From NCBI GenBank assembly GCA_031310005.1, contig CM062382.1, forward strand, positions 930,001-994,000: 64,000 nt of DNA, written 5' to 3'. Every line of letters begins with the position of its first letter. The stretch's first letter is position 1. This stretch comes from Dactylellina haptotyla. Taxonomy: Eukaryota > Ascomycota > Orbiliomycetes > Orbiliales > Orbiliaceae. The translations under genes and the position numbers were made by a program. Under the pieces are notes generated by a model. It saw only the letters and a list, made by a program, of their open reading frames with translations, was not told the DNA's origin and ran no database searches. This document shows, piece by piece, positions 1-64,000 of the stretch.

Positions 1-220
1 TATCAATTTTTTATTTATTTCGATTATTCCAATTGCAACTAAAAGCTAACCATGCACATCCCGCGCCGTTAAAGAGGTTGTTCGTTGACAAATCATACCA
101 AAATGCTAATACTATCGTAATGTGAAAAAAAAGAGAGAACCAGGAGACTGGGAATAAGAGGACGTATCGGGGGAATTGAGGGGTAATACTAAATGGGGAA
201 TCGATATCAAATTGATAGCT

Positions 221-1054
221 CTACATCACAGCACACATAGCACAAATTCCTCCTTTTCGCGGATCCTGAGGTGGCTTATAGTTCGGATCCATCCTTCTTA
301 TTTCCCGAACTAGGTCGGTGAAAGTCTCGTCTACATTGACCCTGTCCTTTGCTGAGGTTTCCGTAAACTTGCAACCCAACGTCTCAGCCATAGCCTGGCC
401 ATCTTTTATGAGGAAACGAAGAATTATTAGCATCGTCGTAATTTCAAGTATATAAATCTCGAGGAGTTTTTTGTAGCTTACCTTCAGTTGAAACTTCACG
501 TTCTCCCAGTAGGTCGGACTTGTTTCCAACGAGAATCAAAGGTACAACTTTTTTCTCCGTTTGTCGTAATATTGTTTTGTGTATCGCGTCGACTTTTTCG
601 AAAGAAGCTTTCGATGTAACAGAATAAACAATTAGGAATCCGTCTTTGCCTCGTGTCCTGTGATATGAGTTGCTTTCGTGTTCCCCCTGGGCTGCTGTGT
701 CTAGGATGTCGAGCATTCCGGTGTCTTCGTCGATAACAGTTTGTTTCTGGTAGCTGTCTGTAGAACCCCAAATAATTAGCTTTGTTGAAAAGAGAGACAT
801 TTGGGGTTTTTCCTATTTGCCGGCTTACCCTCCATAGTGGGATCGTAGTCGTCATAAAACATCCCTCGTGTGTACATGAGACTTAGACATGATTTACCAA
901 CACCACCCTCTCCGAGAACCGAGATATTGTACTCCTTGCGGAGTTTACGTTCGATGGGTTCTGCCTAATGTTTTGGAACAGTGGAGGTGGTGTCAGTGTG
1001 TTGAAACTCGCGTATCGGATAAAAATCTGCCTCTCCTAAGATACAACTTACCAT
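221..1054 (-). CDS. Ras-family small GTPase, paralogue 1, with CaaX box
   Basis: Four exons (1052..1054, 829..964, 482..757, 221..402) give 198 aa. The first exon is only the ATG; the donor GTAAGT follows at once and the protein continues AEPIERKL. Ras motifs are in order: P-loop GEGGVGKS (residues about 17-24), effector loop YDPTMEDSY, G3 DTAAQGE, G4 NKSD, G5 ETSAK, and a C-terminal CAVM that fits a farnesylation CaaX box, so a membrane-attached signalling GTPase is expected. Two positions are unusual: the residue equivalent to Ala11 of H-Ras is Glu, and Gly60 of the near-invariant DxxG motif is Ala. Intron positions inside the Asp of EDSY and after the STE/SAE segment match those of the neighbour at 1572-2675, so the two are tandem duplicates. 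Family assignment is certain; nucleotide cycling and downstream pathway are unknown. Confidence 0.93.
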
Positions 1055-1571
1055 GAAGCCTGATTATACTTATCAGTATATCTACTGGTTCAGGATTCGA
1101 TGCAAAGCTTTTTGGCTAGCAACGATTGGAGGTGATTAAAGTAGTAGAAGAAGATAAAGAGAGAAGATCATGTTATCTATTTATGGGGTATGTAAAGGGT
1201 AAATATATACGGCCTTGGCCTACGCTTTCGAGTTCCACTATCTCAAAAGAGATGCATGGCCCCGTATTTGCGCGGACAGTTATATTCGGCGAGGATAGCC
1301 CAAGCATGCACACCACCACCACGACAGCACATTTTCAAGCCCTACCACACGGCGCCTTCAACCGACCGCGCGTACGTAAATTATGAATGCATATATAATA
1401 TTTGCAACGCGCCCAAATTTTTATTACTGCTCGGTAACCATTCATAATCGCACGGTTTTATTAACATTTACTTTACGGCAAATTTCGTTTGTAGAAATTA
1501 TAGGTTTCCAGTTATGAAGATTAATATTAAGATCGGAATATTAGACAAAAATAATAAACTCGGTTCTAGCT

Positions 1572-2675
1572 CTAGACTTTAATAAATTTACCAGAGGCCC
1601 CGTCTTTCTTCTTCCGATGATGAATCGTAAGACTTCTCTTTATCTTCCCGAAGAAGCCCCCTTTCTTTGGTTTGCTTTCCCCTTCCTCTGGAATAGCTCT
1701 GCTTTGTATACTGCCTTTGTGGCCGTGCTTGGACTCCGTGGGTGAAAACAGCGTATATGAGGCAGCACTAGCTCGCTTGACGTATTTTTCAAAGTATTGA
1801 CCAAGATCTTTAGGCCTATCACTCTCCTTCGGCGGCTCAGGAGGAGGTTCTAATACTTTGATTCCGCGAACAAGATCGAAAAATGCTTCTTCAACGTTTA
1901 TCCGGTCTTTCGCCGAGGTCTCCAGAAATTTACATCCAAATTGCTGGGCTAGTTCAGCACCCTCTGAGATTCGATATATATTAATACCAATTTATTCACT
2001 GATGTGGTTCGGAGTCTTGTTACTTACCCTCAGCTGAAACCTGTCGTTCGACCTCAAGATCAGACTTATTCCCGACGAGTATCATTGGAAACGAATCTTC
2101 ACTAGAGATGTTTTGAAGCTTCCTATGCCGGGATATCGACTGTTGTAGGGGTACCAATTCCTCGAACGAAACTCTATCGGTTATAGAATATACGAATAGG
2201 TAGCCATCTTGCCTTCGACGTTTCCGGCATTCGGTATGGCAGTCGTCTTCGCACATCGTCTGTTGACCAACAGTGTCCAAGATGTCGAGATTTGTCATTT
2301 GCTCGTCGATAAGAATGGATTTCTTGTACGAGTCTATTTCGGGCCGTGAGTTAGTTCCGCCTCAAATTTCATGATGGCAGTACCGATAGAGATTCCAGGC
2401 TGACCTTCAAGCGTAGGATCGTACTCATCCATGAACCATGAAAGAGTGAATTGAAGAGTTAGGCATGATTTGCCCACACCTCCGCTTCCATATACTGCGA
2501 TTTCGTATTCCTTGGACTCCTGTTCGCCCTATATTTGGTCGTGCGGGTCAGTATTATATGAGTGAGCTTAGAATATTCTCTTATGATGATCTATGATCGA
2601 GCAGCTGCGGGGCTGGGCATAAGAGGGAGGCCAAAAAAAATCCAGTTGCCAGCGCCTGACATGCAAACATACCAT
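1572..2675 (-). CDS. Ras-family small GTPase, paralogue 2, no CaaX box
   Basis: Four exons (2673..2675, 2405..2528, 2028..2333, 1572..1963) give 274 aa. As in paralogue 1, the first exon is the ATG alone, here followed by GTATGT. Motifs: P-loop GSGGVGKS, effector YDPTLEDSY, DTVGQQ (DxxG intact), NKSD and ETSAK. Switch II is about four residues longer than in H-Ras and is rich in Cys, His and Arg ([10 protein letters not shown]), and there is a short acidic insertion before VGNKSD. After the G domain comes a tail of about 90 residues with a Pro/Glu stretch and a Lys/Arg-rich end (HHRKKKDG) that terminates in KFIKV. There is no terminal CaaX, so membrane binding, if any, would be electrostatic or through a partner. 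It lies 517 bp upstream of paralogue 1 on the same strand. A missed 3' exon cannot be excluded. Confidence 0.88.
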
Positions 2676-4097
2676 GGATACGACTTTTACTGCTGACTTT
2701 TCGAAACAGAATAGGTATGATATCGACTATACTCTTATATATAAAAACACCGATCAACGGGCTTTAACATGGAGGAATTATACATATGAAAGAAGGAGGT
2801 TAAGTCGGGAAACGTGTCGAAGTCTTGGACAGCCATATCTCTCTGTAACCATGTAAATATTGTGCCGTATAATAAGGCATATATACTCAGGTACTCGTGG
2901 ACAGTTTTTTCCAGATCTCCGTATCAGACGGATTGTTTAGTAGAGACGAAGACAACCTGGGAATGTCATACCAGTAGTCATCTTTGTTAGTGTTGGGCTA
3001 TCAGCTAAACGAAGCCACTAGTATCGAGAATGGTGTAGTCTCCCCGCCTCAGAATTCTGGCTTGGGAGTAAGCATTGTTTCCCGTCCTCTTGCAGTAGAG
3101 AGCAAGGAAACAGATATCAAATCAAGAGCAACCCATGGCTTTGCAATCGGAGATGTCTCCTAGGTGCATTATAGAAATATAAAAAAAAGGGTAGCTTGGC
3201 TGGCCATTATTTGATTAGGTTCTAGGTGCTCCGTGCACCCCACGCGCTCAGGCTTTGACTGATTTGCTAGTCGCCCGTTTCCCGTCCGCTTCCCCGAAAC
3301 CTCTGTCACGAAACTCGTCCACACTCTCATTTCCAACCCAAATCTGGAGATCTTGCATGAGGTCGTGGGTGAGAGTGGGGTTTCCACAGGAGGCTCCCAG
3401 CCAATGAGGCTGACCGGGTTGGGCCAAACCTGGATGCACCCCTCGATTGAGGATGCTTTTGCCTGTCAAACCGGGCACCAAATCCAACAGAAAACCGGAA
3501 TGACTGGGTCGGAACGCCCCCAGCTTTCCCCTCTAGAGCGCGTCACAAATCGGATCCCAGTGCGCGGTGCGTCCTGGTGCAGACTCATGCAGCAGGACCA
3601 CTCAGTGACTGATATCTAACCCCCTGGTCGATATCATATCGCCTGCTGAATCTCAAACAGCAATTTGTTTTTCTCGCTAGCCCAGGGTACCGAGGGGGAA
3701 AGAAGATGGTGGGCTGGCCCAGACCTTTGGGTGCCCTGAAATTCCTCTTCCCATCTCTTCGAAAAATTTCAACCTTCTCATCCAGTTCGTGTATTTTTTT
3801 TAGTTCGGATGATACTTATATAGCGTTTTTCTTTCGTTACCAGTCCTTCCCGGCGTGTCTTTCTTTTGTGCGACCCGAATATTTCATCCCTTTCTTCCTT
3901 GCAGCGCTAAATACACGTGCTTCTTTTCATTCAGTTGTAAAGGGAGAACGTGAATGCTATGCTTGTCCGACCATAATAGCTCTCAGTCAGGAGCATTCTT
4001 CAAGAAAACGTCCACCTGGATCCGGCACCCGTTCCGTGACGGCCGTTACTCGACCACGCCCGAGGAATAGCCTTCTCATGTTCGGACGGTCGCAATC
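2676..4097. other. Intergenic region between ras paralogue 2 and the large Cys/His protein
   Basis: This is the divergent upstream region of the minus-strand ras gene and the plus-strand gene starting at 4098. Open frames of 70-180 codons exist at 3169-3619 and 3706-4251, but they overlap on opposite strands, have no recognisable domain and are probably chance frames. No tRNA, repeat or transposon signal was seen. Confidence 0.6.
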
Positions 4098-7000
4098 ATG
4101 TCGATTCGCCACGGCAATTGTAACTTTCGGAACCTCGAGTTCAACACCGTTTGCGGCTGCCAGGAATTCACGCCCGAAGAGGACGACGATGGAGCTCCAA
4201 GCGGGCTCACATCTTCGGGAGGTCGTGCACGTAAGGTGTGTCATCGTGTAACCTTGAAAGTATATACCGCGCGGTACTTGTAAACTCACAAATCTGGTGA
4301 ATCTGTAGACGTGTCTTTGTGGCCACTTCGTAAACTTCCACACGAAACACCTCGAAGAGTCTCGCGAGCAGAGGAAGCAGGCGTACGGCGAGAGTTTCCG
4401 GTCCGCGAGGCTGAGATCCGGAGCGACAAGTCCGACTTCCATCGTCGCTTTGGCAAATGCAAAACAGACGCCGGCGACGCAGCCGGTCCAGGATTTTGAC
4501 GAACCTTACACGCTTTCGAAGACTTTCGAAGACCCTGTACGATACCAACCGAACCCTCCAGGCCGGATATTGACGGGCAGTTTTGGTGGCGAAACAGGCC
4601 TCGGAATCAGCCTGCGGACCAACAGAGATATCGACAGATCCAACGGTGGGCGGTCAGGAGACTCGTCTGCCGTTACAGAGATCGCTCCTCACCTTGCGTA
4701 CATGCCTGGTCGATATCAAGGTCTGCTTGGTGAGCCGAGGCGGGAACAACGAGGAGGAGCGGGCCAGCTCCTACGGTCCGCTCGCTCCTCGCCGTTGTTG
4801 GGTCACCAGGCGACTATGCAGCAACTCAACTCGTACAGAGGCCCGGCGGACGACGCAACCATCGCATCGACGGTGGCAGATTCTCAAATCATCACTGGGC
4901 AGGATAGATATCTCGAGTTCGATAAAAGGGTCAATGGTGCACTTCACATGGTGCGAGGCTTGTCCCAAGCATTTCTCCCAATCCACCTGCAAGAGGGTAT
5001 CCGTCTTCATACCCCAGGTTCTGCAAGAGACAACTCGCCATTGATCGCATTTGATGACCGGGAGCCTTTGAGTGATGAACTGCAGCGTCAGACTCTGGCT
5101 ATCGAAGCACAGTTACGGGATCTTGCGAGGGCGGTCGCTGGTCATATGAATACTGGTGGTACAATGGATGAAGAACCTCGAAATCGAATCGAGGAGCTTC
5201 CACAGAGTCTACCAACCGAAAGTCCGGTCCGCCAGCAGACATTAAGCTCACCGATCAAGTCGCCATCTGATAAGGTTACCTCTGCTCCTCAAGCGCCACC
5301 GTCCTCTCCGCCTCCTCCTTCTCAGGTGGTCGTTGGCAACGAGGTTGCGCTGACCAGTGAAACATCCATTGCCCAACCTGTTCCTGGCGCCTCGGAGTCA
5401 TTCGTTAACAAGAAAATCCATGAAATCAACGAAAAGGTTGATTTGCAGGAAGAAATGTGTAATGATGTGATCAAGTTCAAAAACGACACAGAGGAGGAGA
5501 TCGCAGAAATGGGTGCAAATGTGTTTACTCTGGAAGAGAGATTGAATAATATGGAAAACCAGTTTCAAAGGTACCTGGAGGACAGGGAGCAAAGTTTTCG
5601 GAAACGATCCCGGGATGACGAAGACGAAGGATCTGGGAATGAGCGGAAGAAGAGAAGACGCCGCAGACGGGAGACAGACCTACGAACACCTTCCTCTGTG
5701 GATAAGACTGAGAAGAACTACTCAAAGAAAGTCGCCAGGGGATCCGAAGTCAACCAGCTCGAAGGCACCTTCAAGCAAACTTTGACTACTACGACCTCGT
5801 TCACCCGCACCCACTCTACATCAACTTCCTTTACCTCGGCTTCTTCTTGTTCTACTTCTACTCGACTGAACCAGACTGCCTTGATCAAATCGCTCTCAAA
5901 CCAAATCGGCGTGCTTCAACAGCGTCTTCAGCAAGTCGAAGCCGTTGCTGCGCCATCCCTTGATCGCCCATGGATCGTTCAGGTGATTGTCCTGCCCCAA
6001 TCCACATGGACAACATGGAGATGCACCAAGGATAGTCAGCTCGTTGAACAACAGAGAGCCCCGAGAGCACTCCAGCATACAGGAAGAGCATGGAAGCGTC
6101 TGCACTCACGAGGCTTAATTAAATGTCTTGAAGTCACGGGGGGTGAAGCGAGGGATATGGAACGGGCCATCCGCAAGGCGTTCAGCAACATATTCAGTAC
6201 TTTGTATGAATCTAACGATTCTTCTGCAAAGGAAGACGGGCCATTTGACTGGTCACCACTTCGCAAAGCACCAGAACAAATAACTCTTCGGGCTCTCACT
6301 CAAGAAGAGATGAGCAAGCAGTTCTGGAAGGTGGATTTCCTTCGTGGGACGTGCGCTGAAGATCTTGGTCCGTCGACTCCTAGTCCCAGGTCTTCACATG
6401 TACCATCGTCGGACCCTCTATCCAAGAGTAGCCAAGTGCCTAAATCCTCGCCCATCAAGAACCAAATCTCCGTTGCCAAACCCACCCATCGGCTATATAT
6501 TACCAATTGCTGGACGGCTACAATGGGTGCATCATGGGATACAACCCGAGATAACACCCAAGTTTCCTCAGCAAACTCGAAGCGACGCGCTGGCTCGGTG
6601 CTTAGCACCCAGCCGTCTTCGCTCGGCGTCAACTCTCTAAGGCTCAAATCCCGGGTGGACGCTCGCAGGTCCCTAAGTCCGAAATTAGGAGGCAACGAAC
6701 ACTCCTACCGAAGCGGCTGGTCTGATATCCGCAATCTACCCCCAGAGACTGTGTATATACACGATAGTAAGCACGAGATTGCCAGTCTCAAACCTCGACC
6801 AGCCGAAGACGAGGCATTCTGGTATTACGACCCTTGCCTCGATGGTCCTCGCGAAGATGGAAGTACTTCGGGAGACGGAAGCGTCTCTGATACCGCACAA
6901 GAAGGTAACCTGCTTAGCGGGAAAGACGATTTTATTGGCGGGTTTAAGACCACGAAGTCTTCCCAGCGGGCCACAAGCCAGCGAAAGGAGCACAGCCAAA

Positions 7001-7647
7001 GATCACAAAGGGCGGCTACTCAAATGAGCGTTCACGAACTCGCGAATATGTCATCCCATTCCCATCACCCTCCTCTCCTATTCTCCCAACCATCATTCAC
7101 GGGACGTTTAGCACCGAGTCTATCTCGGAATAGTTCCCGGAGTCTCGGAGAAGGCGATCTTGCAGGTACCGCATCCCTCGGCATGCTCAGTCACGATTCG
7201 GATAGCACACCGAAGGCGAGAAGTTTTGTTGGCACCCCCGGCTCGTCCTTTGCGAATACTGCGCCCTCCAATACACGGGTGCTGCGGAGTTCCCGTCGTT
7301 TAAAGGAGCCTCGGGATACTAGCGACGGCGAAACTCCCACAAACTCCATGATTGGTGGGCGTAACGGATCACAGCCGTCGTTTCTGTTACGTCAAGATAG
7401 CAAAAGCAGCGTTGCTGAGCGGTGGGAAGATGCGCCACAACGACTTTCGAGAGCGTCGACGACTGAGGACGAACCGCAGGCATCCCTGCTCACTAATCCG
7501 CACAACTCGGAGGAAACCAATGCTGAGCTCATGTCTAAGTACGGTCATGACAATACCACACTCGGTAAATACATTGGGCCATTGACTCCCCACAGCGTAC
7601 CTCCCATTGAGGAGGCGATCAGTGAACTCCGGGAAATGGATTCCTGA
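4098..7647 (+). CDS. Large disordered fungal protein with Cys/His-rich N-terminus, coiled coil and basic NLS-like tract
   Basis: The long frame has no ATG at its 5' end: it opens after an in-frame TAG that is part of a CTGTAG acceptor (exon 2 from 4309). Joining exon 1 (4098..4235, donor GTGTGT) gives 1,158 aa. The join brings together VCGCQEF and TCLCGHFVNFH, a CxC plus CxCGHxxxFH arrangement that looks like a small zinc site and that I associate with uncharacterised ascomycete proteins. Further on are a predicted coiled coil (about residues 375-430), an Arg/Lys run (KKRRRRRR) suited to nuclear import, Ser/Thr-rich linkers, and conserved-looking blocks AWKRLHSRGL and FWYYDPCLDGP. An alternative exon 1 uses the ATG at 4078 with the stronger donor GTAAGG at 4231; it keeps the frame but loses the first CxC. 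An extra in-frame intron near 5983-6075 is possible. Function unknown. Confidence 0.72.
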
Positions 7648-8557
7648 AAACACTTCTTAAATTGCATATTTATCCTTAATATTTCTTATGTAAAATTTAC
7701 TTGTTCTTGAATTCTGAAAACCAGCGGCTTGCTGGTTATTTGTTTTACCCTACTGTTCACTACTATTTCCTATGTCTTGCATCTAGCGTTTGGCAAAAAA
7801 GCAGTTTGATATGTATTTTTTGGGATCATTGGAGGATTTCTATTTCGTCACACCTAGCAATTGTTGTTTTCATTGGTCGCATTGTTTTTCACTTATAGCA
7901 CATCAGCATCACAATCTTTGGTGATGGATTAACGGCCGTGGGCGGGTTAGATAAGATATACGGGGGTAATTATCCTTTTGGAGGAACTAGTATTTAAAAG
8001 CCAAATATCACATTCGTAGGATATTCTATCAATTCGGTTCTCGTCAATTCGGTTCTCGTAAATGTATCCCCTGGGTTTAAGAAAGAACCCCAGTGAAAAT
8101 TCAATTGATATCCTCTGCATACAGGTGCGTTGGTGGACCTCGAGGGCTCGAGTTGGTGCGTATACATGAGACTCTCTTCGCGGGCTGCAACTGTGGTAGG
8201 ACCTCCTTTCAACAACCTCACACCCAACCACAACGAGGCATCTCCTAGCTTCTCAAACACTTATGGGAACTGCAACCATGTAAACCTTCGTACCGGCAAT
8301 CGAGGAACGCGATAACCATCCGCCCACCGTCATATGCGTCCTTTCAGAATTGACGCTGGGCAAACTGCAACAAGTTACCAACACTTTCGCCAATTTAGGT
8401 GATTTTGAGCCACATTTTTTAAAGACATCATGGAGATGACTGAGTATCAAATGAAAATAAGTGTATCGAAATAAAGAACATATATCTAGAATTGGAGTTA
8501 TTATATTCATATCTTGGCTTCCATTATTATCAACTAACAAAAGTAATTGTATATAAA
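7648..8557. other. Intergenic region with a 15-bp tandem repeat
   Basis: This is the gap between two plus-strand genes; it holds the 3' end of the large protein gene and the promoter of the SWIM gene. The only structure seen is an exact 15-bp unit repeated twice at 8029-8058. Short frames on the minus strand here start with non-ATG codons and show no domain. Confidence 0.6.
8029..8058. repeat. Two-copy 15-bp tandem repeat
   Basis: The unit TCAATTCGGTTCTCG is repeated exactly at 8029-8043 and 8044-8058. No function is apparent; replication slippage is a sufficient explanation. Confidence 0.9.
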
Positions 8558-9463
8558 ATGACTCACAAAGTTGACCTCCCTTCGCGGGTCTTATTAAGCT
8601 CGTTGTTCAACTCCATGGCTACTATAGAACTTCCTTCCGCGGAAGCAAATGAAGGACCTCCAGCAGGCACATATGGAATAAACCCAACTGCGCCAGCAAA
8701 TCCTCTACGAAACCTCACATCTCAGTCTAGGAACCTCTTTCTTACAGCCCACTGCCTGCTTCCTGCAACTTTCCTTGCAGCACTGGATCTGCTCGAGAAG
8801 TCACTTGTGGTGCGATACAGGACTTCTGATCCCAGCCCTCATGTGTCTACCGAAGTCTTCCCGCAAGTTTATTACATCCGGTCGAACCCGCCGCCGCCGC
8901 AAAACTTAGCGATCCCGGGTCCTAATTTCACTTCAACTGCAACACCGCGCCCGTTTCCTAAATCTGCGAAATCATATGTCTACGAAGTGCGAACTGCGTC
9001 TTGGAACTGCACGTGTATAGCTTTCACGCTGGCAGCGTATCAGCGGCATACTTTGTTACATACGCAAAACAAGGGATATGGTTTGGATGACGCCGAGGAA
9101 TCGGGCGAACAAGCGATGGACTTGGAAAGACTACCCGGGAATGATGATAAAGCTGGAAAAGGTTTAGAATGCATGGGAATTTACAAGGAGAATAAAAATA
9201 ATAATGAAGAAGTTCCTGATGCTGAATGGGATAGAGAGGGATCTGAGTCGGATGACTCCAATATATGGTACGGCGGGATTAGTACACTTAGTCTGGAGGC
9301 GGCGGGTAAGGGAAAGAATGCGAGGGAGTCTGCAATTCCGGTGTGTAAGCATCTTCTTGCGGCTGCTCTAGCTGAGAAATGTAAAGCGTTATTTGGAGGG
9401 TACATAGTTGAGCAGGTGGTAACTGCGGATGAAATGATTGAGAAGGCGGTTCTTTGGGAGTAA
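8558..9463 (+). CDS. SWIM zinc-finger protein, Sws1/ZSWIM7 (Shu-complex)-like
   Basis: A single exon of 301 aa from the first ATG in frame (MTHKVDLPSR). The SWIM zinc motif CxC...CxH is present as NCTCIAF (C151, C153) and PVCKHLLAAAL (C263, H265). The flanking words, an aromatic residue before CxC, xAFT after it and CKHLLA-type C-terminal half, match the Sws1/ZSWIM7 branch. Known family members pair with Rad51 paralogues and promote homologous recombination in the nucleus. The two zinc half-sites are separated by about 109 residues of acidic, low-complexity sequence, far more than in the textbook SWIM motif. The assignment to Sws1 rather than another SWIM protein rests on the motif context and on length, and is an inference. 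Confidence 0.7.
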   Translation: MTHKVDLPSRVLLSSLFNSMATIELPSAEANEGPPAGTYGINPTAPANPLRNLTSQSRNLFLTAHCLLPATFLAALDLLEKSLVVRYRTSDPSPHVSTEVFPQVYYIRSNPPPPQNLAIPGPNFTSTATPRPFPKSAKSYVYEVRTASWNCTCIAFTLAAYQRHTLLHTQNKGYGLDDAEESGEQAMDLERLPGNDDKAGKGLECMGIYKENKNNNEEVPDAEWDREGSESDDSNIWYGGISTLSLEAAGKGKNARESAIPVCKHLLAAALAEKCKALFGGYIVEQVVTADEMIEKAVLWE

Positions 9464-9585
9464 CTCCATGTAGTTCTATCATGATGTATGAGTTCTTAGG
9501 TTTTTGGATTTTTGGATTCCACTATAATAATTCTTTGTCTTCATAATATAATACCCTTAGAACAGGAAAAAAATTGATTTAAAAA

Positions 9586-9750
9586 TTAGAGATAAATTAT
9601 GTCGGAATCACTCGAGGCCGAATACCATTTACATCGAGGTAAGCTTCCAGATACAGATCCCACGTACCCACCACCTCCGTAGAGCCCGAATCTCTTTTTA
9701 AGGAGAAAACAGACAAGAAGCAGCAATGGTACACCTGCGAACAGGTTCAT
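9586..9750 (-). CDS. Possible small single-pass membrane protein (doubtful)
   Basis: A 54-codon frame beginning with ATG at 9750. Its first 20 residues form a strongly hydrophobic segment (GVPLLLLVCFLL) followed by KKR and a Gly-rich stretch, which would fit a small membrane protein. There is no homology I recognise and no intron or promoter support. It lies 3' of the SWIM gene on the opposite strand and could be chance. Confidence 0.18.
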   Translation of the reverse strand: MNLFAGVPLLLLVCFLLKKRFGLYGGGGYVGSVSGSLPRCKWYSASSDSDIIYL

Positions 9751-10203
9751 TCTTCCATCATTTGAAAACAGGTTCACCTCCACTAGAAAGTAAGAGAACG
9801 CGATATAAATATCAAGATGGGGTCCATGCTTTTTGTCGTCATAGGTTAATCACGGGAGCATCAGCTTGGAGAACGGGAGAAGAGATTGGTAGTCCGCAAA
9901 ATATATGGGTACCGAGTATTCGATTCGCTGCAGTTGTTGCTTTCGCAAGAACTCTAAATCGCAAGACTATAGATATCATGTCTAAATAGCCGCCCCACTC
10001 TAGTGGTATAAAAACAAGAAACTCGTGAAATACGAAGCTCGCTCAAGTATATAAGTTTAAAATGTGTCGTACGGATATAATATCAACGCCGGTAAATGGT
10101 TGCGAAGGTATCAATGGCCGGAAGGCCAGATTACTAGGTGTAGTTGTGGTACTTAGGTGGGAAAAGAGGGAGCCTGTGTCGTTGTGACGCCAAAGAAAAG
10201 CGC

Positions 10204-10616
10204 TTATAACTTGGCTCCCTCCTTGACGGTTCCGATCTTGAGCTTTGGAGAGTACTTCTTCAAGACACCATCATTGTGGTACTGTGTTTTCCCAATTGGA
10301 ACGAGTCAGCGTACGCTCAGAGTTGAGAACCCGACGCGCTCCGAGATGTAGTTTACCTTCCAGAACTGCTTTGTCGCATCTTTGCCGGCGACGCGCATGA
10401 GGATTTTCTTGCCACCAGGGTGCTCGTCAACGAAGTCTGTTTCCCGATGCGAAGGTTAGTAAGAATGCTCTCTCATCTCTAAGAGGGCCCGCCTCCAGAT
10501 GAGTGGCCTGACATACTCGTGACGTCGTAAACACCATCATCAATGATGATGTACATGCCATCGCCGGCCTCCTTGTGCTTGGCAACGTCGGCGGGAGTGA
10601 ACTGCTTGTCGGACAT
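10204..10616 (-). CDS. Small soluble cytochrome b5
   Basis: Three exons (10517..10616, 10357..10436, 10204..10281) give 85 aa. The cytochrome b5 fold is evident: FTPADVAKH start, [15 protein letters not shown] with heme ligand His39 in HPGG, and the second ligand His62 in FWKYHN, ending in LKIGTVKEG. Both axial ligands are present, so heme binding and electron transfer are expected. Unlike microsomal b5 there is no C-terminal hydrophobic anchor, so the protein should be soluble. The first intron interrupts the Asn codon of VTN and the second lies exactly between FWK and YHN. The 85-residue size is close to that of other small fungal b5 proteins. The electron partner cannot be told from context. 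Confidence 0.93.
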
Positions 10617-11206
10617 TTTGAATATTGTTAAGATACAGCGGTGGCTATCGAGGTCAAGAGGTTACACGGGGCGAGGAAAGATGGCGGTGGTTGAAGGAAG
10701 ACATCTTTCCTGCCCTCGAGGTCGGGAGAAGGGTTTTTGTAAGCGCAAGACTTTTTTCTGCTGGCGCTCAGAAGAGGAAAGTTACCGAGGTTGAATCTCC
10801 CCGTTTTGTGGTGCTGGACGACCACCAACACACGGCGGCCAATCGCAGCCACGGAATTGGAAACCGGACCTGCCGAGGCCGCGTTGGAAGGTGACGGACG
10901 CTAGGGGCATCTACCGTAGCCTGTTTCCTTACCGTTTCCGGGGTTGAATATCTCGTGATGCCGTTAGAGCGGCGACAATATCGTTAGGAGTGTTGGTGCG
11001 TATTCTCGCACGATATATGTATATGCTAGGTGATTTGATATTCGACTGATTACGAACACTGGCAATACAGCGGCTTCGGCGTCTTAAAGCCTTGAAAGCA
11101 AGTGGCTATTTTGAAAAGCATTTATATTACGCCATAATGCTTTAGAGTTTAGATTCTTCAATGTTTTGGTATATGCATTGCGATATCTCTGCTAGTTTGT
11201 TCTGTG
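10617..11206. other. Upstream region of the cytochrome b5 gene
   Basis: About 590 bp between the start of the b5 gene and the 3' end of the F-box gene, both minus strand. It should hold the b5 promoter and the F-box terminator. No repeat, RNA gene or convincing frame was seen. Confidence 0.55.
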
Positions 11207-12070
11207 CTAAGCATCCCAACTTGCCGGTTCCGTTTCCCAATCCGAAGCCCCCCACCCCGAACTCTCGGGAACCTCAAGTACCCCGTCCTGCCCGTCTACG
11301 GTATTGCTTTCATAAACGCTGTGCCGGTCCAAAAGCGTCCTCCCATCCTTCCATTCTATATTTTTCACCCGTATATAAAATAGCATGGTATCGCTAACCG
11401 GCCATTGGGTAACCCCGACCTCCATATCCACCTTTGAATAGTCCTCCAAAAAGTCATCCTTTACTGTGAAATCCGCGGCGAATTTAAGAAACTCCTCCAA
11501 GCTCATATCTGATAGCCTCTTTGTCTCGTCGAATGAGAAATACTCGTCCCGTGCTATATGATTTGCGCCCGAGACCGGGTCGATGCATTGCGTGTTGATG
11601 TGAATCCCGCCCAATTCGAGACATATGCTCCCTTCGAAAGTATATTCTCTGAGCTCCTCGTCGCTCAAAAATGTGATGTTTCGGTGGTAAAATAACGGAT
11701 CTTGGAGCAGCCCGTCCCTCCGCAGCTCGAGCTCGTCCAGGCTGCTATCTTCGGGAGCAGGTGTATATCCAGAGCAGATTTGCGTATACGGATGCGGGGC
11801 GGTTTTGACCGATCCGATGGTATTCCCGGATAGAGTGAACTTGAGAATTCGGAGGTTGGCTTTTCCAACTTCCGTGAATAATCGGTGATAGCGCGGTTGG
11901 TATAAATCGATGTACCTATCGTCTCTAAGATCGTCACCGCTCAGGATCTCGCGCCAGAGAGTGCAAACTTGCATGCATGGAATGTGAGATTTCCATGGTA
12001 TATGCGACAGGATTTTGATGTGTAATTCGGTAGGTAAGCTAGATAATGTGCGTTTCTGCGACGCCGTCAT
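11207..12070 (-). CDS. F-box protein (first of three)
   Basis: Single-exon frame of 287 aa from the ATG at 12070 (MTASQKRTL). An F-box lies at the very N-terminus, with the pattern LSSLPTELHIKILSHIPW followed by CTLWREIL. F-box proteins normally dock to Skp1 and serve as substrate receptors of SCF ubiquitin ligases. The remaining 240 residues contain no recognisable WD, LRR or Kelch repeats. The short, fast-evolving form with an N-terminal F-box and an unmatched C-terminus is typical of expanded fungal F-box families. The frame stays open upstream of this ATG, but the next possible start there is not an ATG. Confidence 0.8.
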   Translation of the reverse strand: MTASQKRTLSSLPTELHIKILSHIPWKSHIPCMQVCTLWREILSGDDLRDDRYIDLYQPRYHRLFTEVGKANLRILKFTLSGNTIGSVKTAPHPYTQICSGYTPAPEDSSLDELELRRDGLLQDPLFYHRNITFLSDEELREYTFEGSICLELGGIHINTQCIDPVSGANHIARDEYFSFDETKRLSDMSLEEFLKFAADFTVKDDFLEDYSKVDMEVGVTQWPVSDTMLFYIRVKNIEWKDGRTLLDRHSVYESNTVDGQDGVLEVPESSGWGASDWETEPASWDA

Positions 12071-12829
12071 CCTCTCTCTCTCGCGATAAGTACGTCTTGG
12101 GGATGTTGTGTTGAAGATGTGGGATTTGACTCTATACACAACTGTTTAAAGCTATTGATATTAGAGCACGCGATGAGTGCCAGAATATAGTCGTCAAAAG
12201 TATTCTCGGAATGAGGGACTCGCCTAAAGCTTTGGGAGGATAGCTGGTGCTCAGTATGAGTTATAAATGTCTCGGTAGGAACATCTACGGGGTTGGTTGC
12301 TCCTCCAGGAACAGGAGGGCGAAGAACCTCTCTAACCCGAGATAGTGCGAAGATGCGTGATTCGATACCCTGAAACAACTTGAATTCTTTAGACCTGCCG
12401 TTCCAAATACAGTCTAGCTTAACGGCCTCCACAATCACCCTTTGGGCAAGTGGATTCTTACCAACACAATTTCCGGGGAACTGTTTGTGAAATACAACGT
12501 CTGCTTGCTGGGAAACTCAGCAGGTGTTCATTGGCAACTCAACGAGCAAGTTCCGAAGGGAAGAGAAAGAATGATTCGATTTTTTTAAAAACAAAATTCC
12601 TTTAACATGACACCAATAAGAATGAAATCTGGCCTGACAAATAGCTTAGGACAAATTGGATCAATTTGCCACTTATTCACCCGACAGTTTGGTAAAGGAC
12701 TTCAACACTTCGCTTGCTACCTCCATTCGGATTGATGCCTCCAGTTCTTTTGAAGAGATATTTCCCAAGTTCAAACGTGGGTTTATTTTCAAACTCTCGT
12801 TTTCTCTCTAGACTCCTATATTAGTTTCT
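12071..12829. other. Intergenic region between the F-box gene and the DUF7918-like gene
   Basis: Probably the promoter of the F-box gene and the 3' end of the DUF7918-like gene. A minus-strand open frame of about 120 codons spans 12067-12438, but it lacks an ATG start and any domain. Nothing else was seen. Confidence 0.55.
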
Positions 12830-13859
12830 CTATGGATAAGAGAGATTGTAATTCAGCTCTACCTTCAGTCTCTGGATCTCAAGCGCGAGATCCTCTAACG
12901 TCATCTTGCAAGCGTCTTTTTCGTTGACGAGTTCTGTATCCGCAGTTTCCATCTTTATATTGACAATCTGTGCATCCTGCTCAAATGCCTTTGATAAATT
13001 GGGTGTAATAGCTGTGACAGTTTGAATTATAGTAGGGGCTGGTAGCTCGATGATACCTTCTGATTCCAAGATTTCTAGCACAAGGATTTCTCAGAACTCC
13101 AACTATTTTGTTCATAGCTGTAAAGAATATGAGGATGAATTCTTACCCCGCGAAGCATAACGGTAAATAAATGTAGCATACGGTTTATTCTCTGGATCGA
13201 TCGGTTTCGTGGTTCGTGAGCCCGTAGCCTTGGCATATTGCCTACAGCCCAGCTTAGTAATATGAGATAGTCCACGGCCTTTTACGCTCTCTTCGTGAAC
13301 AGGTCCAGCCGTATTGACACGATCATTTCCCGTCACTCTATTTCTACGTGCTCGGAATTTAGCTCTGTGGACATTTATTTTAATGGTACCCAGTTGATTC
13401 AAAACGTTCGATCGTAGCTCCGTATTTTCAGCGTCACCGTCGACTAGTGGAATTTGCCGAAATTAGTTAAACGATACTTGGACGTGAATACAATAGAACA
13501 CAATTATTCGATAGGATTTTACCGGTTCCAAGTTTCCCAAACGTAAGCCGTCGGTTTTCTACCTTTTTACCTCTGCCACGCCCTTTGCCTTTGCCGTTTA
13601 CAAGCTTCCCGCGAATGGAGTCTATTCTTAACTTCTTCTCTGTCGTGGTCATGCTGGTAAGCTCGATACCATCAGCGTAGAGCGTGACATCGTGACGTCT
13701 AGCTCCAGTTTTTGAGAAGTCAAGTTTCACAACGTATTTTCTCCCTTCTATTGCGACTACATGGCTCTTGGTAGTGGATCCTTTGTTTTCGGATTTGTAT
13801 TCTTCTGCTCTTTCGTTCGATATGAGTAACTCACAGGTAACACCGTTGCTGGATAACAT
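12830..13859 (-). CDS. DUF7918-like fungal protein
   Basis: Three exons (13523..13859, 13147..13443, 12830..13089) give 297 aa. The start MLSSNGVTCELL, a beta-rich core with VVAIEGRKYVVKLDF and VTLYADG, then LGTIKINVHRAKF, EESVKGRGLSH and KPYATFIYRYASRE, follow the order I know from DUF7918 proteins, which are common in ascomycetes and basidiomycetes and have no established function. The acceptor TTCTGAG before exon 3 is the one that keeps the frame and yields SREILVLEILE. The last 60 residues are acidic and helical and may form a coiled coil. Family assignment is from pattern recognition only. It sits between two F-box genes on the same strand. Confidence 0.65.
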
Positions 13860-14169
13860 ATTTCTAAAACTCTTCAATGAAGTACTCAGTAACTGCGTTG
13901 GACATTGATTGTACTAATAGCGATTTTTTATTGTTCAAGGGGAATGTGTCCCTCAAAACTATGGACTACAGCGGACTAGCGACTGCTGGAAGCTTCTAAA
14001 CCAAAGAAGAAGAACGACAAGAAAGATTCTGTAATACAAATTATTGAAGTATGTACATCGTAAAATCCTTCTTAGTTGGTATTTTATCCTTCAAAGGCGT
14101 CGAACAATATTAGAGACATTTTCAATAGCCCGTAGCTTAAACTCATACGCACTAATATGTAGACCGTAT
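13860..14169. other. Short intergenic region
   Basis: Promoter side of the DUF7918-like gene and 3' end of the next F-box gene. AT-rich; no gene, repeat or RNA seen. Confidence 0.55.
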
Positions 14170-15789
14170 TTACTTCAAATTAACAGAAAGCATAGTCTTC
14201 TGAATTATTGCCGGCGTTACCTTAAGGTAATTGTACCGCAATTCAATGTTAATCCCTATTCCTCGATCAACATCGGTAGAGCCATACAGTTCTGTACCTG
14301 GAGAGCCATACTCCTCGGGTATATTTGCCATCGAATCCATAGAGTTCCTAATATCACTCTCCAGCAGACGTACTATCTGCATCGCATCTTTGAATTTGAA
14401 CCTCCACAGTCCCTCGGCGTCCTTCAATTTCATCATGTCCTTCGGAAGTACTTCACACCAGTGATTATCCTTCCTCATATCGCCGTACACTCTAAACCAC
14501 GGAACGAATTTCTCCAAGTGATACCACTCTCTCCATTGGGCAACAATCGTGGAGACTTGGGGGAAGCCTGTAGCTTCATACTCGAACCTTTCAAGTGACA
14601 AATCGGATTCCAAAAGTCGAAACATAGACGACCAGATTTGAGGGTTTGAGAAATATATGCAATTGGTCAGAAAGAGTTGCCGTAGGGTATCCTTATGAGC
14701 GAGCAGAAGACTTCGAAGCTCTACTTCGTGGAAAGCGTGATTGCAGAGCGTGAGTTTCTTCAAACAGGAAAGCTTTTCCATGTTGGTAAGAAAAATGTTC
14801 GGGGCGTATTTAGGATATGCGCCCTTCCAGAAATCTCCTACTTTCTGGACTGTATCGATTCCATCGGCTATAATCGATAACTCCTCGACCTGCGGTGTGA
14901 CCATCTCGACGAACTGGATGAGTGCCCGCTGCGACGTGGGCACATGGTACTTCTTATTCCCGCTTCGCAGGATGTTACCAAAGTGCGTCCTCGAAGATAT
15001 ATTCAGGTCGAGGATCTTGAGGTTTTTTAGAACGGGTTGGAGACGGTTGAATTGCCAGCGAGTCTTATTGAACCATTTAAGGGAGATTCTCGTGTGCGCG
15101 CTGTGGCAGTTCTCATGGAATCGGATCTGTTTAAGATTGTTCCTTGCGAATTTTAACCCAAACATGATGTTGTCAAATAGGGTATTGTCTTTGGGGAAGT
15201 ACTGATCCCGAGGGAATGCATGCCAGAACTCCAAGAAGGCGTCTTTGATCGGCTGCTCGTTTACTGATAGATCAGGATAGTGAGATAGAATGAGTTTTGC
15301 GGGGAGTGCACTGACGCCGGAGTTTTGAATCTCAATGATTTCGAGATTCGGTAGGCAGTTGAGCGCGCTGGTTAGAAGAGCCAGGTCGATGTTTTCTTTA
15401 ATCGACGAAACATGAGCGTTCCTTTCTTGTGCGCACATGTCCGGGAAGTCAGAATCGAAGAGATGCTTCCAAGGGTTGACGCTGTTGTTTTGCAGATCGA
15501 TGAGTTTCTCTGGGAATTCACCGGGTATGACGAAGGGTGGAGTATTGTCCAGAATGAGATGCTTCAACCTCGGTCTTGCAGTATCGTTCTGAGTTAGACG
15601 AAGGAGGGCATCAAGATCTACCACGGTTCTAAGGTAGATACGAGTGTGAAATAATTTTTCTAGATGGGTTTCCTCGAGTTTTATACTGAGGCCGCGTGAG
15701 CACATTCGCAGGGCTAACGTCTCTGCCGCAGAGAGGAGGGTTGTAATCTCGAAGAGCACCTCGAGTGGTATGGATTCGATGGCCGCCAT
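14170..15789 (-). CDS. F-box protein with leucine-rich body (second of three)
   Basis: Intronless frame of 539 aa from ATG 15789. The N-terminus IESIPLEVLFEITTLLSAAE...CSRGL is a typical F-box. The body contains loose leucine-rich segments (LKHLILDNTPP, LEIIEIQNSGV, LKKLTLCNHAF, LRQLFLTNCIYF) spaced as in degenerate LRR F-box proteins, so an SCF substrate receptor with a solenoid is the likely form. No clear orthologue is recognised. It lies on the same strand as, and 310 bp upstream of, the DUF7918-like gene. Confidence 0.82.
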   Translation of the reverse strand: MAAIESIPLEVLFEITTLLSAAETLALRMCSRGLSIKLEETHLEKLFHTRIYLRTVVDLDALLRLTQNDTARPRLKHLILDNTPPFVIPGEFPEKLIDLQNNSVNPWKHLFDSDFPDMCAQERNAHVSSIKENIDLALLTSALNCLPNLEIIEIQNSGVSALPAKLILSHYPDLSVNEQPIKDAFLEFWHAFPRDQYFPKDNTLFDNIMFGLKFARNNLKQIRFHENCHSAHTRISLKWFNKTRWQFNRLQPVLKNLKILDLNISSRTHFGNILRSGNKKYHVPTSQRALIQFVEMVTPQVEELSIIADGIDTVQKVGDFWKGAYPKYAPNIFLTNMEKLSCLKKLTLCNHAFHEVELRSLLLAHKDTLRQLFLTNCIYFSNPQIWSSMFRLLESDLSLERFEYEATGFPQVSTIVAQWREWYHLEKFVPWFRVYGDMRKDNHWCEVLPKDMMKLKDAEGLWRFKFKDAMQIVRLLESDIRNSMDSMANIPEEYGSPGTELYGSTDVDRGIGINIELRYNYLKVTPAIIQKTMLSVNLK

Positions 15790-16261
15790 TGTAGAGCGTG
15801 AATACTAGCCAAGTATTGAAATCCGGTTGATGATTCTTATAACTTGAAGATCGATTGAATATATGGGCCAACTTCCGATTAGTGTTCCAGTTCTTCTGTG
15901 GAACTAAACGTTCCTAAAACTGACAGAATATATTCATACGTCCCACGCGTAGGTGCGTATTGATGAATTCTCGTACGCCTCGTGAAAGACTTAAACGGTT
16001 CCGATGATGAAGAACAAGGGGTAAAAATATATACTTGCTTTCGCGATATGTTTATATACAAATCAGGGTCTCCGTAGAATTATGGAGACATGAGGCTGTC
16101 ATGCATGGATCATGACTGCCGTGCTGGTGGTAGAACTGCAAGAGCCTTGGAAATTGACCACAAAAACAACACAAAGTGCAATCCATGCTGCCGTGCACTA
16201 CCAGATTCAGTCAAACCTACATTCAGTTAGCGAGCGGCCGAGTTGGGCGACCCGCATTATA
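15790..16261. other. Intergenic region
   Basis: About 470 bp between the F-box gene start and the 3' end of the mitochondrial helical-repeat gene, both minus strand. No gene or repeat seen. Confidence 0.55.
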
Positions 16262-18756
16262 TTACAATAGAACTCTGGGAGCTCCCTTTATCCACACATC
16301 GTCCTGGTCTTCGTACTGCTTCAATGGCTGTGAAGGATCCTTCGTAATCTCATCCCATACTTCGGGAATATTCTCCTCCGCCCACTTCTCCAGTTCCTCT
16401 CTCCTCGACGGCTGATATTCAGAGTACAACGCGATAAACCTACCCCCACGTGATTGTTAGTCCGCTACATAGCAAAGCTGAGAAAGTTATAATGGGAAGG
16501 TACATACACCTCACGATTCGGCCTTATTCCCTCTTTCTTTTCCATCTCTTTTAGCATCTTGAACGCCATATCGTAGTTATCCGCTAAACACCACCCGGAC
16601 AGCCGCATGGCATAGTTGTGCATTGTAGGTTGGATCCCCAACTTTAAGAAATTACTCCAAATCTTCGGCGACCGCACTTTCATGTTACTCTTACTCAACC
16701 CACAGCTGATCATAACCAGACTCAGCGTGTCACTATCGGGTCCTTCTCTCGTGTTCGTGATGGTCTTGAATACCTCCAAGGAGTTTAACGGCTGGTTGAC
16801 GGAATTATACGCCCACATGAGCGAATTGTAAAGTTCAGTGTTAGGTTTGACGTCTGGGTCGATCTTGAACTGTAAATGTATCGACCACAATGTATGTGCG
16901 TCCTGTAGTCTGGCGCAGTGCCGAAAAGCGGCAGTGTATGTCGCTGCGTCTGGGCGTGCGCTCTTCGAATGGCGCATTTGCATGAACACCAAATTGGCGA
17001 TATCTGGCGCATCTCTAGTGAAGAAGAGTTCCATGATGTCTCTTCGCGCGTTCATCGGCAGTTCGGGGAAGAGATCTCGCATCGCCTGGTATATTTTCCA
17101 CATCTCGCCGACAGAGAGCTTCGGCATGCCCATGATCTCGCCGAGGAACTGGATCACCTTCAGGCGATCAGAGTAGCTATAGTTGTTGATTTCCCTACTG
17201 AGGGTCTGTACTATCACTTCGAACGGCTTGTTGAATACCTGCCAGTGACTTAGCGCACGGAGAGCGTCCACATCGAGAGGGAGATCACGCCTGAGGACTT
17301 CATTGTAGATATTCGTTATCACCAGTTCCGCTGTTTTAGGATTCGCCGCCATCAACGTTAATAATTCCAACGTTTCCGCATCTGAGTCCTGCGCATCTTC
17401 GTAGTATTTCAAGTCTTCCCATGCGTTCACCGCACCCATCGGATCGTTCGCCAACATCCTCGTCCGGATCTTGAGCACCTGGGTCCGCCTATTCGGCTGC
17501 CACCGCCACCGCTCCGCGAGCATCAACAGCATCTGCGCCGTACTAGCATCCTTCTTCCACACCGCAAAGTCCACGAGCTCGTTGACCACCTCTATCTTCG
17601 GCCGTGTCGAGATATCCTGCACTAGCGCGCTGATAGTATCCATACTCTCGCCTTTATGCATCTTCCACTTCAACTTCATCACCTCCAGCTGCTCCTTCGC
17701 AGTCAACTGTTCCCCAGCTTCCTCTGCCGCGCTCTCCGGCTCTTCGATCTCCGTTCTCTCCAGCAATTCCTCCGTCCAGCTCTGCGCGAGCGCATCATCC
17801 GTATGCCCGACGGCATACCCAAATATCATCCTGAACGTATCCGTCGTCGCCTCCTCCTTCAACTGATCCCACCACTTCTTTGCACTAACCGTATCGTCGC
17901 GATCCATATAAAACCTCAAAGTACCGGTTAATATCCCCTCGTCGCCCAGATTCCGCGGATCCCTCGCCTCAGCCGACTCCGTGAGCTGCAGTAGCGCCTC
18001 TTCGTTATCCTTGTCGATGATGCTGCGGAGGACCTGCCACCACGATTTCGGGCGTATTATCCCCTCGTACGTCTCCGCGCCGACTTTGAGAAACCCCACT
18101 GCCTTGTTGTAATCGCCTGTGTTTGCCAGTGTTGCGATAACAGCTTCGAACCCAGCCCGTAGGAGGACGGTGTTGCTCTCTCGAGTCCGTCTGATATATT
18201 CTAGCACCGTGCCGGCGAGACTAACCGCCATCTCGTGGTCCGCTGATTCCAGCCCGTTCAGGATAGAGATTAGATCGGAATCTTTGATAAGTTTGATATC
18301 CCCGCGCTGGCTGAGTGCTTCTAATAGCCGCAAGAGGCCGTAGCAGTTTCCCTCGTCCCTGAGAATGTTGTATATTCTCTTGTCGCTGGCTAGCACCTGG
18401 AAAGCTTTGACTAGTTCCGACGTTGTCGGGGCGAAACCGACCTTGTCGTCAACGAAGAGGACCAGCGCCGACATGACAGCTATGCCTGGGTTTTGGGGTA
18501 CGTTCTCGATTGGCTTTTGCATGGTCTGTTTGAGCTCCTCTTTGAACAGGTCTAGGAAGGTGCGTTTTTGGAGTACTTGTGCGCCGCATGATGACAGAGC
18601 GGGAAGGGCGGTGGGCCGCCGCCTGTATGTGTGTAGGTTTTGGCGGGCGAGGAGACGGCATTTTATGCAGACGGTGCCTGTTTTGGTCGGGAAGGGCGAG
18701 GGCGAGGAAAAGAGCCGTTGGGAGGCCCGTCGGAGCAGCCGCGGCGTCACACTCAT
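16262..18756 (-). CDS. Mitochondrial helical-repeat (PPR/TPR-like) protein, possibly CIA84-like
   Basis: Two exons (16508..18756, 16262..16439) give 808 aa. The reading frame continues past the first exon through an intron with donor GTATGT, branch GGACTAACA and acceptor GGGTAG; the last exon encodes FIALYSEYQ...PRVLL. The start MSVTPRLLRRASQRLFSS is rich in Arg and Ser with no acidic residue, a good mitochondrial presequence. The rest is a long alpha-helical solenoid with PPR-like pairs (NTELYNSLMWAYNSV, SLEVFKTITN, MHNYAMRLSGWCL). An N-terminal RTFLDLFK-type motif reminds me of the complex I intermediate-associated protein CIA84, but that identity is a guess; mitochondrial RNA metabolism is the alternative. 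It is divergent from the bS18m gene. Confidence 0.75.
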
Positions 18757-19098
18757 GGCGACCGGCTGGGAGGTGGAGGCCGTCCGCGATCGGGGGAGCA
18801 ATTGAAGTTATGAATTGTGGGTGTTTGTTAGTATTGAGTATTACAATTATAGTGGCATTGGCGTCAGTGTGTGGTGGGATGTCGGGGGCAGCCAATCGGC
18901 TCGCGTATCGATAAAGATTTTTGTTTGGCTGATGACCTAAACACCATCTCCACCAAACATCATCTCCACCAGTCCCAACCTCCAACTTCCAACCACATCG
19001 ACATCGTCGACTCGACCGGCGCATTGGCCCGCTGGATGAGGGTGATACGGACCTTCAATCGGTATTCGACACTGTAGAACCCAATCCTCCGCCTCACA
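18757..19098. promoter_or_regulatory. Bidirectional promoter of two mitochondrial-protein genes
   Basis: A 342-bp gap separates the start codons of the helical-repeat gene (minus) and the bS18m gene (plus). Both products carry mitochondrial presequences. No specific factor site was identified, so shared regulation is inference from the arrangement. Confidence 0.5.
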
Positions 19099-20045
19099 AT
19101 GCCCCCACGACCGTCAGCCGCAGTCGTGAAGACTGTCCTCGCCGACAGCTCCTTCCTACCATTCCTCTACCCGGCCGCCTCACGAAGACTGCTCAGCTCC
19201 ACGGCCGCCCTCCAGCAAGGCAACCCGGCGAACCAGCAAACCTTCTTGAATCTAGGTACAACTCCCCATACTCAGCTCACAAATACCTCTACAATAGCTA
19301 ACACAAGCATCTTGCAAATCTACAGTCAAAGGTCTCCCCAAAGCCGAACAATCCTCCTCCCTCCCATCAATAGACTCCGACTCGGCACCGAAAAGCGTCA
19401 AATCATTCGTCAACATGCAGCAGCGCCAGCGTGGCAAAGCTTTCAATGACCTGGCCCAAATGAACTCAGGCACCGGCGTCATCGTCAAGGAACTCACCTC
19501 CCTCGTCGGCCGCCGCCAGGGCATCGAACAATCCCTCGAGAAAGTCGACCCAGAAATCTTCCGGCACTCCCCGCCGATAATGGAGCGGTCCTATCTCAAC
19601 CCCAAGGACCTCTCGTACGAAGAATACCTCAAGTACAACGATTCCAAGAGACAGCATTTACGTGAGGATGTGTTTGCCACGTTACAGGAGAGCCCGTTGG
19701 ATCATTATAAGGTATGCTTTCGATATCCTAGAAATGTAGAATTTTATTCATTCAGCCAATTGCGGGGAAGGCTATATACTAATCAGGCGATTGTAGAACT
19801 TCAACCTCCTAAAAGACTACATGACAAGTGCGGGCCGTATAAAGCACCGCTCTCTTACAAACTTGAGCAACAGAAACCAGCGGAAACTAGCAAAGGCCAT
19901 CCGCCGGGCTATAGGCATCGGCCTGCTGCCGTCTGTATACCGCCACCCGTCTATTCTGATGGGCGAGCAGAAATTTGCAGTCGATGGGTTTAAATCTGGT
20001 GCGTACCAGGATAGACCGAGAGACGATCCTGTTCGCAACAGGTAG
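19099..20045 (+). CDS. rsm18: Mitochondrial small-subunit ribosomal protein bS18m
   Basis: Three exons (19099..19255, 19326..19711, 19797..20045) give 263 aa. The N-terminus MPPRPSAAVVKTVL...SRRLLSSTA is a mitochondrial presequence. The bS18 core is in the last exon: NFNLLKDYMTSAGRI, then LTNLSNRNQRKLAKAIRRA and IGLLPSVYRHP, matching bacterial S18 (the RLT..KHQR..AIKRAR..GLLP pattern). It is a structural component of the mitochondrial 37S subunit. The roughly 130 residues between presequence and core are a fungal extension. The exon 2/3 boundary lies just before the S18 core. Identification is firm. Confidence 0.93.
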
Positions 20046-20429
20046 ATGTGAGGGACGTAGAATACCATGTTTTATAAGATTTATTGAGCTGTTTGATGAT
20101 ATGTATATATATAAGTAATTTTTCGTCGACCATATAGACAAAACATCCTTTCTCAGGGTATAAAGTACGCGGGAGAAAAAAAATGATGGGAGGTATATAT
20201 AATATCTCAAGAGCAAGTCAGAAGCTATATCGATCGATCGCTCGTCTGGTGTATTACCGCGCATATACCGCGCATTGTAGTCCGCTTTTCATTAGTACAA
20301 AAGAAAGAGAAGAAAGGAAGAAAGACTAGCGGATAGAAAAGTGGAAAGAAAGAAATAACCAGTACACGAAAGGAAATCTGACAAGAAAAACCGGAAGGAA
20401 AAGACACAGTACAGCAAAAACCACCCATA
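20046..20429. other. Convergent 3' region of bS18m and Gyp1 genes
   Basis: About 380 bp containing both 3' ends. AT-rich, with purine-rich stretches; no gene seen. Confidence 0.6.
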
Positions 20430-22719
20430 TTAAAGATTCAACTCCTCATTATGCACCGTCGTACCATCGTCTCTTAGATGCGCTGAAGAATTCCTAAACA
20501 GGCTCTGCCACATAAACCTGCATTTTAATGAATATGTTAGCAAGTGTTGCTTGAATTAAATTTTGAAGAGTGAAGAATAGTGACTTACGCTTCACTCAGC
20601 AGCAGTCCGATATCCTTTTCACCCCACTCTTTCGTGGGTAAGGACTGCAGAAACATCATGACCTCCTGGAAATCCATCTTTTTCAGCTCCGCGGACCACT
20701 TCACGAGGAACGCCGCGCAGACGTATAGATGGAACTCCGAGAATCCAGAGTTTCCTTCAGACTATTTCGCGAACATCGTTAACAAGCCCGCACTTTTCAA
20801 ATGTACTAAGACAAAATAGAGGGCCTCACCATATACGTATCCCACATCCGAATCACATTCTTGACGCTGAACTCCCGCATCAACATGCAATTCATCCACC
20901 GGAAACTAAACTGTATAAACTGCACCTGAACGTCGTTAAGATGCTTCGCCAGCCCGCTGTCTATCCGCCGCACGAGATCCCGCAGCTGTGAAACCTGCCG
21001 CTGGATGCCCGGTTGCGAGTGTATATAGTTGTCCTGTATGCCGTCTAGCAGCTTTGTTAAACACCAGAAACAGTCGGCGCTGACCACATCCAGGACTTCA
21101 GATGGTAACGAGCCAGGGTCGAACGATTCTACCTCTCCGTCTGTTTACCGTATTAGCACGAGGGGGGTCTTTGTCAGGATAATTGTATAGTGTATATGTT
21201 CGTACCTATATAGGCGCTCAAGAAGACCTGCCAGAAAGGTGTTACAAGGTCGTTTATACCCTGTACATACCCGCTCGCCGGATGCCGTATCGCCCAGACG
21301 TATAATATCTTCTCGAGACACCGCTGCGTCGTTTTGTGGCCGTAAAGCGGGATGTGTGGGTTGGTCCTCGGAATGTCTATCGAAATCTGATGCCATATCG
21401 TTTGATCCATCCCAGCCTCTCCTCTGCTGAACGCCTGCTTCGCACTATCGAGGTATTCCTTTCGTTTTCGTTCCAGAGTGGCCACCCGCCGTTCCGAGTT
21501 CGCGGGGAGGTAGCCGAGCAGGAGTTGCCAGGCCATTGGGCGCAGCTCGTCGGGGATGCCGCCCCAGGCGAGGGATCGGAGTTTTGTGAGGTCGACGGTG
21601 GAGGCTTGCAGGACTGTTTTGAATTTGTTGATGCGGGAGATGCGGGCGTTCATGGCTTCGATCTCGGCGCTGGAGTGGACGTCGGTGTTAATGGGTGGGT
21701 GGTAGATCATATGTAACGAGTTCCCGGGGTCTGCATACATATATATCTTCTTAGTTATCTTTATGGTTTAGTATGATAGATGGAGGGACGGGGGAATACC
21801 TCTAACTAAACCTTCGAACTGCGCTTTAAGACCTTTTGTGCGTTTCTTGGTGATGGGGTATTCGAAAGCTCCTTTGGAGCCCTTGGCGCCGGAGGGCCGG
21901 CCTTCGATACTAGTTACACCAGCCATGCTAGCCATACTTCCTAGGCCGCCGGTGACGGAGGGGTTGTTTTTCTTGAGCGTGGGGTCGTCGATGTCCAGAC
22001 CCCAATCGTCATCGGTTTGGGACATGAAGGCATTATAACTGGCGGCAGCGTTGGTGGGGGAGTGGCCGCCACCTGATGGGGTGGATTTGTGTTTCGGGAC
22101 GGGAGTCCGAGGTCTCGATGGGCTTTTTGCTTAAGAGTCAGCCTTGTATATAAGGTACGTGGTGTATATAGTGGGGTGATTCGTACGTGTTTTCAAAGTT
22201 GAGCATGTCAGTGTAAGAGTAGGATGCTCCTACGACCTTTGTAGCCTCGGGAGGGGGTCTGAATGTGAAAAGAGCGTCAGTATAACATATAGCTGGGAGG
22301 GTGGAGGCGGGGGGTCGTGTACTTGTAGGCGCCATCTCGCTGGGGTGTGCTTTGAGGAGAGCGGCCTCGCCAGAAGGTGCTTCTAACGATGGACTGTCAG
22401 CACCGGTTACCACCACCACCACCATCACAACCGACTTGTGAGCTACAACGGAGGGCGTGCGTACTCGGATCGGTCTGTATGCTGGCCGAGGAGGAGGTGC
22501 AGCAGAGGGTTGTATCAGCAATGGGGCTCTCTCTTGACTAAAAGCGGCGGGGCGTCATCGGGAGAGCGGGAGAGAAAATACGTGCCAACTTGAACCATTT
22601 CCTAGCGGGCTGGTCAGCGTCTCAACTATTTGATATTCTATGATATAAAGAAGAAGTACCTGCGCGGGACCTGACTGTGCCTTCTTTGCGCTGCTGCTGC
22701 TGCTTCCTCCTCCCCACAT
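20430..22719 (-). CDS. gyp1: Rab GTPase-activating protein, Gyp1/TBC1D22 type
   Basis: TBC-domain protein with several exons. The domain carries the catalytic arginine finger in IDIPRT and the glutamine finger in YVQGIND, with IPDELRPMAWQLLLGY at its start. The C-terminal exons join to LLLSEAFMWQSLFRNSSAHL, the characteristic end of Gyp1, and finish NEELNL. Gyp1 stimulates GTP hydrolysis by Ypt1/Rab1 at the Golgi. The joins at IGD (G|AC before GEVESF), at LVRD (before PGNSLHM) and at ENTPSRPRT are in frame. The N-terminal exons are Ser/Pro-rich and poorly conserved; I place the start at ATG 22719 (MWGGGSSSSSA), but the exon structure between 22140 and 22719 is uncertain. It is divergent from Hrp1. 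Confidence 0.88.
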
Positions 22720-23530
22720 GTTGGGCCGGTGCTCGGGGGGACGCCGTGGTGGTGGTGAAGGATGAGCAGAGAGATATATATCACGAATTGACGGATCACT
22801 GGGCGAACGGGTGTATATATCGACGAAGGGCCGTGACAGTGTAAAACAGCGACAGACGAGCGGCAGCCTTGCTATGGAGACCCTCCCCTCTCTGCCGTAT
22901 ATAGCCGACTGTCTCTCCAATATATTCGAAATGTGAAGTCGAGATGTATCGTTCCGGGTGGTCACGCAGGCTGGCTGCAGCTGGCGGTGGCAGGCGGGTT
23001 CGTTGTGGCCAGCAACGGCGGCCGTGTTGCGACAAACGCGCCCGGATTGGCACTCAAAAATCCTGCCTCTCCTCCTCCTCCGTCATCACCACATCTCTTC
23101 TTCCTCTTCATCACCATCACCATCACCGGCTTCATCACCGCCCCATCACCACCGTCACCCACGACTTGACGTATTGAGAACCATCGAACTCTCCTTCCAT
23201 TCTCGCCCTCTCGCGTGCTCTTTCGGTCAACACGAACAACCCGCAGGAGCCTTGCTTGCCGTTCCGTCTCATTCCATTCCCTCGTCCAAAATCTATTTTT
23301 TCCCTGGCTTTCAAATTTGCGTGACGGGTTTGACCCTGTGAAACACCTTTCCCCCCTAAACACCTCACACCAGACTTTTACCCTTCCGCCATAACCTCAT
23401 CGTCGTCCGGGCTATCTTTTCACCAATTTATTCTCCATCATCTGTCACGCCTCGACCTGACACGACCACGACCACCCTCGGTTTTCCTCCGAACAGGCTC
23501 TAACATCTCAACTCCCTTCTATCTCCCATC
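22720..23530. promoter_or_regulatory. Divergent promoter region of gyp1 and hrp1
   Basis: The 811 bp between the two start codons hold an imperfect CATCAC/CCATCA microsatellite near 23105-23160 and a long pyrimidine-rich stretch leading to the hrp1 ATG, as is common in fungal 5' leaders. Several short open frames here are low-complexity and are not genes. Confidence 0.5.
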
Positions 23531-26500
23531 ATGGATGACTACGGTGACGAGGCCATCTTCGACGATTTGTACGTACTCGCCTTTCTCCGGAAATATGCTT
23601 TCTTCGCTTTCTAACAAAATCTCTTCAGGTACGACGATGAGCCTCCGACGGCTAACTCAGGCTCCAAGCCTACCGCAGCAGCGCCATCAGCAGCAGCATC
23701 CACAACAACTGCCCCCAAATCCACATCACAGCCCGAACAGAAACAGGCCGCTCCCTCTACCTACCAATCCAACGACTTCAACGCTGACTCCAATGCCGAC
23801 GAATACACTCCCGCAGAGCCCCAACAGGCCATCCAATCCATGGATTATTCCGGCTACAACAACGGCAACAGCATGAACCAAGACTATGGCGGTTACAATC
23901 AGGGGCAAGACTATGGGAACGGTGACGGAAGCGGCTGGGGTCAAGATCAGGGTATGATGAACTCTCAGGGGCATAATCCGTACGGTGGCGGCGGCCATGG
24001 AATGGGTGACATGCAAGGCCACGGAGTTTCGGGAGATGGCGGAAGCACTGCAATCAAGGAAGATGGGTAGGTCATTCAAATTTTCTTTTTTCATGTTATT
24101 CACTCTTTTTTCCACTCGTGAGATTACAAACGCGCGCGTCCACACTACGGCCACTTCACTTCAACACATTGGGAATGTCCGCATGAGTATCCATTGGGCG
24201 ATCAACAATTCTTCGAAGGGGCTTGGGTCGGGTGATGGATCAAGGCGACGAGTAAATGTACTTTACTGGCAAGGTGATACGCGCACGCGTTGTGGTTTAG
24301 AAATGTCGGGCGAAACTAAAGGCTCGAGACATCTGGATCACGAGCATCTCCCAATCTGAGAAGACATCGCATTGGGGCTACAATGAGATAGTTTAAAAGA
24401 AACAAGGAGACCGCTATCAGCGATCGGTACACAAATACATTTGGATGGGGCCTGTCGGTAGAGTCCTGGGGATATAAAAAGCGAGCCTAAACCGTTTCTC
24501 GTTCAACACCGAGATTCTGTTATACGGGGTTTGTGGAGTTGCACAAGAGTTGTGTTCACGGCGATATCAAGGAGCGAGAGAGAGAGAGAAAAAGAAGGAC
24601 ATTGACGCGCTGCAATAGGCGTGGCAGGGGAAAAAGAATATTAAAAGATATATCGGACCATCGGAAGACGTTTAGTTCTATAGAACTACCTAGCGCTAGT
24701 ATCAGCAGCTGTACTCGAGTCATTCTATCACTACCTACCTGCTACAACTATCGAGATAGACGAGTAGAACTATCAAGAGTCATGGGAAGATAGAAGAATC
24801 AAGAAAATCGAAAACAAGATTATTCAATTACACCGAGACCGTTTTTGGGGGCCTACCTGCCCACGACAGATTTTCTTGAGCGAGAGAAGAGAGAAAGCAA
24901 AGGAGATATGAGAGTCAGAGATATCAAAACGGCACTATTCTGCACCGGCGTCTATGATGTGGAACTAAACGAGGGTGCTGTTGCTGTGCCGTATTTTAGT
25001 AGCACGGCTTGGCAGGGATTCTATTTTTTTTGGTGGTGGTGTCCTAAAAGAGAATCAGCTTTGAGGCGGCTTTGATGCGGCTTCCCATCCAACCAACCTT
25101 GTCCTCCTCAAAACGCAAACGCAAAAGTACTCTCCCAATTTGGGACAGCCCAGGGCAAACAATAATTTGTGCCGTCGTCCTCTTACTCTTCTGTTGATTA
25201 CTCCCATCTCAATGGTGTCAGATGTCGCTATCCTGCGTTGAGGGAGGATGCTCCAACAAAGCCGGCTCGTAATATATCTACATATTCTCTGAATAGCGGC
25301 TTGAGTGCAGCAGCATGCATCACGGCAGCTCTCCGGAACCCCAGCTATATTCTTAGCCTCCCAGATACCCTTGTTACTCTCTACTAGCTCATATAAGCAC
25401 TCCTATTGCCATGGATCCCCAACTTTTACTACCTTCTTTTATCTTACGATTCTATGCATTATATATACGACTAGCATGTCTCTCACGACTGTTCATACTA
25501 ATATTTGGGATCACATCATAGGAAAATGTTCATTGGTGGATTAAATTGGGAAACAACGGATGGTATGATATTGAATTCTCTTAATGATACTGCGAAGATC
25601 TATGAAACTCATTCTTCCTTTTTAAACCATAGAATCATTACGTGACTATTTCAGTCAGTTTGGCGAAGTAAGCGAGTGCACTGTCATGAGAGACGGCCCA
25701 AGCGGACGCTCTCGTGGCTTTGGCTTTCTGACTTTCAAGGACCCCAAGACAGTCAACATTGTCATGGTGAAGGAACACTACCTTGATGGCAAAATCGTAA
25801 GTATATTAGCATATCACGAAGTATTTCATGCCTCTTCTTACGCAGTCGCTTCCTATAGATTGATCCAAAGCGAGCTATCCCAAGAGATGAACAGGAGAGA
25901 ACTAGCAAGATCTTTGTTGGTGGTGTTTCGCAGGAGGCTACCGAAGAGGACTTCAAGAACTTTTTCATGCAATTTGGCAGGGTTATCGATTCCACATTGA
26001 TGATTGACAAGGAAACTGGAAGACCCAGAGGTTTCGGATTCGTCACTTTTGATAACGAGGCTGCCGTCGACCTGGCCCTTTCCCACCCTGATCTCCGTAT
26101 CCACGACAAGCCAGTAAGTTTCTGCAATTATTGTTATACTACTATAATATTTAGTCTTCTAACCAATCCCTACTCCAGATCGAAGTCAAGAAAGCACAAC
26201 CCCGCGGAAACGCCAGAGACCGCAACTTTGAAGAAGAAGGCGGGAACCGCCACCACGGCAACTTTCGCGACCGAGGCCACCACAATAACAACCGCTTCAA
26301 CCAAGGCCGCGACCAGAACCAAGGCGGACCTGGTGGCAACAATGGCAGCACCTCCCAGGACTCTTCCAGCTTCAACCAAGGCAGCAACTCCCAAATGATG
26401 CAAAATCAAATGAACCCAGCTGGTGGAAACGCGGCCGGCGGCTACAACACCAACGGCATGTCCCCTGCCATGCTCGCACAATACTGGCAGCGTATGCAAC

Positions 26501-27249
26501 AGTACATGATGGTCATGATGCAGCAGCAGGCGCAGATGAATATGCGTGGTGGCAACGCCGCCGGGACCCAACCCAACAACATGATGGGCGGCCAGGGTAT
26601 GAACATGGCCGGCTTTAACAACCCACAGATGATGGCACAGATGCAACAAATGCAGCAGATGCAGGGTGGTATGCCCGGCGGTATGCCCGGTGGCATGAAC
26701 CCAATGGGCGGCATGAACGGGATGCAAGGCGCCGGAGGACCCATGGGCGCCAACCAAGGCGGGAATCAAGGACAGGGTCAAGGTCAGGCCGGGTTCAACA
26801 ACATGAACCAGCAGGGTGGATTCCAACCGAAGAGTCCGAATATGGGGATGCAGCAAGCTTATAACTCTGACGGATCAAACGGGCAAGCGGATCAGAAGTC
26901 TCAGGATGGCAGCCAGCATGGTGGGAATCAACAGAGTGGAAATCAACAAGGGCAGATGGGGTGGGGGAATAACAATATGTATGAGGACTCCGGGAACGGC
27001 AGCGACGGAGGCAACGGAGGAAACCGCGGCGGAATGCAAGGCGGTGGCAACGGCGGGTTCCAGAAGAACTTTAACAATGCACCCACGGGACCGAAGGGTG
27101 GTGCGGGAGGACCGCCGCCGAATGCACCTACGGGACCGAGGAATGCGAGGAACCCGCCTACTGGGCCTTCGGGCGGTGGTCAAGGGCCGTATCGACCGAG
27201 GGGCAACTTTGGCGGCAATCGTGGGTTCCATCCTTATCAGAGGAACTAA
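23531..27249 (+). CDS. hrp1: Hrp1/Nab4-type RNA-binding protein (cleavage factor IB)
   Basis: Six exons (23531..23568, 23629..24066, 25522..25562, 25633..25796, 25859..26113, 26179..27249) give 668 aa. Residues 1-158 are acidic, then Asn/Gly/Tyr/Gln-rich. RRM1 (from about 160) starts KMFIGGLNWETTDESL with RNP1 RGFGFLTF; RRM2 (from about 244) starts SKIFVGGVSQEATEEDF with RNP1 RGFGFVTF. The linker IDPKRAIPRDEQ is the Hrp1/DAZAP1-type linker. The C-terminal 330 residues are a Met/Gln/Asn/Gly prion-like region with RG-type motifs at the end. Hrp1 binds the efficiency element of pre-mRNA and acts in 3'-end formation, nonsense-mediated decay and mRNA export, shuttling between nucleus and cytoplasm. 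Intron 2 is 1,455 nt, far longer than any other intron in the window. Confidence 0.95.
24067..25521 (+). other. 1,455-nt intron of hrp1
   Basis: Donor GTAGGT follows GAT GG and acceptor CATCATAG precedes GAAAATGTTC; splicing yields DGKMFIGG, the expected entry into RRM1. All other introns modelled here are about 50-150 nt. The intron contains a GAGAGAGAGA run near 24575-24590 and an ACGCGT hexamer near 24285. Open frames inside it are short and lack domains. A nested non-coding RNA, an alternative promoter for an RRM-only isoform, or a regulated retained intron are all possible. Confidence 0.8.
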
Positions 27250-28565
27250 TGATTTTCCCTCCTCTTCTTCTTCTTTGAGGTATATAAGAATCAGGGTTTT
27301 CTCGTCATTCGCATTGATAACCATGCGATCTATTTTCTCTCTCTCACTCACTCGCACTCCGGCTTTTGGAATTACTCCCCTACACTTTGCGTTCTCCTTC
27401 ACATATTCGTTGTTTCGCATCTGCGTATACCTTTTATCAAATTGTAATCACCCATATCCGAGAAAAAACAAAAGACCGGCGTTCCTTTTTTTCCCATCAT
27501 TATTGTTGTTGGTTTATTTTTTATAAAGGGTCTCGCTTTGCTGTTTCTTTGTGGCTTTGTCCTCGTTTGCAATTCATGATGTTGCATATTTTAAAATCTC
27601 ATAAGCTGTTCTGAGGTTTTTCTCAAGTTTTTCTATATACTTTTTTTCCGTTTCAGTTTTTTTCAACTTCATTGATATAATTCCTCACGGGCTGGCTTAA
27701 AGTTCAAGTCGGCTTTAAATTTGTTTGTTAAAAGATAAAATACAGGTGGCTCAACTTGGCCGTTACTATTTAACTATCCTATTGCATGTATAACTAAGAG
27801 AGAGTCATCGATTTTGTCTGGTTTAAATCGAAGGAAGACATGAATCCAAAGCGGTAATTTTGATGGGCAAAGTAACTCACATTATTGAGGGTTATATCTG
27901 CAGTAAAATTATGAGAGTAAAGCAGGAGGACGTCCCAGTCAAGATAGTATGCCAGTTTGAATATAAAACCTAATGATAGAAACCGTTTTACGGCGTTTGA
28001 GAGCTGATAACTACCTTTATCTTTGTCACTTATCTTGTGGGGGGCCAGACACTAACTACGTTTAGTTTCGATGCTGCTCTCCTTCGCGATTAATTTGCTA
28101 TAAAGCCATCACGTATTTCGGTGGTGGTTTGGTTCCAGTGATCTCTTATAGGCCCCAAACTATGACAAGATATAGTAGATATAGTAAAAATAGAAACACT
28201 AGTCAATCAATACTTATAACAAACAGCTACAACTTTTCGCCGGCCCTCTTCTTGGATAGGAAAGGAGAAGCTAGGTCTACAGCCAGGCAGAATATATGGT
28301 AGTGAACCTGTGCTATCTATAGCTTAGGTACCCAGATAGCATACCCAAAGGGTCAGGAGATGATACACGGCCAAATCCCGCGAGCTATTGATAAAATTAT
28401 AGGATGGCTATTGGAAACCAATAAAAAGACAATTATGTAATAGAAAGTGATGGAAAATTAAAATGAGTAATTTTATGTAACAAGAGAGTTTTCTCGTACC
28501 TCCCTAGCCTTCGCTGGAAGTAATTCGGCTCATAAGCCAAGAATAGGGATTGTTGTAATGGCAGC
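27250..28565. other. Convergent intergenic region after hrp1
   Basis: About 1.3 kb between the ends of hrp1 and the ankyrin gene. The first few hundred bases are T-rich, as expected for the hrp1 3' UTR. The remainder is AT-rich, with no gene, tRNA or transposon remnant that I can recognise. Confidence 0.6.
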
Positions 28566-31500
28566 CTATTTCGTTTTGCTTGCTCTCTTTTTACGAGCCT
28601 CGGCTACCAGCTCCGTTACTCTAGACCATTCCGGCTCGGGTAAGTGCAGTGTTTCTATGGTTTCCCCATATTTGTTCTTAACATCAATATTAGCACCTCT
28701 GGTTAGCAACAAACGCGTAAATTCTGGGTTGTTCAATTGTATAGTCATGAGTAATGGTGGGTCGAAAGCTCCCCCGCCGGCATCAAGGTCGGCCCCGGAG
28801 TCAGCTAATAGCTCAAACATATGGTAAGCATTTTTTTCGATGATAGCTAGAAGTGGCGTGCGCCCATCCTTTCGGGCCACATTCACATCCGCTCCGGCAT
28901 CCAAAAGTAATTTCGATGTACCGTAGTTGGTGGTGCAGGCAAGCGAGAGCGGGGTCTCCCCAATTTTATCCATTTTATTGACATCCGCCCCAGCATGTAG
29001 TAGTAGATGAACCAGCTCCATATTGCCCCTCATAGCAGCGTTGAATATCGCGGTTCTACCTCCATAGTCCACCTTATTCACATCTGCCCCGGCATCTAGT
29101 AGTATCTGAGCTAGGTCCGGGTCGATCCGCTTAGCAGCGCTGAATATCGCGGTTTTACCGTTAGAGTCCTCCTTATCCACATCTGCCCCGGCATCTAGTA
29201 GGTGCTGAGCTAGGTGCGGATAGTTTTTCTTAGCAGCTCTGAATAACGCAGTTCTATTTTTGTTGTCCACCTTATTCACATCTGCCCCGGCATCTAGCAG
29301 GTTTTACCGTTAGAGTCCTCCTTATCCACATCTGCCCCGGCATCTAGTAGGTGCTGAGCTAGGTGCGGATAGTTTTTCTTAGCAGCTCTGAATAACGCAG
29401 TTCTATTTTTGTTGTCCACCTTATTCACATCTGCCCCGGCATCTAGCAGTAGCTGAGCCAGGGACAAATAGCCTCTCTCAGCAGCTCTGAATATCGCAGT
29501 TCTACCTTTATAATCCACCTCACTTACATCTGCCCCGGCATTAATGAGGAGTTCGGCGGAGTGGTAATCGCCCTTCGTAACGGCTAGGAATAGCGGTGTA
29601 TCGTCGTAGATGGTCTCCCGTGCATTAACACTCTTCCCGGCGCCGTTCTCTAAAAGAAACTTTGCAATGGGTACAACCTTCGATTTAATTGCTGCGAAAA
29701 GAGCAGTTTTGCATTTCTTATTCTTCAAATTCACATCCATTCCAGCTTCTACCAAGAATTTCACGGCTGAGAAATCCTTGCTTTCAGCAGCCAGAATAAG
29801 AGCGTTGTCTCCAGAGTTGTTTTGTGACATGATGTCGGCTCCGGTTTCTAACAACGCTTTTAAAATGCCAGGGTTTCCCTCAACAATATCAATGTGATGG
29901 GAAAACGCCCACAAAAGCGGTGTATCGCCAGATGTATTAACGGCGTTAATGAGAGCTCCATTTTTCACTAAGAGGTTGATAATCGCTGGTGTGTTATCGT
30001 ACGTGTCTTTCCTTCCGAGAGCATAATGCAGAGCCGTATTCCCACTGGTCGTTTTCCCACGAGCTTGCGCACCTGACTCCAATAACAGTCTAACGGCTTG
30101 TAAGTCATCATTTTTCGCCGCTTGTTGGAGTGGTAGCATCCCAGATTTGTCGGGATATTCAAGGTGAGTTCGAGTGTAGTCCGTCTGCAGCAAGCGCTCG
30201 ACGAGACTCTTATTTCCAGTGTCAATAGCTCGCTGAAGTGGTGTATGTCCAGTCGCTTCTCTCATATATTCTTCTACGCCTTTCTCAAGCAGGAAGTGGA
30301 TCAGTGGTTCATGGTTCTCGGTTATTGCCTCCCAAAGAGCGATACCCTTATTCTCATTCCAGACGCCGCTTTCTTGAGAGATATGGTTGCGATCAAGCGG
30401 GCTGGATTCAAAGTGCTCGAAATAGAGTTTCACAATATCGGTAAGTCCGAGCTTCGCGGCGAAGCGTACAGCGGATATTGGACCCCTTTCAGGATAATAA
30501 TCTTTTTCTAAATACTGTCTGACTACTGAAATGTCCCAGTCCCTTATGGCGGTTGCCCCATGCTCGAGCAAGATGCGTACTGTGGATAGATATCCGCCAT
30601 CGGAAGCCAGATCTAGGGCGGTCGTGAAGCCGACCTGGTGGTCAATGTCAATCTTTTGCTTCAACAGAATCCTGACAGACTCTGTATGACCTCGGGCTGC
30701 AGCAAAGTGGAGTGCTGTAAGTCCGTCTTTCGTTTTTGCCGCCACATTCGCACCTTTCATGAGCAAGAGTTCCAAGATTTCGAAGTGCCCTCTAAGAGCC
30801 GCCACGTGTAATGCTGTGCCTTCGTAGTTGTCGTGCTCATCAATCACCAGGTACTGCTCCGCCAAAAGGAGCCTAACACAGTCAAGATGACCATTTTCTG
30901 CAGCTAGAATCAAGGCTGTTCTCCCAGTGTCTTTAGTATGGGCGTTTATACTTGTCCCATTCCTTTTCAGAAGCACTTCGAGGATACCAGGATTGCCCAA
31001 TTCTGCGGCGTATGATACCGTCGTCCGATCATTATTGTCTAAGATGTTGGTGTCAACATTTTTTCCGAGAAGAAGATTCGCAACTTCAATATTCTTATTT
31101 TTTATAGCCCAACAGAGCGGAGTTAATCCCGCTTCATCCTGGCCGTTTAGCTCCGGATCAATCTCTGGATTGGATTCAGGCCTTGGTTTCTGGAGTAAAT
31201 ATTTAATGACCACTGTGCAGTTTTCCTTTGCCCAGTCAACCAACTTGAAATTGCTGTTGTAATTAGGCACTAGATCGTCTTTTGCTCCGCTTGATAGCAG
31301 TTTGAACTTTTGGTGGTCGAGACATTTATCATCTGCTATCCGCAATGCGATCCAGGCATGTTCCTGAATCACCTGAGATAGTTGAAGATTCATTTTCTTA
31401 TTCATCAGCATTTTGCAAATACCATCAAATCCCAGATCAAACTCATCCAAATCCCATAGCAATGAGTGATAAAGCTCAATGAGCGCTGTAGAGAACACCT

Positions 31501-34186
31501 GAACTTCAGATGAACTATCGTCATCGACTATATTGGGATTTTCACAGAGCCATTGGAGTAGGCTCTCGGCCTCTTTCCATTTCCCTTGGGTCTTAAAAAG
31601 TCCTACCTGATAAATTGCTGCATCAGCGATATCTTTAATGCTAGGCATCTTTCCAAGTTGTTGTAGAACCGGATAGATGCACATATAAGCATCCTCTTGA
31701 GAGCCGAGTCCACTGGTCTCGAATCGTGTGGCAATCTCCTCGACCATGGAATTCTGGAGTAAAATCCCACCACCCTGCGCTTTGAGCGCGCGAGACTCTC
31801 GCGTCTCTGTCTTGCCAGTGATATCGGGGATTTCCTTGATAGCAGCCAAGAGGAAGAACATAAAAATATCCTGCGCGCACATTTGAACGGCCGTGTTTGG
31901 CGTCTTAACGAAGAGTGCTCGAGCCGCATCATCTTTGTTCACTGGTGCCAAATTTCCGAACAGATGCTGATCCACGAGCTGGTGGATACCTCTTGAGCTT
32001 AGCAATTCAGTAGGTACTTCCCCTCGCACCGGGGTGTATTTGCGTTGGATCCAGGTCTGATACCACATCGCTGTCTTCTCTAAATCGCCATGTCCTAGGA
32101 AGATTCGATGGTTTGATATCCGTTTCTCTTCAATCCCATCGCCGACATCTCGAATCGTCAAAGAGAACGACCAGAGCCCAATGAGAGCCTCTAATTGAGA
32201 TGGCTCCACCCTCCACGAAACGCCCTCCCCCTTCAAGACGCCGAGTTCAAATACCTCGGGTTTACTCTCACTCAGAGAATCAGTAGATTGTCGAGCTAGC
32301 CGTGGGGTGGTCGTTTCATCAAGAAATAAGATTGTGGCATGGGGCAGAGCTGAGATAGGATAATATTTTGTCTTTATCGGCCATTTCAATACATCGCCTG
32401 GGAAAGCAGTGAGATTAGAACCTTGTATTGACGAAAGAACTTCTACCAGTCCTTCGATCGCGGCTGATAATTGCCTTGCCGTAGCTCTGACCTCAAGATC
32501 ATCCCAGGAAGGTCCATTTACGCTCGAAGTGATGTCTGCCAAATGCTGGCGTGTCTCCAGTGGACCTCCAACAGTTGGGACATCACTTTCTCGAGGATTT
32601 TCGTCCTCGAGATCTCGCACTCCTTTTTCGGGCTCAGGGTACACTGAAGAGAATAACACAGGTTAGTTAGGATATTCAAGCGTCCCTGGGTTTGGTTCTC
32701 CTTACTTTCAATTTTTTGGTCTAGGTCAGCCTCCACCGCGATCGAATCAATTTTATACAAATGAAGTGAGAACAAGTCGAGCTCATGACCGTGAAGTAGC
32801 TTTGGACGTTTCAAGAACGGATTTTTCCTGCTAACTCGCCCGCCTTTATTTGGCGACGACAGAATATTCATCACACCATTCATCCGCTGCGTCCGAAGCA
32901 TAGCCCTGATAATAGACATGAGCAACGTGGCACCGATTTGTACCAAAATTACAGTGGCGTGCATCGCTCTCAATCCAACAAACTGTACCACGAACCCGAG
33001 TACGGACGCGACAACCGCAATCCACAAGACAGCAACGTCCTTGGCTCCATGGCTGGCTCTTACCGATCTGATATAATATCGATCCGCGGAATATCCGATA
33101 AAAGAGCCAAAAACTTGATCACCAATGCTCTGCCCTCCTGGTTGTATCCAGTAGATTTTACAAGGATCAGATTCTTGCCTGCGGTCAATGTAGCGCTTGT
33201 AGTGAACCTCATTCGTACTTCGTTCGATAATAAAGGCGCAGAGAAACATCCCAAAGCAAACTAATACGGTACCGGCAAAGGTCATGGGGAAAGCGTACGC
33301 CTCGGCTGGACCTGTAGCCGTTGGGAAGTGATCTGGGAGCGTGTAAATTGTAAGCGCGGCAAACACCAATGTCCCTGTAGTCACAGAATGTTAGTAGATT
33401 TAGGAGAAAGAATCATGTGAGGGAACAGACCACTCTGTAAAGCGATTCCAGCTGCAGCTGCCGCATAAGCGAATACTTTTGGGAGCTTCGTTATTCCCAC
33501 GTTCAAAGAAAGATTAGGACGGTGATACTGAGAAATCGGCTCCTCCAGATTGTAACCCCAAGGTGACCACTTCGAGCGAGGCTTGAACTCCTTTTTGTCC
33601 ACCCAGTCGCATGCTCTATGGACATCAGAGAAAAGACCAACAATGAATCTCCCCCGGTCGATCGCTGGGGCGGCCATGATCTCAAGGATTCGTGGTTCAC
33701 CGAATACACGAGCGATTCCACCTTCATTGAACAATTCGGCCGTAGTCTCCGAAGTACAGGATAACAGCTCGACTTCTGCCGTCCCCGGGCTTTCTTGTGC
33801 CCTCCCGATAAATGCGCGCATAGACGGTGTTCCGCAAACGCGGATCGCAGATACCACGGCAGTGAGCAGACCCAAAGGGGCCATAGCGAAGATAACATTG
33901 TCCCATACGCTCAGAGATTCGCTCAGGAATTGTTTAGTTATCTGTTCGCCAAATAATGTGATCAAGGGCGCCTTTGAATGATATTTCGTCAGTCACGAAT
34001 GTCACCCTAGAAAATACGATAGCGCGTACCAAGTCTGTGGCAAAATTATTTGTGAAGTCATCCCAATTAAGCGCTGATACGACTGGAAGTAACACCAAAG
34101 TCGTTACGACCAAGACCTGAACTAAATATGTACTTAGTCATACGCATCTCCAATCTCGGGAACAATAGCCTACTTTTGTGTTGCAT
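28566..34186 (-). CDS. Multi-pass membrane protein with ankyrin-repeat tail, frame broken by a tandem duplication
   Basis: Exons 34174..34186, 34030..34121, 33431..33971, 32706..33374 and 29294..32643 join in frame. The N-terminus MQHKIQVLVVTTLVLLPVVS is signal-like. It leads into a block found in many ascomycete ankyrin proteins (DLAPLITLFGEQITKQF, NVIFAMAPLGLLTAVVSAIR), several further hydrophobic segments up to about residue 430, and then roughly 20 ankyrin repeats. Read directly, the frame stops at 29294 after 1,554 aa because a 149-bp duplication (29152-29449) shifts it; seven more repeats and a basic end (ARKKRASKTK) remain open down to 28566. Removing 149 nt, by splicing or from the genome, gives 1,747 aa. 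The last repeats are very similar to one another. Function unknown; a membrane-bound recognition or scaffold role is a guess. An upstream in-frame ATG (MTGANSN) is an alternative start. Confidence 0.78.
29152..29449. repeat. Perfect 149-bp tandem duplication inside the ankyrin gene
   Basis: Bases 29152-29300 and 29301-29449 are identical by direct comparison. The unit spans about one and a half ankyrin repeats (99 bp each) and is 149 bp long, which is not a multiple of three, so it shifts the minus-strand frame by two. Absence of any difference points to a very recent event or an assembly error. Confidence 0.95.
29271..29419 (-). other. Candidate new intron created by the duplication
   Basis: On the minus strand the repeated unit contains one AGGT (29418-29421 and 29269-29272). 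Using the GT in the upstream copy as donor and the AG in the downstream copy as acceptor removes exactly 149 nt and restores the ankyrin frame. A CTCTAAC branch-like site lies about 38 nt before the acceptor. The donor GTGGAC is weak. A competing 98-nt option (29210..29307, donor GTAAAA, acceptor CACCTAG) also corrects the frame and would add 17 residues. Confidence 0.35.
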
Positions 34187-35148
34187 GTTAGAATTTGCGC
34201 CAGTCATAGAGCTAAACCAGTCTTGTAGAGAGCTAAACCCGGTCTTTTTACCCTGTGGTGCGCGGTTCAGTTCGAGACGTTGTCGCAACGCACGGGCCAG
34301 CGTCCCTGGACTATTTGAGACGTCTAGACTGCCGCAATAAGTTGCATTGCCAGATGAAGGACAGTACTTGTACGAGACTAGCAACAACCAGTTCACAAAA
34401 GATCTGGTTGATGGTTGATGCTGGACTCGCGGGTTGATGCGCATTTTACTTTCGCTCACCGGATGCCAACATTCTTTACGGCTATATATACTTCGTCTTT
34501 CGGGGAAAACATTAGATGATAATGAATTGAGGGGAAACGGATTTAATCACCTTAATACCATATGTATCAAATCCCATATCCCGAGGCTGATATATAACAT
34601 ACATCCTCAGCAGCTCCGTCCTGCGCACCACAACGATCCCTGCAATTTCCTTGGTGCGCATGTGGGACACAGCACCCACACCTATCCACAGCCTTTTGGA
34701 GCAGAGGAGCTTCAATTTGGTTATCTTGCCAGCCGTTGGCTGTGCCATTTTAGCGGAGGCATGCATATGCATGGCGGCTGCAGTGTTCGACTCTGGTATA
34801 GTACTGTTCGTGTTGCAAACAGTCTATGACAACAACAGGAGTGGAGATTCTTAAAAAGCAATCGGATCACGCAAACTACAAGTGCCTAGATACGTGACAT
34901 AAGTTAGCATTGGGTCTGTTATCTTCTGAGTGTACATATTTTATTAAATTTCTCAGTCCTACTAACAACCTTCACCACAGATTTTTATCCAGTCTTTATA
35001 GCCTTTGAGGTTCTTCTGAGCCCTGAACCTGACATTTATATTGCCGGATTTTACAACCAGGCAAAGTATGATTCTACAAAATACCACACACTCTTCTTAT
35101 ATATTGCGTTACGATGTATAAGAGAAGACGATGGAATACTAGTTTTAA
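34187..35148. other. Intergenic region upstream of the ankyrin gene
   Basis: About 960 bp between the ankyrin gene start and the 3' end of dpb2, both minus strand. Open frames on both strands are unsupported. No repeat or RNA gene seen. Confidence 0.55.
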
Positions 35149-37708
35149 TTAATACATAAACTCCTCCACCTTCCCGCCAGCTCCCGTCTGGGTTCCAATC
35201 ATAAACTCTGCATATCTAGCCTTCCTCCTCTCATCAGCAACCAGAAACCTCCCAGGGTTTAAAACGTGACACCCTTCGTACGTGACCGTAAACGACGGTG
35301 TCGACGGGTCCGCGAGTATCAAATAATTCGGCAGAGGGAATAAAGTCAAAGCGTGCGTATAATCCCACAGTACCGGCCGAATGTTGACCGGATAAGGTGA
35401 TAAATACGATTGATCCAATATTGTTTTTACCAACTATATATTCTTCAAGTGAGTAACACATCCATATCGAGAGTGCAATGCAATAGATTTCGTACCTTTC
35501 TCGCCATCTTGACATCATCAGAAACGCCATTACTGACTGCAGCGCCCTCTTCTTCCTGTGTACTCGGCAGATCTGTAGCTCCTTCGATCTGGTCCACATC
35601 CATCTCGTGGGTTTCATCGGTATTCCCCTTCCCTCTTCTCCTCCGAGTGGTATCAGTATCAGAATCACCAGCCGCCTGCTTAAACCGGACATTGTTTCTC
35701 GTGAATCTGGACCCCATATCATCTCTGAATACCACGATTTCCCGTGTAAAGTATCCAACCCTACAGGGATTACTCGCAAAGACAATCTTGCCACCACCTG
35801 CACCCCCGGAATCCCTATTAGCTACAGTAAATGCTCTCTTCAGTTTGTTCGTGAAGATGTCTGGCAGTCCTTTTCTAGGTAAGCTACCGGATGCACCGCC
35901 TGTGAAAGCGGCAGTCCATGGATCCGAATCCGAGGGTACAATGACAAATGTTGTTCTAGTCAGCAAGGAATCGAAGACCCCAAGCGTAGCAGCCAGCTGG
36001 TCTAACGCTTCTTTGAACCCCAGACTCCCATTGCCCCAGCCGAACCCGTCAGATATGAACTTGCCGCACAGAATAACTGTCATGGGCAACTCAACAGGAT
36101 CCTCAGACCGGACGGATTCCGCCTCCCATTTTTCGAAGAGCTTGCTAAGCGCTTCATGAGTGCGCGGAAGGTCTAGATGGATCTCACTCAACACGACAAC
36201 TCTACCTTTTCCTTCCGCAGCCAGTCGTTTTTCAGCCAACCGTAGCCCTCTTCCACCTCCTCCACCAGCTGAGAATTCCAACGGCATGGAAATACCCAGG
36301 AAATCCATATGCCCGAAGACTTCTGCTGACGTCTCTCTTCTTTCGCTCGGCGGCTGTCCGATTGTATACGCTGTAAACCTACCATCCGCCTCAAACGTTC
36401 CGTCCACAACCACAAAACTCCCAGGACTAAACCACACACCATCTTCGGGAATCGGTTTGGCATGTGTGATATCTAGTTGTATCGTCCCCGTAGGATCCTC
36501 CAGGGTCAATTGTCCCGTATCCGGCGAGGTCGACAGCAACCCGAATATGAAGAACGGCTTGCCGCTCCTACCGAGTAGGTGCGCTATTGGCGTGATCTTG
36601 AAATAAGTCTTCGTGCCCCTTGACGTCATGCTATTCGACGGCGCAAAAGTGGGCGGTTGGAAAGAAGGGTTTCTGAGCAGACGGTGGTGAATGAGGTAGT
36701 ACCGCGTGAGGAAGACCTGTGCTTTCGCGGTAGCATCGGGGAGTAATGAAGGTTTCGGTGCTCTGGATAATACATCATCGAAAAATAGGAAATCCCAAAA
36801 AGTCAACTTCTGAGCGGATCCACCAGGCGGGAGGGGAGGCTACGGGCGTTGACGAACCGTTCAAACTGTTTTCTGGTGTGGTTGTATTTATATTTAGGTT
36901 GGGTGAAGGCGTCGACTACGTGCAGGTAGTCGCGCGGGTTTATATCTTCTAGGTCCGGGCCGGATTTCGAGACGAGGGTGGCTTGAGAGCCTGATAAAGA
37001 GGATAACCCGGTGTCCTCGCGGGATAGTGAAGCCGGGTGAGTCTCGGCTCTGGCAAAGTCGAAGCTATCACCTCTAGTGAGCAAGCTTGGTTTGTTGGCG
37101 CCGGGGCCCTCGACTTCGAGGTCCTTTATGACGGTCCTCAGAGCTTCGTTTCCGTCAACGAGGATAGCTGCCGCGCCTTCATTGCGTTTCCAGGTCCTTG
37201 CGACCTCTTCTAGTAGCCTTTCAGCAGAACCGCTAGTTTTCCAATCTGCGCCGCATTTTCGGCCGATAAAGCTACAGAGAAGTGATAGAGCTTCGGATTT
37301 CAAAGTCAAATTATGTTTCTTTGTGAATATCCTGAACGCCAGCGGTCTTAGCGAGGATGGAGGTATATCGACGGCAAGCACCCTTGGAGGGGCAGTAGGT
37401 CTGCTGGCCTGACCTTTGGGCGGGGCCTCTCGAGTTCTCGGAGCTGGAAATTGAGACGAATTTAACGGCATAAACGGGTCCGAGGACAGCCCTACTGCCG
37501 ACGAGGACGGGGGAGGCGGGGAATGTCTCCTCCTGTTCAGGTTGGCGAATATGGGAGCTGTCTTGGGAGCTGGCTTCCGGGGAGGAGGCAGCGGGTCCCT
37601 GGCGTAGAGGTCCTCGGCCTCCTCCTCGTCGCCGTCGTCGATTGTCATGTCTCCGAGCCGCTCTCTCGTCGTCGGGGAGGACGGCTGGACGTCCGGGCTA
37701 TCAGACAT
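35149..37708 (-). CDS. dpb2: DNA polymerase epsilon subunit B
   Basis: Three exons (36858..37708, 35496..36762, 35149..35433) give 800 aa. After a disordered N-terminus, residues from about 108 form the Dpb2 helical N-terminal domain (LRPLAFRIFTKKHNLTL). Then come the OB-fold region (THAKPIPEDGVWFSPGSFVVVDG) and the inactive phosphoesterase domain (VVVLSEIHLDLP, FVIVPSDSDPW, VFASNPCRVGYFTREIVVFRDD). The end ILDQSYLSPYPVNIRPVLWDY is diagnostic of the subunit. The exon 1/2 join (donor GTTCGT) gives QFERAPKPSLLPD; the frame break here is an intron, not a mutation. Dpb2 is the essential B subunit of the leading-strand polymerase and contacts CMG/GINS. It is head to head with the histone-chaperone gene, sharing 400 bp of promoter. 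Confidence 0.95.
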
Positions 37709-38108
37709 GCTTCTTTCTATCTGACTGTTCGATTATATTGTGATATAAAGTTGAGAGAATGCTGAAGGGAAGCTCGGAGCTCTCGTTTCTGCGGGTTGCG
37801 CCGCCAACGCCAACGCCAACGCGAACGGGGAAAACGCGTGTGCAGTTTTAAGGCATTTGTTCTTCCGTCGGCGGCGCCTTTGACCTCATCTCATCTCATC
37901 TCGTCTTCAGCCTCGTCCCCCCCGTCGCCCTCCACTACGATTACCTCTCACGAGCTCTGCAGCCGGTGTCGCGTGCCCCAGCTGGATCCTTTCCACTGTT
38001 CAGTATCAACTACCTACTTAATTGAGCGAGAGATCCCTTCTAAGCTCGCGCGTCGAAGCTAGCTTCGTATCCATCGACAGGCGCATCCATAAATCCACTT
38101 CTTTCAAC
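37709..38108. promoter_or_regulatory. Bidirectional promoter of dpb2 and the NASP-like gene
   Basis: A 400-bp gap between divergent start codons. It contains CAACGC repeated in tandem near 37805-37822, an ACGCGA at 37819 and an ACGCGT at 37834. Both flanking products act in S phase (replisome and H3-H4 supply), so joint G1/S control is a reasonable inference. Confidence 0.5.
37834..37839. promoter_or_regulatory. MCB-type hexamer ACGCGT
   Basis: ACGCGT is the core site of the MBF factor in yeasts. It lies 126 bp from the dpb2 ATG and 270 bp from the NASP-like ATG. The hexamer occurs elsewhere by chance, so position is the main support. Confidence 0.4.
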
Positions 38109-39461
38109 ATGGCGTCATCAGCAACCACCACCGACCCCACTCCTTCCCAAAAGCTGGCCACGCTCTCCGCCGAAGCTGCCAAAGAATACGCCCACAAGAA
38201 CTACGCAAAGGCAGCCGAACTCTACGCATCAGCTGCCGAACAACAAGCCGCTGTCAACGGCGAGGAAAACCCAATCAACGCAGATCTCCTCTACCTCTAC
38301 GGCCGCGCTCTCTACCATTGCGGCCTCGAAAAGTCCGATGTCTTAGGAACCGGGGTTGGCTCTGGCGAGGCAGCCAGGGAGAAGAAGCGTGCCGACGGAG
38401 AAGAAGAAGAATCAAAGGGAAAGGGCAAGGCGAAGAGGAAAGCCGATGAGCTCACAGAAGGTGGTAATCTTAAGAAGGGTGTCTTCTCCTTCCAAGGCGA
38501 CGAGAACTATGACGTCGAAGACGAAGAGGAGGATGCCGAAGATGCGGACGACGACGGCGAACAAGGCGAGGACGACGACGATTTCACCCTCGCCTGGGAA
38601 GTTCTCGATCTGGCCCGTGTTTTCTTCAACAAGCGGCTTGAAAGCCCACCAGAGGATCCCGAAGAAGTAAAGAAGATCAAGGAGCGTTTGGCAGATGTGC
38701 ACGACATCCTTGGCGAGGTTTCTCTGGAATCCGAATCGTTCAAACAGGCCTGCGTTGACTTGGAGGAGTCCTTAAAGATCAAGCAGGAGCTATACCCAGT
38801 CGAATCTACACTGATCACAGAAGCGCACTACAAGCTATCGTTGGCGCTGGAGTTCGCATCCCAAGGAGGTGGTGAAGGCGATGCTGATAACGAAGTCTCG
38901 CCTGAAGAGCAAAAGAAGGGTAGAGAACAGGCGGTCAAGCATATGAGATCCGCTATCGCCAGTTGCAAAAAGAGAGTCGAAACCGAAGAGCAAGCGCTCA
39001 AGGACTCCACCGGCGCTAAAGTCGGCGATAAACCAAAGGTTGAAGCGGAGAAGTCTGTCGAGGAAGGCAAAGATCTAGTTAAGGAGCTTGAGTTGAGACT
39101 ACGAGACTTGATGGCACCACCCCAGAAGCAGAATCCCCAACTGGGCGAAGAGCAGATGGTCGGGATCCTGAGCAGCATGATGTCTGGCAATCCGGACGAC
39201 GCGAAGAAAGCATTCGCGAACATTATCAGTGGAGCTAATGATATCTCTGGAGCTGTTCGAAAGAAGGCAAAGGCACCGGAAGCTGGGCCTTCGGGATCGG
39301 CCTCCAAAGGTGCTGGTTCGAAGCGAAAGGCCGAAGAAGACGATCCCATTATTGAAGAAGAAGAAGAGAAAGTCGTTGTTATTGCCAGCAACAGCAAGAA
39401 ACCTAGAGTTACAACGGAGGAGGAAGAAAAGGCCGCGGAAGAGGGTACGCCTGTTGCCTGA
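38109..39461 (+). CDS. NASP/Sim3/Hif1-type histone chaperone (SHNi-TPR)
   Basis: Intronless frame of 450 aa from ATG 38109 (MASSATTTDPTPSQK). A first TPR is seen in AKEYAHKNYAKAAELYASAAEQQ and LLYLYGRALYHCG. An acidic stretch of Asp/Glu interrupts the TPR array (about residues 140-160), as in NASP-family proteins. The SHNi-TPR segment follows (FKQACVDLEESLKIKQELYP, LITEAHYKLSLALEFA). The C-terminus holds GSKRKAEEDD and NSKKPRV, which fit nuclear localisation. Family members escort histones H3-H4, and CENP-A in fission yeast, to chromatin. It is paired head to head with dpb2. Confidence 0.9.
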   Translation: MASSATTTDPTPSQKLATLSAEAAKEYAHKNYAKAAELYASAAEQQAAVNGEENPINADLLYLYGRALYHCGLEKSDVLGTGVGSGEAAREKKRADGEEEESKGKGKAKRKADELTEGGNLKKGVFSFQGDENYDVEDEEEDAEDADDDGEQGEDDDDFTLAWEVLDLARVFFNKRLESPPEDPEEVKKIKERLADVHDILGEVSLESESFKQACVDLEESLKIKQELYPVESTLITEAHYKLSLALEFASQGGGEGDADNEVSPEEQKKGREQAVKHMRSAIASCKKRVETEEQALKDSTGAKVGDKPKVEAEKSVEEGKDLVKELELRLRDLMAPPQKQNPQLGEEQMVGILSSMMSGNPDDAKKAFANIISGANDISGAVRKKAKAPEAGPSGSASKGAGSKRKAEEDDPIIEEEEEKVVVIASNSKKPRVTTEEEEKAAEEGTPVA

Positions 39462-39939
39462 GAGTTGGAGATGATAAAAAAGTTTATAGTTTAATTGCTT
39501 TTCGCACTTTCGGATTGTGGATAACGGTATATGGGTTTAATGGGCGTGCACGACTTCATTTTGTACGATAGAGATGGTATGAAGAATACGAATTAATGTA
39601 TGCGCAAGCCGCTAGCTTTTTGACATCAGGTTATTGGAATTGGTCAATTTCATCTTGTGTTTACGTCTATTCGATTGAAATATTTAAATCAAAGATCATA
39701 AATTGCGCTCACTGTATCTTTATTATACATTATTATCATTCGGAAAATGGAACCAACCTTCGCTATCCCCCAAATCACTTCACCGTCGCTAAAAAAAACT
39801 CACCAGTACGCCATAAATCAGAATATACATAATCCCCTCAAGCCTTTCGAAATGATAATCACAACCAAATACAGAGACAATTTATCTTCCTTACTCCCAA
39901 ACCGATACCCAAACAATAACACAATTTAAGAAGCTTCAG
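39462..39939. other. Convergent 3' region
   Basis: About 480 bp, strongly AT-rich, between the ends of the NASP-like and Yippee genes. No gene seen. Confidence 0.6.
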
Positions 39940-41151
39940 CTAAACGTTCGAATCAACTCGTCTTCGAATTTCCTCCATCTGCCGCTTCCTCTCTCGTCTC
40001 CTCGCCACTTTATCCCTATTCCAATGCCCCGAAAACATCTCCTCAAGCTCTTCCTCATCTGCAAGATCGACTTCGATATCATCATCACCTGGACTCTCCC
40101 ATCCTGGTTCCCAACCTTCTCTTCCAGTGCCTTCTTCTCTATCTCGCTTCTCCTCATCAACACTATCTCGTTTCCTCACCCTCTCGCTATCAGGATTGAG
40201 AACCTGCCCATCCCAGACATTAATCTTACCCACCCGGCCGGTTTCTAATATATATTTCCCAATTTTATACCTCTGGCTCCTCTCTTCCGCGTGGATATAC
40301 TTCCACCCCAACGTGCTCCCGCATATCTTACAGCTGATATCGCTGACGGTATGCGCGCCGGTCTGCAGTGCGCGGCTGGTAGGTTTTCCGTGGATAATGT
40401 TTGATGGTACCACACTCGTAGCGAGGTAGGCTCGGCCGTGACGACCTGTGAATCCCTTCGAGATGACGGCAGAGGTAAAGCAGACGTTTGTGCGGCAGGT
40501 GGAGCAGTGGAGGTATGATGTTGTTGTTGTCAGGGTGGTTTGTGGGACGGTTTCTGCTGGGGTCTGGTTAGTGCGAGACCAGGGGAAGCGTTTGTGCTTT
40601 TTCTGCTGGTTGGATCGGTGGGGTTGCATCGTTGTCGTCTGTTGATGCTGGAGGGCGGCGGAGGATGAAGATGAAGATGAAGATGAGGCTGGGGAGGAAG
40701 CGATAGCGGTAGCATTATTATTATTATTACTAGTATTACCGGCCATGGTAAGGATATCTTCGTTGCTGCCGCCGTAGCCGCTCTCGGTGTCTAGATATAT
40801 TTCTAACGAGTCTGACGACGAGCTAGCGGATTCGGACGCCGAAGTGTACGAGTGTCCGTCATCTTCTCGCAGGGCTTCACCGCCGCGATCTTCGTCATCG
40901 TCATCGGATACCACGCATCCGGAATCATGCGAGAGTATTCTCGTGTGCCTCGCCGGTGGATCTTCGGCATCCGACTGTGACGACCGCGAAAGAGAAGACG
41001 AGGACCGAGAAGAGGCAGAGCGTCGTCTGGCAGCAGCCGGCTGTTCCGTGACGTCTTCTACTGGTCTGTGCCGTTTGAGCAGGGCCGGTTCCCAGCGAGG
41101 GAAAGCGGGGAGCAGGAAGCGAGGGAAGTTGAGGCTAACAGCGTTGGGCAT
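39940..41151 (-). CDS. Yippee-domain zinc protein with long low-complexity N-terminus
   Basis: Single-exon frame of 403 aa from ATG 41151. The Yippee fold lies at about residues 210-295: HCSTCRTNVC, a GRHGRAYLA segment, then SCKICGSTLGWKYIHA and QRYKIGKYILE. The two CxxC pairs about 52 residues apart bind one zinc in this family, which also includes Mis18 and the cereblon thalidomide-binding domain. The first 200 residues are Ser/Asp/Asn-rich. They include runs coded by an ATT-type trinucleotide repeat near 40711-40730 (Asn) and a GAAGAT-type repeat near 40663-40687 (Ser), which should be length-variable between strains. The C-terminus is highly charged. Cellular role of fungal Yippee proteins is not established. 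Confidence 0.88.
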   Translation of the reverse strand: MPNAVSLNFPRFLLPAFPRWEPALLKRHRPVEDVTEQPAAARRRSASSRSSSSLSRSSQSDAEDPPARHTRILSHDSGCVVSDDDDEDRGGEALREDDGHSYTSASESASSSSDSLEIYLDTESGYGGSNEDILTMAGNTSNNNNNATAIASSPASSSSSSSSSAALQHQQTTTMQPHRSNQQKKHKRFPWSRTNQTPAETVPQTTLTTTTSYLHCSTCRTNVCFTSAVISKGFTGRHGRAYLATSVVPSNIIHGKPTSRALQTGAHTVSDISCKICGSTLGWKYIHAEERSQRYKIGKYILETGRVGKINVWDGQVLNPDSERVRKRDSVDEEKRDREEGTGREGWEPGWESPGDDDIEVDLADEEELEEMFSGHWNRDKVARRRERKRQMEEIRRRVDSNV

Positions 41152-42038
41152 GTTGGTAATTTAATATCAATCTTCCTTTTATGATATGGTGTTCTACGAA
41201 TGGCTTAGACGGTTGCGAGAACCTGGCGCGGGGAGCTCGAGGTGAGATTGGGTCGCTTCGCTGCGATGGGAGCTTATGCGGAAGGTCGACCGGGTGCCAG
41301 GATGCTTTTCAAGACGGCGGCGAGGGAGGTTGGTTGCGTTGGCTCCGATGTTGCGATGTGCGACGGCCTGCAGCGCGCTGTGCAGCTATGAGCTCATATG
41401 CATACCACCAAACTGCGAGAGCTACTACGGACTACGACGAAAGTACGGTGAGAACCGCCGACTACCGCAAGAGAGTTTATATCAAAAGGGCGGAGGGGAA
41501 GCTGTCAGCAAAAGCGGAGGCCGGAATCACCGTAGTTATTTATTTCCGTCTGTCCGGCCGCACAGCGCACACCCACCTGGCACTTCTCACACTTCTCGCA
41601 GCAGGTTTTCGATACCGTCGGAGCTAAAACGCCGCAAAGCTTATCTGCAGATATTAAATCCCAGGCAATGGGCCAGGTTCAGGGTGTTTCATGCACGCAA
41701 GCAATGCTCGATTCGAGATTCCGACCCAACTGCAAGCACGTTTGACGGGTTTTATTTGGCTAATTAGGTGGCCGTCGGACGAGCTGGTGCGTCCGGAGTG
41801 GTGTCGTCGGGGGGGCTTGGGACAGGTCATCTGGTGCGGGGAAAGGGCGAACTAGCGCCCAAAGGAGAATATCGTCGAATATTGGGCACCCGATGGGGCT
41901 GCCACACCAGCTGGCTGCATGGGAGCTCATGCAGGTAGGTAATCTAGCCCACTCTAAAATGATCATACGCATGGAATGTCTCGGTAGTCAGTCAACCATG
42001 TAGTTAGTTGGAGGGCTCAGTGCTATCTATATAACTGC
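41152..42038. other. Intergenic region between Yippee and third F-box gene
   Basis: About 890 bp containing the Yippee promoter and the 3' side of the F-box gene. Overlapping frames of 60-160 codons on both strands have no domain or ATG-supported structure. Confidence 0.55.
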
Positions 42039-44151
42039 TCAATCCGAAGACTGAGATAGCTGAGGTATATATCGCGGGTTTGGTCCATCGACTTCCCCGT
42101 CCGTGTATCGAACGGTATAGCAGGTAGGCTGCGATTTTGCGTCTCCGTATCGGAACAACCTGATCAGAGTAGCATAGGGCGGGCTCCCCCATTGATATCC
42201 ATACCTCGTCTCGTCCAAACCTCGATCTGGATCCCTATATTGATAATGCGATAGCACAATAGCATGTTCATCCCCCGCGAACTTTACCTCGAAATTATTG
42301 ACCCTCTCGATCTTAAATTCGTGTATCGAGGTGGGTGCCTTGATTCGCGGGTTGACATGGTTTCTCGCCCAGCGGCGCATGGCCCTCTGGGACTGGTCGC
42401 CCGGCGGTTTCTCAAGATGAGAAAGCACGACAGGTCTAACACCAATCACGGTCAATTTCCTCACAGTTCGATACGTGTTCGCCTCAAAAGTATTTTCGGT
42501 TGACCCAGATAAGCATTGCCATGCCACGCAGTCATCAGTAACTTCTGGTATTACCCTCGTCTGTTCCGCACGGCGATGGTATTTATATTTTCGGTCCCTG
42601 AGAAGTGGGTAAATGCATTGTTCGTCCAGGTATCCGAGCTCGTATTCAAATTCTTCGTCGTATTCCTCCTTGATTGAACTCTCATAGCGATCCTTGACCT
42701 CCCTTCTTATCTTTCTATCCAGCGCAATCCGGGGATAACACTTATCAATAATCGAGTCGCTTAAAGTGAGATCAGAACTCGTTTCAAAATCGTCAAAATC
42801 GTCCCCCCCTTGAACTTGAAGTTCACAGTTCACAGAAGGAACATAATAGAGATATTTTTGCCCTCCAGGACCCGGGAAACTACAAAACTGATGTGCCCGA
42901 TATAATTTCACCTCCCCGGGCTGAAATTGCGGGTTCGCCTGCGGCAGTATGTCTACGGCGGCTCTCATGCGGATTGGGGTTCCATCGTAGCGGCACGCGT
43001 ATCTCAGGAAGAATATATCATCACGGTAAATGCACCCCAAACCGGTCGAATACCCACTGATCGTGACGTATATGTCGCCCCTATCATCCACGGAGATGTA
43101 CCGTTCGAAAGCCTTGTAACCGCTAACCTTTTGGGTTGTCTCAAGGGATCTCTTCACAAATCTACACCATTCGGGATCAAGCGATATTGTCCTTCCAGTG
43201 ATCGTAGCGTCGGGAGGACCTGACATGTCCCAAACAGTACAGTGTGTCAGGTGACTGATCGAACATACCACCAGTCGTCCGTTCGTGCAGAACATGGTTC
43301 TCGAGAAATCATCAGGAACCGGTATCTTGGTTGATCGCCCTCTATCTTCGCGAGTAAATGCGTCCATTCCCTCTGCAGATAGCTTTGTCGCGAACTCAAC
43401 TTTTCCATGGCATATGGCTTCTGCAACGCACGTCCGCGTTGACAATGTGACGAGATCCTGCAAGCTGATATGGAAATATAGACTGTCATTTTGTCCGAGT
43501 CTTCTTATTAGCCTAATTACATACGTTCGAGGTATCTTCAAAGTGTTATCGTGGAGGATTTTGGTGAATTGTATCTTACATTTCCGCGTCTTGGCTATTA
43601 TCGAAGGCTATATACGCCAAAGACCCGTTTGCTATCGCCACGCGCAGAACACTACCAGGGCACACTATCCTTCTCCCCGCGATTTCCGATCCACCTCCCG
43701 TCCGCAGAATCGAGAGATCGTAAAGATGTATAGTGTCTGTATCGTAGTTGGGATCATCGGTATCAGCGTAAACGGCTAGATAGCCCTCTGCGTAACAAAC
43801 GTTCGATTCTCCAATCTGATAAGGTGCGGTGAAGGACCCCGCTTCGTGCAGCTGCCCTTTTCGTATATTGGTAGAGTTTTTCCCCAATATTAGTAAAACA
43901 TCGCGATAGTTGAGTGGGCAGGCCTCGTGGACCTCGGGGTTAGACCTCTGCCTGATATCCGCACAGAGTTTCGGCCAATTCTGTTGGATGATGCGGGAGT
44001 ACACGGGTTCTAGTACGGGCGAAGTGAGAAGTTCCTGCCATGCTTTTGATACCCGCAAACATCGGACTAGTTGTCGATAGTCGTCAATGTGGGATAAGAT
44101 CTCGATCTGAATGTCGACAGGTGCTAGCAGGATAATATCTTTGCTAGTCAT
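42039..44151 (-). CDS. F-box protein (third of three)
   Basis: Two exons (43580..44151, 42039..43512) give 681 aa. The N-terminus APVDIQIEILSHIDDYRQL...VSKAWQELL is an F-box. The apparent frame break near 43575 is a 67-nt intron (donor GTAAGA, branch near GATAACAC, acceptor AATTAG) that joins QDAEM to LIRRLGQND. The rest has beta-strand-like repeats (GSLAYIAFDN, GRLVVCSISH, GDIYVTISGY) that could form a propeller, and an acidic segment (EEYDEEFEYE). Probably an SCF substrate receptor; the substrate is unknown. Confidence 0.85.
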
Positions 44152-44626
44152 CTTTATTACGTGTTGAGCTGCAAAGAATGCAACAAAATATTATAGGGGA
44201 CGACAGAGACAAGACTGTCAGAGCTCAGAGACCTGGCAACAATACTGTCGCGGAACTCAACTCGACTAATTTAGCAGATCGAGCTTCCGAAATGATCTAA
44301 TGAACCTAACTGCCAACAAAAGCGACACGTTGATATTGAATTCTCTACATGCATACGTACATGCATGCGGGGAATGCACAAGACGCAAAGTTTGTCTATC
44401 CGACTTCCCGCTGTTGACCCCATTGACATTTTGTGCGTTGTGAATGCCAAGACTGAGGTAACACACATAGAACCAATGCGGCTGTATCCCGCTATTGTGC
44501 AGAACAAAGAACGATAAAATCCCGAATATCCAATGCGGGGTTTAAATTTCTGTCTATAATCTACATATAGTATACCCTATTGTTCTCGTAAGTAGCGAGA
44601 AGTTGCGGGAAATATTAGGTCCTTAA

Positions 44627-44650
44627 ATTTGCAGCTATAAAGCTGCAAAT
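44627..44650. repeat. Perfect inverted repeat (10-bp arms, 4-nt loop)
   Basis: ATTTGCAGCT and AGCTGCAAAT are exact reverse complements separated by ATAA. It could be a protein-binding palindrome or a transcribed hairpin; it lies about 475 bp upstream of the F-box start and 610 bp upstream of the flavoprotein start. Confidence 0.85.
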
Positions 44651-45155
44651 AAGTATCTATATAAGTATATGCTACGCCGCTATCGTAGATTTTCAAGTCG
44701 GATTGTCTATCATCCATCATGATACGGAGTTTGCCACAAATCGATTGAGTGCTGCAAGCCCAGTCACAGCTGAAATGTGATCCCATAGCGTTACGCAAGA
44801 TCCTATTTTCATCATGCAACTCAATTGAGCTCGAGCTGCAAGGTTCTGCGGCTAGCGCCCCGGCTGAGTTTCCCGTCCGGATGCAACGTACCGCAATGCA
44901 GAATCGTTATTCGTCAAACCAATTGTGAGTACCATTCTGGCTGAAACCGGATTGCGTAGACCTAGGCCTGGACTCTAACTTATACTCGACAATCACGGCT
45001 GAACGAACCCCGCCTGCAATACATCGCAGTCGGAATGCTTGCTGCAAGTGTCGCGTTGATTTCTTGAACTATTCGAAATGGAATATATTCTTTTTGTGAT
45101 ATAGTGAAGAGCAATTGCATGGGTAAAATATAGACCCCATTTAGAAAAACTCAAG

Positions 45156-45163
45156 TATATATA
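45156..45163 (+). promoter_or_regulatory. TATA-like box of the flavoprotein gene
   Basis: TATATATA ends 99 bp before the ATG at 45263, a plausible distance for a core promoter with a short leader. Confidence 0.35.
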
Positions 45164-45262
45164 GCCCTAGATAACTCCTCTATACTTCATTACTTACCTA
45201 GGCATTTTGAACTGTATCTCAAAGCCATCAAGTCAATAGAATCATAAAAGTCTATTCCCAAT

Positions 45263-46969
45263 ATGTCGGTCCAAATCCAAGGTCTCGAGGGTATGCAATA
45301 CACCCGCGAAGGCACCAAGTACCAACAACAAGACTACACCTTCTTTAATGAACAATATGCCACCTCCACCCACCAAAAAGACCATGACATGAACCCCAGT
45401 CTGATCGTCCAACCGAAAGGCGACGACGACGTGGTCAAAACCATCCTCTGGGCCCAAAAGAACAACGTCGCCGTCGCCGTAAAAAGTGGCGGGCACCAAT
45501 ACAGCGGGGCCTCGTCCACCGGCGGCAAAAACATCCAGCTGGATCTATCGAACACCTACAAGGACATGATGGTGTTCAACCCGAACGGTAACACGGATAA
45601 AACGTACGTCTACGCGGGCGTCAGTAACCAGCTTAAGGATTTCAACGCATACCTCACCCACAATGGCCTGTTCGTCCCGCACGGCCAATGCGCTTACGTC
45701 TGCGTGGGCGGGCACGCACAGACCGGCGGCTACGGCCAGCTAGGACGTAGCTTCGGTCTCTTCGGCGATCACATCAGGACCATTCGCATGTTCGATTATA
45801 ACGGCAAACTGCAAGAAGTCACCAAGGACAGCGATGCCGAGTTGTTCTATGCGATCCTCGGAGGCAGTCCTGGAAACTTTGGCATAATCACACATTATGT
45901 CGTTGAGGTTCATCAGGCAACAGATTATATGGGTACAGTTGTCGGACCGAATAAATTCAAAGGCCCGCACTATTTCAAGGGATTGTGGCTGTACAGCCCG
46001 GACGTCCTAAAGCAATTGCTCACCTATGTGGCGAAGATGTCCGATGACGCGAACTTCCCGCGGAACTATGATCTCTGCGTGAGCGTTCTCAGCACCGACT
46101 TCCCGGTGTCTATTCTCTTCCCGGAACTCGCGGACGCATCGGTAATGGAAAAGGTGCTGGCAAAGATTAAAAGCCACTTTGCCGACGAATTTTTGTCATA
46201 CCTCAACGGCCGATTTCCTGCCATCATAGTCGTATACGCCCAGTGGTGTCCATTCAGTAAAGCCGATGTCTACGATACCACGGTGGACAACTGGTTCGCG
46301 CAGTTCCGCGCCCTCGGCGGGTTACTCGACGATTTAAGCCTCTCGCAGCAGGAAGCCGATTCCAACATGGCAGATATCACCGGATTGTGGATATTCCCGA
46401 AAGAGCGCGAGTTCAACCTTCCCTACGTGAAACGCACGTATGCTACCAACATGCGGAACCTATCCACGAACGGGTGGGTGGACACCGTCGTCCAGCGTCT
46501 AGATCTCATCTACAACGAGAACAACTACCTTCAAGGAAACGAAGGGGAGCGCGGATACGAGCGCTATCTAAGCTGTAAACTGTCCGTACAGATTCAAAAC
46601 TACGGCGGGAAGTTTGCAAAGTTCACGACGAATAAGGATAACGGCACCTCGTACAGCTGGAGAGACAGCTCGATGGTGCAGACGCTGGATTGTTTCCACA
46701 ACGATGATGATAAATCAAAGGCGTACGCGGAGCAGTGGGCTGCGAAGAATGATACGCTGATGAATGGGGCGAGCGGCTTGTTCAGCCCAATTGATAAACG
46801 GGTGCTGTGGGGTTCGTGGGGGGACTGGAATTTAGGCGATGAGAAGGTGTGGAAGTGTTATTATGAAGACGAGGCGATGTATCAGAAGGTCGGGGCACAG
46901 AGGGCAAAGTGGGATCCTAACGGGACTTTCACGCCTAATCCGTTTGCTGTTACGGCGTTCAAAGGATAG
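45263..46969 (+). CDS. Berberine-bridge/GOOX-type FAD-linked oxidoreductase
   Basis: Intronless frame of 568 aa. The PCMH-type FAD domain includes VKSGGHQYSG with His78 and GQCAYVCVGG with Cys143; the two are 65 residues apart, as in enzymes that bind FAD through both 8-alpha-histidyl and 6-S-cysteinyl bonds. GGYGQLGRSFGLFGD and GGSPGNFGIITHY follow. The C-terminal BBE segment ends KVGAQRAKWDPNGTF. The start MSVQIQGLEGM has no signal peptide, unlike most secreted sugar oxidases of this superfamily, so an intracellular enzyme is likely. No biosynthetic neighbours (synthases, P450s, transporters) are present, so the substrate cannot be inferred. Confidence 0.9.
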   Translation: MSVQIQGLEGMQYTREGTKYQQQDYTFFNEQYATSTHQKDHDMNPSLIVQPKGDDDVVKTILWAQKNNVAVAVKSGGHQYSGASSTGGKNIQLDLSNTYKDMMVFNPNGNTDKTYVYAGVSNQLKDFNAYLTHNGLFVPHGQCAYVCVGGHAQTGGYGQLGRSFGLFGDHIRTIRMFDYNGKLQEVTKDSDAELFYAILGGSPGNFGIITHYVVEVHQATDYMGTVVGPNKFKGPHYFKGLWLYSPDVLKQLLTYVAKMSDDANFPRNYDLCVSVLSTDFPVSILFPELADASVMEKVLAKIKSHFADEFLSYLNGRFPAIIVVYAQWCPFSKADVYDTTVDNWFAQFRALGGLLDDLSLSQQEADSNMADITGLWIFPKEREFNLPYVKRTYATNMRNLSTNGWVDTVVQRLDLIYNENNYLQGNEGERGYERYLSCKLSVQIQNYGGKFAKFTTNKDNGTSYSWRDSSMVQTLDCFHNDDDKSKAYAEQWAAKNDTLMNGASGLFSPIDKRVLWGSWGDWNLGDEKVWKCYYEDEAMYQKVGAQRAKWDPNGTFTPNPFAVTAFKG

Positions 46970-48177
46970 TTCGTCCCGCAGTTATGCATATATGTGAGGT
47001 TCGGGAGCCTAACATCTTACAGTTGTGTTGTGCTGTTGCAATATTCGAGACATGGCTATAACTGAAAGCTATTGTCTCTCTGTAACGTAACAAAAGTGGA
47101 GCCTGTAACGTATCCAATGAATATTTTGAATTTGGAAGCTTTAGGTTTTTTGACGCCAGCTTTCCTGCAATTGGGCTGCCAATATATGAAATGTGAATAT
47201 ATAATCTATCGATATTTACAGACTCAGTCTGATAAAGCTTATATTGTTGGCATCTTCTAACCTGGCAAGACACCCAAGACCCGCCATGAGTAATGTAAAT
47301 TACTAAGATTCGCGCTTACATTTGTATTTTTCTTCTCTTATATAGCTTTTCCACAGGAGTAAAGAGCAGTATATTAGTCAGGGCCACTGATGCCTAGACC
47401 TGACTCTAAAGTAATCAAGTTAATATCAATATCACATATAGTAAAATAATAGAAATCATTATGGCTAAGATTCTAAGATCCGAGACGAAGATCCATGTAT
47501 GTCTAAGATTCTACATATTACGCACTATGCATCCGTCTGCGATCCGGGTGATCGGTCCGGGTGATCGGTCCAGTCAGTGCGTTAATGTCGATGGTAGTAT
47601 ACTCGCATCGCGCATCGATGCTGACATTTACGAAAATAGGAAAGAACATCCTAGCGAATGATTATTGGTGGCGGGCCTAGATGCTTCTATATAATAGCAC
47701 TCATAAGAAAAGAAGCGAGTATTAATAGCAATCGGTAGAATAGATGAATGTTATAATGCATTTATCGTTCTGTTACCATATGCAGCTAGCTAGCTCTAAA
47801 AATTTATACAGAGTTAAGAAATGAAAAAGGGTAGCAAACAAAAAGTGTGTAGTAATAAAAAAGGAGAAGAGAATAAAACCCCGGAAATAATAAACCCCTA
47901 TTGTGCGAAAAAGGATCGATGGAAAGGAAAGGGGAGACAATGCTAAAATGCTGCGCTTTGATCAAAACGTATTAAGAGAAATATTATGCCGGCCAAAACG
48001 AATACAACCCTGAAATGAGAGAGAAAAGAGACTATCGTGAGGAATCCCGCTTTGAAATGCATACACCTGTTATACCGCGCGCGTAGGGTCTATCTAGACC
48101 AAGGAAAAATATATAGCCACCATTGATCGTCGTAAAATATCAAAACCCCAAGAATATGTAGTAAATTAGTCGTTACT
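46970..48177. other. Convergent intergenic region
   Basis: About 1.2 kb of AT-rich sequence between the ends of the flavoprotein gene and the acidic-protein gene. Contains a 13-bp two-copy tandem repeat at 47546-47571. No gene seen. Confidence 0.6.
47546..47571. repeat. Two-copy 13-bp tandem repeat
   Basis: GGGTGATCGGTCC occurs twice in direct succession. No function is suggested. Confidence 0.85.
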
Positions 48178-49893
48178 CTATACATCAGCCCACACGGGGC
48201 CGCCCACGCACGAACTCCTGCTACTGCCGACGGTGGAACCGACGTCCCAGAAGTGTTTCGACTGGGCGGATCCTTTAGACCCGGCTTTCTGCCCGCCGGA
48301 CTTTTTGGTCGTTGATTGCGACGCGCAGCTGCTTCCCGATCGGAATCCGCCCATGCCAACGCCTAACACTGAGGTTATGGATGCGATTGGCGATATCCGC
48401 CTGACTTTGGTCACCTTTTGAGCATGGGAAATCAGCGGATGTTGATGGTGTAAAGGTTGGTTCAGACTGGCGGAGTACCTGTGTCTAGGGGCGGAGGTGG
48501 ATACAGGTACAGTTTTTGCTGTTGCCGTGGAAGAAGATGAGGGCCGACGGGTAGTGGTGGTAGCAGCGGGAGGGGTTTGTGAAGTGGTGGGTGTGGTGGT
48601 GGCAATTTTGGATTTCAGGTAGGAGAAGAGCATACGAACATTTAGTTCTTTTTCCCAGTACTCGCGAACTATTTCAGCATCGACACGAGCCTCGGAGGAT
48701 GAAGTATGGAGAGAGGCGGACAGTGGGCCGTCTTCGATGCCCCAGTTGGCGGCGTGGGATTCGTTATCTTCGTCGCCGTCAATTGTGGGACGGAACTGGC
48801 GAGTAGATGCAAGGGGGTCGAGGGATGTATACGAGGTGGAGGACCGTAATGAGGGGTAGAGAGTATATGTTGGAGTTTTGGTGCCGGTGCTTCGAGCCTT
48901 CGCAGCGCGTAGTGCGGCGGGAGATATGTCGCCTTTGCCTGTAACGTAAGTTGAAAAGGCGGCTTTTGCCACATCTGGTGTGTAGTATTGGGCTAGGACA
49001 CCCAGCTCGCGGGCGAGCCTTTCGAATAACCTCTCCTCCCATGAAGCGTCCATACGCTTGAGCCCGGTACCATCAGTTGCGGTGGGGGTTGAGGCACCGG
49101 AAGCACTCTCCAGATCTGAGGGTAAAGTTTCTCCGAAGATTATTTGGAGCACCATATCGTCCAGTCCCATGATATCCTGCACTAGTCTTCTTCGTATTCT
49201 CTCCCAGAAAGATTCGTGGTCCATCTGGTCCGCCAATGCGCGCTCGTTCGCTTCTTCCAAGCCGACGTCGCTCATGGTTACCATGTCCTCTTCCATCTTT
49301 TGCGCGTTGGTTTGTCTTAGGCCCAATCTGCCCTTTGTCGCCCTTTCGATTTCGTCCAAGAGGATTCTCGATTGTTCCATTCTCCACGCTTGTATTCTAG
49401 CGTTGGTGAAGGAGTTCCGCGAGGTCAGAGGCGGGGCATCGTAGTTGGTTCTTTCATTCGAGACCTCTCTGGTCACGGCTGAAGGGAATGTACCCAATCC
49501 GTCGTGCTGCGGCAGCATGACAGGACCCTGGTGGTAGGGATCCCGGAAGCCATGTAGATCTATATCTTCATCGTAGTCTTCATCGTCATCTTCCTCCTCG
49601 TCCTCTTCTTCGTCGTCTTCTAATACATCGTCCTCTTGGTCTTCTTCTTCCAGGTCATCGTCGTAACTGTCGTATTGTAACGAGCCGAGATCGCTTATCC
49701 GGCTTATCCGACCCGAAGTAGGAGTTTTGAGGGTCTGCGCATCGCTTGAGGGGGAGAAGACGACCCATTCTTCGGAGTCAGCGGTGGCGGATTGGCCAAG
49801 GGCGCTGGTGCTGGATAGGGTTGGCCGTTCCTTGACGTGTTGTTGTGTTTGGGCGGCTGAAGTCTGCCTGTGTTGAGGTACTCGGTACGCCAT
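48178..49893 (-). CDS. Uncharacterised acidic, Ser/Thr-rich fungal protein
   Basis: Intronless frame of 571 aa from ATG 49893 (MAYRVPQHRQT). No known domain is recognised. Visible parts are: a Ser-rich N-terminus with EEWVVFSPSS; an Asp/Glu run (about residues 78-110); a helical, probably conserved core from RIQAWRMEQSRILLDEIERA through FWERIRRRLVQDIMGLDD (about 165-250) and SWEERLFERLARELG; a Thr/Pro/Ser-rich stretch; and a distinctive end SKHFWDVGSTVGSS. The conserved-looking core and the intact length argue that it is a real gene. Its upstream region is strongly pyrimidine-rich on the coding strand. Confidence 0.78.
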   Translation of the reverse strand: MAYRVPQHRQTSAAQTQQHVKERPTLSSTSALGQSATADSEEWVVFSPSSDAQTLKTPTSGRISRISDLGSLQYDSYDDDLEEEDQEDDVLEDDEEEDEEEDDDEDYDEDIDLHGFRDPYHQGPVMLPQHDGLGTFPSAVTREVSNERTNYDAPPLTSRNSFTNARIQAWRMEQSRILLDEIERATKGRLGLRQTNAQKMEEDMVTMSDVGLEEANERALADQMDHESFWERIRRRLVQDIMGLDDMVLQIIFGETLPSDLESASGASTPTATDGTGLKRMDASWEERLFERLARELGVLAQYYTPDVAKAAFSTYVTGKGDISPAALRAAKARSTGTKTPTYTLYPSLRSSTSYTSLDPLASTRQFRPTIDGDEDNESHAANWGIEDGPLSASLHTSSSEARVDAEIVREYWEKELNVRMLFSYLKSKIATTTPTTSQTPPAATTTTRRPSSSSTATAKTVPVSTSAPRHRYSASLNQPLHHQHPLISHAQKVTKVRRISPIASITSVLGVGMGGFRSGSSCASQSTTKKSGGQKAGSKGSAQSKHFWDVGSTVGSSRSSCVGGPVWADV

Positions 49894-52800
49894 CTTGATT
49901 TCGATGGCCGCAGATAAGATACGGTTGCAATTTTAGTACAGATAGTCGACCTGTATCGACTGTTTGGAAAGAGGTCGTTTATCGCGTCCGGCGCCTGGTT
50001 GTGGTGGTAGTGAGTTATGTTGAAGGAGGAAGGAGAGGGAGGAAGAAGGTGATGGGACAAGGTTAGGGAGGTGGATCTAAACAGGAACAGGATAAGGTTG
50101 TATGCAGAAGTGGAGAAACGGGGGTTTCGATGCGAGAGGGAGAGATGCTGTGTTGATTCCGTATTGACAATATCGAGCAATGTCCCTTTTGTTCGGAAGA
50201 AGATGGGCAAGAAGGCCAGAAGCAGATACTACAGCAGCAGATATAGATATTTATATATATAGCTCGAGCTGTAGGTAGGTAGGAGGAGAGGTGAGGAGAG
50301 GTTGGAACCGGAGGAGGAGGAATGTAATGCTGAGGAGGAGGAGGCCCAAGCCGGGCTGCAGTGCGTGGGCGTGCGTTGGTGTTGTTGTTGGTGTTTGTTT
50401 GCGGGCAGCTGGTCCGGAAACGCTGGTAACTTGACCCCCAACGGTTGTATCACGAGAGCACCGACTGATCGATTGCTGGTCAAACGACGAGACAGGAAGA
50501 GGAGGAAGAAGAAGAGGAAATTCGGGGAGTAGAATTGGGTATCTCGAAGTTGGAGAGGGGCCTCTCGTATCCAAGCTGCACGACAGCAGTTTTTCTCTTT
50601 CCGTGGTCTGCTAGTTCGGCAAGACTGAGGTGACAGCTTGCAGGTTCGATGCCGGTGTGCGGACTTGTGCGGAGAGAAGGCCGTCCTCTGACGATATCGA
50701 GACGTAGCAGGGAAAGGTTCCGTCGACGGTAGTTCTTCGAGCTCGCTAGCGGGCAAGCTTCCTTGGTAGTGGAATGGAGGGCATTCGAGAACGGCCTTCT
50801 GCGTGTTCTTTGTATTTACGTTTTATATACGCAAATCCAGATTAGACTTATTGTATGAAACCGTCCAAAGCGTATCGTGTCGTCCAACGATTGAATCTCA
50901 AATAATTTTATGATATTATGTTATTCTGCAGTATATTCGTATTACTTAATTCAAGGGCCCCCCTCTAAAGAGGCTATATTGTCCCGGCTCCTTTTTGGTC
51001 TGAACTTTTGGCTGTCCCGACGACCTACATGCCCCCCTTCCCTCATCATATTGTCCTAACTTTGGTGCGAGCTCACCTGGCTAGGCCTGTTGCGGTTTCC
51101 CTGCTTTGTATCTCGTTGGTACCGTCATCGCGATAATTAATCGGAGAGCAACCAACATCTACACCTGAACCCTTGCGTTCAGGCAGGTCTGCTGCATACC
51201 AGCTCAGGGTGCAGATTCTCGATCGAGCAAATCGAGCAAATGGAATCAGCGAAATCCGCACAATCACAGATTCCCGGTACATATCTCTTTCCTAGCGAAG
51301 AATGCCAGCGAGTCAAAATGAAGTCCTCAACATCAAACATCATTTTGTCGGTTGTGGCTGTAGTAGCGCCGTCGTCTGAGGGCTAAATCACATTGTCCAG
51401 TCACCAATCCGTCTCATAACGTATCAGATGTCTCTCCTTTCATCCCCAACGGTTTTTCTTTCTTGGGCGGACCAAATAGCCAAACCGTAGTAGCCATCAC
51501 TCTATCTTTTTTCGCATTTTTCGTGCCCCATCATAGCCTCATCATCTGATCTGACGGAGGGCTGGTGCCGGGTGATTGTAACCGTCAGCGAACCTGCGTG
51601 GGGCTTCCATCCTGCGAAATGGAACCCGATGTCGCTCGTCCCGACCGAACGCTCTCGCTATCTGTCTCGGAGGACCGGATAGCCTGACATCGGAATGTCC
51701 TTTGGTTTCTGAAATAGATTATACGGATTACTTAAGTTGCACCTAAGCTACGGAAAAATTATCAACCTGTGCCATTTTCTTGTCATTTCGGTTGATATGG
51801 TATTAATGCACGAAATAGCGAATGCCCCTCCTATTCTTCCTTATCTCGCAAAGCCAACTAACTCGATGGAGGGGCTCCTTCTGTGGGACCCGGCGCAACC
51901 TCCCACCAGGCCTTGGCCACCGGAGCATTGCATTGCATGGTAGTGGGTTCCATGGTGATTCGAACGGCCACGCCCGACGGTTTCCGACCTCCAACATCCC
52001 CCATCTTATCAATCAGATCTAATCCATGATCAAAGAGGAGCTAGGTCAAGAAGTCAAACAGACTCGGCAGACCATGACCAGGGCTGGCATATGCGATTGA
52101 ATCCGAGTCGAGGCCAGCCCCTCAGCTCTCCTCCTTCCCACTAGCTGCTGCTTTCGTGCCGGCTTCGCCATCATCCATGCGTCAAGGGAAGAGTCCTCGG
52201 CGTTTTGCCACGCTAGGTCGCTCGACGGTTGGCGGTAATTGGTCGACCTCGCCCAGCTTCTAGGAGAAGCCCGGATCTTCGCCATCCGCCATGAACTCAT
52301 ATGTCATCCATTCACATTATCACGAGTTTTGCTTGGATACTACTAGTCTTGCGAGTAAACGCGATCGTAGGACGCGATGACCCGTCGCCCGTTTTGCTCG
52401 ATTTCCAAAGCCGTCCTCGATGGCTCCCGCGAGTCGTGGACACGCACGCTGCGACCCGCTGATACCGGCCAACAGTGGTGAGATCATAAATATTTTGGCT
52501 TTCCAAGCTTTCGGCTGCGTCGGCGTATGTGTTCGGCAAGACATCCCTCCTAAAGTTTCTTGTGTCTTGACTCGGTCCCTGGCTAACCGGTTCCTTATTA
52601 ATGCAGCCCCATTGTTATTAAACTATGCAGTCGCAGAATTATTTTTTTTCCTTCTCGATTCAGGGTTTAGTCCCATATGCATCCTTCCCCTTCGGCTGTC
52701 TATGTTTAAAATATCTATTTTACACTTCAGCGTACGACGACCACCATCTTTCGTTCTCTCCTTTCCTCCTCAATGGGAAAAAATTTTGGCTGGTTTCCAA

Positions 52801-53074
52801 ACCTCTCGCACATACTTTAAATACTTTACTATACGAACTCTATAACTCTTAATCGAAAACTCCAGAGTTTGGAATCTCGGCCTTATAAATTCACAAGCGC
52901 TGTAGCCGAATACCCGGTATCCCCACTACAGAGAATTGCGCCATCCCGATCAGGCCTCACATCAATATCAACTCTCTCAATAAACCCACCTGAATAATAC
53001 AATTTACTGATAAAAAGAGCCCCGGTTACTCCTCCCATCGAGTCTATACCGCACCCGGGCCATCCAATCAAAAA
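49894..53074. other. Gene-poor 3.2-kb region
   Basis: The largest stretch without a supported gene. The first 900 bp, upstream of the acidic-protein gene, are purine-rich on the plus strand (GAGGAG-type runs near 50280-50350 and 50490-50520). Open frames at 50229-50756, 51737-52022 and 52320-52850 lack ATG starts or domains. No tRNA, terminal repeats or transposase similarity was found. It is the divergent upstream region of the two flanking genes and may also hold non-coding transcripts. Confidence 0.55.
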
Positions 53075-54172
53075 ATGTCCCGTCTCTTCGAAACCCTCCC
53101 GCCGAACTTCAACGCACCCGGCGCCAAAGCCGCCTGCTCCCTCGTCTCGCCGCCCCGCACCCCGCCATTGGAAACCGGCGTCGCAAACAGCGAGTCAATC
53201 CTCGACCTGGCAGTCCACGTCCTCGCCACGGAAGCCGCATCTTTATCCTTCCTGACAAGACTGTACACCTCCAGCCCCACCGCTCGCACCTCCTTCGTCC
53301 GCTCGGTCCAATGCATCGTCAACTCGTTAAACAACCACGGCAAAGTTGTGTTCAGCGGTATGGGTAAAAGCGGCAAGATTGCGCAAAAGATGGTAGCAAC
53401 AATGAACAGTCTCGGACTCATGAGCTTCTTCCTCCACCCGACTGAAGCAATGCACGGCGACATGGGTATAATCCGCCCCCAAGACGTGCTGGTGCTAGTA
53501 TCATACTCCGGCTCTACCGTCGAACTGGTCAAGATCCTATCACACCTTTCCCCACAGACGGCGGTTATAGCGATGACAGCGCATGCGTCTGTAGCTGGGT
53601 GTCCGCTTACCGCGGGTAACGAGAATGCGATATTGTTACCGACACCGATACACGAGAAGGAGGAGGTTACCTTTGGCGTTTCGGCACCGACGACGTCGAC
53701 GACGGTTACGATTGCGCTTGGGGATGCACTGGCGTTAGCGGTGGCAGATACGATGCATCATATCGAGGGGAGGAGGACGCAGGATGTGTTCCATTCGTTT
53801 CATCCGGGAGGGGCGATCGGTGGGAGTAAGAAGGTTTTGGCGGATTGGGCGGTTCTAGAAGGGGATATGCCGGTTTTGGAGAGCCTAGAAGGGAAGAAAG
53901 TGGCGGATTGTTTGATGATGGCGTTTAGGTCGAAGGATGGGTGGATACGGTTAGTTGATGGGGTTATTCCACCGAGAAGGTTGAAAGCGGTTGACACACC
54001 TGATGCTTCGTTAACGGCAGCGGGTGTTGTGGTGCCGAGGGAGCAGTGGGTGGTGCTCGATGGGGCACTGAAGATCACCGATGCGAGGAACCTAGTGAAG
54101 CCAGGGCAGGTTATATCTGTGCAACTTGCGGGAGGTTGTATGGGGTTTGTGGAGAGTGATGATCTTTTTTAA
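53075..54172 (+). CDS. SIS-domain sugar-phosphate isomerase, KpsF/GutQ/KdsD-like
   Basis: Intronless frame of 365 aa. The SIS domain (about residues 88-220) has GMGKSGKIAQK, HPTEAMHGDMG and SYSGST, the motifs used by arabinose-5-phosphate isomerases of the KpsF/GutQ/KdsD group to hold the phosphate and act on the sugar. FHPGGAIG after the domain is also typical of that group. Bacterial enzymes then have two CBS domains. Here the last 120 residues (KVADCLMMAFRSKDGW, LKAVDTPDASLTAAG) keep traces of that arrangement but are shortened and lack the ALGR start. Fungi do not make Kdo, so the physiological substrate is unclear. Bacterial origin by ancient transfer is possible but not tested. Confidence 0.85.
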   Translation: MSRLFETLPPNFNAPGAKAACSLVSPPRTPPLETGVANSESILDLAVHVLATEAASLSFLTRLYTSSPTARTSFVRSVQCIVNSLNNHGKVVFSGMGKSGKIAQKMVATMNSLGLMSFFLHPTEAMHGDMGIIRPQDVLVLVSYSGSTVELVKILSHLSPQTAVIAMTAHASVAGCPLTAGNENAILLPTPIHEKEEVTFGVSAPTTSTTVTIALGDALALAVADTMHHIEGRRTQDVFHSFHPGGAIGGSKKVLADWAVLEGDMPVLESLEGKKVADCLMMAFRSKDGWIRLVDGVIPPRRLKAVDTPDASLTAAGVVVPREQWVVLDGALKITDARNLVKPGQVISVQLAGGCMGFVESDDLF

Positions 54173-54414
54173 ATCACGCTCTTTAAGGGAACGAAAATTA
54201 CGGTTTTGCTGATTTATCGGTTTGTATATACATACGGCGCATGGGATACCCTGGAGTGGATATATTTGGAATTTTCTCTTCTCACAATAGATTTAGCATG
54301 TGGAGGTTAGCACTCGTTTTGATTGTCTATAGTAGATAAAAATATATAGATAAATTAAAGAAATATCTCTCATCGATTTCAATTGCATCTCTAGATCAGT
54401 AGAGATTACAGCTT

Positions 54415-57400
54415 TTACTCCCACATATTCTCACTTTGTTTCGTCGGTTCCCAATCCGCTTTAGCCTTCTTCCAATCGAATTCCCAGCTCGAGTCGTTAG
54501 CATCAGCGAACTCGAACGGCTGGGCACCGAAATTCACCCTAATCTTCCCGCGGACCTTGGAAGCGCTATAAGTCGGGTAAAACTGACCCGGGTCGACCCT
54601 CCACAGGTTCTGGATGAGTTTCCCGTTCAGGGTGTAAAACGCAACCCTGGCTACAGGATTCACAGCACACCCTAGAGAGGTTCGCGGAGAGTCCTTGATG
54701 TAAGGATTAGTCGCGGGATCGCTTTCCATCGTCGTTCTGCCTCGATACGGCCACCAGAAGTCACTTCTCCCGATTGTGATTCTTCCGTCCTCTGCATCGA
54801 TGTCTATTCTGCAAAAGTCGGTGCTTGCTAGACTTCGGAAGCCGATGCTGTTGCGAATGTCCTTGGGTTCGCTTTTGTTTGTTATTAGTATATATTGGAG
54901 GATAGAGAATATGATAATCGCGACTTACTCTAGGCCTTCAACTTTCACCTCGAAGTAGAAGAATTTATCTACATGCGGCACCGGGTGGTCTGCTCTTAGG
55001 CCGAGAGATCCCTCTTTTTCTAGTATTTGATTAGTCAGATGTTCCTCATTGTCTTTAGGGAAGAGAGAAGTACCGTCAACCCCGACAGACCATTCTAACC
55101 CGTCTTCGGATACTACCGAAGGTTTTGTATTCCCGAAATGGGGACGCTTGTTCATTCGAGTCGGTTTCGCGAAATCGTTAATAGTTGTGGGTATCTTTTG
55201 TTGTAAAGAAGAGATAACTTCTGTATAGTCTCTATATTCTTTCGTATTGGCAGAGAGATAGTCGAAAAGCGTCCACCCGTGCTTATCTCTGAAAGGGTGA
55301 TCAAAGTCCTTTATTAACTGGTCGATGCGGTATTGCTTTTGAGTCGACGAATCCAGGCGAAGCAAGGGCTCGAATAAATCAAATGTAAGTCTCTTCTTCT
55401 CCGCTTTCGACAGGATGTAGGTGAATATCTTATAGCTAATCTCGAGCCTCTGCTCAGGTTTAACAGCGTCTGGTTTATCGCTATCGCAATCGTAACCATC
55501 GATCGCTCTGTAATCGGCTTGCATTTGTCCGGCTGCATGGTCGAGGAGAGAATATAATGATACATCCCTATGATAAATACCCTCGGGATTAATAGCTAGA
55601 ATATGTTCTACCACTTGAGGTCTATGTGACTTTGCTGCCATCTGTAGCGGGATTCGCAAGTCATCGTCCGGTTGGAGTACGAACTGCTTCAAGTCCGTAT
55701 ATTTTCCAATGAGCGCGGTCAACTGCGCAAACACTCTAATAAAGTCGAGCTCGGTGCCGCTACTATATACAGCGATTCGATGGAGTAGTGTCTGTTCACC
55801 AATATCGAGTTCCGTAATCGGGTTGTAACTACTTCCCTCTGCTTGAGCTTTAGTCACTAGCTCTTCATATATAGGAAGGAAGTATTCTGCCATGTGCCAT
55901 TTGCCTTGAGAAAGTGCGAGCGCCAGAGGGGTAGCGCCGTATTTATTTCTTTTGGCGATGTCGATGCCACTTTTCAGTAGTATATCTGCAATGGCAATAT
56001 CGGAGTCTTTATCACCGGGGCCTTCTGCGAGGTGGTGGAAGCAGTTCGCCTCATTGTTGTCAAGCTCCTTAATATCCGCTCCCGATTCGATAAGCAGCTC
56101 GACGCCTTCCTTGAAACCGCCCCGGATCGCATAAGCAAGGACATTCACATCTCGCTCGTCTTTCGCATTTACCAAGCTGTTATCCTTGTCCAAGGAGTTC
56201 ATTTCCATCACCGCCTTGTATATGTCGACTGTGTCCTGCACCCTAGCTCTGTCTTTGGGTCGTGGTTCCTTGAATAAATAATGCAGTAGCGTTCTATCTT
56301 TGTTATCAAGCACGCCGGCCTTCCAAGTGCGGCATCCAAGAATCCGCTTGAATAAAGCGGGACTTCGAATTCTAGCTGCCTGATGGAGGACTGTCCTTTC
56401 CTTTGTTTCTTCAGCCTCGGCTTCGTCTACGGCTTCGTCTTCATCCCTGTCTTGCTGTTCTTCTTCCTCTTCCTCCTCTGATATTTCAAGTTTGGCCCCC
56501 TTTGAGACAAGAATTTCGGCTGACTGTGCGTATTTCGGTACCTTCTCGTCCTCGGTGTTTTTCTTCGACAGATGAACAGCGGTGCGAAGTATCGTGTGCA
56601 GTGGCGGTTCATAAGTCAATTTACCAGCACCGCTAGATACACATCGTTTATTTTTACTAGCTCCGTGGTGCACCAGTCTTTCGAAGGTCTCCGGATATGG
56701 CGCTGCAAGCACAAGCGTGCATTCACCGCCTGGAGAAACCCTCTCGGACAGAGGTTTTGGGGTAGTCCACGCCTCCGGAGACATATCCTCCAGTGCGCTC
56801 TGGAACTTCCTTAGACGGTATTTTCCGTTCTTTTCTTCTTCATCGATTCTGATTTTGAGTAGTTGGCTCAATTCCTCTTCTTCTAACCCAGGGAGAAATA
56901 TATCCAGATCCACCATGAAAAACTTGTTTGCCGAGAATTTGTCAATAATCGCCTTTGCTCGCTCGGTCTTTAGGTTTTTCAACCTCTGTCCGCGATACGA
57001 GCTGGGATCTATTGGCGCCTCTGTATTCGTGCTTTCTTGAAAGGCAATGTCCACCAAGATTGTTAACCCGAACATGGCGGCGACGTGAATCGGTTCCTCG
57101 AATAGTCGGTAGAGGTACTCGTCTTTTGTGCATATCTCGAACTCATCGCCTGTCATGGAACATATGAAGTCACGCTGGAGATTGCAGACGTGCCAGTTTT
57201 CCGGCTGCATGAACGTTTTGAGTTCGGATATAATCTCGGACCACGATTCGTCATCAAGGTTATCCGGAGTCCACCATTTCTGAAGAGCTCGGATGTGGTC
57301 TTGCCACTGCTCGATTTCGTCTCGTAAGTTTGTCTTAGGAGCTCCGTAGACTGTCCATTGTGGTTTCCAGGACATGTATTTATTTTGGAAGTCTTCATTG

Positions 57401-57794
57401 TTAAGAGAGCGCACTGGGGTTCGGGAGATATTTGTTAGAATATCGATCATTTAAATCGAACAGGGAATTGTATTTAATAAATGTGGAACATACGCGCGTT
57501 CAGAGCAATCGACATCCGCGCCTCCTTGTCATCCATAAATCTTCCCACAACTTCGAACTTTGTACCCATTTTTGATACTTTCTGCGTGAAGAAAATATAT
57601 AAATCCCCGACAAGTTCTCTAGGATACTGCGGTAATGGGTTGCAAAGTTCGAGATATCCATTGGAACTTATATAGCAGTGGTTAAACGCGGGGTAGGTCT
57701 CAAAATCATACAATGCTCGAGCTGGCCCCGCGAACTTTCTAAGTACAACCTGGATGCTGGTGTCGTACTCCGCGGGCACACGGGATTTTAACAT
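54415..57794 (-). CDS. Ankyrin-repeat protein with C-terminal SPRY domain
   Basis: Three exons (57494..57794, 54929..57413, 54415..54871) give 1,080 aa. The long middle exon also opens with an ATG at 57450, but an upstream exon from ATG 57794 (MLKSRVPAEYDTSIQ) joins in frame through an 80-nt intron with donor GTATGT and a perfect TTCTAACA branch site, giving ALNALRSLNNEDF. Domains in order: an N-terminal region of about 220 residues without a known fold; ankyrin repeats (about 225-650; AVHLSKKNTE, VLAYAIRGGFKEGVELLIESGADI, TPLALALSQGKWHMAEYFL) with an acidic insertion (SEEEEEEEQQDRDEDE); and a SPRY/B30.2-like domain (LEWSVGVDG, FYFEVKVEG, RNSIGFRS, GRSDFWWPYRG). A protein-interaction scaffold is likely. 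Ends 243 bp from the convergent isomerase gene. Confidence 0.85.
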
Positions 57795-58322
57795 GCTCTA
57801 AGAGCTGAGTTGTGGCATGTTCTTTCCAGAACAAGAGCTTATAACGGCATGCTCGGTATCCCGCTAGCTAAAGATCTCCTCTGTTTACTTAGTTTGAGGG
57901 CTAAACGTTGCAGAATATGTGTGATAAGTACACTTCATGATCTTTTGACCCTGAGGACCAGGTATACAATGCATAGCTAGAGTACGATTCGTGCATATGG
58001 GATAATGAATACACAAAGTAACTCGTTTTGTAGTATGCATATTTCTGGAAATTCTAAAGCCACCTCGACTCAAGCTTGCGCAAGATGGATAGCTTTGGCT
58101 ACAACAGGATTTAACTAACTCTTGCGGTATCTATTTCGTTTTTGATACTTGCAATAAGGTATCGAGTCATGCAGGTTACAAGTCCCGATCCAACACGAAA
58201 AAGTGTTGCGGGATCCGCCAAGACTCGTAACCTTTAACTTCGAGCGAGCATCCATTTGCTCATAACCGCGACACCACTCACGCATCACCTCTACCAATTC
58301 CACACCACCAACGCCGCGAAAG
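57795..58322. promoter_or_regulatory. Divergent promoter region of the ankyrin-SPRY and prp2 genes
   Basis: About 530 bp between start codons. No specific site recognised; no gene seen. Confidence 0.5.
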
Positions 58323-61300
58323 ATGTCGGACCTGCGCTCCTGGGTTTCCGACAGTCTCCTCAAGCTCTCCGGCGCCGCGGACTCCACGGTCATCGATTTC
58401 GTTCTCGCTACTGCGTCATCCTCCAAAACCTCGAGCGGGCTCGCGGACAAACTCTCAAGTTTCATCGATACCGATACATCGTCCACGCGCGCGTTCGCCG
58501 AGGAGCTATACCGACGGACCGGGAAGAAAGGGTCAAGTTCTGCTGTAGGTAGCAATGGAACCTCTTCTTCGCAGGGAAAGAAGCCGGAGAAGAAGAAGTA
58601 TGGGTTTGTGGCGATGGAGGATGACGACGACATGATCAGCATGCCGCCGCCGCCGCCTAGGGAGAAGTCGGACCGAAGTAAGGATAAAGATCGGAGGAGG
58701 AGGGATGGCGATGAGAAGGAGAGTAAAAGGGAGAGGGATCGTGATCGAGATAAAGGGAAAGATAGAGATCGCGACGAGAGGCGGGACCGAGGCAAAGACC
58801 GGGAACGAAGCTCTCGAAAGTCTCGGCGGCGAGATGGTGATGATGACGACGCCTGGGGCGATGTTGAAGTAGACCCTGACGAGTACCCGCAGGAAGAGGA
58901 ATACGAAATGCCACCTTCGAAACGAGCAAGGATAGAAGATGACGCCGACGGGAAACCTGCCATACAAGAAGAGGAGTTGAATGAGGATGAGAAAGCAGAG
59001 CTCGAAAGGCTAAGGGATCTTGAGGAACGTGATGAGTTCGCGGAACGGTTAAAGAAGAAGGACAAAGAACGAACCAATAAGCTGGTGGAGGACCGATCAT
59101 CGACGAAAGAGGGGAAAGATCTCGCGGAAAGGAGACGGTTAGCAGACGACCCTGCTGGGAGAAAGGCGGCTGTTGGAGACCTCCGGCTGCGTTCTCGACA
59201 AGACTATCTACAGAAGCGTGAAGCGGAACGGCTGGCGATTTTCAGGAAAGAGGTCGCTGAAGAACAACAGGAACTTCGTGATAATCCTCTTCTATCCGAG
59301 AAAGAAAAGAAACAATTCGCCGCAAATCTAGAATTATTACGGGTTACTGAAGCACGTCTGCGAATCGACGAGCACCGTGATGGATATGCTCTTCCGGAAG
59401 ACTATATCACAGAGAAGGGCAAGATCGACAGAAAACGCAAGGAAGAAGCCCTCTATAAACGATATGTGGATCGTGATGAGATTGGGCAAGAACGATTTGT
59501 CACTGAACACGAAGAATGGGAAAGAGAGCAACAGGCAAAAGCTAAGGCTCAGATCAATAGGGGCGAGAGAGAAGACGAAGGAGAATACGAGTATGTCTTT
59601 GACGATTCCCAAAAGATCAACTTTCTCATGGAGAACACCCAGGCTGGCACTCCCGCTTCGAAAGAGCAGCGGTTTATTGAAGAACAGCTTAAGGCTGCTG
59701 AGAAGAAGGCTCTTAGCATGGAGGAGACGAGAAAGTCGTTGCCGATCTATGCATTTAGAGATGATTTGCTGGCCGCGGTAGAGCAATATCAGGTTCTCAT
59801 TATCGTTGGAGAAACCGGGTCCGGAAAGACGACCCAGATCCCCCAATATCTCCATGAAGCTGGGTATACCAAAAATGGCCAAAAGGTCGGGTGTACGCAG
59901 CCTCGTCGTGTGGCTGCCATGTCCGTCGCTGCCCGTGTAGCAGACGAAATGGGTGTCAAAATTGGAAAAGAAGTCGGATACTCAATTCGATTTGAAGATC
60001 AAACTAGTGACAAGACGGTCTTGAAATACATGACCGATGGTATGTTGCTCCGAGAGTTCCTTACAGAACCCGATTTGGGCGGCTACTCTGCTCTGATGAT
60101 CGATGAGGCCCACGAGCGTACTCTGCATACCGATATCCTATTTGGTCTAGTCAAGGATATCGCTAGATTTCGACCGGAATTGAAACTTCTGATATCTAGC
60201 GCCACTATGGATGCTCAAAAGTTCGCTGCATACTTTGATGATGCACCAATCTTCAACATCCCTGGTAGAAGATATCCTGTGGATATTCACTATACATCAC
60301 AACCCGAAGCTAATTACCTGCATGCTGCGATCACCACCATCTTTCAGATTCACATCTCTGCGCCAAAAGGAGATATTCTTGTCTTCTTAACCGGACAAGA
60401 TGAGATTGATTCTGCGCAACAGAATTTGGAAGAAACGGCTCGGAAACTCGGAAGCAAGATAAGAGAGCTCATAGTAGCACCAATCTACGCCAATCTCCCC
60501 TCCGAGTTACAATCCAAAATCTTTGAACCGACACCCGAGAACGCCCGTAAAGTTGTCCTCGCAACAAATATCGCAGAAACTTCGATTACAATTGACGGCA
60601 TCGTCTATGTTATCGACCCAGGCTTCGTCAAAGAAAACGTCTACAACCCCAAGTCCGGTATGGAGTCTTTAGTCGTAACTCCGTGCTCTCGTGCTTCTGC
60701 AAACCAGCGAAGTGGTCGAGCAGGACGTGTCGGACCGGGCAAGTGCTTTCGATTATATACCAAATGGGCCTACCAACACGAACTTGATGAGAACACCACG
60801 CCGGAAATCCAGCGGACGAATCTCAACAGCGTTGTGCTGTTACTCAAGAGTTTGGGTATCAACGACCTGATAGGCTTCGATTTCATGGACCCACCACCCG
60901 CGGAAACTCTCATCCGAGCGTTAGAACAGCTTTACGCCCTCGGCGCTCTAAACGACAAGGGCGAGCTAACAAAGGTCGGTCGACAAATGGCCGAATTCCC
61001 CACGGATCCCATGCTTGCAAAAGCAATCCTAGCAGCAGATAAATACGGATGCGTGGAAGAAGTCTTATCGATAATATCTATGCTCGGCGAGGCCTCAGCC
61101 TTATTCTACAGACCTAAAGACAAGAAACTCTACGCGGACCAAGCCAGAAATCGGTTCACTAATAAAGCGGGCGGCGATCACCTGACGTTGCTCAACATCT
61201 GGAACCAATGGGTCGACACGGACTTCTCGTACGTTTGGGCGCGCGAGAATTATCTCCAACACCGCTCTCTCACACGTGCCCGCGACGTCCGCGATCAACT

Positions 61301-61781
61301 TAGCCGTTTGTGCGATCGTGTGGAAGTTACGCTGTCATCGTGCGGCTCTTCAGATCTGGTGCCTATTCAGAAATCCATCACTGCAGGATTCTTCCCAAAC
61401 GCGGCGAGATTACAGAGGGGAGGAGATAGTTACCGCACTGTGAAGAACGCACAGACGGTATACATCCACCCGAGCTCAACGTTATTCGAGGTCAACCCCA
61501 AGTGGGTGATATACTACGAGTTGGTCTTGACGAGTAAGGAGTTTATGAGGAATGCGATGCCGTTGCAGCCGGAGTGGCTAGTTGAGGTGAGTAATGATTT
61601 TCCAAAGTCCCGTGAATTTTTGATTTTTGATTTGTTTTAAAACTCGAGATTGAATGCTAACTATGGATGATTCGGATAGGTGGCACCGCATTATCATAAG
61701 AAGAAGGATTTGGATACCCTTGGTGTGGATAAGAAGATGCCGAAACAGCAGGCACAGCAACAGCCGCCGCAGAAGGCGTAG
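58323..61781 (+). CDS. prp2: Pre-mRNA splicing DEAH-box ATPase Prp2/DHX16
   Basis: Two exons (58323..61586, 61680..61781) give 1,121 aa. The N-terminus [16 protein letters not shown]...DFVLATA matches the DHX16 start. A long charged Arg/Asp/Glu linker (about 100-280) follows. Helicase motifs are present in order: [17 protein letters not shown] (about 497), Ia [18 protein letters not shown] (about 594), III SAT (about 626), [27 protein letters not shown] (about 796). Next come the winged-helix/ratchet/OB regions ([40 protein letters not shown]). Prp2 remodels the activated spliceosome before the first catalytic step. The last intron (donor GTGAGT, acceptor GGATAG) joins LVE to [12 protein letters not shown], the usual end of the family. 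Confidence 0.95.
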
Positions 61782-62234
61782 TTATAAATCTTTAATTTTT
61801 ATAAAATTGGGAAGAAGGGGGAAACTGGAGGATGATAGTTCTTGTATTATAAATATTTTATTTTTCTTTGGTTATACTAGGGGAAGATATGAGGAATACC
61901 AAAACCTTACCGTGGACTGAGAGATACTAAATTTCTCCTACGAATAAAAATATACCTGAGCTGTTCGACTATCGTGAACTAGAAATTTCGCAATCTGAGA
62001 GTGTAAGCGCGGAGTATGTCTTCACAATCAACTAACCGAACCATCAGCAACCTAAACACCGACATCTCACATCTCATATAACATTATATATTCCCGCGCA
62101 TCCTTGTTGAAATCGACTACACCGCAGCGCTCAAACTTTTACTTGCAAACAACGTTAACAAGACATATGCATATGCCGCCCCGCCGGCCCCGCACATAAA
62201 TCACCATCATCGTCATCACAAAATAATATATATA
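61782..62234. other. Intergenic region between prp2 and the YwbE gene
   Basis: About 450 bp; 3' end of prp2 and promoter of the next plus-strand gene. A TATATATATA run lies immediately before the ATG at 62235. No gene seen. Confidence 0.55.
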
Positions 62235-62819
62235 ATGGGCGTCCCCCGCCACGCCGCGATAACACCGAACACCCCGGTCTCCATAATCCTCAAACAAGAC
62301 CAACCCACGGGCCGCCAGGTAACCGGCTTCGTAGCGGAGCTGCTGACCCGCGGCGACCACCCTCGCGGGGTTAAAGTGCGGTTAAAAGACGGCAGGGTGG
62401 GACGGGTACAGAAGATTATAGAGGCTTCTGCTGTTGCGCATGATTCTGGTGGTGGCGCGGGAGGGTTTGAGGTAGCAGGCGCGGAGGGGGGTACAGAGGA
62501 GTTCTCTCCCCGAGGGGGTAGAGGCGGGAGGAGAGGACGGGGGAGGGGTGGGATGCCTAGGGAGAGGGGTTATGAAAGTGCGCCGCGGGATGGAGATGGA
62601 GTCGAGAGGAATGAGGGGACGTATGATCTCACAGCGTTTATAAAGGATGGGAGGAAAGGGAAACGGCGGGGTGGTGCGAGTGGACTACAGCAGGAAGGGA
62701 GCGGTTCATTAGGGGGACTAGATGGTACCAGCGAAGTAGTGGCTAGATGTCCCGTCTGTGGAGATTTTGAGGGTGATGAGAGGGCAGTTCAGCATCATGT
62801 CGAGTGTCATTTTGCTTGA
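62235..62819 (+). CDS. YwbE-domain protein with RG-rich linker and UBZ4-type zinc finger
   Basis: Intronless frame of 194 aa. Residues about 13-62 (VSIILKQDQPTGRQVTGFVA, HPRGVKVRLKDGRVGRVQKI) match the YwbE/DUF2196 domain found in bacteria and fungi. A Gly/Arg-rich stretch (GGRGGRRGRGRGG, about 94-107) follows. The C-terminus has C172-x2-C175-x11-H187-x3-C191, exactly the spacing of the UBZ4 (Rad18-type) ubiquitin-binding zinc finger. The combination suggests a nucleic-acid-associated protein that can bind ubiquitin, but no function is established for YwbE. Tandem with and 450 bp downstream of prp2. Confidence 0.85.
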   Translation: MGVPRHAAITPNTPVSIILKQDQPTGRQVTGFVAELLTRGDHPRGVKVRLKDGRVGRVQKIIEASAVAHDSGGGAGGFEVAGAEGGTEEFSPRGGRGGRRGRGRGGMPRERGYESAPRDGDGVERNEGTYDLTAFIKDGRKGKRRGGASGLQQEGSGSLGGLDGTSEVVARCPVCGDFEGDERAVQHHVECHFA

Positions 62820-63311
62820 TAATTCATATTTTACAAGACTACAGCAGTTTACGATATATAGGTAATTGTGGATATAATGGAAGCGAGCGATCGTGCGTGA
62901 TTCTGAGATCATAATGTATCATAATAGAGCGTTACAATACATCTAATCGTCAAATGACTGTCGTTCCGCATTCGTGATTGTTCATTCATGTGGGTGGGTA
63001 TATATATATAAAATACGGGGAACCCACACGGGGGAGGTTTTCAACGAACAGCGGGAGAGAATCGAAAAAAAAAGTTGTCAAAGCTTTAAAGGTGGTATAC
63101 AAGGCTTGACTGTATATAATAGAGTAAAAACGTGAAATGAAAAGATGCCATGCACTAACATATAAAAACCCTGAAAAGGACACCCCTATAGAGAGAGAAC
63201 CGTAAAAGCTCGATTAAAACGTGAAACACCAGAATGCCTTAATTCTTCCATTATATTGAACACAAAAAAAAGAGAAGAAAAACCAACTATCAAAGATTTT
63301 CCTTTATTTTT
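62820..63311. other. Convergent 3' region of the YwbE and uL16 genes
   Basis: About 490 bp, AT-rich, with a short TATATATATA run at 63000-63009. No gene seen. Confidence 0.6.
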
Positions 63312-64000
63312 TTAAGCTTCGGCTTCAACATCCTGGAAAGCATTTGGGAAACGACGAACGTTGTCCGACAGGCTTCCGCGGTTCGACAAGAACTGAACGT
63401 AGGCACCGTCGGTCTTGACCTTTCCGGCAGCTCTAGCGGCAGCATACTCCTCCCTTCTCAATGGGGTGAAACCCCAGTTCTTGGAAACAATGATCTTCTG
63501 TCGTCCGGGGAACTTGTACTGGGATCTTCGGAGGGCTTCAATGGCGGTGGCGCGGTGGGAGTCACGGGTGCGGACGGACAAGATGATCTGGCCAATGTTG
63601 ACACGGGCGACGGTACCGTTGGGCTTTCCCCAGGCACCACGCATACCGGTTTGCAGTCTATCGGCACCGGCGCAGGACAACATCTTGTTGATACGGATGA
63701 CGTGGAAGGGGTGGCATCGGACACGCATGTGGAAACCGTCCTTTCCGGCAATCTTGACGAGGTACTTGTTGGCGCAGATACGAGCGGCTTCGAGGGCCTC
63801 GGAGCTCAACTGTTCGTACTCGTTGGAGACCTATATGGTATTACTTTGTTTAGTCTTCGTTCTTTGATTTGGTATTCTTTTTTCTTTTCATGAGGTTTAT
63901 AGAGACGTACGAGATGGATACAGAGAGGGAACTCATCGACACCGGCACGCTTTCGTCCAAGATCGAAGATACGGATCTTTGGGTCTGGGACACCACGGTT
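63312..64000 (-). CDS. rpl10: Cytosolic large-subunit ribosomal protein uL16 (RPL10), 5' part outside the window
   Basis: Exons 63312..63830 and 63911..64000 are visible; the gene continues past the window edge. The sequence [19 protein letters not shown], then [56 protein letters not shown] and [10 protein letters not shown], is the uL16/RPL10 protein of the 60S subunit, whose P-site loop is loaded late in ribosome assembly. The protein ends DVEAEA. The intron between IHL and VSNEYEQ has donor GTACGT and acceptor CATATAG. Identification is certain. Confidence 0.96.

Follow-up and report, generated by a model that had tools for sequence, protein, structure and literature searches.

An exact 149-bp tandem duplication in an ankyrin-repeat gene of Dactylellina haptotyla and a candidate 98-nt intron that would restore its reading frame

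The window analyzed here is a 64,000-nucleotide stretch of contig 4 (positions 930001-994000) in a genome of 39.8 Mb assembled into 11 contigs; coordinates given without a contig are those of the window. On its minus strand lies a gene whose ankyrin exon contains a 149-bp tandem duplication, and this duplication shifts the reading frame. As the original prediction stated, direct reading of the last exon through the duplication runs into an in-frame TAG (29294-29296). The question is thus whether the gene has simply been truncated, or whether the duplication has also supplied an intron whose removal would reopen the frame.

The two copies of the unit, at 29301-29449 (copy 1, on the upstream side in the transcript) and at 29152-29300 (copy 2), were found by direct comparison to be identical at 149 of 149 positions, as had been claimed, and TRF reported a period of 149, 2.0 copies and 100% matches for this stretch. 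The direct comparison also showed that the match continues for one base at 29151, which is the same as the first base of the unit and gives a 1-bp microhomology at the duplication junction. A search for perfect tandem repeats with unit lengths between 12 and 2000 nt covered the window and twenty 10-kb samples, together 264 kb of the genome. The duplication at 29152-29449 was the sole one with a unit longer than 79 nt; the next three had units of 79, 44 and 37 nt and were located in two samples with GC contents of 21% and 8%. Since the copies are identical and no other such unit exists in the 264 kb, the repeat is a duplication and not a chance occurrence, and it is real in the assembly. The absence of any difference between the copies means that the duplication is recent or that the copies have been maintained identical.

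The other 18 of the 20 samples had GC contents of 44-50%. Of the two exceptions, positions 1-10000 of contig 11 (21% GC) carry tRNA-Gly and tRNA-Lys; judging from the low GC content and these tRNAs, this contig of 249,811 bp may be a very large mitochondrial genome. The other, a 10-kb stretch with only 8.4% GC (contig 6, 900001-910000), is perhaps a mutated repeat block or a centromere.

The possibility that the strain has a single copy and that the second was created during assembly should be considered at this point. The unit length of 149 bp is near that of many short reads, and the two copies match perfectly. In contigs 1-10, telomere repeats were seen at 8 of 20 contig ends, which means that the assembly does not reach every end. 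However, the 39.8 Mb are contained in only 11 contigs, the 264 kb sampled include no N, and no other exact tandem unit above 79 nt occurs there; nothing in this 0.7% of the genome points to a systematic overlap error. We consider an assembly artefact unlikely.

The last exon of the gene (28566-32643, minus strand) encodes a middle region and the ankyrin array. It is preceded by a 62-nt intron (32644-32705), an exon with hydrophobic, membrane-like segments recognized by eye (32706-33374), a 56-nt intron (33375-33430), and an exon at 33431-33971. The last of these was located by tblastn of a paralog on contig 10 (paralog A, at about 345-350 kb); the alignment extends over the first 351 nt of this exon, at which point the query runs out, and 102 of its 118 residues are identical. 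Both introns have CTAAC-type branch sites by eye, and both were also found by the gene finder described below. Comparison with paralog A tentatively adds two further upstream introns and a start at 34186: a signal-peptide-like exon may lie at 34030-34121 (tblastn, 18 of 33 residues identical), and a 13-nt first coding exon with the ATG at 34174-34186, the latter proposed because the predicted first exon of paralog A is likewise 13 nt long. Pfam Ank_2 matched the translation P0001 with 307.3 bits and the ankyrin tail P0003 with 133 bits (cut-off, 27.3). In a PDB search of P0001, the best 60 of 456 rows were ankyrin-repeat chains or fusions, as named, and among these 60 no informative match was found for the N-terminal part. 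The gene encodes an ankyrin-repeat protein, which is probably membrane-like. An Rfam search of the window gave no match.

Paralog matches were found at 345752-349841 (paralog A), 1995170-1997913 and 781313-785432 on contig 10, and at 3971539-3974946 on contig 1. The family of ankyrin genes in this genome appears to be large: the tail P0003 has at least 165 genome matches, several per gene and the window's own included, many of which lie in frames of more than 700 residues. In the third paralog, an in-frame TAG occurs within one N-terminal match (contig 10, 781313-782026), and the gene finder starts the gene late; this may reflect either an unrecognised intron or a broken gene.

What the frame was before the duplication can be judged from the tail. 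According to a periodic Markov score, the tail of the window gene reads as coding in its own frame (+23.1, vs -95.5 and -83.8 in the other frames), and paralog A ends in a short similar tail, which is weak evidence in that the aligner placed it after a long gap. For these two reasons, the frame open to 28566 is taken as ancestral. The original prediction had counted seven further ankyrin repeats in it; the frame is indeed open, and the repeats amount to about six plus a degenerate seventh.

If the duplication is read through, the protein is truncated to 1554 residues (1490 when counted from 33884), ending after "DSNGKTC" with the loss of the C-terminal ankyrin repeats. Such a plain truncating mutation, with the duplication left unspliced, is a serious contender, to which we would give a substantial chance, short of one in two. 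Most of the array is left in the 1554 residues. Moreover, the last exon of paralog A is shorter than that of the duplicated gene and yet open to its end, and for this reason the array length seems tolerant. The shortened array might then be neutral, or the messenger might be degraded owing to its long untranslated tail. No second lesion was found in the gene, which would speak against truncation, though none is expected yet at zero differences between the copies. A further objection is that the duplication contains sites of ordinary appearance for an intron that would restore the frame, as described below.

For the evaluation of splice sites, a small gene finder was trained on 254 kb (0.6%) of this genome in five retraining rounds, starting from donor, acceptor, branch and length weights of a fungal consensus. 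It yielded 70 genes with 121 introns, and the training introns are thus predictions in their own right; 107 of the 121 donors were also recovered when the donor bases beyond GT were ignored. The inferred introns have a median length of 69 nt (5-95%: 54-144) and a median branch distance of 17 nt (5-95%: 11-30.5), and their acceptors are TAG in 69, CAG in 43, AAG in 8 and GAG in 1. Because the first run included the duplicated gene itself, the scoring model was fitted again without it, on 69 genes with 118 introns. With this model, 436 GT-AG pairs around the duplication were scored, in a listing that allowed branch points upstream of the donor, and 49,052 GT-AG pairs inside predicted exons served as decoys. 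The 10-fold cross-validation refits the splice model only; the 118 introns had been selected by a model for which every one of them served as training data, and their scores are raised by this.

The original prediction put first, as a possible rescue, an intron of exactly one unit length (29419-29271, 149 nt; donor AAG/GTGGAC, acceptor AATAAG), running from an AGGT in one copy to the same AGGT in the other; this is the scheme of the Rogers model. Several elements of this proposal hold: the minus strand of the unit contains exactly one AGGT, and omission of 29271-29419 leaves the frame open to 28566 and restores the ancestral protein exactly (1683 residues from the ATG at 33884). The splice sites, however, argue against it, and on their scores it was rejected as the main reading. 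The site score is 0.86, which is matched or exceeded by 22.7% of the 49,052 decoys; only 1 of the 118 cross-validated introns scores lower, on sites or on the full score; and the pair ranks 14th of 436, at -2.0 nats relative to truncation. Thus, in the retrained model the two AGGT copies, together with the branch site available to them, do not look like splice sites that could be used. The donor GTGGAC, already regarded as weak, occurs in none of the 121 inferred introns, and the AAG acceptor type in only 8. The branch-like CTCTAAC is present, at a distance of 39 nt and not the 38 nt originally counted, which is outside the 5-95% range. Between it and the AAG acceptor lie a TAG (29294) and a CAG (29282), and spliceosomes usually choose an AG that follows the branch early. 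Finally, an AGGT intron is possible in 601 of 1500 random 149-nt duplications, and in 242 of the 1500 its score equals or exceeds the present one. Taken by itself, the presence of an AGGT in a duplicated exon is accordingly weak evidence, as so many random duplications would offer it. We regard the AGGT intron as very improbable; the idea that the duplication may have made a frame-restoring intron survives by another route.

The best candidate is a 98-nt intron at 29307-29210 (minus strand), whose donor ACG/GTAAAA lies at the end of copy 1 and whose acceptor ACCTAG lies in copy 2. A branch-like TGCTAAG is located at 29229-29235, with its A 20 nt before the end of the intron, and the in-frame TAG at 29294 falls inside the intron. 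This pair had been mentioned as correcting the frame, which it does, but only as a competitor to the 149-nt intron; in our scoring it ranks first of the 436 pairs, +15.6 nats over the truncated reading in the retrained model, a value that leans on the coding tail. It was also picked by the self-trained gene finder, in the run that included the gene itself. Its site score is 9.44 (donor 4.5, acceptor 3.1, branch 1.8; branch distance 20 nt), and 12 of the 49,052 decoys equal or exceed it. In cross-validation, 42 of the 118 introns fall below it on sites and 33 when length and composition are added. Without cross-validation, 35 of the 118 training introns fall below it on sites and only 5 on the full score, so that on the full score the candidate is less typical than its sites suggest. 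It is nevertheless within the range of the inferred introns of this genome. In the gene models, the corresponding last exons of paralogs A (3428 nt) and B (2807 nt) run to their final stop with no intron. Removal of the 98 nt gives a frame open to 28566 and a protein of 1764 residues, with no other stop in the joined exons over 5.6 kb. The protein gains 17 residues, half an ankyrin repeat, which we take to be the second helix and loop of one repeat without the first helix; this added half repeat may disturb the ankyrin stack.

Some features weigh against the 98-nt reading. The donor has A in place of G at position +5 (12% in the model), the last base of the branch is G (5%), and GTAAAA is the donor of 2 of the 121 inferred introns, one of which is the candidate itself. 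In addition, its sites, length and composition together do not make up for how seldom an intron occurs per coding base (3.26 + ln(118/98,786) = about -3.5 nats). Other frame-correcting pairs were also seen. Introns of 113 nt (29307-29195) and 59 nt (29329-29271) rank second and fifth of the 436, at +9.9 and +6.1 nats, but in each the branch, the acceptor or the donor is weaker than in the 98-nt intron; one of these, or several products spliced side by side from the GTAAAA donor, has a very small chance of being the true outcome. The consensus donor GTAAGT at 29522-29527, in the open ankyrin exon, was rejected: relative to reading through, its frame-correcting pair of 257 nt scores -5.2 nats, and a 75-nt pair from the GTAAGT at 29527 leaves the stop in place and scores -5.7 nats.

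How often chance alone would provide such an intron was estimated by duplicating random 149-nt units in silico, in exons of other genes and in exons of the gene's own family. A frame-restoring intron with sites of at least 9.44 arose in 15 of 1500 and 73 of 6000 duplications in other genes, and in 47 of 6000 in the family; that is, 1485 of the first 1500 gave no frame-restoring intron with sites as good, a point in favor of plain truncation. With length and composition included, the counts were 20 of 1500 and 81 of 6000 in other genes, and 285 of 6000 (4.8%) in the family. When the units were of 100-200 nt, other genes yielded 71 and 72 of 6000, and the family 29 and 243 of 6000. If splicing is not involved, the 98-nt intron is therefore a coincidence of roughly 1% by sites, and of up to 5% on the full score in the own family. 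These rates correspond to a likelihood ratio of about 5 to 15 in favor of the 98-nt intron, and this ratio, combined with a modest prior for rescue by splicing, gives about even odds against truncation, a weighting that is a judgement and not a computed posterior.

On this basis, our first choice, held at slightly under an even chance, is that the recent duplication made the 98-nt frame-restoring intron (29307-29210) from latent sites and that the gene is functional. In the proposed sequence of events, a recent duplication of the end-joining type, to which the 1-bp microhomology would point, copied 149 bp inside the ankyrin array. In a single unit, the donor-like GTAAAA lies downstream of the branch site and the TAG acceptor, the wrong order for splicing. 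Across the two tandem copies, the GTAAAA of copy 1 comes before the TAG acceptor of copy 2. This would create a 98-nt intron that straddles the junction, takes the premature stop out of the message and brings the frame back. The spliceosome would presumably use these sites with some efficiency, the gene would presumably stay functional, and the net effect would be a protein with 17 additional residues, 1764 in place of the truncated 1554.

The ankyrin units adjoining the duplicated stretch (28975-29541) share 76-82% DNA identity with it. From this identity, the array seems to have been recently enlarged by whole 99-bp repeats, apart from the 149-bp event. Unequal crossing-over between 99-bp repeats was rejected as the cause of the latter, because multiples of 99 would be expected and not 149.

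Introns gained by tandem duplication have reportedly been surveyed by Gao and Lynch in 2009. A search of the literature on ankyrin repeats, tandem duplication, frameshift and new introns gave no report of the present case among the matches listed. The mechanism would be imprecise intron gain by tandem duplication, a known route for which this locus is a new candidate. According to section 8 of PMC3443670, many duplication-made introns are imprecise and arise from latent sites in the duplicated segment. As in that class, an exonic tandem duplication here would supply both donor and acceptor and add coding nucleotides; the two sites within the duplicated segment resemble those of the genome, and the frame is kept after removal. 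Unlike the cases treated there, the copies are still identical, so that where the sites came from, and in what order, can be read off completely, while splicing is predicted from the sequence alone. An example of the Rogers AGGT model is vertebrate ATP2A1 (Hellsten et al. 2011, as presented in PMC4974935 and PMC3443670). An AGGT-bearing exon segment with one AGGT in the unit is tandemly duplicated in both, but in the present gene the AGGT sites score like decoys, far below another pair. The potato RdRp intron (Ma et al. 2016, PMC4974935), as outlined there, likewise involves a recent tandem duplication and a latent exonic donor and is not a simple AGGT case; its branch site and acceptor came from a pre-existing intron, whereas all the sites here are exonic. 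Among fungi, the fission yeast introns of SPOG_01682 and SOCG_00815 are described as derived from tandem exonic repeats (Zhu and Niu 2013, PMC3629103). Their units are of 24 nt and not all identical, unlike the 149-bp unit; according to the same account, spliced ESTs exist for them, one of which removes more than the annotated intron.

According to PMC4974935, only a small number of recent intron gains have been proven. If the 98-nt intron is spliced, this locus would present a recent gain with zero divergence between source and product, in which the intron was made by latent sites that the duplication set in the right order. The exact repeat would then also allow the intron to be lost in one step. 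It is conceivable, though on the whole doubtful, that we are looking at a newborn intron, possibly still segregating, in which the order of latent sites has been reversed, the sequence is otherwise untuned, and the functional protein is half a repeat longer.
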